Of a stretch of 41,200 bases of DNA, positions 1-41,200 are shown piece after piece. How positions within the stretch are numbered: the stretch's first letter is position 1; each line of letters opens with the position of its first letter. Source of the DNA: Bryobacteraceae bacterium (GTDB lineage: Bacteria; Acidobacteriota; Terriglobia; Bryobacterales; Bryobacteraceae); assembly GCA_025055455.1 (NCBI GenBank), contig JANWXD010000017.1:37866-79065 (forward strand), in the 5' to 3' direction. A model generated the notes under the pieces. That model saw nothing but the letters and a program-made list of their open reading frames with translations. It made no database searches and was not told the origin of the DNA. Both the position numbers and the translations under genes were made by a program.

Positions 1-227
1 CTTCCGATCTTGGCCCCGGGGTGAATCTCGATCCCGGTGAGCCAGCGGCCGATCTGGGAAATCAGCCGGGGAATGAGAGGGATCCGCCAGCAGTAAAGCC
101 GGTGCGCGAGCCGGTGCAGCAGGATGGCGTGGAAGCCGGGGTAGCAGAGCAGGATTTCGAGCACGCTCTTCGCCGCCGGATCCTCGCGAAAGATCGTCTC
201 GATCTGCTCCCGGACGGCACGGAACAT
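1..227 (-). CDS. cysE: Serine O-acetyltransferase, N-terminal part (runs off the window)
   Basis: The minus strand reads from an ATG at 227 towards base 1 and gives about 75 residues: FREDPAAKSVLEILLCYPG, HAILLHRLAHRLY, then IGRWLTGIEIHPGAKIG. This is the helical N-terminal region plus the start of the left-handed beta-helix of serine acetyltransferases, which make O-acetylserine from serine and acetyl-CoA in cytoplasmic cysteine synthesis. The IEIHPGAKIG hexapeptide-repeat start is diagnostic. The gene is cut by the window edge, so the catalytic His/Asp of the later coils are not visible. It is divergent from the esterase-like gene at 275, with 47 bp between the starts. It could be the EpsC-type or CysE-type; the short N-terminus favours the shorter (EpsC-like) form. 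Confidence 0.9.
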   Translation of the reverse strand, partial: MFRAVREQIETIFREDPAAKSVLEILLCYPGFHAILLHRLAHRLYCWRIPLIPRLISQIGRWLTGIEIHPGAKIG

Positions 228-274
228 CTGCTCCGATTATCCCCCAAACCGATCGCCGTGACATAATCCCAGCC

Positions 275-2296
275 ATGAGCGGCTGGCTCCTGCTTTTGGT
301 ACTGCTCGCGGCGGCGGAAGATCCGCCCTCCGAAACGGCTTGGCAGCGGATGCTCGACAGCCGAGCGCAAGTGCGCCGCTGGCTCGAGCGGCAGGCGCGG
401 GCGGTCACGGATCGCGCCGCCGCCGAGATCGCTTCCCAGGAAACTTGGGAGCCGCTCCGGGCCCGGCGCCGCCAAGAGCTTCGCGACATGCTCGGGCTGC
501 TGCCTTGGCCCGAACGCTCCCCGCTCAATCCCCAGATCACCGGCCGGCTGGACCGAGGTTCTTACGTCGTCGAGAAGCTGGCCTTCGAGAGTCTCCCTAA
601 GATCTACGTCACGGCGAACCTGTACCTTCCAAAGCCGATGTCCGGGCCGGTGCCCGGGATCGTGTACGTATGTGGGCACAGTTACTCGCCGTACGGCGCC
701 AAGGTCAGGTACCAGCGGCATGGTATCTCGCTTGCGAAGAATGGCTATGTCGCCTTGATTCTCGATCCCATCCAGATCGCCGAGACCTTCGGCCTGCACC
801 ACGGCGTGTACTCCCAGGAAATGTACGACTGGTACTCGCGCGGCTACACGCCCGCCGGGGTGGAAGTGTGGAATGCCATCCGGGCCGTTGATTATCTGGA
901 AACACGTTCGGAGGTGGACAAGAACCGAATCGGCATGACGGGACGCTCCGGGGGCGCCGCGATGAGCTGGTTCACCGCCGCCGTGGACGACCGCATCCGG
1001 GCGGTCGCGCCGATCATGGGGATCGGCACCTACGCGGCCATGGTGCAGGAAGACACGCAGCGCCGCCACTGTGACTGTATGTTCCCGATCAACTTCGCCC
1101 GCCAGGATCTGCTTCATCTGGGGGCCCTGATCGCTCCCCGCCCGCTGCTCACGGCGCACGGGCGCAAAGACGCACTGTTTCCGGTCCCCGGCTACGAGGA
1201 GTTCGAACGGCGAATCGGCGCGCTGTACCGCTCCTACGGCCGGCCGGACGATTTCCGAAACGTCGTGGTGGAGGCGGGCCATGAGGATTCCGATTTCCTC
1301 CGCGAGCAGGCCATCCGCTGGTTCGACCAGCATCTGCTCGGCGTCGCGGACCGGCCACTCGACCTGACCTATACGGAGGAGCCGCCGGAAAACCTGGCCG
1401 TGTTCGGCGGCCGCCCTCCGGCCGATGCGGAAAACTACCGGATCCACGAGCGCTTCACCTTGCGGCCGGCCGCGGGGCCTTTTCCGTCGCTGGCGGCTTG
1501 GCAGGCGCGCCGCAAGGCGCTGTTGGAGCAACTCGAGACGAAAGTGCTGGCCGCCGTGGAACGCTGCCCGCGCAATGTGCGCTGGAGTCGGTCGGCGGCC
1601 GCACCGGACGGGCGGGTCCAGGAACTGGTCATCAGCACAGAGGAGGACATCAGCCTGCGAGCGCTGCTATACAGGCCCGAAGCGGCCGCCGACGCCCTGC
1701 CGTCGCTGCTGTACGTGGCCTCCGACGGGGAAGACCGGGCGGCGATTGAAGCGTTGCTGCTAGGGGTGACGCGGCGGGGGCGCGCCGCCTGGATGGCCGT
1801 CTACCCCCGGGGCATTGGAGAGGTTCCTTGGGAGAAAACGTTCTGGAAATCGGTGCTGCGCAACGCCATGTTTGTGGGCCACACGGTGGACTCCCTGCGC
1901 TTGGCCGACGTGCTGGCCGCGTTCCATGTTTTGCGCCTCCAAGACGGCGTGGATCCCCGGCGCATCACCGTCGCTGGCAAGGGCGCCTCCGGCATCCTCG
2001 GCCTCTATGCGGCCCTACTGGAGCCGGCGGTGGGGCAGGTGATTCTCATCGAACCCCCGTCCAGCCATCGGGAGGCCCCGCTGTTTCTCGGGGTGCTCCG
2101 CTACACGGATCTTCCGGAAGCGGCCGGTCTGCTGGCTCCCCGGCGCTTGAACTTCTACGGGCATATGCATCCGGCCTACGAAACGACGCGGAGCATCTAC
2201 GGCCTTTTCGGCGCAGCGGGGCACGTCTTCGTCACCATGAGCCTCGAAGCCGTTCTCGAGGGGCGCTACGACCACCATTTCGCCTCCGGCCTGTAA
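275..2296 (+). CDS. Secreted alpha/beta-hydrolase (acetyl-xylan-esterase/dienelactone-hydrolase-like) with a degenerate second hydrolase domain
   Basis: A 673-residue protein opening with a short hydrophobic signal-like stretch (SGWLLLLVLLAAA). Residues ~100-355 form an alpha/beta-hydrolase domain with a visible triad: Ser225 in GRSGG, Asp299 in GRKDALFP and His336 in AGHEDSDF. The family cleaves esters, often on plant polysaccharides; the substrate here is unknown. Residues ~440-673 look like a second alpha/beta-hydrolase domain (LLYRPEAAADALPSLLYVAS, then VAGKGASG near 567-573). At the nucleophile position it has Gly570, the acid position reads YGHMHPAY and no matching His is evident, so it is probably non-catalytic. 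The start is the first ATG after the divergent cysE; no strong SD is visible. No operon partner is obvious, as the next gene follows after 58 bp with its own SD. Confidence 0.85.
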   Translation: MSGWLLLLVLLAAAEDPPSETAWQRMLDSRAQVRRWLERQARAVTDRAAAEIASQETWEPLRARRRQELRDMLGLLPWPERSPLNPQITGRLDRGSYVVEKLAFESLPKIYVTANLYLPKPMSGPVPGIVYVCGHSYSPYGAKVRYQRHGISLAKNGYVALILDPIQIAETFGLHHGVYSQEMYDWYSRGYTPAGVEVWNAIRAVDYLETRSEVDKNRIGMTGRSGGAAMSWFTAAVDDRIRAVAPIMGIGTYAAMVQEDTQRRHCDCMFPINFARQDLLHLGALIAPRPLLTAHGRKDALFPVPGYEEFERRIGALYRSYGRPDDFRNVVVEAGHEDSDFLREQAIRWFDQHLLGVADRPLDLTYTEEPPENLAVFGGRPPADAENYRIHERFTLRPAAGPFPSLAAWQARRKALLEQLETKVLAAVERCPRNVRWSRSAAAPDGRVQELVISTEEDISLRALLYRPEAAADALPSLLYVASDGEDRAAIEALLLGVTRRGRAAWMAVYPRGIGEVPWEKTFWKSVLRNAMFVGHTVDSLRLADVLAAFHVLRLQDGVDPRRITVAGKGASGILGLYAALLEPAVGQVILIEPPSSHREAPLFLGVLRYTDLPEAAGLLAPRRLNFYGHMHPAYETTRSIYGLFGAAGHVFVTMSLEAVLEGRYDHHFASGL

Positions 2297-2354
2297 AGGG
2301 TGGATCCTCTCAGCCGCGTCCGTGGTACATTATGGACAAACGGAGGTAGAGACC

Positions 2355-3011
2355 ATGAAATCTGCAACCGTCCTGTTCACCCTCCTCGTGTTGGCCGGCG
2401 CGGCCCTCTTCGCCGCCCCGCCCGCCGCCGTGGTCACGGGCGACTACGTAGAGGTTCGCTCGGGGCACGTCTATACGTGTGGCTGCCTGTATTCCGGTGA
2501 GATGGCCACCGGCGGCCGTGAAGCCCTTCTTACGTGGGCCGTTCGAGAAGGGAACTATCGCGGCGTCGCCCTCGGCGGCGCCAAAGCCGTTGCCATGATC
2601 CTCGGGGGCGCGCACTTGGGCTTGCCGGAAACCGAGCGCAAGAGCGTGCTCTTCGTGGACGCGGCCGGACCGCAGCAGCAGGAGGCGCTCGTGGATCTTC
2701 TGCGCGATCGTTACGGACGCGTCCTGGGGCGCATCGTGGACGTGCATCGCCTGCCCATCTCGATGGTGCGGGAACAGGAGCGTCTCACGGTGAGCGTGGG
2801 CAGTGTGGCACGCTTCGTGGTGCGGCCCGCCCGCCTACCGGAGGATGCGCACCTGGGCTCTTCGTTGTGGTACGAGCCGTTCATCCCCACCGTCGACCGC
2901 ACGCTGGCGACGGCCGAGTACAGCCGGTTCTGGGGCGATGATTTCCAGCACCGCTGGTGGAACCAGGAGCCGGGCATTTACGGCTATATTGCACGGTTCC
3001 GTGTCCCCTAA
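2355..3011 (+). CDS. Exported DUF1326-family protein
   Basis: 218 residues. A SD (GGAGGT, 2342-2347) sits 7 bp before the ATG at 2355. The reading frame is open back to 2322, but that part lacks a SD. The N-terminus KSATVLFTLLVLAGAALFAA is a Sec signal peptide. The mature part starts VVTGDYVEVRSGHVYTCGCL, then GREALLTWAVREGNYRGVALGG, which is the characteristic opening of DUF1326 proteins (GDYVEVRxxxVYxGxC, then AWxVxxGxxxGxxLxG). The biochemical role of the family is unknown to me. Two Cys (TCGC) lie close together and could form a disulfide after export. It may be co-transcribed with the upstream esterase gene (58 bp gap), although the intervening TACATT/TATGGA sequence could also be a promoter. 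Confidence 0.8.
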   Translation: MKSATVLFTLLVLAGAALFAAPPAAVVTGDYVEVRSGHVYTCGCLYSGEMATGGREALLTWAVREGNYRGVALGGAKAVAMILGGAHLGLPETERKSVLFVDAAGPQQQEALVDLLRDRYGRVLGRIVDVHRLPISMVREQERLTVSVGSVARFVVRPARLPEDAHLGSSLWYEPFIPTVDRTLATAEYSRFWGDDFQHRWWNQEPGIYGYIARFRVP

Positions 3012-3072
3012 ATCGAGCATCGGGATCGAGCCCCGCTGAAGCGCCGGGTGCGTTCCGCCGATCATACGGGCG

Positions 3073-3618
3073 GTGACGCACCCGCCGGCCGAACATCAGG
3101 TTTTGCTCGCGGCCACTGTCCTGGTGGCCGGCGTGTATGACCTTCGGTATCGTCGCATTCCCAACTGGCTTACCTTGTCGGCCTTGCTGTTCGGCGTGGC
3201 ATTGAACGCCTCCCGGTTCGGCTGGTCGGGCCTTCAGAGCGCGGCGGCCGGGCTCGGCTTGGCGGTGGTCATCTACTTCCCGATGTACCTGGTGCGCGGC
3301 ATGGGGGCGGGCGATGTGAAGCTGATGGCTGCGCTGGGCTCCATTGTCGGTCCCGCCCACTGGTTCACTATCTTCCTGATCAGCAGCATCCTAGGAGCCT
3401 TGTGTGCTGTAGCACTCCTGGCCTGGAAGGGGCGTTTGCGCAGGACGTTGCAAAACGTCGGGTTCATGCTCAAAGAACTTTTCTATCTGCGGCCCCCCTA
3501 TTTGCGCCGAGAGGAACTCGACGTCCGCCACCCCATGGCTGTGAAGTTGCCTCACGGCCTGATGGTGGCGGTAGGCACGGCGGCATTTCTAGCAGCGATC
3601 CGAGTTCCTGGCTCCTAG
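3073..3618 (+). CDS. A24-family prepilin peptidase (CpaA/TadV-like)
   Basis: A 181-residue polytopic membrane protein with the two aspartates of A24 aspartic peptidases: Asp23 in VYDLRYRRIPNW and Asp81 in GMGAGDVKLMAALG (the GxGD motif). These enzymes cleave the leader of type IV or Flp prepilins at the inner face of the membrane. The protein lacks the N-terminal methyltransferase and zinc region of PilD, so it is the short CpaA/TadV/FppA kind. A GTG at 3073 is the start, with only a weak SD. A cytoplasmic loop around residues 118-150 (RLRRTLQNVGFMLKELFYLR) is longer than usual. No pilus genes are nearby, so it is an isolated gene. It is convergent with the GT2 gene that ends at 3628. Confidence 0.88.
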   Translation: MTHPPAEHQVLLAATVLVAGVYDLRYRRIPNWLTLSALLFGVALNASRFGWSGLQSAAAGLGLAVVIYFPMYLVRGMGAGDVKLMAALGSIVGPAHWFTIFLISSILGALCAVALLAWKGRLRRTLQNVGFMLKELFYLRPPYLRREELDVRHPMAVKLPHGLMVAVGTAAFLAAIRVPGS

Positions 3619-3627
3619 AGTCTCCGG

Positions 3628-4329
3628 CTAGGCGCGCATACGCAACCGGATGACCCCCCACAAAGCTTCCCAGATGACGTGCAGGTCCATCTTCGAGGCG
3701 CCTAAGTTCCGCTCGAAGAAAATGATCGGCACCTCCGCGATGCGGAAGCCCTTGCGCCACACCCGGTAAGTCGTCTCGATCTGAAACAAGTACCCGTTGG
3801 CGAAGACATCCTCCAGGCCCACCGCTTCCAGAGCCGATCGGCGCCAACATTTGAACCCACCCGTCAGGTCCGTGAACGGCATGCCCGTAACCAGGCGGAC
3901 ATAGGCTGTCGCGGACTTGCTGAGGAGCAGTCGCTTGAAGTCCCAGTTGACCACCGCGATGCCGTGCAAGTAACGGGAGCCGAGCACCAAATCCGCCTCC
4001 CGAATTCGGTCGAAAAACTGCGGCAAAAAACTCGGGTCGTGGGAGAGGTCCGCATCCATCTGCACGATGATGTCGTATCCCTCCGCCAGCACCTGTTGGA
4101 ATCCGGCGACGTAGGCGCGCCCGAGGCCTTGCTTCGAAGCGCGGTGCAGCACGCGGAGCCGGCCGCCGGAGTCGCGGCCGAGCTCCTCGGCGAGCTGGCC
4201 AGTGCCGTCCGGCGAGTTGTCATCCACGATCAGCAGGTCCAGCTCCGGGGCGTGCTCCCGAATCTTCGCCACGAGTAGAGGCAGGTTGTCGCGCTCGTTA
4301 TAGGTCGGAACGACGGCCACGGCTCGCAC
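3628..4329 (-). CDS. GT2 glycosyltransferase, dolichyl/polyprenyl-phosphate mannose synthase-like
   Basis: 233 residues starting at a GTG (4329). The N-terminal VVPTYNERDNLPLLVAKI, LLIVDDNSPDGTG and IVQMDADLSHDP (DxD-type metal/nucleotide site) are typical of DPM1-like family 2 transferases, which move a sugar from GDP- or UDP-sugar to polyprenyl phosphate on the cytoplasmic face. FTDLTGGFKCWRR and FQIETTYRVWRKG are further family blocks. It lacks the C-terminal membrane segments of the larger DPM/GtrB forms, so it is the soluble or peripheral kind. The GT-C enzyme transcribed divergently at 4464 uses this sort of lipid-linked donor in known systems, so a donor-maker/donor-user pair is a reasonable inference. 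Confidence 0.88.
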   Translation of the reverse strand: MRAVAVVPTYNERDNLPLLVAKIREHAPELDLLIVDDNSPDGTGQLAEELGRDSGGRLRVLHRASKQGLGRAYVAGFQQVLAEGYDIIVQMDADLSHDPSFLPQFFDRIREADLVLGSRYLHGIAVVNWDFKRLLLSKSATAYVRLVTGMPFTDLTGGFKCWRRSALEAVGLEDVFANGYLFQIETTYRVWRKGFRIAEVPIIFFERNLGASKMDLHVIWEALWGVIRLRMRA

Positions 4330-4463
4330 AAGCTGATCATAGCGAAGCGCAGGATCGCCTCCGGCGGGCGAGGTGATCCGGGACCTTCCGGCGGCCGATA
4401 TTCGTCTGAGGGGAAGACCACCCTTGTGGGCTTGCGGGTGAGCCCGGTTGGACGCGGGGAGTC

Positions 4464-6089
4464 ATGACGAGTGAAAGGCTGGCGGCAGTCGGGCGCTCCC
4501 TCCGGAGCCGCGCGTGGCTCGGTGTGATCGTCGCAGCCCTGGCTCCCTCGGCTTGGTTCGCCTGGCAGAACCGCCACATGCCGACCCTGGGCAATTTCAG
4601 TGGCGACGACGGGCTGTACTGGGTCACCGCCAAGTCGCTCGCCGAGGGTTCCGGATACCGGCTCCCAAGTTTTCCCGGCGAGCCGTATCAGACCAAGTAC
4701 CCGCCGCTCTACCCTTTCTTGCTGTCATGGGTCTGGAAGGCCAATCCGCGCTTCCCGGATAACCTGTCCCTCGCCGCTGCGCTCGCGTGGCTGATGGTTC
4801 CCATCGTTGTCGGCGCAGCGGGGTGGTTTTACCGCTCGCTCGGATGGAGCTGGCGTGTGTGCGCGCTGCTGTGTGCGGTGCTGGCCCTGCATCCGCTCGT
4901 CGCCGCTCTGGGCACGATGCTGCTCACCGAGTTGCCATTTACGGCGCTGTGTCTGGCCTCGCTGTGCCTGGCGGCCCGCACTTCGAGCGCGCTTTGGCCT
5001 GCCGCCCTGGCGGGAGGATTAGCCGGCCTCGCATTTCTGACTCGCACGGCGGGCATCGTGCTCTTGGTTTCGGTTCCCGCCGGCTATTGTCTCGGCAGGC
5101 GTTTCCGGGCGGCAGGGGCCTTCAGTGTTGCGATGGCGCCTTTCGTGGCCGGCTGGGTGCTTTGGGCGTTTTCCCACAAGCCGCCGTCCGCCGATTTGCT
5201 CACCCTGTATTACACGGATTATCTGGGGTACCACTCAGCGATGATCGCTTGGCGGGAGTTGCCGTCGGTGGTGTGGCGGAACTTCGGGGAATTACTCTCC
5301 GCGATCGGCGCTCTCCTCTGGGTGAACCCCGAGGGAGACTTTTGGCTCCAGTGGGGCGGCCGGCTGCCGGCGCTGGCGGCGATGGCCGGCTGCTGGCGGC
5401 TCGCGCGAGCCGGCCCAGGACTTCAGCATGGATTTTTCGCCGCCGGCTTGTCACTGCTCCTGGTGGTCTGGCACTATCCGCCCAGCGAGCGGTTCGTTGC
5501 CCCTTTGCTGCCGCTTGTCCTGGCGGGCGCTTTCGTCGAGGTGCGCCACGTCAGCGGCCTGGCCGTCGCCGCACTGCGAGGCTCGGCCGCATCACAACGA
5601 ATTGTGGGAGCGCTCGTGTTGGGTGGCCTCGTCGGCGCCGCCGTCCTAGCGCTCTACTTGGCCGCCGCCGCACACTGGCGCTACTTTCCGGCTTGGTTCG
5701 AAGCCGCGCGCGTGCACCACCAGCAAAACCTTGAGGCGTATCGCTGGATCCGAGGGCACCTGCCGGAGCGAGCGCGGCTCTTTGCATTCAACGACACTGC
5801 CGTGTTTCTCTACACGGGCCGACGAGCCTCGCGGATCATTGTGCCCACGACGTTCTACTACCGGACACAGCCTCAGGGGGCTCGCGAGTTCCTTGCTCGC
5901 TTCGAGCGCCTGGCGCAGCCGCTCGGGATCCACTACATCCTGCTAACCCCCGCCGACGAGTATTGGGGACCTCTGCCCGCGCGGGGCCGAACCGCCCTGC
6001 GTGAGGTGCTCCGCAAGCGCCGGATTCCTCGCCTCTATCGTTCGCCGGCGGGCCTCGAAGTCTACCGGTTGCAACCACTCGAGCTGTGA
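4464..6089 (+). CDS. GT-C fold membrane glycosyltransferase (GT39/ArnT-like), putative
   Basis: 541 residues with about ten or more hydrophobic segments. After the first membrane helix (LGVIVAALAPSAWFAW) comes an extracytoplasmic loop with an acidic pair, Asp48-Asp49 in FSGDDGLYWVTAKSL, followed by TKYPPLYPFLLS. This is the layout of GT-C glycosyltransferases that use polyprenyl-phosphate sugars. The C-terminal ~130 residues after the last helix are soluble (YRWIRGHLPERARLFAFND onward) and probably extracytoplasmic. The ATG at 4464 follows a GGGGAG SD. It is divergent from the DPM1-like gene at 3628-4329, which could supply its donor. The acceptor cannot be told from sequence. Confidence 0.75.
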   Translation: MTSERLAAVGRSLRSRAWLGVIVAALAPSAWFAWQNRHMPTLGNFSGDDGLYWVTAKSLAEGSGYRLPSFPGEPYQTKYPPLYPFLLSWVWKANPRFPDNLSLAAALAWLMVPIVVGAAGWFYRSLGWSWRVCALLCAVLALHPLVAALGTMLLTELPFTALCLASLCLAARTSSALWPAALAGGLAGLAFLTRTAGIVLLVSVPAGYCLGRRFRAAGAFSVAMAPFVAGWVLWAFSHKPPSADLLTLYYTDYLGYHSAMIAWRELPSVVWRNFGELLSAIGALLWVNPEGDFWLQWGGRLPALAAMAGCWRLARAGPGLQHGFFAAGLSLLLVVWHYPPSERFVAPLLPLVLAGAFVEVRHVSGLAVAALRGSAASQRIVGALVLGGLVGAAVLALYLAAAAHWRYFPAWFEAARVHHQQNLEAYRWIRGHLPERARLFAFNDTAVFLYTGRRASRIIVPTTFYYRTQPQGAREFLARFERLAQPLGIHYILLTPADEYWGPLPARGRTALREVLRKRRIPRLYRSPAGLEVYRLQPLEL

Positions 6090-6119
6090 CGGCCCGTCCG
6101 GCCGGGCTGAGCCCGCGGT

Positions 6120-6611
6120 TTACTTCTCCTCGGCGATCTCCGACACGGCCCCGTCTACGTCCTCCACGCGAACCCAGAGCCGCTTGCGCGACGCCAGTTG
6201 CGCTTCGGGCACTTCGAAGCGCGCCGCAATCATGCGGTCCATGGACTGCCTCGGAGAGACCCGCGTGCGGATCAGCAAGGATTCGTTGTACTTCTGCCCC
6301 AGCAGGGGCAGCGCCTCGAACAGCCGTTTAGCGTCCGCCTCGCTCGCCACGCTTCCCTCGTGCACTCGCCCACTGACATCCTCCAAGTACACGTCCACGC
6401 GGCGCACGATGAAGGGGTAGTCGGAGGGATTGACGAAGCGAAAATCCAGCACGGCGATGGAGCTGTTTTCGTCGGCGGCCGCGGTGCGCACCTTCAGGAT
6501 CGACCCTTTCAGTTCCACGTGGGCGCCCCATTGCAGGTAGACAACCGCCGCGACGAATACGCCCACAATCAACACCCCAGCGCCGACAAACATCCAGAAG
6601 CGGGGGCCCAC
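6120..6611 (-). CDS. Membrane-anchored hypothetical protein
   Basis: 163 residues: one N-terminal membrane anchor (FWMFVGAGVLIVGVFVAAVVYL) followed by a predicted beta-rich extracytoplasmic domain (IAVLDFRFVNPSDYPFIVRR, then VDVYLEDVSGRVHEGS). The pattern of a single anchor and a small beta-domain containing NPSDYPF recalls LEA14-like/WHy-type domains, but I cannot assign it firmly. The start is a GTG at 6611 directly after the TAA of the exporter gene (TAAGTG), with a GGGAG SD inside the exporter's last codons. This implies translational coupling and a shared transcript. No catalytic motif is visible. Confidence 0.7.
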   Translation of the reverse strand: MGPRFWMFVGAGVLIVGVFVAAVVYLQWGAHVELKGSILKVRTAAADENSSIAVLDFRFVNPSDYPFIVRRVDVYLEDVSGRVHEGSVASEADAKRLFEALPLLGQKYNESLLIRTRVSPRQSMDRMIAARFEVPEAQLASRKRLWVRVEDVDGAVSEIAEEK

Positions 6612-7778
6612 TTAGTCTCCCATCAACCGGCCGTACGGCTGTAAGCTGGTGACGTTGTCGCACACCGCCTTGATGCCCGCCACGATCGGGATCGCCAGCA
6701 CCAGCCCGATGGCCCCCCACAGCACGCCGAACGCCATCAGCGCGATGGTGACCACCAAGGGGTTCAAATGGACGCGCGAGCCCACGATCTTGGGGTACAG
6801 CAAGTTGAGGGCGAGCAGGTGCAGCACCGCCACCGTGCTGCCGAGCATCAGATAGGCGGTCATGGTTTGATGGACAGTCAGGGCGGCGAAAAAGGGCGGG
6901 ACCATGGCAAGCGGCAGGCCGATGTAGGGAACCAGGCTGAGCAGGCCGCTGAGCGGACCGGTCAGGAGCGGATACGGGAGCTTGAACAGCCAAAACAGCA
7001 GCGAGCTCACGACCGCCAAAATCACCCACAGCACGAAATTTCCCACCACGAAGGCCCGCACCATGGCGGCGATCCCCTCCATGCTCTTGCCCGCCACCAG
7101 CCGGTCCTGTCCTTCGAACAATTGGAGGAAGCTGCGGTGGATGTGATCGCGCCAACTCAGCATGAAATAGACGAGGAACGGGACAAAGGAGGCCATCAGC
7201 AGGACCTGGTAGACCGATCCCAGGTGCGCGTAAACATAGGCGCGCAGCGGCGACCGCTCGGGGAGAATCCGCACTTCCTGCACGGGCGGCGTGACGGGGG
7301 CCGGCGGCTCCGCCGAGCGCCGTCGCCGGGCCGTGGCTGGCTGGGGCGGCGGAGGCGCCGGCTGGACGGCCGCGTCGTCTCCTCGCAGGCGCCGCGGCAC
7401 GATCAGCCGGTAGACGGAGCGCTCCATCTCTTCCAGACGTGTGGCCGCGGCTTCCACCAGCTCCTCGATGCGCTGGCTGTACGCCGGCAGGTCCCGGTAC
7501 AAGCCGAGGACTTGGGTGTAGAAGCCGAGGCCGGCCAGGTACAGCACGAGCAGCGCCAGCACGCACACCACGAAACTCGCCACCGGGCGGGGCAGGCGAA
7601 CTTTCATCAGCAGGTTCACGCCCGGCTCGAGGATGAAGGCGATGATTAGCGCAATCGCCAGTGTGACGAACAGCGCCTGGCCGAAATACAGCAGCGCCAC
7701 TAAGGCGGCCAGCGCGAGGATCGTCGTGCCGGTGTTACGAATTTTCTGGGTCTGAGCTGGAGGAGTAAGAACCGCCAC
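6612..7778 (-). CDS. AI-2E family (PerM/UPF0118) membrane transporter
   Basis: 388 residues from a GTG at 7778; the frame is open to a TTG at 7835. The protein has two N-terminal membrane segments (ILALAALVALLYFGQALFV, IALIIAFILEPGVNLLM), a long soluble loop, then C-terminal segments containing PYIGLPLAMVPPFFAALTV, HLNPLVVTIALMAFGVLWG and IGLVLAIPIVAGIK, the hallmark of the AI-2E transporter family. The family includes TqsA and sodium/proton antiporters, so the substrate is open. The loop carries a Pro/Ala/Arg-rich low-complexity insert (residues ~115-145) not typical of the family. A TGTTACACT extended -10-like element on the minus strand (7811-7819) would place transcription downstream of the TTG, which supports the GTG start. 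It is followed without gap by the anchored protein gene. Confidence 0.85.
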   Translation of the reverse strand: MAVLTPPAQTQKIRNTGTTILALAALVALLYFGQALFVTLAIALIIAFILEPGVNLLMKVRLPRPVASFVVCVLALLVLYLAGLGFYTQVLGLYRDLPAYSQRIEELVEAAATRLEEMERSVYRLIVPRRLRGDDAAVQPAPPPPQPATARRRRSAEPPAPVTPPVQEVRILPERSPLRAYVYAHLGSVYQVLLMASFVPFLVYFMLSWRDHIHRSFLQLFEGQDRLVAGKSMEGIAAMVRAFVVGNFVLWVILAVVSSLLFWLFKLPYPLLTGPLSGLLSLVPYIGLPLAMVPPFFAALTVHQTMTAYLMLGSTVAVLHLLALNLLYPKIVGSRVHLNPLVVTIALMAFGVLWGAIGLVLAIPIVAGIKAVCDNVTSLQPYGRLMGD

Positions 7779-7843
7779 CGACCACAACCCCGCGCGGGAT
7801 GCTCGTCCGTTAGTGTAACACGGCGACGGAAACAACTGCGGGG

Positions 7844-7849
7844 TATAAT
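7844..7849 (+). promoter_or_regulatory. Candidate -10 box (TATAAT) for ruvX
   Basis: A perfect TATAAT lies 12 bp before the GTG start of ruvX. Transcription would begin near 7856, leaving a leader of only about 6 nt. No good -35 is visible at the usual distance. The near-leaderless arrangement agrees with the lack of a strong SD before the GTG. Confidence 0.4.
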
Positions 7850-7861
7850 CATGCAGGGATC

Positions 7862-8326
7862 GTGAACGTCCATCCTGCTCCTGTCGCAGGCCGCATTCTG
7901 GCGCTCGACCTCGGCCAACGGCGCATCGGCGTGGCCGTCAGCGACGAGTTGCGCCTCACGGCCCAGGGCTTGGACACTCTGGAGTGCCGGACCGAGCGGG
8001 AGGATCTGGATCGCCTGGCGCATTTGATCGAGGAAAAGGATGTCGTGCTGGTGGTAGTCGGCAATCCCATCCGCATGGACGGGGCCGAGGGCCGCCGCTC
8101 GGAGTGGGCGCGGCGCTTCGCCGAGAAGCTGCAACGGCGAACCGGCCGCCCCGTCATCCTTTGGGACGAGCGCTTGACGACGAAGTCGGCCGAACGGGTG
8201 CTGCGGTCGAGCGGCATCAGCCGCGCCAAGCGCAGCCGGGCCGCGGACCGGCTCTCGGCAGTGCTCCTGCTGAGCAGCTATCTGGAAGCGCTGGCGGCTT
8301 CGCCGCAGACCGCGGGTTCGGCATGA
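7862..8326 (+). CDS. ruvX: Putative pre-16S rRNA nuclease / Holliday junction resolvase-like YqgF
   Basis: 154 residues with the RNase-H-like YqgF fold: ILALDLGQRRIGVAVSDE (first acidic residue), VVVGNPIRMDG (with the conserved GxP), and LWDERLTTKSAE (the DERLTT block), then an Asp in RAADRLSAVLLL. YqgF family members process the 5' end of 16S rRNA, and some show resolvase activity. The GTG start at 7862 adds about 10 residues before the usual family start. The TGA overlaps the ATG of mltG (ATGA), so the two are translationally coupled. The ruvX-mltG pairing is common in many bacteria. Confidence 0.93.
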   Translation: MNVHPAPVAGRILALDLGQRRIGVAVSDELRLTAQGLDTLECRTEREDLDRLAHLIEEKDVVLVVVGNPIRMDGAEGRRSEWARRFAEKLQRRTGRPVILWDERLTTKSAERVLRSSGISRAKRSRAADRLSAVLLLSSYLEALAASPQTAGSA

Positions 8327-9417
8327 GCCTGCTTCGGCGCCCGCTCGTGCTGATCCCCGTCGCCGTGGGAGTGCTCCTGGCCGCTTGGGGCTCCCTCCAC
8401 CTCCCCTACCGCGGGTTTCGGGACCGTGTCCTCGTGGACATCCCGCGAGGCTCGGGCGCCGTGGCGATCTCCACGCGGCTGGCCGAGGCGGGCGTGATCC
8501 GCTTCCGGTGGCAGTTGTTGCTGGCCCGGGCCCTGCGGCCGCGGGACCGCCTCCACGCCGGGGAGTACCTGTTCGACCGCCGGGCCTCGGTCTGGGAAAT
8601 TTTCGACCGCATGGTCCGAGGCGACGTCTTCTATCACGAGCTGACGGTGCCGGAAGGCTACAACATCTTCGATATCGCGGAGGCGCTGGACCGGCTGGGC
8701 GTGATCGGCGGCGACGATTTCCTGCGAGCCGCGCGCGATCCGAGCTTGATTCGCGACCTCGCGCCGGAAGCGCCCACCTTGGAAGGCTACCTGTTCCCCG
8801 ACACCTACCGCGTCACGCGTCACATGAGCGCCGCTCAATTGTGCCGCCAGATGACCGACCGCTTCCGCATGGCTTGGGCCCAGTTGAACACGGACGCACC
8901 CGTTCATGAGACGGTGACGTTGGCTTCGCTGATCGAGAAGGAAACCGCCCTGCCGGAGGAACGGCCCGTGGTGGCTTCGGTGTTTCGCAATCGCCTCCGG
9001 CGCGGCATGCGTTTGGAGTGCGATCCCACCGCGATCTACGCTGCCCTGCTCGAGGACCGTTATCGCGGGGCTCTCTATCGCTCCGACCTGGAACGTCGCC
9101 ACCGCTACAACACGTATCAGTACGACGGGTTGCCGCCGGGCCCGATCGCCAATCCGGGACTGGCCTCCCTCGAGGCGGCGCTGCGGCCGGCCCGAACGAA
9201 CTACCTGTATTTCGTCGCCCGCTCGGACGATTCCGGGGGCCATATTTTTTCGGCCACGCTGGACGCACACCAACGCGCCGTCCGAAAATACCGCCGTGGC
9301 CTCGCGTCGCGCGTCCAAGCGCCGCCAGCTGGAGGAATACCTGGCCGAAAAGCAGCCCGCTCGGATCGGCGAGGTCGAATGGGAGGAGATCCGCTGCCGC
9401 CTCGCTCCGACCTCTGA
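8323..9417 (+). CDS. mltG: Endolytic murein transglycosylase MltG (YceG-like)
   Basis: 364 residues. A single N-terminal membrane helix (LVLIPVAVGVLLAAWGSL) is followed by a LysM-like part (VDIPRGSGAVAISTRLAEAG, HAGEYLFDRRASVWEIF, LTVPEGYNIFDIAEAL) and the YceG catalytic domain: LEGYLFPDTYRV, ASLIEKETALPEE (catalytic Glu in EKET, residues ~205-208), YNTYQYDGLPPGPIANPG and NYLYFVARSDDSGGHIFS. MltG cuts nascent glycan strands at the membrane and sets their length. The start ATG overlaps the ruvX stop. The last ~40 residues are unlike the family and lie where the next gene overlaps in another frame, so this tail is probably dispensable. Confidence 0.94.
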   Translation: MSLLRRPLVLIPVAVGVLLAAWGSLHLPYRGFRDRVLVDIPRGSGAVAISTRLAEAGVIRFRWQLLLARALRPRDRLHAGEYLFDRRASVWEIFDRMVRGDVFYHELTVPEGYNIFDIAEALDRLGVIGGDDFLRAARDPSLIRDLAPEAPTLEGYLFPDTYRVTRHMSAAQLCRQMTDRFRMAWAQLNTDAPVHETVTLASLIEKETALPEERPVVASVFRNRLRRGMRLECDPTAIYAALLEDRYRGALYRSDLERRHRYNTYQYDGLPPGPIANPGLASLEAALRPARTNYLYFVARSDDSGGHIFSATLDAHQRAVRKYRRGLASRVQAPPAGGIPGRKAARSDRRGRMGGDPLPPRSDL

Positions 9418-9772
9418 GCGCTACCTGCGCGAACTCGTCCGCGCCTGTGGCCTGCCTTTGGATCCCGTGGTCGAGGGTGTGCGTCAGGATTCGCTCGAAG
9501 AGCTCGAGCGGACGCTGACCGCGTTGGCCCGCGAGTACGGGGAGGCGGTGCGGCAAGGCGGGCGCGAACGGGCCCAGCGGGTACGCCAACTCGTGCTCAC
9601 CAGCAAGGCTCATACCCGTTTGGCGGCGCAGAACCCAAGACTGACGCCCGCCAAAAGAGCGGAGAAAAAGGAAGCCCTCTTGTGGCTTACCACCTGGTTA
9701 GAAAATCCGGAGCTCTTCCCGGTGTGGGTGGACCTGAGAAAAGAAAAGCTCCCACCTCGGGAGCTCACTTGA
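9296..9772 (+). CDS. Hypothetical helical protein overlapping the 3' end of mltG
   Basis: 158 residues, highly charged and probably all-helical (QLEEYLAEKQPARIGEVEWE, ERYLRELVRACGLPLDPVVE, LEELERTLTALAREYGEAVR, TPAKRAEKKEALLWLTTWLE). I do not recognise the family. The GTG at 9296 gives a 122-nt overlap with mltG in another frame. The next in-frame start is a GTG at 9467, after the mltG stop, but it would remove the well-formed N-terminal helices. Composition and third-position GC resemble real coding sequence. Its 3' end also contains a hairpin that would terminate the convergent gene at 9819-10145. Confidence 0.6.
   Translation: MASRRASKRRQLEEYLAEKQPARIGEVEWEEIRCRLAPTSERYLRELVRACGLPLDPVVEGVRQDSLEELERTLTALAREYGEAVRQGGRERAQRVRQLVLTSKAHTRLAAQNPRLTPAKRAEKKEALLWLTTWLENPELFPVWVDLRKEKLPPRELT
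9738..9765 (-). terminator. Rho-independent terminator for the minus-strand gene at 9819-10145
   Basis: On the minus strand AGCTCCC-GAGGT-GGGAGCT (9765 down to 9747) forms a 7-bp stem with a 5-nt loop and is followed by TTTTCTTTT (complement of 9746-9739). On the plus strand no T-run follows, so it works in one direction. It lies inside the last codons of the convergent gene 9296-9772. Confidence 0.7.
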
Positions 9773-9818
9773 TGAAAGTCGCCCCGGAACGCTCCAGGGC
9801 TGCCCGATCGGCCGCGAT

Positions 9819-10145
9819 TTACTCCTCGAAAATCACGCGCAGGTTGCTGCCACCCAGCGCGATGGAGCGAATCGTGGTCTTGCCTTCCGCCTCCCGGAAT
9901 ACGATGGAGGTATTGTCGAACTTCTTCTCCGCCGTTTCCACCTTCTTGGCGTGCAACTCCACCGTATGCCGGTCGGTGCGGCTGGTCAGCACGACTTTGT
10001 TCCCCTCAACTTTTAGGCTGTACTGTCCTGGTTTGAGTTCCGCCGTGCCGACCTGGGCCGCGCGGGCGATGTTGATGGTGTAAGTCTTCGCCAGGGCGAC
10101 GGAAACGCCCAATACCAGAGTCAAGGCGAGCAGGTTTTTGAGCAT
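9819..10145 (-). CDS. Small exported protein, function unknown
   Basis: 108 residues with a clear signal peptide (MLKNLLALTLVLGVSVALAK, cleavage probably after ALA). The mature domain of ~90 residues is predicted all-beta: YTINIARAAQVGTAELKPGQ, YSLKVEGNKVVLTSR, NTSIVFREAEGKTTIRSIAL. Similar small exported beta proteins are frequent in Acidobacteria, but I know no function. The ATG at 10145 has a strong SD (GGGAGGAG). A dedicated terminator sits at 9738-9765, so this is probably a monocistronic, well-expressed gene. It is divergent from comF. Confidence 0.8.
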   Translation of the reverse strand: MLKNLLALTLVLGVSVALAKTYTINIARAAQVGTAELKPGQYSLKVEGNKVVLTSRTDRHTVELHAKKVETAEKKFDNTSIVFREAEGKTTIRSIALGGSNLRVIFEE

Positions 10146-10230
10146 AGCGCTTCTCCTCCCGTGGTTATTTGGCGATTCCGCCGTATTAGACGAACCAAGC
10201 GACGGTCGGTTTCAAGCCCGGACGCCGGCG

Positions 10231-11204
10231 GTGCGGCAATCACGCGAGCGGCTTGCCGCGGCAGCTCGGTTCGTCCTCCGGCGGGCTTGGACCAATCGGC
10301 GAAGAGGTCGTCGCGGCGCCCGCACGGTTTGGCGTCGCGCCGCCTCTGAGGTAAACTATACGTCGAGAAGGAGGTGGGTCTTCTCCAGTAGCTGGTTCCC
10401 AGAGATCAGACCCGCCGGGCTTCACGAGCGCGCCAGGAAGACGGCGGCAGCGATTTTTGCGCTGATCTTTCCGGACGAGTGCCGCATCTGCGGCGAGCCG
10501 CTCAGGGACGTGTCGCGCGTTCCCGTCTGCCCGCAATGCCTCGCCGCCCCGCTTCCCCTGTCGGCCGAATTCTTCTGTGTGGCTTGCGGCACGCCGTTTC
10601 TTAACCGCTATCCTTTAGACGAGCACGGTCGTTGTGCGCTGTGCCGCAGCGGGTTGCGCGGATTTGACGCGGCATACTCGTTCGGGGCTTACGAAAGTGT
10701 CCTGCGCGAACTGATCCACTTGTTCAAGTACGGGGGCGTGCAAACTCTGGCGCGCCCGCTTGGGGAGTACCTGATGCGCGCCCTGCCCCGGGAACACCGC
10801 TTTGATGCCTTGGTGCCGATGCCGCTGCACTGGCTGCGGCGCTGGCGGCGGGGCTTCAACCAGGCGGAATTGCTGGCGCGGGAGGTATCGCGGCGGTCCG
10901 GCATTCCCGTGCTCAAGCCAGTGCGGCGGGTCCGGGCCACGCGCGCGCAGACGGGCTTGAGCCATTCCGCCCGGCGGCAGAATGTTCTCGGGGCCTTCCG
11001 CGTGAGGCGGAAGGCGCGGTTGGCGGGGTTGCGCCTCCTGCTGGTGGACGACGTCATGACGACGGGGGCGACGGCAGCAGCGTGCGCGCTCGCGCTCAAA
11101 CGCGCCGGCGCAGCTTACGTGGCGCTGCTGGTGGTGGCGCGCGTGGACCGGCGCGCGGTCGCGCCGGTAGCGGCCCGGCAAGCAGCAGCGGCGGTGGCGG
11201 CCCG

Positions 11205-11208
<4 letters not shown>
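10231..11208 (+). CDS. comF: ComF family phosphoribosyltransferase-like protein (start uncertain)
   Basis: The ComF core runs from about 10440: [12 protein letters not shown] with CPQC and VACGTP, then CALC (zinc-finger region), followed by [40 protein letters not shown] and the PRPP-binding loop [17 protein letters not shown]. ComF supports uptake of transforming DNA in competent bacteria, and the family is present far more widely. The start is a problem: the nearest in-frame ATG/GTG/TTG before the zinc finger is the GTG at 10231, which gives an 80-residue Arg/Ala-rich extension. A strong SD-like GAAGGAGGTGG at 10367-10377 has no usable start after it. Initiation at a rare codon (an ATT lies at 10453) or a sequence error is possible. 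The TGA overlaps the next ATG. Confidence 0.85.
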
Positions 11209-11732
<524 letters not shown>

Positions 11733-11908
11733 ACGCGTTCCTCTCGAAACTGCGCGATTTGCCCCAGCCGGCCGGGCCGAATGGTGTGAAGAAGCTTTGG
11801 CCAGCGGCGGTTTGAGCGGTCTTCCGCGCGCGGCCTCCAGCGGTCCGGTGGAAACCGAATTGCAGAGCCGTTCATCTCGATTGACGCCGTGCGTAAGAGG
11901 AGGAAGCT

Positions 11909-12832
11909 ATGGAACAGAGGCCTGCGGAATCGAGGCCACCGAAGGCTTCCCGGCGCCGGTTTTTCCGCGCGCTGGCGAGCATTGGCGCGGGCGGGGCCAG
12001 CGCCTGCGGCGGTTTGAAGGCTCTCTCATCGCGGCGCGCAGAAGCCGCCCCGATTCCGCCGCCATCGGCACGGACACGGGGCGAGGAGCTGCTGCGCATG
12101 CAACAGGACCTTGACCAGACGCTTGCAAGCGGCCAGCCGCCCAGCTGGCTCATGGTCGTCGACACACGCAAATGCATCGGCTGCGACGCTTGCACAGTGG
12201 CCTGTCGGGCCGAGGTCCCGACCGGGCCAGCCGGCAGCATCCGCCGCGTCATCAAGCTGGAGCTGTCGCTCGGCTCGCGGCAGTGGGCCATCTTCAAACC
12301 CATCAACTGCCTCCACTGCGACGACCCGCCGTGCGCCAAAGCGGTGCCGAGCGGGATGATTCGCAAGCGCCCGGACGGCATCGTCGAGCTCCGCCTCGAC
12401 CTCCTCAAGGGGCCCTATGCCATGGCGGCGGCCGCCGCCTGTCCGGTCAAGGCCATTCACATCGACAACGGGGCGACGTTCACGCAGTCGACTCCTGCCC
12501 CGCAGGCCTACGAGGCGCGGAGCTTCGTCGAATACGGGAGCATCTACAGCCGCGATCCGGCCACGACCCGTCTGAAGGACACGGCCCGCAAGTGCACCTT
12601 CTGCGCGCACCGGCTGGAGGCGGGCATGTTGCCGGCATGCGTGACCACCTGCATCACCGGGGCGATGTATTTCGGCAATCTGAACAATCCCAACAGTTTC
12701 CTGCATGAACTCATGCCGGACCGGCGCATCTTCGCAAAGCACCAACACATGGGGCTCAAACCACGGGTGATCTACTTCGAGGAACCCATCCCCGAGGCCG
12801 AACATCTGGATTGCGCAGCTTGTCACTCGTAA
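11909..12832 (+). CDS. Tat-exported FeS subunit of a molybdopterin oxidoreductase, three-cluster type with C-terminal CxxCH
   Basis: 307 residues. SD AGAGGAGG (11896-11903) precedes the ATG. A twin-arginine signal SRRRFFRALASIG leads to SACGG at Cys33, a possible Tat lipoprotein site. Ligand motifs are CIGCDACTVAC (Cys89, 92, 95, 99), CLHCDDPPC (134, 137, 142), Cys178 in AACPVKAI, and CTFC...CVTTC (229, 232, 244, 248). In DmsB/TtrB-type four-cluster proteins a further cluster uses the last Cys of motif II and the first three of motif III. Here those positions are Val146, Gly168, Ala171 and Ala174, so exactly one cluster is absent and twelve ligands remain for three clusters. The protein ends DCAACHS, a c-type heme motif. 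It passes electrons to or from the catalytic subunit encoded 11 bp downstream. Confidence 0.9.
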   Translation: MEQRPAESRPPKASRRRFFRALASIGAGGASACGGLKALSSRRAEAAPIPPPSARTRGEELLRMQQDLDQTLASGQPPSWLMVVDTRKCIGCDACTVACRAEVPTGPAGSIRRVIKLELSLGSRQWAIFKPINCLHCDDPPCAKAVPSGMIRKRPDGIVELRLDLLKGPYAMAAAAACPVKAIHIDNGATFTQSTPAPQAYEARSFVEYGSIYSRDPATTRLKDTARKCTFCAHRLEAGMLPACVTTCITGAMYFGNLNNPNSFLHELMPDRRIFAKHQHMGLKPRVIYFEEPIPEAEHLDCAACHS

Positions 12833-12843
12833 GGAGGGAGGTC

Positions 12844-15800
12844 ATGGCCGAGACGGTAACCGGCAGCACGCCGCAAGGCGGCAGTGAGCTCTGCCCGCGA
12901 CGGCAGGTCCTTTCCAGTGGGGTTCTGCTGGGCGGCGCCTGGCTCGCAGCAGCGCTCAAAGCAGCTCAGCAGGCGGGGGCCAGGGCGCCGGCGCGAGCTT
13001 CCGACTACATCTACACGACTTGCTTGCAGTGCAACACCGGCTGCGAAATTAAGGTCCGGATTCAGGACGGGCTGGCCGTCAAGATCGAGGGCAACCCGTA
13101 CGCGCCGCGGACCATGGACCCTCACATTGATTGGAACACGCCGGTGTCTGAGGCCGCGCGCCTGGCGGGATACCTATGCCCGAAGGGGCAATCCGGCATG
13201 CAAAGCGCCTACGATCCGTACCGGATCACCAAGGTCCTCAAGCGGGCCGGCAAGCGAGGCGAGAACCGTTGGGTCACCATCCCGTTCGATCAGGCCATCA
13301 CGGAGATTGTGGAGGGTGGGGTGTTGTTTCCCCAGGACGGCGGCAAGCGCGTGACGGGTCTGCGGGAGCTCTACGCCCTCCGCGATCCGGCCTTGGCGCA
13401 ACAGATGGCGGCCGACGTGGCGCGCATCCAGGATGGGCGGCTCACGGTGGCCGAATTCAAAGAGAAATACAAAGATCACTTGGACAAGCTGATCGACCCG
13501 GACCATCCCGATCTCGGCCCCAAGAACAATCAATTCGTATTCTTATGGGGGCGGCTGAAGGCCGGCCGTTCGGACTTTTTCCTCCGGTTCGTGCGGGACA
13601 GTTTCGGCTCGGTCAACGCCCACGGCCACACCACCGTTTGTCAGGGCTCGATTTACTTTGCCGGCAAGTCCATGGCGGACCAGCCGAGCGGTGGCACCTG
13701 GACGGGAGGAGCGAAAGCTTACTGGATGGCCGACACCAGCCACGCCGAGTTCATCATCTACTGGGGCGCCAACGCGCTCGACGGCAACTATGGTCCGCCG
13801 CTCAAGGCGCCCAAGATCCTGCGGGGTCTGGCGAGCGGTCGCCTGAAAATCGCGGTGGTGGATCCGCGGCATTCCACCATTGCCGCCAAGGCGTGGAAAT
13901 GGGTGCCGGTCAAGCCCGGTGAAGACGCCGCGCTGGCGATGGCGATGATCCGCTGGATCATCGAAAACGAGCGGTACGACAGACGCTATTTGCAAAACTG
14001 CAACCGCGCCGCTGCCACGGCCGACGGCGAGCCGACCTGGACCAACGCTGCTTGGCTGGTCAAGATCCGCCCAGACGGCTCGGGCGGGGCGTTCCTGCGC
14101 GCCTCCGAAATCGGCTTGGGCGGAGATGCGGACACCTTCGTGTGCTTGCGCGCCGGTAGGCCCGTGGCCTTCAAGTCCGACGATGCGGCGAACGCCGTGG
14201 AGGGGGAGCTGTTCGTGGATACGACGCTCGGCTCGTTCCGCGTCAAGTCCGCCCTGCAGTTGCTGTACGAGGAGGCCGCGCAGAAGACCCTCTGGGAGTG
14301 GGCCGAAATCGCTGGTGTCCGATTGGCGGACATCGTGGCGCTGGCGCGAGAATTCACCTCCCATGGCAAGCGGGCCGTCGTGGAAATACACCGGGGTGTC
14401 TCTCAGCACACCAACGGCTTCTACAACACGCTGGCTACGCTGTGCGCACTCAACCTGTTGATCGGGAACTTCGACTGGACAGGCGGCCTGGTGTACGGGG
14501 CCGGCGCGTACGGCGAAAGCGGAGGGACCGGGCGGCCGTTCCAGCTGAGCAGCCACCCGGCCCGGTTGACTCCGTTTGGGATCGACATCATCCGCGGCGG
14601 CGCCACTTACGAAAAGAGCACCATTTTCTCCGGCTATCCGGCCAAGCGTCCCTGGTATCCGCTGGCGAGCGACGTTTATCAGGAAGTGATCCCCTCCGCG
14701 GGTGATGCTTACCCGTATCCGATCAAGGTGCTGTTCCTGTACATGGGCTCGCCGGTTTACGCTTTGCCGGCGGGACACTCGCTCATCCCCACTTTGTTGG
14801 ACACGGACAAGATCCCCCTGTTCGTGTGCTCCGATATCGTGGTGGGCGAAACGACTCGCTATGCGGACTACATCTTTCCGGACCTGTCGTTCCTGGAACG
14901 GTGGGAGTTTCACCGGACCCATCCGTCGATCGTGCACCGGGTCTCGCCCGTGCGCCAGCCCGCCATCGCTTCGCCCAATGAGACCGTGCGGATCTACGGC
15001 GAGGAGATGCCCATCTCGATGGAGGCGGTGTTTTTGGCGATTGCCGAACGGCTCGGGCTTCCCGGCTTCGGCCCCGGAGGTTTTGGCACAGCCGACCTCC
15101 GCCGCCCGGAAGATTTCTATCTTCGAATGGTGGCCAATGTCGCCTTCGGCGATTCCAGCACGGGTGCGGACGTATGCCCGGACGCCAGCGACGAAGAGGT
15201 GGCGATCTTCCTCGAGGCGCGCCGGCACCTGCCCCGCTCCATGTTCGACCCCGACCGCTGGGCGGCGGTCGTGGGACCCCAGTGGTGGCGGAAGGTGATC
15301 TACGTGCTGAACCGCGGCGGCCGCTGGTGGCCGTACGAATATGCTTGGACTGGCGAGCAAGTGCGGGCGAAGTTCGGAAGGCTCGTAAATCTGTATCAGG
15401 AGAAGCCTGCCCTCACGCGCAACTCGATGACGGGCGAGTTCATGAAGGGCATTGCGACCTATGTCCCCGTGGCGGACGCGCTGGGGCAGCCACTCGACCA
15501 CAAAGGGGCGCCGCTGACGCTCATCACGCACCGGAGCATGCTGGCTACCAAGAGCCGGACCATCTCCAACTACTGGCTGACGCACATTCAGCCCGAAAAT
15601 TACATCTACATCAACCCCCGCGACGCCGCACAGCTTGGGTTGCGCAACGGCGACATGGTCACGGTTGTGTCGGCGAGCAATCCCGACGGCGCCTGGAATC
15701 TCGGACACGGCGCCATCAAACCGCTCCGAGGCCGGATCCAGATCACTTCCCGGATCCGCGTCGGCGTCATCAGCTTCGAACTGGGCTGGGGCCACTGGTC

Positions 15801-15981
15801 CTACGGCGCCGAGGATCTCATCATCGACGGCCGGAAACTTCCTGCCGATCCGCGCCGGGCGGCGGGCATCCATGCCAACTCGGCCATGTACGTGGACCCG
15901 TACCTGCGTTCGCCGCTCAGCGACGTGGTGGGCGGTAGCGCGGTCTTCTACGACACGAAGGTGTATCTGGTGCGGAGCTGA
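12844..15981 (+). CDS. Molybdopterin oxidoreductase catalytic subunit (TtrA/SrdA/PsrA-like)
   Basis: 1045 residues. The ATG at 12844 follows AAGGAGGGAGG, which starts at the upstream stop codon. The N-terminus has a twin-arginine-like signal (PRRQVLSSGVLLGGAWLAAA). A [4Fe-4S] site is formed by Cys60, 63, 67 and 112 (CLQCNTGC, LCPKG). Cys266 in HTTVCQGS is the probable Mo/W ligand, followed by the bis-MGD domains (IIYWGANALDGNYGPPLK, VDPRHSTIAAKAW, ADYIFPDLSFLERWEF) and the C-terminal cofactor-closing domain (THRSMLATKSRTISNYWLT). Length and the LGPKNNQFVFLWGR insert resemble tetrathionate/selenate/polysulfide-reductase relatives of the DMSO reductase family. The substrate is not decidable by eye. 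No NrfD-like anchor or TorD-like chaperone is adjacent, so the dimer is probably soluble or lipid-tethered outside the membrane. Confidence 0.9.
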   Translation: MAETVTGSTPQGGSELCPRRQVLSSGVLLGGAWLAAALKAAQQAGARAPARASDYIYTTCLQCNTGCEIKVRIQDGLAVKIEGNPYAPRTMDPHIDWNTPVSEAARLAGYLCPKGQSGMQSAYDPYRITKVLKRAGKRGENRWVTIPFDQAITEIVEGGVLFPQDGGKRVTGLRELYALRDPALAQQMAADVARIQDGRLTVAEFKEKYKDHLDKLIDPDHPDLGPKNNQFVFLWGRLKAGRSDFFLRFVRDSFGSVNAHGHTTVCQGSIYFAGKSMADQPSGGTWTGGAKAYWMADTSHAEFIIYWGANALDGNYGPPLKAPKILRGLASGRLKIAVVDPRHSTIAAKAWKWVPVKPGEDAALAMAMIRWIIENERYDRRYLQNCNRAAATADGEPTWTNAAWLVKIRPDGSGGAFLRASEIGLGGDADTFVCLRAGRPVAFKSDDAANAVEGELFVDTTLGSFRVKSALQLLYEEAAQKTLWEWAEIAGVRLADIVALAREFTSHGKRAVVEIHRGVSQHTNGFYNTLATLCALNLLIGNFDWTGGLVYGAGAYGESGGTGRPFQLSSHPARLTPFGIDIIRGGATYEKSTIFSGYPAKRPWYPLASDVYQEVIPSAGDAYPYPIKVLFLYMGSPVYALPAGHSLIPTLLDTDKIPLFVCSDIVVGETTRYADYIFPDLSFLERWEFHRTHPSIVHRVSPVRQPAIASPNETVRIYGEEMPISMEAVFLAIAERLGLPGFGPGGFGTADLRRPEDFYLRMVANVAFGDSSTGADVCPDASDEEVAIFLEARRHLPRSMFDPDRWAAVVGPQWWRKVIYVLNRGGRWWPYEYAWTGEQVRAKFGRLVNLYQEKPALTRNSMTGEFMKGIATYVPVADALGQPLDHKGAPLTLITHRSMLATKSRTISNYWLTHIQPENYIYINPRDAAQLGLRNGDMVTVVSASNPDGAWNLGHGAIKPLRGRIQITSRIRVGVISFELGWGHWSYGAEDLIIDGRKLPADPRRAAGIHANSAMYVDPYLRSPLSDVVGGSAVFYDTKVYLVRS

Positions 15982-16044
15982 GGGGGCGCCCGCACGCGCC
16001 GGGTTGCCGACGGGAGCCAGGAAGCCCGCCGCGTCGCTGGCGGG

Positions 16045-17564
16045 TCAGCTCCAATAGCTGCGATCCAGACTGCGGTATTGCACGGCTTCGGCCACGTGCT
16101 TGGCGCTGATGGTCTCCGAGCCCGCCAGGTCGGCAATGGTGCGGGCGACCCTGAGCAAGCGGTCGTGTCCGCGGGCCGATAGCCCCAGGCGCCGCACCGC
16201 GGTTTCGAGCGTGCGCTCGCCGGCCTCGTCCAGCTCGCACAGCTTGCGCAGCATGCGCGCGGGAATCCGCGCGTTAGAGAAGCCGCGCGCCTGCTGGATC
16301 TGGCGCGCCCGAAGCACCCGCTCGCGCATCTCGGCCGAGGAGGCGCCGCTCCCTTGCCCGCGCATCTCCTTGAACGGCACGGCCGGCACCTCGATGTGGA
16401 GGTCAATGCGGTCGAGCAGCGGCCCGCTGATCTTGGACAGGTAGCGCTGGATCATGGCGCCGGTGCAGCGGCACTCCCGCGTGGCATCGCCGAAAAACCC
16501 GCACGGACAGGGGTTCATGGCCGCCACCAGCATGAAATTGGCCGGAAAAGTAAGCGTCATGTTGGCCCGCGCGATGGTGACCGAGCCTTCCTCGAGAGGC
16601 TGGCGCAACAACTCGAGCACATTGCGGTGAAACTCCGGCAGCTCGTCCAGGAACAGCACCCCGTTGTGCGCCAGGCTGACCTCGCCCGGCCGCGGCATGC
16701 CGCTGCCGCCCCCGAGCAGCCCGGCGTCGGAGACGGTGTGATGGGGGGCTCGGAAGGGCCGCTCGCGCAGCAGCCCTGCCCCGCGGGCAGGGTGCCGGCC
16801 ACGCTGTGGACCTTGGTGGTTTCGAGGGCCTCCTCGAAGGTCAACGGCGGCAGGATCCCTGCCAGCCGCCGGGCCAGCATGGTCTTGCCCGAGCCCGGCG
16901 GGCCGATCATGAGCACGTTGTGACCTCCCGCTGCGGCGACCTCGAGGGCCCGCTTGGCGGTGAGCTGCCCGCAGACTTCGCGGAAGTCCAGGGCGTTGGA
17001 AGCCGCCGCGGCCCAATCCGCCGCCGTTGGGGCCGCGGGAGTAAACTGCTCGGGCTGATTCAGCAGCTTCACCACCTCGGCCACATGCGCCACCCCATAG
17101 ACTCGTACTCCTTCCACCACCGCCGCTTCGGCGGCGTTGGCCGCCGGGACCACCAGATTTTCCAGGCCGTGCCGCCGCGCGCAGGCGGCAATCGGCAGCG
17201 CGCCCCGCACCGGGCGGATCGCTCCGTCCAGCGACAGCTCGCCGACCAGCAAGAAACCATCGCTGGGCGGCACCGTGCCCATGGCGCCCAGGATCCCGAC
17301 CGCCATGGGCAGGTCGAAGCCCGCCCCCTCTTTGCGCACGTTGGCCGGGGCCAGATTGATGGTCACGGCTTTGTTGGGGTAGCCGAGGCCGGAATTGAGC
17401 AGAGCGGACTTGATCCGTTCCCGGCTCTCCTTGACCGCCGTATCCGGCATCCCCACGGTGATGAAGTTCTGGGCCGAGCCGGAGGCGTACAGATCCACCT
17501 CGACGTCGATGGGACAGGCGTCAATGCCATAGACGGCGGCGCTGCGTGTGCGGAACAGAGCCAA
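16045..17564 (-). pseudogene. comM: comM-like YifB/Mg-chelatase-family AAA+ ATPase, broken by one frameshift
   Basis: Two minus-strand frames together make one complete ComM-like protein of ~506 residues. The first (17564 to ~16780) has [40 protein letters not shown], a Lon-like domain, and Walker [17 protein letters not shown], ending at [10 protein letters not shown]. The second (~16783 to 16045) resumes with [19 protein letters not shown], Walker [22 protein letters not shown], and the C-terminal helices to SYWS. The switch lies at the CCCC run 16779-16782 (GGGG on the coding strand), where one base appears missing. ComM is a helicase that speeds branch migration in natural transformation. 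Reasons for the break could be a sequencing or assembly slip in the homopolymer, or true inactivation. The TTG at 17564 matches the family start. Confidence 0.88.
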
Positions 17565-17670
17565 TACACTAACTAGTGCTGGCCGCTGCGGCCGAATCTC
17601 AGGCGCCCTGCGGCGATTTCGGCCCGTTGGGAGCGCGTGAGTCGCGCAGGAACTCAACCGAGGAGTCTCG

Positions 17671-17679
17671 TGCTATACT
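17671..17679 (+). promoter_or_regulatory. Extended -10 promoter (TGcTATACT) for the VWA genes
   Basis: TGCTATACT at 17671-17679 is a near-consensus extended -10 element. Transcription would start near 17686, some 26 nt before the ATG at 17712, with a GGAGGG SD at 17701-17706. No clear -35 is seen, as is usual for extended -10 promoters. Confidence 0.5.
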
Positions 17680-17711
17680 GAGGGCAGCCGCAGCCGCGCT
17701 GGAGGGCCGCA

Positions 17712-18728
17712 ATGGTTCGGACAGCCACGATAGCCGGACTTGTTTGGGCGCTCGGTTCGGCGGCCATTGGGGCGGAATGGCTCGTGCAACCCGATGATCG
17801 GAGCGACCGGGGCGGGGCGCAGGACGCGCGCGTGACGATCGTTCCCCGGCCGAAACCCCGCAGTGCGGACGACGGACCGCGCGCCGCCAACATCCGCGTG
17901 GATACCAACCTTGTCCTCATCCCGGTGACGGTGACCGATCCGATGAATCGTTTCGTCACGGGTTTGGAGAAAGAGCACTTCCGCATCGAGGAGGACAAGG
18001 TCGAACAAACGATCACGCACTTTGCCAGCGAAGATGCGCCGCTTTCGATCGGCATCGTGTTCGATACGAGCGGCAGCATGGGCGCCAAGCTCCAGAAGTC
18101 GCGCATGGCCGTGGCGCAGTTCATGAAGACCGCCAATCCGGAGGACGAATTCTTCCTGGTTCAGTTCAGCGACCGGCCGGAACTGGTGGTGCCCTTCACC
18201 ACGGACACCGAAGAGATCCAAAACCGCCTGGCCTTCACCCAGTCGAAAGGAAGAACGGCGCTGCTCGACGCCATTCACCTGTCCTTGCACGAAATGAAGC
18301 GGGCGCGGAATCCGCGGAAGGCCCTTCTGATTATTTCCGACGGCGGCGACAACAGCAGCCGCTACACGGAGAGCGAAATCAAGAACCTGGTGCGCGAAGC
18401 CGACGTGCAGATCTACGCCATTGGCATCTTTGAACCGATTTACTCGCGCGGGCGCACTCCGGAAGAGTTGGCCGGACCGGGCTTGCTGTCCGAAGTCGCC
18501 GAGCACACCGGAGGCCGTCACTACGCCGTGGAGAATCTCAACGATCTGCCGGATATCGCCGCGAAAATCGGCATCGAGTTGCGCAACCAGTACGTGCTCG
18601 GTTACACGCCGACCAATCAGCAGCGGGACGGCAAGTACCGGCGCGTGCGTGTGCGACTGATCCAGCCGAAAGGCCTTCCTCCGCTGCGGGCTTTCTGGCG
18701 AATGGGATATTATGCTCCGACTCAATAA
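17712..18728 (+). CDS. Secreted VWFA-related protein (acidobacterial VWA family), copy 1
   Basis: 338 residues: signal peptide (TATIAGLVWALGSAAIGA), a ~50-residue variable stretch, then IRVDTNLVLIPVTVTDPMNR, GLEKEHFRIEEDKVEQTITH and a von Willebrand factor A domain. The MIDAS is intact: DTSGSMG at Asp118, Thr in GRTALLDAI, and ISDGGDN. The C-terminus (LRNQYVLGYTPTNQQRDGKY, then YRRVRV) is typical of the acidobacterial VWFA-related family. MIDAS domains bind a divalent metal and a protein ligand; the family function is unknown. The second copy starts 17 bp before this stop, so the two are coupled. An extended -10 promoter lies at 17671-17679. Confidence 0.9.
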   Translation: MVRTATIAGLVWALGSAAIGAEWLVQPDDRSDRGGAQDARVTIVPRPKPRSADDGPRAANIRVDTNLVLIPVTVTDPMNRFVTGLEKEHFRIEEDKVEQTITHFASEDAPLSIGIVFDTSGSMGAKLQKSRMAVAQFMKTANPEDEFFLVQFSDRPELVVPFTTDTEEIQNRLAFTQSKGRTALLDAIHLSLHEMKRARNPRKALLIISDGGDNSSRYTESEIKNLVREADVQIYAIGIFEPIYSRGRTPEELAGPGLLSEVAEHTGGRHYAVENLNDLPDIAAKIGIELRNQYVLGYTPTNQQRDGKYRRVRVRLIQPKGLPPLRAFWRMGYYAPTQ

Positions 18729-19656
18729 TTGGCTGGGGCCAGCGCTGGCGGCCGCGGTCTTGTGCCCCGCCCAGGAAACTCCCGTATTTCGGGCAGAAAC
18801 CCGCTTGGTGCTGCTTCATGCCAGCGTGGTGGACCGGCAAGGACGGCTGCTCGTCAACCTTCCGCAAAAAGCGTTCCGAGTCTACGAGGACGGCGTCGAG
18901 CAACAAATCAAGCTGTTCCGGCGCGAGGACATTCCTGTCTCCATGGGCTTGATTATCGACTCGAGCGGCAGCATGCGCGACAAGCGCCAGAAGGTGGAAA
19001 AGGCCGCCTTGGCCCTCGTGAAGGCCTCCAATCCCCAGGACGAGGTGTTCATCGTCAATTTCAACGACGAGGCGTATCTGGACACACCCTTCACCAATGA
19101 CATCGCGAAGATGGAGGAAGGACTGTCCCAGATCGACTCCCGCGGCGGAACGGCGATGCGGGACGCCATCAGCCTGGCCATCGATTACATCAAGGAAGAA
19201 GCCAAGCTGGACAAGAAGGTGCTCGTGGTGATCACCGACGGCAACGACAATACGAGCGCGATTCCTCTGGAGCGGTTGGTCAAGAAGGCGCATGACAGCG
19301 AAGTGCTCATTTACGCCATCGGGCTGCTGAGCCAGGAGGATCGGCGTGAGGCCAAACGCGCCAAGCGGGCGCTGGACGCTCTGACGTCGGCTTCCGGCGG
19401 TTTGGCCTACTACCCGAGGGAGCTCGACGAAGTCCACCAGATCGCCTTGCTGGTCGCCCACGAAATCCGAAATCAGTACGTGATCGGTTACACCCCGTCG
19501 CGGCAGGAGCTGGACGGAAGCTTCCGGCAGATCCGCGTCACGGTGGACGCGCCCGGACGGCCCACGGTGCGCACGCGAAGCGGCTATTACGCGACGGCGG
19601 AGAGCCCGCGAAAGGTGTCCTCGTTCCGCTCCGGTCGGGAGATCGGCTCCCGATAG
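18712..19656 (+). CDS. Secreted VWFA-related protein (acidobacterial VWA family), copy 2
   Basis: 314 residues with signal peptide (LNNWLGPALAAAVLCPAQ) and the same architecture as its neighbour: TRLVLLHASVVDRQGRLLVN, FRVYEDGVEQQIKLF, and a VWA domain with intact MIDAS (DSSGSMR at Asp83, GGTAMRDAI, ITDGNDNT), ending IRNQYVIGYTPSRQELDGSF. It overlaps copy 1 by 17 nt, so it is translated from the same message. The two proteins differ over most of their length but share all domain landmarks, so this is an old tandem duplication. They might pair as a heterodimer, an inference from the coupling. The stop TAG is immediately followed by the ATG of the 64-residue ORF. Confidence 0.9.
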   Translation: MLRLNNWLGPALAAAVLCPAQETPVFRAETRLVLLHASVVDRQGRLLVNLPQKAFRVYEDGVEQQIKLFRREDIPVSMGLIIDSSGSMRDKRQKVEKAALALVKASNPQDEVFIVNFNDEAYLDTPFTNDIAKMEEGLSQIDSRGGTAMRDAISLAIDYIKEEAKLDKKVLVVITDGNDNTSAIPLERLVKKAHDSEVLIYAIGLLSQEDRREAKRAKRALDALTSASGGLAYYPRELDEVHQIALLVAHEIRNQYVIGYTPSRQELDGSFRQIRVTVDAPGRPTVRTRSGYYATAESPRKVSSFRSGREIGSR

Positions 19657-19851
19657 ATGCTGCGGTTTCTTTGGATCGCCACGCGAGGGTATCGCCTTCG
19701 ACCGTGGCGGAGCCCCTACCTCAGGTGGCGGATCGAGACGTATTGGGGCATCCCCGCTGAGTCCCTCGACTTTCGCGACTTCTGGCATTTCCTCTGGTCC
19801 CGCCGGCGGGACGTGCTGCGGTTTCTCGCCTGGACCCGCCACCTGCCCTAG
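19657..19851 (+). CDS. Small basic, aromatic-rich protein downstream of the VWA pair
   Basis: 64 residues, beginning at the base after the TAG of VWA copy 2 (TAGATG), so translation would be by re-initiation. The sequence is rich in Arg and Trp/Tyr/Phe (RPWRSPYLRWRIETYWGIP, then FRDFWHFLWSRRRDVLRFL), has no signal peptide and no Cys. It may be membrane-associated through an amphipathic helix. I do not recognise a family. The dense aromatic/basic pattern and exact abutment argue that it is real. Confidence 0.55.
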   Translation: MLRFLWIATRGYRLRPWRSPYLRWRIETYWGIPAESLDFRDFWHFLWSRRRDVLRFLAWTRHLP

Positions 19852-19971
19852 TTTCGGGCACAAGGTATGTAACTCCCCTATTCCCGGCCGAAGCGGTTTG
19901 GCGGCCTGAAAAGCGCCCCACGAATCGAGGCGCGCTACAATAGCGGGGGTTCGAAGACGGAGGGGCAGGAA

Positions 19972-21000
19972 TTGCATCCGAGAGTGGTCGCTGTAGCCAC
20001 GGCGGTGCCGCCGCATCGCTACGCGCAGGAGACGCTGCTCGAGATGGCCGGGCGCGATCGGCAGCGGGAGGCGTTCTTCTTGAACAGCGACATCCGCTAC
20101 CGGCACCTGTACTTTGAACCGGGGTTTCGAGGCGGCGAGACGCTCGATGAAATGAACGAGCGGGCGCGGCGGGGCGCCCTAGAGATCGGCGGGCGCGCGC
20201 TGCGCTGCCTGATGCAGCGCGCCGGCTTGGCGCCCGGCGAGATCCACTTCCTCGCCACGACCACTTGTACCGTCACGCTGTGCCCGCAGCTGGACACGCT
20301 CTTCATCCGCGACCTGAGCTTGGGTCCGTGCATCCAGCGGGCTCACATCGGCGACAGCGGATGCGCCAGCGCCATGGTGGCCCTGCAAGCGGCCTGGAAT
20401 CACGTGCGGGCCTACCCCAATCATCGCGCCGTGATCGCCGCCGTGGAAATCTGTTCGGCCGCCTACTACCGTGACGGCAGCGTGGAGTCCGCCATCGGCG
20501 AAGCGATCTTCGCCGACGGCGCCGGGGCGCTGTGCCTGGCGGGCGGCGACGGGCGCCCCGGCTTCGAGGTGCTGGCGCACCACACCGTGATCCGGCCCGA
20601 GTACTTGCATCTGATGGGGTTCGAATTTCCCGGCGGCTACCGGCGCTTGGTGCTGTCGAAAGACGTGCGGCAGATTGGAGCGCAGATGCTCGCGCAGCTC
20701 ACGCGCGAGATGCTGCGCGCGCACGCCCTTCAGCGCTCGGACATTCGCTTCTGGATCCTGCATGCGGCGGGACGCAAAGTGCTGGACAACGCGCAGGCAG
20801 CGTTGGGCTTGAGTGACGAAGACATGGCGTTTTCGCGCGCGGTGCTGCGGGATTACGGCAACATGTCCTCGGCTACGGTGCTGTTCGTGCTCGAGCGCGT
20901 GATCGAGTCGGGCCTGCCGCGCCAGGGCGATCTGGCGGTGATGGCGGCGCTCGGTCCCGGCTTCGCCGCCGAAGGGGCGCTGCTCGAATGGCGCGGCTGA
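19972..21000 (+). CDS. Type III polyketide synthase (chalcone/stilbene synthase-like)
   Basis: 342 residues from a TTG at 19972 with a GGAGG SD at 19959-19963; a TACAAT -10-like box is at 19936-19941. The thiolase-fold catalytic triad is clear: Cys131 in GDSGCASAM, His264 in WILHAAGRK and Asn297 in GNMSSATVLFVLE. The GNMSSATVLFVLE block and Cys-His-Asn spacing separate type III PKS from FabH. Such enzymes extend acyl-CoA starters with malonyl-CoA to give alkylresorcinols, alkylpyrones or naphthols. The two following genes overlap each other and this one by 13 nt: a methyltransferase and a flavoprotein. This matches the PKS/methyltransferase/flavoprotein order described for phenolic-lipid operons such as srsABC of Streptomyces griseus. 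The starter chain cannot be told from sequence. Confidence 0.9.
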   Translation: MHPRVVAVATAVPPHRYAQETLLEMAGRDRQREAFFLNSDIRYRHLYFEPGFRGGETLDEMNERARRGALEIGGRALRCLMQRAGLAPGEIHFLATTTCTVTLCPQLDTLFIRDLSLGPCIQRAHIGDSGCASAMVALQAAWNHVRAYPNHRAVIAAVEICSAAYYRDGSVESAIGEAIFADGAGALCLAGGDGRPGFEVLAHHTVIRPEYLHLMGFEFPGGYRRLVLSKDVRQIGAQMLAQLTREMLRAHALQRSDIRFWILHAAGRKVLDNAQAALGLSDEDMAFSRAVLRDYGNMSSATVLFVLERVIESGLPRQGDLAVMAALGPGFAAEGALLEWRG

Positions 21001-21722
21001 CGACCGCCGCGCGCGTCCAGCGCAAAGAGGCCTTGGATGAGGAAGTTCTAGACGCAGCGGAGCTGCGCGGGAATCTGCGCGATCTCGAGCAGTTCAACCG
21101 TTGGTTCGGCGGCACGAATGCGGTCCTCGACGAACTGAGCCGGTTGACGCGGGATCTTCAACCGGGGGCACGGCTGCGCATCCTCGATGCGGGGACCGGG
21201 GGTGCTGATATCGCCCGCGCGATCGTGGGCTGGGCTGCCCGGTCCGGCTACCGGGTCCAGGTGGTGGCTTGCGACCGCCACCCGCAGGTTGCCGCGGCAG
21301 CGCGGGAGTTCTGCGCAGGGTTCAGCGAGATCGAGGTCGTTGAAACGGATGTGCTGGAGGCTCGGTGGCCCGACGGTTTTTTCGATTTCGCCGTTTGCGC
21401 GCTCACGTTGCATCATCTGGATGACGGCGAAGCCCTCACCCTGCTGCGGCGGCTGGCGGAGGCGACGCGCGGAGGGGTGATCGTGAGCGATCTGGAGCGC
21501 AGCGCTCTGGCGGTGGCCGGCGTGTGGCTGGCCACGCGCCTGCTGAGTCGGAACCGGATGACGCGCCACGACGGTCCGCTCAGCGTGCGGCGGGCATTCC
21601 GACCGCACGAGCTGGTCCGGCTGGGCGAGCGCGCGGGGTTGCGGGTCGAGCGGTGCTACCGCCGGCCGTTTTTCCGCATCGTGGCGGTCTTTGCGAGGGC
21701 GGAGAGCGTATGGCGGACGTGA
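20988..21722 (+). CDS. SAM-dependent class I methyltransferase of the T3PKS cassette
   Basis: 244 residues. The ATG lies inside the end of the PKS gene (13-nt overlap), so translation is coupled. SAM-binding motif I is ILDAGTGGADIARAI, an acidic residue follows in VVACDRH, and VVETDVLEARWPDGFFDFAV and ALTLHHLDDGEALTLLRRLA complete the Rossmann methyltransferase. The N-terminal region LRGNLRDLEQFNRWFGG is typical of PKS-linked methyltransferases in this cassette. It probably methylates the phenolic ring or hydroxyl of the PKS product; whether O- or C-methylation is not decidable here. The cassette order points to action before or together with the flavoprotein. Confidence 0.88.
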   Translation: MARLTTAARVQRKEALDEEVLDAAELRGNLRDLEQFNRWFGGTNAVLDELSRLTRDLQPGARLRILDAGTGGADIARAIVGWAARSGYRVQVVACDRHPQVAAAAREFCAGFSEIEVVETDVLEARWPDGFFDFAVCALTLHHLDDGEALTLLRRLAEATRGGVIVSDLERSALAVAGVWLATRLLSRNRMTRHDGPLSVRRAFRPHELVRLGERAGLRVERCYRRPFFRIVAVFARAESVWRT

Positions 21723-22888
21723 TCATCGTTGGCGCCGGTCCGGCGGGCAGCGCGCTGGCGCTGGGGCTGGCGCGAACGGGCTGCTCGGTGGTGCTGCTCG
21801 ACGGGGCGCGGTTTCCGCGCGAGAAGCTGTGCGGGGATTTTCTCAATCCCCGGGCGGTGGCGTTGCTCGAGGAGCTGAGCGTGGCTGGAGCCGTTCGCGC
21901 CCGGGCGCGGCTGGTGGAACGCATGCGAGTCGTCTGTGGCAGTGGAGTCGGGTTCACAGCCTGGTATCCCAAAGGGGCGGCGGGGCTGGCGATTCCGCGC
22001 TCCGAGCTGGACGCAGTGCTGGTGGCGCAGGCGGCTGCCGCGCGCGGAGTCGAGTTCCTCGAGGGTGTGCGGGCCGAGGATCTCCTCTTCGAGGATGGCC
22101 GAGTTTGCGGCGTCTATGTGCGGTTGCGCGCCGGTGGGCGCACGGCGCTGCGGGCGCCGATCACGGTGGGCGCCGACGGGCGCCATTCCGTTGTGGCGCA
22201 CCGGCTGGGTCTGATTCACAAGGACAGGCGGCACCGCAAGATGGCCCTGGGAGCGCGCTACGAGTTGGCGCCGGTCGAAGCGGGCACGGCGGAAGTGTTT
22301 CTGGCGCCGCGGGCGTACGCCATCGTGAACTATCTGGCCGACGGGACGGCGAACCTCAGCCTCGTGGCGGACCAGCAGGAGATCGCTGTCGCGCGGGGTG
22401 AATGGCACGGGGCATGGCGCCGCCTGCTGGCGCGGTTCCCGGATCTGGATCGCCGGCTGGACGGCGCGCTTCCGGCGGGGCCCATGCGGGTGCTCGGGCC
22501 GATGGCGCAACGAGCGGCCCGGGCTCATTTCCCGGGCGGGCTGCTGGTGGGCGACGCGGCGGGTTTCTACGATCCGTTCACTGGCGAAGGGGTGTGCGCG
22601 GCGCTGGAGTGCGCGCGGATGGCGGCGCCGGTGATTGTCGGGGCGCTGGCCAGCGGAGGTTTGGAACGACTGAGCGAGTATGAACGCGTGCGCCGGAGAG
22701 CGCTGGCGGGGCGATTCCGGCTGCAACGGGCGCTTCAGGCCGTGATTCAGAGCCAGCGGGCGGCGCGGGCCTGTGTGGGGGCCCTTGCGCGAATGCCAGC
22801 CGCGGCGGCGGGGCTGCTGGCCTGGATCGGGGATGCGAGGCGGGCGGTTAGGGCCCCAGCTCGCGAATCCGGATGTTGCGGAACATGA
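21710..22888 (+). CDS. FAD-dependent oxidoreductase (geranylgeranyl-reductase/PHBH-like) of the T3PKS cassette
   Basis: 392 residues starting at the ATG at 21710, which overlaps the methyltransferase end by 13 nt (SD GGAGAG). The frame is open further upstream, but the Rossmann motif VIIVGAGPAGSALALGLART starts right after this Met. Other landmarks are PREKLCGDFLNPRAV, TVGADGRHSVVAHRLGL (the DG motif) and GGLLVGDAAGFYDPFTGEGV (the GD FAD-binding motif). These mark a group A flavoprotein monooxygenase or geranylgeranyl-reductase-like enzyme. In known T3PKS operons the partner flavoprotein hydroxylates the resorcinol ring to give a quinone; that role is inferred here. The 3' end overlaps the convergent DUF1080 gene by 41 bp. 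Confidence 0.9.
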   Translation: MADVIIVGAGPAGSALALGLARTGCSVVLLDGARFPREKLCGDFLNPRAVALLEELSVAGAVRARARLVERMRVVCGSGVGFTAWYPKGAAGLAIPRSELDAVLVAQAAAARGVEFLEGVRAEDLLFEDGRVCGVYVRLRAGGRTALRAPITVGADGRHSVVAHRLGLIHKDRRHRKMALGARYELAPVEAGTAEVFLAPRAYAIVNYLADGTANLSLVADQQEIAVARGEWHGAWRRLLARFPDLDRRLDGALPAGPMRVLGPMAQRAARAHFPGGLLVGDAAGFYDPFTGEGVCAALECARMAAPVIVGALASGGLERLSEYERVRRRALAGRFRLQRALQAVIQSQRAARACVGALARMPAAAAGLLAWIGDARRAVRAPARESGCCGT

Positions 22889-23495
22889 CGACGGTTTGGC
22901 GGTCGTGCAATTGCAGCCCGATGGGGCCGCGTTTGGGGCGGTTGGGGTCGCCGGGATGCTGGCAGACGAGTTCGCCGTTCAGGAAGACCGTGATGCCGTC
23001 CTTGCGCGCCCGAATCTCCAGGTGGTTCCAGTCGTTTTCCCGCTGCACGCCCGGGCGGGCGGAGGCAAACAGGTAAATGCTCCCGCTCGGGTACTTGTCG
23101 GGATAACCCATGTTGATCTGGACTTCGTAGCCGATGTGGGAGGGCGTGCGTTCCGGATCGTGAGCTGTGCCCACGGCCCACTGCGCGCGCGATGTGTCCC
23201 AGAAGGAGACGCCGCTATTGCCCTGATGGCGAATCCAGTATTCGAGCTGGAGGTCGAACTCACCGAACTCTTTCTTGGTGTAGAGCCACGCCTGATGGAT
23301 GGCTCGCCGCAGATCTCGCTGGCCGACGAGCGTGCCGTCCCGCATGACCGTCCAGAGGCCGTCCCCGATGGATTCCCAGCCCTCGAGATCCTTGCCGTTG
23401 AGTAGAGAGACCCAGCCGGACTGGGACCGGCTAGGGGCTGGAATCAGCGTGATCCAACCCAGGAGGCCAGTCAGGAAGAAGGCGGCGCGAGTCAA
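22848..23495 (-). CDS. Exported DUF1080 protein (3-keto-disaccharide hydrolase domain)
   Basis: 215 residues from a TTG at 23495. The N-terminal RAAFFLTGLLGWITLIPAPS is a signal peptide. The mature protein is one DUF1080 jelly-roll domain: WVSLLNGKDLEGWESIGDG, LYTKKEFGEFDLQLEYWI, NSGVSFWD, YEVQINMG, NDWNHLEIRARKDGITVFLN, RGPIGLQLHD, VMFRNIRIREL. Members of this family hydrolyse 3-keto-glycosides or bind glucans, and are abundant in Acidobacteria, Planctomycetes and Verrucomicrobia. A TAAAAT -10-like box lies about 10-15 bp before the TTG. The gene converges on the flavoprotein with a 41-bp overlap of coding ends, and no terminator is visible there. Confidence 0.9.
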   Translation of the reverse strand: MTRAAFFLTGLLGWITLIPAPSRSQSGWVSLLNGKDLEGWESIGDGLWTVMRDGTLVGQRDLRRAIHQAWLYTKKEFGEFDLQLEYWIRHQGNSGVSFWDTSRAQWAVGTAHDPERTPSHIGYEVQINMGYPDKYPSGSIYLFASARPGVQRENDWNHLEIRARKDGITVFLNGELVCQHPGDPNRPKRGPIGLQLHDRQTVVMFRNIRIRELGP

Positions 23496-23530
23496 AGCCC
23501 ACTTATTTTAGCAAGACCCGCGCCGCCTGC

Positions 23531-24115
23531 TCAGGCCGCGCTTTGCCGCAGCGGAGGGCGCAGGGAGCGCCGGGCGGAGGCGGGCTGCGGCGGGATGCGC
23601 GGGGCGGTCGACGGCGTCTCCAGGGCGCGCGTGGTCGAGTAAAAGTATTCGTCGAGGGGAAACAGACCGTACGGTTTCAGCTCGCGGAAGACGCGTCCCA
23701 ATTTCTGTTCGATGCGGTACACGGCGTGGAAGAAGTTGCCGCGGTCCAAGCCGAGCTTGCGACAGCAGAGTTTCCAGTCGCCGCCCAGGAGGAAGTGGTA
23801 TTTGAAGATCTTGTACTCGAAGTCGTTGAGCGTGCGCCGGCTGACCAGGCAGAAGTCGGCGATGTACTCTTCGTCCTTACGGCCCCAGACGAAGCGTCCC
23901 TCGCGGCCGCGGACGCGTTCCAGGGAGACCTGGCTCATGTATTTCTCCTTCTCCACGCAGTGCCGGAACCGCGCGTAGCAAGCGCGGAAGATGGCCCGCA
24001 AAACGCAATTGCAGGGCTCTGTTCGGCCTCCCCGGCTCAGGCGCAAGCCCAAGCCGTGGCACTGGGTGCAGCTCTGGCGAGCAAGAGCGATGGTGTCGGA
24101 TCGGGTCCAGTTCAT
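23531..24115 (-). CDS. Zinc-finger plus HTH-like hypothetical protein (possible regulator)
   Basis: 194 residues from an ATG at 24115. The frame is open to 24169, but the extension is low-complexity Ala/Glu. Near residues 12-35 is a DnaJ-like CxxCxGxG knuckle (CTQCHGLG) followed by EPCNC, which could bind one zinc. Residues ~85-155 (TLNDFEYKIFKYHFLLGGDW, CCRKLGLDRGNFFHAVYRIE, QKLGRVFRELKPYGLFPLDE) look like helices of a sigma-region-4 or phage antitermination-Q-like DNA-binding unit. The last ~40 residues are Pro/Ala/Arg-rich and disordered. I cannot name the family. It is divergent from the S24-like regulator with 239 bp between starts, in an AT-rich region with repeated motifs. That arrangement suggests co-regulation, which is an inference. 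Confidence 0.7.
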   Translation of the reverse strand: MNWTRSDTIALARQSCTQCHGLGLRLSRGGRTEPCNCVLRAIFRACYARFRHCVEKEKYMSQVSLERVRGREGRFVWGRKDEEYIADFCLVSRRTLNDFEYKIFKYHFLLGGDWKLCCRKLGLDRGNFFHAVYRIEQKLGRVFRELKPYGLFPLDEYFYSTTRALETPSTAPRIPPQPASARRSLRPPLRQSAA

Positions 24116-24190
24116 GGTGGCGTGTCCCTCAGGCCGGCCGCCATCGGGTTCGGCCGCGGCGGCCGGCACACGCTCACCAAGATATCGCTC

Positions 24191-24223
24191 CGGAAAAATC
24201 CGTCAATATCCCGAGAAAATCGG
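24191..24223. repeat. Tandem A-rich inverted repeats, candidate operators
   Basis: CGGAaaaaTCCG at 24191-24202 and CCGAgaaaaTCGG at 24211-24223 are two short palindromes with the same A-rich centre, begun 20 bp apart, about two helical turns. A third related sequence (minus strand CAGAAAAATCCC, 24324-24335) overlaps the promoter of the S24-like gene. They lie between two divergent regulator-like genes and fit a repressor binding-site cluster. Confidence 0.45.
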
Positions 24224-24323
24224 TTTGAATTTACGGCAGTTCAGCCAGGGACTTCTGCTAGAAGTATCTGAAAAGTAACGACATAATGGTACGATATTTC
24301 TTTTAGAAAATTTGGGAAAATGC

Positions 24324-24335
24324 GGGATTTTTCTG
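24324..24335 (-). promoter_or_regulatory. Third candidate operator half (CAGAAAAATCCC) over the S24-like promoter
   Basis: The minus strand reads CAGAAAAATCCC, sharing AAAAATCC with the palindrome at 24191-24202. It touches the TG of the extended -10 element (24334-24342), so a protein bound here would block that promoter. Confidence 0.4.
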
Positions 24336-24342
24336 ATATGAT
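24334..24342 (+). promoter_or_regulatory. Extended -10 promoter (TGaTATGAT) of the S24-like regulator
   Basis: TGATATGAT is an extended -10 element. A TTGGGA 19 bp upstream (24312-24317) could be a weak -35. The start would be near 24349, so the ATG at 24355 would be almost leaderless, while the ATG at 24394 would have a ~45-nt leader. The region 24216-24354 is much more AT-rich than its surroundings. Confidence 0.5.
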
Positions 24343-24354
24343 TTCTTATGCGGT

Positions 24355-25047
24355 ATGGTCTATTTCGTGGAGAAATATCCCGCGGATGCCACCATGAACT
24401 TCGAGACGCTTCAGACTCGCCTGTTGGCCGTGCTGCGGACGCGGCTCCGCAACGGCGAGCTCACCGAGCGCCGTCTGGCGCGCCTGACGGGTTTTTCACA
24501 GCCTCACATACATAATGTGCTCAACGGGGCGCGAGTTCTCTCACCGGAATTGGCGGATGAAATTCTCCGGCGGCTTCAGATCTCGCTGACGGATTTGCTG
24601 GCGCCGGGCGAGGCGGGGGCGGGGGAGAGCTTCGGAGGGACGGCGCCGGTGCTGGAAGGTTGGCTGGGGCCGGGACTGCCGCTGCCGCGGCAGCCGAGTC
24701 CGGTGGAGCGCTACCCCTTCCCGGCCGCGCTGCTGGCGGCCGTGGAGGAGCCGGTTGTGGTGCGGCTGTCGGAGGATCCCCGGATGGAGCGCTCCATCCG
24801 AAAGAACGACCTGGCGCTGCTCGATCATGCACGGCGGCGGCGCATGTACCCGGATCCGAGCTCGCTCTACGTCATCAACCGCCAGGGGGAGGGCCTGATC
24901 CGCCGAGTGCGGCGGGAGGGCCAGTGGCTGCGGCTGGTGACGGACGACGGAGGCGAGGGAGAACGGATTTCCCTGGCCCACGGCCACCTGCTGGACATCG
25001 TGCGGGCGCGTGTGAGCTGGCTCGGACGCACGTTCGATCTGCCATGA
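24355..25047 (+). CDS. XRE-family regulator with S24/LexA-like C-terminal domain lacking the catalytic dyad
   Basis: 230 residues from the ATG at 24355; an in-frame ATG at 24394 is an equally good start, and neither has a SD. Residues ~30-80 are a helix-turn-helix (ERRLARLTGFSQPHIHNVLN, ADEILRRLQISLTDLL). After a Pro/Gly linker, residues ~125-230 resemble the S24 domain of CI/LexA repressors (VVVRLSEDPRMERSIRKNDL, ALLDHARRR, SLYVINRQGEGLIRRVRREG, VRARVSWLGRTF). In active members GDSM carries the nucleophile Ser and a later VKR the Lys. Here these are EDPRM and IRR, so self-cleavage seems impossible. It may be a constitutive or ligand-sensing repressor acting on the adjacent operators. The gene ends 1 bp before the stop of the convergent GT4 gene. 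Confidence 0.82.
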   Translation: MVYFVEKYPADATMNFETLQTRLLAVLRTRLRNGELTERRLARLTGFSQPHIHNVLNGARVLSPELADEILRRLQISLTDLLAPGEAGAGESFGGTAPVLEGWLGPGLPLPRQPSPVERYPFPAALLAAVEEPVVVRLSEDPRMERSIRKNDLALLDHARRRRMYPDPSSLYVINRQGEGLIRRVRREGQWLRLVTDDGGEGERISLAHGHLLDIVRARVSWLGRTFDLP

Positions 25048-25048
25048 C

Positions 25049-26194
25049 TCAGGCGGCGCGACGCCGCTCGAGGGCAACTCTGTGGTAGATGTCCAGCACT
25101 TGCCGGGCCGTGTGCCGCCAACTGAATTGACGCACGCGCTGGCAACCTTTGGCAATGAGTTCGGCGCGGAGGCTCTGGTTGGTGAGGACTTCGCAGATTT
25201 TTTCGGCAATGTCGAAGACGTTCACGGGGTTGACCAGCAGGGCTGCGTCGCCGACGACCTCCGGCAGCGAGCTCACGTTGGAGGCGACCACTGGCGTGCC
25301 GCAGGCCATGGCCTCGAGCGGAGGCAGGCCGAAGCCTTCGTAAAGGGAGGGAAAGACGAAGGCGGCGGCGGCTTTATAAAAGCACTTCAAGGTCTCCAGG
25401 GGCACGAAACCCAAGAAGCGGACCACTTGCTCTACGCGCGTCTGGATGACCGCGCGCCGTACGGCGGGATAGCGCGAGATTTCGTCGCCGATGATGATGA
25501 GCCGAAGGTCGCGGTAGAGGGGGTGGCTCTCCAAGTGGCCCCGAGCGACGGCGAAGGCTTCGATCAGACGGGGGATATTCTTCTGAGGCCGGATCGTGCC
25601 GGCATAGAGCAGGAAAGGGTAATCCACCTGGTAGCGTTCCAGGATCTGCTCCATCTGCTCGCGCGTGGACGTGTCTTCCAGGAACTCGGGGTCCGGGGCG
25701 TTGTAGACGACCGAGATGCGTTCGGAGGGCACGCCAAAGAGGTCCTCGATGTCCTCGCGGGTGGCGTGGGAGACGGCGATGACGCGCTCGGCGCGCAGCA
25801 AGCCCCGGCGAAACTGATAGCGCCGGAAATTTTTTCGCAAGGTGCGCTGCTGGTCGAACAGCAAGCTGCTCATGTCGTGGACCGTGACCACGTAAGGCGT
25901 GGGCATGGCGATGGAGACGACGTTGAGGGGGATGTGACAGAGGTCGGCGGAGAAGTGGCGGACATGCCAGGGGAAGGCAAGCTGGTCGAGCGGGTCGGTG
26001 TCGCGCCGCTCGTAGGGGGCTAGTTGGAAATTGGGGCCGAGACCGGAAAGCTCGCTCAGGTCCTCGCGGTAAGCCACCAGAATGTACCGATTCTCGGCAT
26101 CCAAGGCCGCCAGGGCGCGCAGCAGGTTGCGGATGTAGGTGCCGATGCCGAAGTCGCGCAGGTGGCGCGCGTCAATGAGGATCGAAAGCGACAT
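25049..26194 (-). CDS. GT4 family glycosyltransferase
   Basis: 381 residues with the GT-B fold of family 4: [20 protein letters not shown] at the N-terminus, [20 protein letters not shown] in the middle, then [36 protein letters not shown] and the donor-binding [20 protein letters not shown] with [20 protein letters not shown]. It transfers a sugar from a nucleotide donor in cell-envelope polysaccharide synthesis; the substrate is unknown. The ATG directly follows the glyA stop on the minus strand (TGAATG), so both are on one message and coupled. It is convergent with the S24-like gene with 1 bp between stops, leaving no room for a separate terminator. Confidence 0.9.
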
Positions 26195-27481
26195 TCATCC
26201 GGCGGCGACGGGTTGCAGTTTCCAGGGATAGAGGGGGAAGCGCTCGGTGAGGACCGCCACCCGCTGGCGCACGGCGGCGAGGACGGCTTCCGAGCCGAGG
26301 TTGGCGAGCACGTCGGCGATCATCGAGGCCACCTCGCGCATTTCCGCTTCCCGGAAGCCGCGAGTGGTGACCGCCGGCGATCCCAGGCGGATGCCGCTGG
26401 GATTGAGAGGCGGGTTCACGTCGAAGGGAATCGTATTCTTGTTGACGGTGATGTGTGCCTGGTCGAGGGCGGTTTCTGCATCGCGTCCCCGAATGCCCCT
26501 GGCGAAGACATCCACCAGTAGCAGGTGGGTGTCGGTGCCTCCCGAGACCACGCGGAAGCCGGCATCTTTCAGACTCTCGGCGAGAGCGCGGGCGTTGGCT
26601 AGCACCTGCCGCTGGTAGGCGGCGAATTCCGGCGTCATGGCTTCTTTGAAGCAGACGGCCTTGGCGGCGATGACGTGCACGAGCGGGCCTCCCTGAACGC
26701 CGGGGAATACGGTTTTGTCGATGGCGGCGGCATACTGGGCGCGGCAGAGGATGAACCCGGAACGAGGCCCGCGCAGGGTCTTGTGGGTGGTGGAGGTGAC
26801 GATGTCGGCCCACTGGCAAGGATTGGGGTGCAGTCCGGCGGCGACCAAGCCCGCGAAGTGAGCCATGTCCACCAACAGGATGGCACCGACGGAGTCGGCG
26901 ATCTGGCGAAAGCGGGCAAAATCGATGACGCGCGGGTAGGCGCTGCCCCCGGCGATGATCAGTTTGGGCCGGTGCTGGTCCGCTAGGCGCGCCAGCTCGT
27001 CGTAGTCGATGGTTTCGTCGTCCCGGCGGACGCCGTAGGGAATGACGCGGTACGTTTTTCCGGAAAAATTCAGGTGATGGCCGTGGGTGAGGTGCCCGCC
27101 GTGGGAAAGATTCATGCCGAGGATGGTGTCGCCGGGCTGGAGGACGGCGGCATAGGCGGCCTGGTTGGCTTGGGATCCGGCGTGCGGTTGGACATTGGCG
27201 TGTTCGGCGCCGAAGAGCTGTTTGGCGCGCTCGCGGGCGAGCGTTTCGACCATGTCCACGTATTCGCAGCCGCCGTAGTAGCGCTTGCCGGGGTAGCCTT
27301 CGGCGTACTTGTTGGTGAAGACGCTGCCGGTGGCCTCCAGCACCGCTTCGGAGGTGAAGTTTTCGCTGGCGATCAGCTCGAGGCGGCTGTGCTGGCGTTC
27401 GAGTTCGCCCCGGATGGCGGACCAAACCTCGGGGTCCACCTCGGCCAGAGGCCGAGACATAAGTCGCTGATGATCGGTCAT
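26195..27481 (-). CDS. glyA: Serine hydroxymethyltransferase
   Basis: 428 residues; the ATG at 27481 opens [20 protein letters not shown]. The frame runs upstream to 27700 but over the repeat region, so it is not used. PLP enzyme landmarks are [74 protein letters not shown], the PLP lysine in [13 protein letters not shown], and [14 protein letters not shown]. It converts serine and tetrahydrofolate to glycine and 5,10-methylene-THF in the cytoplasm. Length and order are normal. It is followed directly by the coupled GT4 gene and is divergent from proS, with 204 bp between starts. Confidence 0.96.
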
Positions 27482-27633
27482 TGCGTTCTCGCTTGGGTCT
27501 GTTGCGGGGTCTCTTGTCAGCAGACTCGGGTCGCCGCGCGGCCGAATTTTTCCCCGGAAGGCCAATTCTAACATGCTAGAATGACTGGTTCGTTGCGGCC
27601 AGCCATCCGCGAGGCGAGCGTTTCGCCAGCAAC

Positions 27634-27668
27634 TCTCAGCGGTCAGCAAGCAGCACTCAGCCGTCACG
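27634..27668 (+). repeat. Degenerate heptamer tandem repeat (nnTCAGC) upstream of proS
   Basis: Five consecutive 7-bp units: tctCAGC, ggtCAGC, aagCAGC, actCAGC and cgtCACG. It occupies the glyA-proS intergenic region 18 bp before the proS start. It resembles the heptameric short tandem repeats known from several bacterial groups. It could be simple-sequence drift or a spacer; no function is visible. Confidence 0.5.
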
Positions 27669-27685
27669 GGTCGCAAGAGACGCCG

Positions 27686-29407
27686 ATGCGTTGGAGTCAC
27701 CTGTTCATTCCGACCTTACGGGAGGCCCCGGCGGAGGCCGAGGCGCCGAGCCACCGTCTGCTGGTGCGGGCGGGCTACATCCGTCCGGTGGCGGCGGGCA
27801 TCTACAGCTATCTGTTTCTGGCACAGCGGTCGTTTTTGAAGATCATCCGCATCGTCCGGGAGGAGATGGACGCGATTGGCGCGCAAGAGATGCTGCTGCC
27901 GGCGCTGCATCCGGCGGAGCTATGGCAGGAGTCGGGACGGTGGGAGCTGATGGGCGACAACATGTTTCGGCTCAAGGACCGTTTCGGGCGGGAGCTGTGT
28001 CTGGGCATGACGCACGAGGAGGTGATGACGGCGATCGCGCGCGGTGAGCTGCGCAGTTACAAACAGCTGCCGCAAATCTGGTACCAGATCCAGACGAAAT
28101 TCCGGGATGAGCCGCGGCCCAAGTCTGGGTTGCTGCGGGTGCGCCAGTTCTTGATGAAGGATTCGTACTCGTTCGACTTGGATCCCGCCGGGCTAGACGT
28201 CTCCTACGAGAAGCACCGTCGAGCCTATTGCCGGATCTTCGACCGCTGCGGGCTGCGCTATATCGTCGTGGAAGCGCACTCGGGCGCGATGGGTGGCAGC
28301 CAGTCGCACGAATTCATGGTGCCGGCCGAGGCGGGGGAGGATTGGGTGGTCGTGTGTTCGGGGTGCGGCTACTCGGCGAACCTGGAGAAGGCGGTTTCGA
28401 GGCCCTCGCCGCCCGTGGTCGCGGATCCGGACGGGGATCTGGCGCCGGAGGAGTTCCACACACCGGGACGGAAGACCATCGCCGAGGTGGCAGAGTTCAC
28501 GGGCCTGCCCCCGTCGTCGCAGATCAAAAGCCTAGTGATGATGGTGGACGGCGAGCCGGTACTGGCGCTTGTGCGGGGGGATCACACGCTGAGCGAGACC
28601 AAGTTCGCCGAGGCGGTGGGGGGCACTGAGGTCCGCCCGGCGCACGGAGGTGAGATTCGCGGCTGGTTCGGAGCGGACGCAGGCTCGCTCGGCCCGGTGG
28701 GCGTACGGGGAATCCGAATCATGGCCGATGCCGCGCTCCGGGGGCGCCGCAACATGATCTGCGGCGCCAACAAGGATGACTACCACTTGCGGAACGTGAC
28801 GCCGGACGAGGATTTCACGGCGGAGTATCACGATCTCCGGCAGGTGGAGGACGGCGACGCGTGCCTGCGCTGTGGCGGGCCGCTCGAACGGAAGAAAGCC
28901 GTGGAAGTGGGGCATATCTTCAAGCTGGGCTACAAGTATTCCGAATCCATGGGGCTGCGGGTGCTCGACGCCTCCGGCAAAGAGGTCACGCCCATCATGG
29001 GCTCCTACGGGATCGGGATCGAGCGGATCCTCTGCGCGGCGGTGGAGCTCTATCACGACGAGGACGGCATGGCGCTGCCGGTTCCGATCGCGCCGTTTGC
29101 CGTGGTGGTGACGCCCGTGAACGCAAGCGACGAACGCCAGCGCAGCGCGGCGGAGGCGATTTACGGGCGGTGTCTGGAACTGGGCCTGGATGCGCTGCTC
29201 GACGACCGGGACGAGCGGCCGGGGGTCAAGTTCAAAGACGCCGATCTCATCGGGATTCCGTACCGCATCACGGTGGGCAAGAAGCTGGCGCAGGGGCGGG
29301 TAGAGGTGCTCGAGCGGCGCACGCGGCAGAGCTGGGAGATGGCGGAGGTCGAGGCGGCCTCCTGGGTAGCGGCCAAAGTCGCCGCGGCGCTGGGCGATGG
29401 CCGTTGA
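27686..29407 (+). CDS. proS: Prolyl-tRNA synthetase (bacterial type with editing insertion)
   Basis: 573 residues from an ATG at 27686 ([20 protein letters not shown]). Class II aaRS motifs: [50 protein letters not shown] (motif 2), and [18 protein letters not shown] (motif 3). Residues ~225-390 hold the INS/YbaK-like editing domain ([19 protein letters not shown], then [17 protein letters not shown]), and the anticodon-binding domain follows ([20 protein letters not shown]). It charges tRNA-Pro in the cytoplasm. No strong SD is visible. The last 11 bp overlap the start of the aminotransferase gene, so these two are co-transcribed. Confidence 0.96.
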
Positions 29408-30521
29408 TTGGCGTCACGTTCGCAGCGAGTTTCCCGCGCTGACGCGCTGGACGTTTCTCGATACGGCCACCTTCGGCCAGCTTCCGCGGCGGGCGGTCGA
29501 GGCGGTGGCGCGTCACTTCGCGCACCGGGACGAGCTGGCGTGCTCGGATTTTCTGGCGTGGTTCGACGACGCCGACCGCCTGCGGGCCCTGCTCGGTCGG
29601 CTGGTCGGCGCAAACCCGGAAGATATCGCCTTCATCCCGAATGCCGCCACCGCGCTCGGGTTGTTGGTCGAAAAGCTTCCCTGGCGGCGCGGGGACCGTG
29701 TGGTGACGTTGCGCGACGAGTTTCCCAACAACCTTTACGCCGCGGCCGTGCTGGGCCGGCGAGGCGTGGAGCCGCTGGAGGCCGGCTGGCCGGAGTTGCT
29801 CGGACTCGTCGACGCCCGTACGCGGCTCGTCATCGTCAGCTCGGTCAATTACGTGACCGGATTCCGGGTTCCGCTTGCCGAGGTCGCGGCGGCGGCGCGC
29901 GCCGCTGGGGCCCTGCTGTATGTGGACGGAACGCAGAGCGTGGGCGCACTGCGCCTCGATGTGCGCCGGTGCGGCGTCGACATGCTGGCGGTGCACGGAT
30001 ACAAGTGGCTGCTGTGCCCGAATGGTGCGGGGTTCATGTACGTGGCGCCGAAGCTCCGCGCGATGCTGGAGCCGGCAGTGGTCGGCTGGCGGAGCCACCG
30101 CGACTGGCGCCAGGTGGATGCCCTCCACCATGGGGCGCCCGAGTGGAAGCCGGACGCAGAAAGGTACGAGGGGGGCATGTTGAGCTTCCCGCTGCTTTAT
30201 GCCATGGCGGCCTCGGTCGGGCTCATGCTGGAGATCGGGCCGGAGGCGATCGAGGAGCGCGTGCTGGAGCTGGCGGCGCGCGTGCGGGAGGCGCTGCGGG
30301 GCCTGGGAGCGCGGCTGCCGGCCGACGAGGCGCCGCACTTCGATTCGCCCGTGATCGCGGCGGAGTTCGCGGGGCGAGACGCCCCGTCGCTGGCGCGGGC
30401 GCTGCGGCACGACCGGGTGCTGGTATCGGCGCGGCACGGCTTCCTGCGCGTGTCGCCGCACTTTTACAACGACGAAGCCGACATCGCGCGGCTGGAAGAG
30501 GGGCTCCGGCGTTTGCTGTAG
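29397..30521 (+). CDS. Class V aminotransferase/cysteine-desulfurase-fold PLP enzyme
   Basis: 374 residues; the ATG overlaps the proS end by 11 nt. Fold-type I features: [18 protein letters not shown] at the N-terminus, [38 protein letters not shown] (Asp of the PLP ring), and the PLP lysine in [19 protein letters not shown]. The C-terminal part has [20 protein letters not shown]. This is the isopenicillin-N-epimerase/kynureninase-like branch rather than IscS, since no C-terminal active-site Cys loop is visible. The substrate is unknown. It is followed after 47 bp by the BtuF-like gene, with a TATACT -10-like box at 30533-30538 between them, so an internal promoter is possible. Confidence 0.85.
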
Positions 30522-30568
30522 AGCCGGGAACGTATACTCGAAACATAAGCTGGCGGAAAGGCCGGCGG

Positions 30569-31498
30569 ATGCCGATGCGGATCGTTTCTCTGCTGCCCAG
30601 CGCCACTGAGATCGTTTGCGCGCTCGGCTTGGCTGACCAGCTCGTCGGGGTGACCCACGAGTGCGACTACCCGCCGTTCGTGCGGGCTTTGCCCAAGGTG
30701 ACGCGCAGCCGAATTCCGGACCACGCATCGAGCCTCGACATCGACCGCATGGTGCGGGAGCAACGCCATTCCGGTCATGCCTTATATACGCTGGATGCTG
30801 ACTTGCTCGAGGAGCTGCGGCCGGATCTGATCATCACGCAGGCGCTGTGCGGGGTGTGCGCGGTGGCAGAAGAGGAAGTGCGAGCGGCAGCGTGCCGCTT
30901 GCCGGGCCGACCGCGGGTGCTGAATTTGGAGCCGCGGAGCTTCGCCGACGTGCTGGCGTGCATCCGGGACGTGGGAGAAGCAGCCGGAGTGGGCGCGCGA
31001 GCCGAGGAGGTGATCGCTGGTTTGACGGGGCGCGTGGAACGGGTGCGGCAACGCACCGCAGGCCTGCGGCAGCGGCGGGTCGCCTTTCTGGAGTGGCTCG
31101 AGCCGCCGTTTTCTTCGGGGCACTGGACGCCAGAGCTGGTCGCTTGGGCGGGAGGGTTGGATGTGCTGGGCCGAGCGGGCGAACCTTCGCGCACGGTGTC
31201 CTGGCCGGAGGTTGCTGCGGCTGCGCCCGAAGTGGTCTTCGTGGCCTGTTGTGGGTTCGGCGTCGAGCGGACGCTCCAGGACGTGGCCCATCTGGAGGGG
31301 ATCGCCGAGTGGCGCCGCCTGCCGGCGGTCGCCGCCGAAGAGGTCTACGTGACGGACGGCTCGCAGTACTTCAGCCGGCCGGGTCCGCGGCTCGTGGATA
31401 GCCTGGAGATTCTGGCGCACGCGTTGGATCCGCAGGTGCATCCGCTGCCCGCCGGGCGGCCGGCAGCGGTCCGCTTGCGATCTCCGGTGGCGCGGTAG
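30569..31498 (+). CDS. BtuF-like cobalamin/siderophore-binding protein without signal peptide
   Basis: 309 residues from the ATG at 30569 (MPMRIVSLLPSATEIVCALG). The frame runs far upstream over the aminotransferase gene, but that part is not real coding. The PBP class III fold is indicated by VSLLPSATEIVCALGLADQL, VGVTHECDYPP, LLEELRPDLIITQALCGVCA, VLNLEPRSFADVLACI, WPEVAAAAPEVVFVACCGFG and YVTDGSQYFSRPGPRLVDSL. It has no signal peptide or lipobox, and no permease or ATPase gene is near, so it is not a normal ABC uptake component. Signal-less cobalamin-binding homologues occur in several phyla with unknown role. A TATACT box at 30533-30538 may drive it. Confidence 0.82.
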   Translation: MPMRIVSLLPSATEIVCALGLADQLVGVTHECDYPPFVRALPKVTRSRIPDHASSLDIDRMVREQRHSGHALYTLDADLLEELRPDLIITQALCGVCAVAEEEVRAAACRLPGRPRVLNLEPRSFADVLACIRDVGEAAGVGARAEEVIAGLTGRVERVRQRTAGLRQRRVAFLEWLEPPFSSGHWTPELVAWAGGLDVLGRAGEPSRTVSWPEVAAAAPEVVFVACCGFGVERTLQDVAHLEGIAEWRRLPAVAAEEVYVTDGSQYFSRPGPRLVDSLEILAHALDPQVHPLPAGRPAAVRLRSPVAR

Positions 31499-31504
31499 GG
31501 GCAG

Positions 31505-32503
31505 ATGGGGGCCGGGTCAGCGGGAGACAGAGCGGAAGCGGAAGCCTGGCGCGACGAGGCACCCGTGCGCGTGGGCATCTCCGCCTGCCTGCTTGGGGAG
31601 CGCGTGCGCTGGGACGGAGGGCACAAGCGGGAGCCATTTCTCACCGAGATTTTCGGCCGCTACGTGGAATGGGTTCCGGTGTGTCCCGAGCTGGAGGTCG
31701 GCATGGGCGTGCCCCGGGAGCCCGTGAGACTCGTCCAGCTCGGCGGAAACACCCACATGCTGGGCGTGCATTCGGGGCACGACTGGACCGAGCGCATGCG
31801 CCGTTGGGCGCAGCGGCGGGTCCGGGAGCTCGAGGAACTGGAGCTCTGCGGGTTCGTGTTGAAGAAGGATTCACCGAGCTGCGGCATGGAGCGCGTCCGC
31901 ATCTACGGCCCGCGGGGGGAGTTGCGGGGCCAAGGGCGCGGATTGTTTGCCGAGGTGCTGCTAGGCCATCAACCGTTGCTGCCGGTGGAGGAAGAGGGGC
32001 GTCTGAACGATCCGGCGATCCGGGAAAACTTTATCGAGAGGGTTTTCGCATATCGGCGGTTGCGCTCGCTGTTCGCCGGGCGATGGACGGTGGGGCGTTT
32101 GGTGGAGTTTCAGGCCCGGCATAAGTTGCAAATCATGGCGCATTCGCCCCAGGCGTGCCGTCGGCTCGGCCGGATCGTCGCCGACGCCAAGCGCTTGCCG
32201 CGGCAGCAGGTGCGGGAGCGCTACGAGACCGAGTTCATGTCGGCGCTCAAGGTGCGCGCCACGGCGCGGCGGCACGTCAACGTGCTGCAGCACTGCCTGG
32301 GCTACCTTCGGCAGCAATTGGACGCCCCCGCACGACAGGAGTTGGTCGCCGTGATCGAGGATTACCGCCGTGGGCTCGTGCCGTTGGTGGTTCCCATCAC
32401 GATGATCCGACACTACGCCCGGCTGCTGAACGTGGAGTACTTGCAAGGCCAGGTGTACCTGGATCCCCACCCGAAAGAATTGATGCTGAGGAACCGCGTC
32501 TGA
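31505..32503 (+). CDS. DUF523-DUF1722 fusion protein (TudS-like plus YbgA-like)
   Basis: 332 residues. The ATG at 31505 is 6 bp after the upstream stop; a GTG at 31565 would give the family-typical start MRVGISACLLG and may be the true one. The N-terminal ~170 residues are DUF523, related to the [4Fe-4S] thiouracil desulfurase TudS, with the three expected Cys: Cys28 (SACLLGERVRW), Cys60 (PVCPELEVGMGVPR) and Cys126 (KDSPSCGMERV). The C-terminal half is DUF1722 (FIERVFAYRRLRSLFAG, LVEFQARHKLQIMAHSP, LPRQQVRERYETEFMSALKV). The next gene is a photolyase. In E. coli the DUF1722 protein YbgA is likewise next to phrB, so a role near UV damage or modified pyrimidines is plausible but unproven. Confidence 0.88.
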   Translation: MGAGSAGDRAEAEAWRDEAPVRVGISACLLGERVRWDGGHKREPFLTEIFGRYVEWVPVCPELEVGMGVPREPVRLVQLGGNTHMLGVHSGHDWTERMRRWAQRRVRELEELELCGFVLKKDSPSCGMERVRIYGPRGELRGQGRGLFAEVLLGHQPLLPVEEEGRLNDPAIRENFIERVFAYRRLRSLFAGRWTVGRLVEFQARHKLQIMAHSPQACRRLGRIVADAKRLPRQQVRERYETEFMSALKVRATARRHVNVLQHCLGYLRQQLDAPARQELVAVIEDYRRGLVPLVVPITMIRHYARLLNVEYLQGQVYLDPHPKELMLRNRV

Positions 32504-32523
32504 GGCGCCCGCCGGCTGCTGGT

Positions 32524-34017
32524 ATGCAAACGAGAACCACTCCAACGGAGGGTCCGGCGATTCTGTGGTTCCGCCTCGACCTGCGCTTAGCCGACAACCC
32601 GGCCCTGCACGAGGCCAGCCAGGCTGGCGGCGGAGTGATCCCGGTATACGTCCACGCGCCGGAGGAGGAGGGCAACTGGGCGCCTGGGGCGGCGTCGCGG
32701 TGGTGGCTGCATCATTCTCTCGCGCGCCTGGAAGCCACCCTGCGGGAGCGGGGATCGAGGCTGATTTTCCGCCGGGGTCCGGCCGCGCAAGCCCTGACGG
32801 AGCTCGTCAGAGAAACGCGCGCCAAAGCCGTCTTCTGGAGTCGGCGCTACGAGCCAACCGCCCTCCGGCGGGACGCCGAGGTGAGGGCGACGCTAGCAAA
32901 ACAAGGCGTGGCCGTTCGCGAAAGCTGCGGTTCGTTGCTGTTCGAGCCGTGGCAATGGCGCAGCGCCGTGGGGCGGCCGTTTCGAGTGTTCCGCCCCTTC
33001 TGGATCAACTTCCAACGGCTCGCCGATCGGATAGATTCTCCCCTTCCGGCGCCCCGGCGCATCCCAGCGCCCGACGGCTGGCCCGATTCGCTGCGCCTCG
33101 AGGAGTTGTCGCTGTTGCCGAACGAGGAGCGGATGGGGCATTGGTTGCAGTTGTGGCAACCGGGCGAAGCGGGAGCCCACCGCGCGCTGAACCAATTCCT
33201 CGAATCGGGTCTGCGCCGCTACGGAGCCGACCGGGACCGTCCGGACAAGCCGGGCACCTCCAAGCTCTCCCCGCACCTGCACTTCGGCGAAATCAGCCCG
33301 CGCCAGCTCTGGAACGAAGTGCGATCGACCTCGCCAGGGGCGCTGCGGCCAGGCTCGGGCGCGGCCGCGTTTTTGCGGGAGCTCGCATGGCGGGAATTCG
33401 CTCACCACGTGCTCTATTACTTTCCGGAAGCGGTCGAGGAGCCCCTCAAACCGGAGTTCCGAACGTTCCCTTGGAGCGAAGATGATGTCCGGTTGCAGCA
33501 GTGGCAGCAGGGCCAGACGGGCTATCCGATCGTGGACGCGGGCATGCGCGAGCTCTGGCAGACGGGCTGGCTTGCGAACCGGGTGCGGATGGTCGTGGCC
33601 TCGTTTCTGGTCAAACACCTTCGGATTCGGTGGCAAAAGGGCGCGGCTTGGTTTTGGCAGACGCTGGTGGACGCCGACCTGGCCAACAACACGCTGAACT
33701 GGCAGTGGGTGGCCGGCTGCGGTGTGGATGCGGCGCCGTATTTCCGCATCTTCCATCCCGTCAAGCAAGGCGAGAAGTTCGACCCCAACGGGGAGTACGT
33801 GCGCCGCTGGATTCCCGAGCTGGCTGGGCTTCCCGCGGACTGGATTCACCGTCCATGGGAAGCGCCATCTGTGGTGCTCGCCGCAGCCGGGGTGGAGCTG
33901 GGTACGAACTATCCGCGGCCGGTGGTGGAACACGCCGAGGCTCGCGCGGCCGCGCTGCGGGCTTTCCAAGCCGTGCGAGGCAGTCGGCCTACGAGCCCCG
34001 AGGCCTGGCAACCGTGA
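32524..34017 (+). CDS. phr: Deoxyribodipyrimidine photolyase (class I CPD photolyase/cryptochrome family)
   Basis: 497 residues from the ATG at 32524. N-terminal antenna domain: ILWFRLDLRLADNPALHEAS, VIPVYVHAPEEEG, SRWWLHHSLARLEATLRERG. C-terminal FAD domain: GTSKLSPHLHFGEISPRQLW, FLRELAWREFAHHVLYYFPE, GQTGYPIVDAGMRELWQTGW, NRVRMVVASFLVKHLRIRWQ, ADLANNTLNWQWVAGCGVDA and RIFHPVKQGEKFDPNGEYVR. It repairs cyclobutane pyrimidine dimers with blue light. Length and motif order are normal. It begins 21 bp after the DUF523-DUF1722 gene and is probably co-transcribed with it. A hairpin at 34166-34186 may end the message. Confidence 0.94.
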   Translation: MQTRTTPTEGPAILWFRLDLRLADNPALHEASQAGGGVIPVYVHAPEEEGNWAPGAASRWWLHHSLARLEATLRERGSRLIFRRGPAAQALTELVRETRAKAVFWSRRYEPTALRRDAEVRATLAKQGVAVRESCGSLLFEPWQWRSAVGRPFRVFRPFWINFQRLADRIDSPLPAPRRIPAPDGWPDSLRLEELSLLPNEERMGHWLQLWQPGEAGAHRALNQFLESGLRRYGADRDRPDKPGTSKLSPHLHFGEISPRQLWNEVRSTSPGALRPGSGAAAFLRELAWREFAHHVLYYFPEAVEEPLKPEFRTFPWSEDDVRLQQWQQGQTGYPIVDAGMRELWQTGWLANRVRMVVASFLVKHLRIRWQKGAAWFWQTLVDADLANNTLNWQWVAGCGVDAAPYFRIFHPVKQGEKFDPNGEYVRRWIPELAGLPADWIHRPWEAPSVVLAAAGVELGTNYPRPVVEHAEARAAALRAFQAVRGSRPTSPEAWQP

Positions 34018-34357
34018 GCTGCGGAGCAAGGTGAATTTCGTGCGAGGGAGAACTACGGGAAGACCAGGCGGCTGAGCTACCGGAAGCAGCACTCGGCGGG
34101 TGGTGCCCCCAAGCAGGTCCGTAGTCGGAGAGGGTTCTGACGCCGTTTTGCCACGCCGGTGCGGTGGCGGCGATCTCGATCGCGCCCTTCCTTTGGTGAG
34201 CCTCGTTTCCTGAGAATGGCCGCCGCGGGGTGCAGACAGCGCGCACGTGCTAGGCAGCCGCTGCTCCGATGCGCGGCCTGCATGCAGGGCTTCCCGCATT
34301 GTGAAAGAATGCCATAGAGGCAGGGGCGATACGGTGTGGTGCGGGGAGTGTCAGCAG
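34018..34357 (+). other. Gene-free stretch between phr and the first TonB receptor
   Basis: About 340 bp without a supportable gene. It holds a near-palindromic hairpin at 34166-34186 (GGC, bulge, GCGATC/GATCGC, GCC) followed by CTTCCTTT, which might end the phr transcript, and a leader motif at 34202-34227 that recurs before the second receptor. No clear -10/-35 pair and no riboswitch that I can recognise are present. Confidence 0.4.
34202..34227 (+). repeat. Leader motif copy 1 (upstream of TonB receptor 1)
   Basis: CTCGTTTCCTGA-GAA-TGGCCGCCGCG. The same two blocks recur at 36999-37025 with TCGT as spacer. Copy 1 lies 131 bp before the receptor start. It is either a shared regulatory site or the edge of the duplicated unit. 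Confidence 0.55.
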
Positions 34358-36580
34358 GTGGGGTGGCGCCGGGCCCGGTCCCACTTGGGAGGTTGGGGAA
34401 TAACCCGATCGTTCCGCCTACTGGCGTTCAGCGTAGCCTTCGTGCTCGGCGAACCAGCCCTTACGGGCCAGCCCCCAGGTGTCCTTCGCGGCACGGCGCG
34501 GCTTCAGGAAACGAACGAGCCGTTGCACGGTGTGAGCGTGCTCATCGTGAAGCTGGGCCGCACGGTTCAGACAGCTCCGGACGGAAGCTACGAGTTTCGC
34601 GACGTGCCGCCCGGCACCTACGAAGTTCTCGCGCACATGCATCTGCTGGCCGACGAGCGGCGTACGGTGGAGGTGCCGCCGGGCGGGGTGGCGGTCTTGG
34701 ATTTGCAACTCCGTTTGGCTCCGGTCCACCAAGAGATCACGGTCACGGCTTCCGGCAGAGAGCAGACCACGCTCGAGGCCTTTCAGTCGGTCGCGACACT
34801 GGGCCAGTTGGAGTTGGCGCCTCGCCTGGCCGCCTCCTTGGGCGAAGCGCTGGCCGACCAGGGTGGGGTAGCCAAGCGGAGTTCCGGGCCCGGCACGAGC
34901 CGGCCGGTCATCCGGGGTTTCGACGGGGACCGGGTGCTGATCCTGCAAGATGGACTGCCGACGGGGACGCTGTCGTCGCAGTCGGGGGATCACGGCGAAC
35001 CGGTGGACTTGAGCGCGGCGGAGCGGGTCGAGGTGGTGCGGGGGCCGGCGACTTTGCTCTATGGCCCGAACGCGATCGGCGGAGTCGTGAATGTGGTCTC
35101 TGGTCACCATCTGGTGCACCAGCACCCGCATGAAGGGGTGCGGGGCTATTGGAACGCCAGCGCCGGCACCAACAACCGACATGTGGGCGGGGGTGCGGGT
35201 TTCGAGTTCGGGCGAAGGGACTGGCTGCTGTCCGGCAGCGGGAGCGGGCTGCGGACAGGGGACTACCGCGCGCCGTCGGGCACGGTGAACAATTCGGCGA
35301 CGCGCGCAGCACACACGGCCGCGGGTGTGGGCCGCTATCGCGAGCGCGGGTTCTTTCGGCTGGACTACGGATTGGGCGATGGCCGCTACGGGATTCCGGA
35401 GGTTCCATTTCTCGACGCGGGGCCGGTCGACATTCGCTGGCAGCACCACAGCCTGCGATTCCACGGATCGCTCCGGCAGCCGGGCGCCGCGCTGGCGGAG
35501 TTTCGGCTTTATGCAGCATACACCGACTGGCGACATAGCGAACTCACTCAAGGTGAGACGAGTCTGCGCGCGGCCAACCGCCAGCTCAGCTACCGCGGCG
35601 TCTGGGAGCAGCGGCCTGCGGGGCGCGTGTCGGGCCGGTTTGGCATTTCGGGTGTGCGGCGCGCCTACCGGACGGAGGGTGGGCAGCGGCTGGCCCCCCC
35701 GGTGAGGCAGGATGGCCTGGCGGGGTTCGTCGTGGAGGAGCTTTCCCTCGAGCCGGTGCAAGTGCAGTTCGGAGCGCGCCTGGATGCGATGCGATACCAT
35801 CCGGAGGGCCGCTCCAACCGCTGGTTCACGGGGCTTTCTGCTTCGGTGGCGGTGCGGGCGCCGCTTTGGGACAACGGTGCGGTGGCGGCCTCCTACAACC
35901 ACTCCTTCCGGCCACCCGCTCTCGAAGAGTTGTACAACGACGGGCCCCATCCAGGTCACCTCACCTTCGAAATCGGGGATCCCCGCTTGAAGGCGGAACG
36001 CAACAACGGCGTCGACCTGACGATGCGGCACGTCGGCAACCGCCTGCGGGGGGACGTGAGCCTGTTCTACTACCGGATAAGCGGTTTCATTTTCCTGGCG
36101 CCGACCGGGCAGTTTCGGCACGGGTTGGTCGAGGCGCGATATCGGCAGGGCGCAAGCCGCTACACGGGGGCGGAAGCGCGCACCGCGGTGCGCCTAGGCG
36201 GTGAGGTGTGGCTGAAGCTGGGGATGGATGTCGTGGATGCGCAGTTGCGCGCGGGCCCCTCGCCTCTGCCGCGGATTCCGCCGGCGCGAGGAAAGATCGG
36301 CCTAGACGTGCATGTCGGTGGCTTCGGGATCGAGCCGGAAGTCGTCCTCACCAATGCTCAGCGGCAGACCTTCTCGACGGAGACGCCGACGGCAGGATAC
36401 GCCGTGTGCAACCTCAGCGCCGCCTACACGCGAGCTAGTTCCCGTCGCTTGCACCGGTTCACATTCACACTTTTCAACGCTGCCGATCGGCTCTACCGCA
36501 ACCACGTTTCGCTGATCAAGGACTTCACACCCGAGATCGGGCGCGGCGTGCGGTTCACTTACGCTTTGCGAGTGTTTTGA
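34358..36580 (+). CDS. TonB-dependent receptor, ZnuD-like, copy 1
   Basis: 740 residues if the GTG at 34358 is used; a GTG at 34334 is also possible and the start is uncertain. A hydrophobic export signal (SFRLLAFSVAFVLGEPALTG) is followed by a carboxypeptidase-regulatory-like beta-domain (VLRGTARLQETNEPLHGVSV, DGSYEFRDVPPGTYEVLAHM), the plug (RPVIRGFDGDRVLILQDGLP, SGDHGEPVDLSAAERVEVVR, GPATLLYGPNAIGGVVNVV) and a 22-strand-type barrel ending RGVRFTYALRVF (terminal Phe). A His-rich segment, GHHLVHQHPHEG, follows the plug. The SGDHG...AERVEVVRGPATLLYG pattern is that of ZnuD-like receptors, so zinc or another divalent metal is the likely cargo. It is closely related to copy 2, nearly identical in the plug. 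Confidence 0.88.
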   Translation: MGWRRARSHLGGWGITRSFRLLAFSVAFVLGEPALTGQPPGVLRGTARLQETNEPLHGVSVLIVKLGRTVQTAPDGSYEFRDVPPGTYEVLAHMHLLADERRTVEVPPGGVAVLDLQLRLAPVHQEITVTASGREQTTLEAFQSVATLGQLELAPRLAASLGEALADQGGVAKRSSGPGTSRPVIRGFDGDRVLILQDGLPTGTLSSQSGDHGEPVDLSAAERVEVVRGPATLLYGPNAIGGVVNVVSGHHLVHQHPHEGVRGYWNASAGTNNRHVGGGAGFEFGRRDWLLSGSGSGLRTGDYRAPSGTVNNSATRAAHTAAGVGRYRERGFFRLDYGLGDGRYGIPEVPFLDAGPVDIRWQHHSLRFHGSLRQPGAALAEFRLYAAYTDWRHSELTQGETSLRAANRQLSYRGVWEQRPAGRVSGRFGISGVRRAYRTEGGQRLAPPVRQDGLAGFVVEELSLEPVQVQFGARLDAMRYHPEGRSNRWFTGLSASVAVRAPLWDNGAVAASYNHSFRPPALEELYNDGPHPGHLTFEIGDPRLKAERNNGVDLTMRHVGNRLRGDVSLFYYRISGFIFLAPTGQFRHGLVEARYRQGASRYTGAEARTAVRLGGEVWLKLGMDVVDAQLRAGPSPLPRIPPARGKIGLDVHVGGFGIEPEVVLTNAQRQTFSTETPTAGYAVCNLSAAYTRASSRRLHRFTFTLFNAADRLYRNHVSLIKDFTPEIGRGVRFTYALRVF

Positions 36581-36706
36581 GGAGTTGAAGCACGGGCGAC
36601 TGACCCCTTTGCGCTCCGTCGAGCGACGTGGCATCTCCGACCGAGGCCAACGGGAGGGCGTCGCGCAGCTGGAAGCGCTCGACCTGGAGTCGTGCCGGTT
36701 GAAACG

Positions 36707-36715
36707 TGTTATAAT
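36707..36715 (+). promoter_or_regulatory. Extended -10 promoter (TGtTATAAT) for the small Cys/His protein and receptor 2
   Basis: TGTTATAAT is a consensus extended -10 element 23 bp before the ATG at 36739. The preceding GAAACGTGTTATAAT resembles the left half of a Zur-type site, but the right half does not match. Gene-free sequence at 36581-36738 otherwise shows nothing. Confidence 0.55.
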
Positions 36716-36738
36716 GGGTGAGATCTTCACTGTCCCGC

Positions 36739-36996
36739 ATGCGACCTCGCGTGTGCGCCATCCTGGCAGCCGTGCTCGTGCTCGCCGTCGTCCAGGTGGG
36801 CGCTCACGCGCCCGATCCGGATAATCCCTTCTGCGCGTGTGCATTGTGCTCCGGGGGGTACGAGGCGGCGGAGGCCTTCGCCGGTAGCTGGCTTCCAGGA
36901 CCGGATCTGAGCGAGCCAGTGGTCGGGGCCGCTTCGCACCCTGTCGTGACCACACCGTCACGGGACGGTGACCCCTGCCGCGCCCCTCCTCGATAA
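36739..36996 (+). CDS. Small exported Cys/His-containing protein between the two receptors
   Basis: 85 residues from an ATG at 36739. The frame is open to a GTG at 36718, which lies too near the -10 box to be used. A signal peptide (RVCAILAAVLVLAVVQVGAH) is followed by a short acidic/His start and CACALC within DNPFCACALCSGGYEAAE. The rest is low complexity (Pro/Ser/Asp) with one more Cys near the end. It resembles, in style only, the small metal-associated exported proteins (DUF2946-like) found beside TonB metal receptors. Its position between two ZnuD-like receptors and its own strong promoter suggest a part in metal binding or delivery, which is an inference. Confidence 0.6.
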   Translation: MRPRVCAILAAVLVLAVVQVGAHAPDPDNPFCACALCSGGYEAAEAFAGSWLPGPDLSEPVVGAASHPVVTTPSRDGDPCRAPPR

Positions 36997-36998
36997 GG

Positions 36999-37025
36999 CT
37001 CGTTTCCTGATCGTTGGCCGCCGCG
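36999..37025 (+). repeat. Leader motif copy 2 (upstream of TonB receptor 2)
   Basis: CTCGTTTCCTGA-TCGT-TGGCCGCCGCG, matching 34202-34227. It begins two bases after the stop of the small Cys/His protein gene and lies 107 bp before the receptor 2 start. Confidence 0.55.
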
Positions 37026-37131
37026 CGGCGGTCGGGGATTCGGGCTCAACTGCTGGAGGAGGCGCAGTCCATGACCACCGCAGGCCTCTACTTCCAGCAT
37101 GAGGAACATGATCCGCTAAGGAGGAGGCGGT

Positions 37132-39381
37132 ATGGTGTCTTCTTCTATGTTCCGACACTTCCTGCCACGGCAGGCTGCATGCTATGGTCGGTTTGGGCAA
37201 AGAAAAGGATGGATGCGGGGCGTGGCGTTGACTCTGGCGCTGGCGCTGGGCGGGCCGGCGGCAATGGCGCAAACTTCCGGCGTGCTCCGGGGTACGGCCA
37301 GATTCGAAAGGAACGACGCCCCGTTGCATGATGTCAGCGTGCTGATCGTCAAACTGGGCCGCAGTGTCAGGACGGCTCCGGACGGGAGCTACGAGTTTCG
37401 CGACGTCCCGCCCGGCACCTACGAGGTCGTGGCTCATATGCATCCGCTAACCGACGAGCGCCGTACGGTGGAGGTGCCGCCCGGCGGGGTGGCAGTTCTC
37501 GATTTTCAGCTCCGTTTAGCTCCGGTCCACCAGGAGATCACAGTGACAGCCTCCGGCAAGGAGCAGACCACGCTGGAGGCAATTCAGTCGGTGGCCAGCT
37601 TGGAGCAGCTCGAGCTGGCACCGCGCCTGGCGGCCTCCCTGGGGGAGGCGCTGGACAACCAGAACGGCGTAGCCAAGCGGAGCTTCGGGCCGGGCAGCAG
37701 TCGGCCCGTGATCCGGGGCTTTGACGGGGACCGGGTGCTGATCCTGCAAGATGGGCTGCCGACGGGGACGCTGTCGTCGCAATCGGGCGATCATGGCGAA
37801 CCGGTGGACTTGAGTGCGGCCGAGCGGGTGGAGATCGTGCGGGGGCCGGCTACGCTGCTGTACGGTCCGAACGCGATCGGCGGCGTGGTGAATGTGATCT
37901 CCAGCCACCATCTCATTCACCAACACCCGCACGAGGGGGTACGCGGCTACGTCAACACCAGTGCGGGATCGAACAACGGGCTCGCCAGCGGGGGGGCAGG
38001 TTTCGAGGTTGGTCGAGGGGACTGGCTGGTCTCAGGCAGCGGGAGCGGGCTGCGGACGAGGGACTACGGTACGCCGTTGGGCAAAGTCCGGAATTCGGCG
38101 ACGCGAGCAACACATACAGCCGCGGGGGTGGGCCGCTATCGGGACCGCGGATTCTTCCATGTGGAGTATGGACTCGGGGATGGCCGCTACGGGATTCCGG
38201 AGGTTCCCTTCCTGGAAGAGGGGCCGGTAGACATCGGCTGGCGGCACCATAGCGTGCGGTGGAATAGCACGCTGCGGCAACCGGCCTCGGCGCTGCCCGA
38301 GTTCCGTCTCCATGCGGCATACACGGACTGGAGGCACCACGAGATCGGTCACGACGACCATGGGACACGGCTCTCCAACCGCCAGTTCAGCTACCGGGGC
38401 GTGTGGGAGCAGCGCACGTGGGGCCGACTGTCCGGCCGGTTCGGGTTCTCGGGTCTCCGGCGCGCCTATCGGGCTCGGGGAGAAGAGCAACTCGCGCCTC
38501 CGGTGACGCAGGACGGCATCGCGGGATTCTTCGTCGAAGAGCTGTCGCTGGAGCCCGTGCAAGTGCAATTGGGGGCGCGATTCGATGCAACGCAGTATCG
38601 CCCCGAGGATCGCCCGAGGCGGTGGTTCAAAGGTTTTTCCGGAAACGTTGCCATCCGCGCGCCGCTTTGGACCAACGGTGCGGTGGCGGCTTCTTACAAC
38701 CACTCGTTCCGGCCGCCGGCTCTCGAGGAGTTGTACAATTACGGCCCACACCCAGGCAATCTCGCTTACGAAATCGGCGATCCCGACTTGAAGCCGGAGC
38801 GGAACGACGGCCTCGAGGTCGCGGTGCGGCATGCGGGGAGTCGGCTTCGGGGAGACGTGAGCCTGTTTTATTACCGCATGAGCGATTTCATCTTTTTGTC
38901 GCCTACCGGGGAGTTCGAGCATGGGTTGATCGAGGCGCGGTACCGACAGGGCGCCAGCCGCTATATGGGCCTCGAGGCGCGTGCCGCTTTCGGTTTGAGC
39001 CGTGACGTGTGGCTCAAGATCGGCATGGACGCCGTGGACGCGCAGCTGCGGGAGACCCGGATGCCTCTGCCGCGGATTCCTCCCGTGCGGGGCAAGATCG
39101 GGCTAGATGTGCACTTTGGCGGCTTTGGTTTCGAGCCGGAGCTGGTGCTGGCCAATGCCCAAAGGCAGACGTTTCTGACCGAGACGCCGACCCCGGGATA
39201 CGCCGTGTGGAATTTCAGCGCCTCGTACACGCGCGCGAGCACGCATTTCTTGCATCTGTTCTCCGTGAGCGTCTTCAACGCCGCCGACCGGCTCTACCGC
39301 AATCACCTGTCGTTGATCAAGGACTTCGCACCGGAAATCGGTCGCGGCGTGCGCTTCACTTACAGCATGAGATTTTTCTGA
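37132..39381 (+). CDS. TonB-dependent receptor, ZnuD-like, copy 2
   Basis: 749 residues. The ATG at 37132 has a strong SD (AAGGAGGAGG). The signal region ends GVALTLALALGGPAAMAQ. Domains follow the same order as copy 1: regulatory-like beta-domain (DGSYEFRDVPPGTYEVVAHM), plug (GFDGDRVLILQDGLPTGTLS, then SGDHGEPVDLSAAERVEIVR), His-rich SHHLIHQHPHEG, and barrel with terminal Phe (FTYSMRFF). DNA identity in the plug is very high, lower in the extracellular loops (for example HHEIGHDDHG here, RHSELTQGET in copy 1). The loop differences suggest altered ligand or phage contact, while the shared plug keeps TonB coupling. The AlkP-superfamily gene starts 15 bp downstream and is probably on the same message. 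Confidence 0.92.
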   Translation: MVSSSMFRHFLPRQAACYGRFGQRKGWMRGVALTLALALGGPAAMAQTSGVLRGTARFERNDAPLHDVSVLIVKLGRSVRTAPDGSYEFRDVPPGTYEVVAHMHPLTDERRTVEVPPGGVAVLDFQLRLAPVHQEITVTASGKEQTTLEAIQSVASLEQLELAPRLAASLGEALDNQNGVAKRSFGPGSSRPVIRGFDGDRVLILQDGLPTGTLSSQSGDHGEPVDLSAAERVEIVRGPATLLYGPNAIGGVVNVISSHHLIHQHPHEGVRGYVNTSAGSNNGLASGGAGFEVGRGDWLVSGSGSGLRTRDYGTPLGKVRNSATRATHTAAGVGRYRDRGFFHVEYGLGDGRYGIPEVPFLEEGPVDIGWRHHSVRWNSTLRQPASALPEFRLHAAYTDWRHHEIGHDDHGTRLSNRQFSYRGVWEQRTWGRLSGRFGFSGLRRAYRARGEEQLAPPVTQDGIAGFFVEELSLEPVQVQLGARFDATQYRPEDRPRRWFKGFSGNVAIRAPLWTNGAVAASYNHSFRPPALEELYNYGPHPGNLAYEIGDPDLKPERNDGLEVAVRHAGSRLRGDVSLFYYRMSDFIFLSPTGEFEHGLIEARYRQGASRYMGLEARAAFGLSRDVWLKIGMDAVDAQLRETRMPLPRIPPVRGKIGLDVHFGGFGFEPELVLANAQRQTFLTETPTPGYAVWNFSASYTRASTHFLHLFSVSVFNAADRLYRNHLSLIKDFAPEIGRGVRFTYSMRFF

Positions 39382-39396
39382 GAGGGTGGACGCTTC

Positions 39397-40476
39397 GTGG
39401 CGGGATCTGCCGGTCGTGGCGTCGCTCTATGCGTTGCTCTCTCCGCGTGGCTCGCGGCCGCTGAAGAGCCGAAAGCCCGGAACGTGGTGTTGGTCGTCTC
39501 CGACGGCGTGCGCTGGCAGGAGGTCTTCCGCGGGGCGGATCCCTTGCTGATGAATGCCAAGCACGGGGGCGTTCGCAACGTGGAGGCGCTGCGGAAAGAC
39601 TTCCAGCGGGCGACGGCGCCGGAGGCGCGTCAGGCGCTGTTTCCGTTTCTCTGGAGCGTCCTGGCGCGCCAAGGGCAGCTGTTCGGGAATCGGGACCGGG
39701 GCAGCCCGGCGCGCGTGGCCAACGGGAGGAATTTTTCCTATCCGGGTTACAACGAGATGCTCACGGGGCGCCCGGACCCCCGCATTGACCGGAACGATTT
39801 CGGGCCGAATCCGAACGAGACCGTCTTCGAGTGGCTGAACCGGCAGGATGGGTTTCGGGGGCGAGTGGCGGCGTTCGCGACGTGGGGCGTTTTCAACGAC
39901 ATCTTGGCGCGGGAGCGCAGTGGCGTGGCCGTTTTTGCGGGCTGGTCGCCCCCGCTTGGAAGCGACCGGCCCCGTCTGCGGCTGCTCGAGGAGCTCTACC
40001 GCACCACGACGCGCATTTGGGAGGACAACGCGCTCGACTCGCTCATGCACGCCGCGATGAAGGAGTACGTGCAGGAGCGCCGGCCGCGCTTGCTGTTCGT
40101 GGGGTACGGCGAGACCGACGAGTGGGCGCATGCGGGCCGCTACGACTTGACCCTCCGAGCGGCCCACCAGTTCGATCGCTTCCTGGCCGATCTGTGGGAG
40201 ACGCTCGAAGCTTTGCCGGAGTATCGCGGGCAGACGCTGCTGCTGGTCACGACGGACCACGGCCGGGGCTCCGGGCCTTCGGAGTGGCGGCAGCACGGCG
40301 AGAAGGTCAGGGGTTCGGAGGCCATCTGGATCGGGGCCCTCGGTCCGGGTGTGGCGCCGCTTGGAGAGCGGACGAATGCGCCCGAGGTGACCTTGGGTCA
40401 GGTGGCCGCCACGATCGCCCGATTCTGTGCCCCGGGTAGCGAGCCTCGTTCTCTTCCCGAGCCGCTGCCGTTTTGA
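39397..40476 (+). CDS. Secreted alkaline-phosphatase-superfamily hydrolase (phosphodiesterase/sulfatase-like)
   Basis: 359 residues from a GTG at 39397, 15 bp after receptor 2, with a GAGAGGG SD. The signal peptide is GVALCVALSAWLAAAEE. Metal/nucleophile motifs of the superfamily: Asp36 in VVSDGVRWQEVF, Ser114 in NFSYPGYNEMLTG (probable nucleophile), Asp/His in FVGYGETDEWAHAGRYD and TTDHGRGSG. Such enzymes use two zinc or similar ions to cleave phosphate or sulfate esters outside the cell. The substrate is unknown. Coupling to a ZnuD-like receptor would fit supply of its metal, which is an inference. It is convergent with the glycerophosphodiesterase gene, with 33 bp between stops. Confidence 0.85.
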   Translation: MAGSAGRGVALCVALSAWLAAAEEPKARNVVLVVSDGVRWQEVFRGADPLLMNAKHGGVRNVEALRKDFQRATAPEARQALFPFLWSVLARQGQLFGNRDRGSPARVANGRNFSYPGYNEMLTGRPDPRIDRNDFGPNPNETVFEWLNRQDGFRGRVAAFATWGVFNDILARERSGVAVFAGWSPPLGSDRPRLRLLEELYRTTTRIWEDNALDSLMHAAMKEYVQERRPRLLFVGYGETDEWAHAGRYDLTLRAAHQFDRFLADLWETLEALPEYRGQTLLLVTTDHGRGSGPSEWRQHGEKVRGSEAIWIGALGPGVAPLGERTNAPEVTLGQVAATIARFCAPGSEPRSLPEPLPF

Positions 40477-40509
40477 ACCGCCCCGGTAGCCCGGTCGGCC
40501 TCGGAGCCG

Positions 40510-41200
40510 CTAGCGCAGACCCCGCTGTTTCAGATGCGCGATGAGGGCCGCGGGGTCGTCGGTGATGATACCATCGACTCCGGCAGCGAGGAGCCGGTCC
40601 CAGTCTTCAGGCTCATTCACGGTCCAGGGAATGACTTTCAGCCCGGCCGCGTGCGCCGCGCGAACCTGTTCGGCCGTAACGAGGCGAAAATGGGGCGAAA
40701 CGATGGTGGCGTGCGCCTCCCGTGCGACAGCGACGAAGTCTCGAGAACCCGAGGCCCACAACGCGGCCAGGCGGATGTCCGGCGCCAGGCGGTTCATCGC
40801 CCGCAGCGTGCGGAAGTCGAAGGACTGCACGATGACGCGGCGCTCCAGCTGGTGACGGCGAATCGCCTCGAGCAGCAGGCGGGCGAACTCCTCCGGGGCG
40901 GGGGCGTATTGCGGCTTGTCGGGAAAGCTCTTCATTTCGATGTTGAAGCCGAAGTGCCCGCGTCCGGCCAGGGCCAGCACCTCATCCAGCGTGGGCATTC
41001 GCGTGCCCGGAACCGGCCGCTGTTTGGGGAATGCGGGATTCTTCTGGGAGCCGCAGTCGAAGCGCCGGAGCTGTTCGAGCGTCAACTGGCGAACCACGCG
41101 CGTGCCCTCCGGGCCGGAGCAAATCTGGGAATTCAACACGGGATCGTGGCCGACGACCAGGACGTTGTCGCGCGTGACGACAAGATCGAGCTCGAGGAAG
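40510..41200 (-). CDS. Glycerophosphodiester phosphodiesterase (5' end beyond the window)
   Basis: At least 229 residues on the minus strand, running in from base 41199 without a start in the window. The visible part begins FLELDLVVTRDNVLVVGHDP, the GDPD block with the metal-binding Glu/Asp and catalytic His of HDP. It continues with MPTLDEVLALAGRGHFGFNI (then EMK), VIVQSFDFRTLRAMNRLAPD, and VIPWTVNEPEDWDRLLAAGV followed by DGIITDDP. These TIM-barrel enzymes split glycerophosphodiesters to glycerol-3-phosphate and alcohol. The first catalytic His (RG/AHRG) must lie outside the window. Beside the AlkP-superfamily gene it suggests use of organic phosphate. Confidence 0.92.
   Translation of the reverse strand, partial: FLELDLVVTRDNVLVVGHDPVLNSQICSGPEGTRVVRQLTLEQLRRFDCGSQKNPAFPKQRPVPGTRMPTLDEVLALAGRGHFGFNIEMKSFPDKPQYAPAPEEFARLLLEAIRRHQLERRVIVQSFDFRTLRAMNRLAPDIRLAALWASGSRDFVAVAREAHATIVSPHFRLVTAEQVRAAHAAGLKVIPWTVNEPEDWDRLLAAGVDGIITDDPAALIAHLKQRGLR

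Follow-up and report, generated by a model that had tools for sequence, protein, structure and literature searches.

A TtrA-like molybdoenzyme of Acidobacteriota whose iron–sulfur subunit lacks the ligands of one cluster and ends in a putative heme c motif

In a 41,200-nucleotide stretch of a Bryobacteraceae genome (hereafter the window), a forward-strand gene (11909..12832) encodes a 307-residue β subunit, a TtrB/NrfC/PsrB-like iron–sulfur protein with predicted ligands for three [4Fe-4S] clusters and a CxxCH at its C terminus (C302, C305 and H306; 12812..12826, forward strand) that is a putative attachment site for heme c. Read directly from the sequence, residues 15–47 (RRRFF ... AAA; 11951..12049, forward strand) form a putative twin-arginine signal whose R15 and R16 are invariant in a nine-row alignment; C33 lies inside this signal peptide. 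The four cysteine motifs that follow, all on the forward strand, are unequally preserved: motif I (C89–C99; 12173..12205) and motif IV (C229–C248; 12593..12652) are complete, motif II (12308..12346) keeps C134 (codon 12308–12310), C137 and C142 and has V146 in place of its fourth cysteine, and the remnant of motif III (residues 166–178; 12404..12442) has C178 (codon 12440–12442) as its sole cysteine. In NarH and FdnH, motif I usually pairs with motif IV and motif II with motif III, so the 12 remaining cysteines (C89/92/95/99, C134/137/142, C178 and C229/232/244/248) would make up three complete [4Fe-4S] sites. An earlier reading of this DNA, made from the sequence alone, had described just this arrangement, from V146 and the solitary C178 to the 12 cysteines for three clusters, and each element is present as it stated. 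An AlphaFold2 model of the mature subunit built from the single sequence reached a mean pLDDT of 37.9, too low for use.

Eleven bases downstream lies the gene for the α subunit (12844..15981, forward strand), a TtrA-like molybdopterin oxidoreductase with a twin-arginine motif, the FS0 cysteines C60/C63/C67/C112 and, at the expected place, a cysteine (C266; 13639–13641, forward strand) that is the putative molybdenum ligand. These five residues are invariant in all 17 α sequences that were aligned, and the Pfam models Molybdopterin (α) and Fer4_11 (β) match above their cut-offs. The pair thus shows, as predicted from sequence, the hallmarks of complex iron–sulfur molybdoenzymes (CISMs): the FS0 and molybdenum-ligand cysteines in α, and in β motifs I, II (three cysteines), III (one cysteine) and IV.

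The arrangement is not peculiar to this genome. We assembled a set of 27 β sequences, comprising that of the window and 26 relatives from genomes of the same phylum, Acidobacteriota. A search of 101 genomes (the window's own plus relatives) yielded nine orthologues, its own included, at 53–100% identity, with the loss common to all nine; six more, from five other families, were read among the best 30 matches when 396 genomes of the phylum were searched with a profile; and a search of 237 genomes of the family gave 21 matches at E values of at most 1e-50, of which 12 were new. A class-level search of 399 genomes returned 11 matches, each already in the set. Beyond it, a scan of contigs with the single protein as query brought up just one distant formate-dehydrogenase-type β subunit, from Chloroflexi (L021), and a scan of viral contigs with β found no relative. 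The α gene follows β at 26 of the 27 loci, the contig of the remaining one (G576) stopping 640 bases past β. It is incomplete at four loci, being partial in G050 and G552, where a contig or region end cuts it, and present as two open reading frames in G327 and G597. The split genes, at L062 (G327) and at L113 in the one-contig genome G597, may reflect breakage or an assembly error.

Across the 27 sequences the 12 retained ligands are invariant, and positions 146, 166–171 and 174 are never cysteine, position 146 being Val in 25 and Ala in two. The sequence-only reading had assigned the lost motif III ligands to G168, A171 and A174 by the usual spacing back from C178. These positions are indeed non-cysteine throughout, but alignment with four-cluster relatives reveals a two-residue insertion in this stretch and places the first lost cysteine at L166. 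No other cysteine takes over: apart from the ligands, only C302 and C305 are conserved in all 27, and the strays are confined to single sequences (L060 at 105 and 213, L062 at 250, L104 at 111). The loss is therefore concerted, as had been proposed, with the same four ligands absent and the other 12 kept throughout. Four identical absences in 27 separate genomes exclude chance, or a sequencing error that had masked the cysteines, and we likewise rejected pseudogene decay of β because the pattern is conserved across these genomes. Relatives within the tail-bearing clade share 43–62% identity with the window's β subunit, and the joint retention of loss and tail over so large a divergence points to function.

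For comparison we used 33 other β subunits, 30 from the phylum and three plasmid-borne relatives. Motif III is readable in 32; L051, in which it is masked, was omitted from the motif count and from the tree. In 30 of the 32 the set of four ligands is complete; in two (L042 and L044) only the second motif III cysteine is missing. These two, other NrfC-type subunits from G105 and G229, have the motifs CGGAQEC and CCGTRAC, as in [3Fe-4S] subunits. A tree of 44 rows was built after removal of columns 146 and 163–177. The 15 tail-bearing rows known when it was made are separated from all others by a branch supported at 100/98, and one change suffices to explain the trait. Ligand loss and tail gain fall on the same branch, so their correlation counts as a single event.

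In all 27 subunits the CxxCH, the signature of c-type cytochromes, stands 0–7 residues from the C terminus. C302, C305 and H306 are invariant, and the remaining tail columns, including the two x residues, vary. None of the 33 comparison subunits has a terminal CxxCH; where the string occurs internally, as it does in a few places, it belongs to an iron–sulfur motif. Cytochrome c assembly genes (PF01578) occur in 15 of the 15 tail-bearing genomes tested. We infer that the tail probably carries a covalently bound c heme, although CxxCH is a motif and not proof of heme, and heme would have to be attached to the tail of a Tat-exported protein that also bears clusters. Another explanation for the same residues, which we consider unlikely, is that the C-terminal Cys-Cys-His binds a metal, rebuilds a cluster with Cys2His ligation or forms a disulfide, with heme absent and electrons leaving at FS3 or at a non-heme centre. 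It would account for the appearance of two cysteines and a histidine in the very clade in which four cysteine ligands vanished. However, in all 27 sequences the order and spacing are exactly those of CxxCH, with variable x, the canonical site for heme c. The histidine would be superfluous in a disulfide, and there is no fourth conserved cysteine.

Which cluster disappeared can be read from its ligands. In PsrB, QrcC, ActB and NarH-type subunits, the cluster on the side of the membrane subunit is bound by the last cysteine of motif II and the first three of motif III. Judged by this ligand set, it is the quinone-proximal cluster of NrfC/PsrB-type subunits that has been lost. In its treatment of alternative complex III, PMC8076601 places the quinone site close to the motif II/III cluster, which is a [3Fe-4S] cluster there. 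PMC13059093 describes Y113 of QrcC as essential and as lying between two cysteines of the proximal cluster, with Ala at that place in Thermus thermophilus PsrB. As motif III of Thermus PsrB reads CIACGAC in an alignment of PDB chains, Y113 would fall at the tyrosine of CxxCxYC, the segment of the quinone-proximal cluster that is missing from the motif III remnant throughout the tail clade. Four outgroup subunits encoded beside an NrfD gene (L066–L069) read CIGCRYC, and two outgroups with no NrfD (L070 and L071) have Ser at the Tyr place (CIGCGSC and CIGCESC).

The membrane partner is missing as well. None of the 27 loci has an NrfD gene (PF03916) near β: 25 show no match on the β contig, and in the other two, both one-contig genomes, the nearest lies more than 380 kb away. 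NrfD genes are present elsewhere in all 27 genomes. Among the six nearest loci with four clusters, four (L066–L069) have the gene directly adjoining β. It also lies beside β in the three plasmid relatives that were inspected, two of them from haloarchaea and one from Sporomusa. The other two four-cluster loci, L070 and L071, have the order β-α and no NrfD on the contig, and group on the tree with the NrfD-linked outgroups at a modest support of 82/77. These features of the locus, namely the absent NrfD, the terminal CxxCH and the quinone-proximal nature of the lost cluster, had escaped the sequence-only reading, whose account of a concerted loss leaving three clusters otherwise holds.

One could suppose that the cluster was simply lost once the anchor had become dispensable. 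A soluble carrier would then take electrons from FS3, and the tail would have some other function, for instance in docking or in α–β assembly. The lack of NrfD near any of the 27 loci fits this idea, as does the existence of a three-cluster β subunit in the pyrogallol–phloroglucinol transhydroxylase of Pelobacter. Simple loss leaves the invariance of C302, C305 and H306 amid variable neighbours to be explained, and L070 and L071 retain four clusters in the absence of an adjacent NrfD, so loss of the anchor and loss of the cluster are separable. We regard simple loss as improbable.

The neighbourhood of α offers a further clue. At two of the 27 loci (G327 and G453) a decaheme cytochrome of the DmsE type, scoring above the TIGR03508 cut-off, continues the operon after α. 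The product of the gene after it gives a weak MtrB_PioB match in G327 (23.3 bits against a cut-off of 23) and in G453 has 693 residues and no family match; in G420, an open reading frame with six CxxCH motifs follows α. In 25 genomes the decaheme is not adjacent. A TIGR03508 protein above the cut-off is encoded somewhere in all 27 tail-bearing genomes, compared with two of five outgroup genomes. Another contig of the window's genome than that of β carries at L085 (G000:C56, 3724–9883) an OmcA/MtrC-family decaheme (505 bits) and a DmsE-family decaheme, then a 654-residue open reading frame with no NCBIfam match and one of 365 residues with four CxxCH motifs, which together are possibly an extracellular electron-transfer conduit. 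These findings support, without proving, cytochrome partners for the tail-bearing enzyme.

Taken as a whole, we think it likely that this is a periplasmic, TtrA-like αβ molybdoenzyme in whose β subunit a heme c at the C terminus has taken the place of the quinone-side cluster, and that electrons pass through this heme to or from periplasmic cytochromes. The αβ enzyme is probably soluble. It would derive from a quinone-linked βγα enzyme resembling TtrBCA or SrdBCA, in which the quinone-proximal [4Fe-4S] cluster of β (ligands C1–C3 of motif III and C4 of motif II) disappeared together with the quinone-site Tyr and β acquired a short tail ending in CxxCH, leaving an operon without NrfD. Electrons would then run along the chain Mo–FS0–FS1–FS2–FS3–tail heme, replacing FS4 and the quinone; the tail, presumably held near FS3, would reach with its heme into the periplasm and trade electrons with c-type cytochromes, in some species with the adjacent DmsE/MtrA-type decaheme. 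Flow could be in either direction: arsenite exported by ACR3 may be oxidised and its electrons given to cytochromes, or cytochromes may drive reduction of an oxyanion. The steps up to FS3 are predicted from conserved ligands, and the heme step is suggested by the CxxCH, by the lack of an NrfD anchor and by the cytochromes encoded nearby. The sequence-only reading had proposed a distinct electron route, which appears to have been the right idea given the concerted loss, the ligands for three clusters and the conservation in all 27 sequences. The clade has the appearance of a natural experiment in redox-enzyme rewiring, with the quinone-side cluster, the Tyr and the anchor gone and a heme c motif in the same clade. 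How a CISM switches between quinone and cytochrome partners is a long-standing question, and one that a single mutation in a 15-residue tail could address.

Several known systems resemble this enzyme in part. To tetrathionate reductase (TtrBCA) and selenate reductase (SrdBCA), of the Cys-coordinating TtrA/SrdA/alternative arsenate reductase clade, it is linked by its best matches (TtrA and TtrB), by the cysteine at the molybdenum-ligand place and by the twin-arginine motifs; two Acidobacteriota-type outgroups (L066 and L068) have the gene order β-NrfD-α, which is that of ttrBCA. The tail-bearing enzyme differs in having no adjacent NrfD/TtrC, one β cluster fewer and a C-terminal CxxCH. With NrfC, PsrB and ArrB its β subunit shares the architecture of motifs I–IV, and its best solved relatives are PsrB (2vpw_B, 93 bits) and ArrB (6cz7_B, 81 bits), but with 16 ligands those subunits also hold the quinone-proximal cluster. 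NarH, EbdB and PcrB, in which one substituted cysteine leaves a [3Fe-4S] cluster, are altered in the same ligand set, as is ActB. Motif III reads CRGWRMC in NarH, CKGHRHC in EbdB, CKGAQAC in the β chain of 4ydd and CIGTRYC in ActB (6f0k), the second cysteine being replaced by Trp in the NarH chain and by Thr in that of ActB, for which a [3Fe-4S] cluster is likewise described in PMC8076601. In all of these a single ligand is affected, whereas the tail-bearing subunits are without all four. In Shewanella, a molybdoenzyme is wired to an outer-membrane conduit in the DmsEFABGH/MtrCAB system, which the DmsE-family decaheme right after α in G327 and G453 recalls; here, in contrast, the CxxCH tail is on the enzyme itself, there are no DmsAB-type subunits, and 25 of the 27 loci lack the adjacent decaheme.

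The Pelobacter transhydroxylase, whose β subunit holds three [4Fe-4S] clusters and is a detectable homologue (chain 4v4c_B), bears on a suggestion of the sequence-only reading, that the enzyme might be non-redox or internally redox-neutral. Three clusters and the absence of a membrane anchor would suit such a role. Other features of the tail-bearing enzyme argue against it: α is TtrA-like, with C266 at the molybdenum place and the FS0 cysteines conserved in all 17 sequences aligned; α and β alike have a twin-arginine motif; and two operons include a decaheme. The transhydroxylase, in contrast, is listed in PMC10100899 as cytoplasmic and Ser-coordinating. We therefore find this role very improbable and reject it on the α features.

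The best NCBIfam matches are TtrA for α (504.1 bits, cut-off 1750) and TtrB for β (110.5 bits, cut-off 416), and TtrA is also the best α match at six further loci spanning tail clade and outgroups (466–509 bits against the same 1750). Scores for respiratory arsenate reductase likewise stay below the cut-offs (ArrB 91.7 of 450 bits, ArrA 103.6 of 1600). For tetrathionate reductase, then, scores fall below the cut-off, TtrC/NrfD is not adjacent and β has ligands for three clusters instead of four. The enzyme is thus a variant of the CISMs that stands outside the tetrathionate, arsenate and transhydroxylase families, since the defining features tested for each are absent. Our searches of the open-licence PMC literature brought up no description of a protein of this kind. 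PMC10100899 places TtrA in one group with SrdA and with an alternative arsenate reductase, and also mentions a novel sister lineage.

Our best guess for the substrate, and the leading candidate, is an arsenic oxyanion. In six of the 27 genomes, from three families (G611, G327, G005, G453, G026 and G560), an ACR3 or ArsC-like gene is found no more than 10 kb from β. Random placement would predict 0.23, a figure that treats genes as independently placed although clustered genes and related genomes are not independent, and that comes from a test made after some of the loci had been seen. The ArsC-like matches are all below the curated cut-off (none of the 27 genomes has one above it), and an ACR3 match above the cut-off occurs within 10 kb of β in only two of the 27 (G327 and G611). 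A pattern scan of the window's own locus found no arsenic genes, and its genome contains no ACR3 match. According to PMC9751042, a TtrA of Pyrobaculum aerophilum has been hypothesised to act as an arsenate reductase, which we take as a lead only. The alternative arsenite oxidase discussed in PMC6620896 was considered and set aside; the candidate named in that discussion is SoeABC, which belongs to another family.

Speculatively, then, these genes might represent a third arsenic redox route in addition to Aio and Arr/Arx. A TtrA-like enzyme of the periplasm would oxidise arsenite or reduce arsenate, a single C-terminal heme c would stand in place of the quinone-proximal cluster, and MtrA-type decahemes would lead on to an outer-membrane conduit, coupling arsenic to extracellular electron transfer. 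If the arsenic link is true, surveys of soils and sediments that use the marker genes aioA, arxA and arrA would miss this enzyme.

Some further features were noted in passing. ArsC-like, ACR3, ArsR, ArsM and ArsP genes occur close to tail-bearing β genes at L061, L062, L024, L026, L118 and G560:C191, and the four-cluster, NrfD-less β-α pair at L070 (G213) is flanked by ArsC-like, aquaporin-like, ArsR-like and ArsA-like open reading frames, recognised by pattern and by eye. Elsewhere in the window, a tandem pair at 17712–18728 and 18712–19656 encodes VWFA proteins that each match TIGR03436 (acidobact_VWFA) at 233 bits, a match that points to Acidobacteriota as the phylum of origin. Two clearly similar tandem open reading frames (34247–36580 and 37132–39381) resemble TonB-dependent receptors with a carboxypeptidase-like N-terminal domain, again judged by eye.
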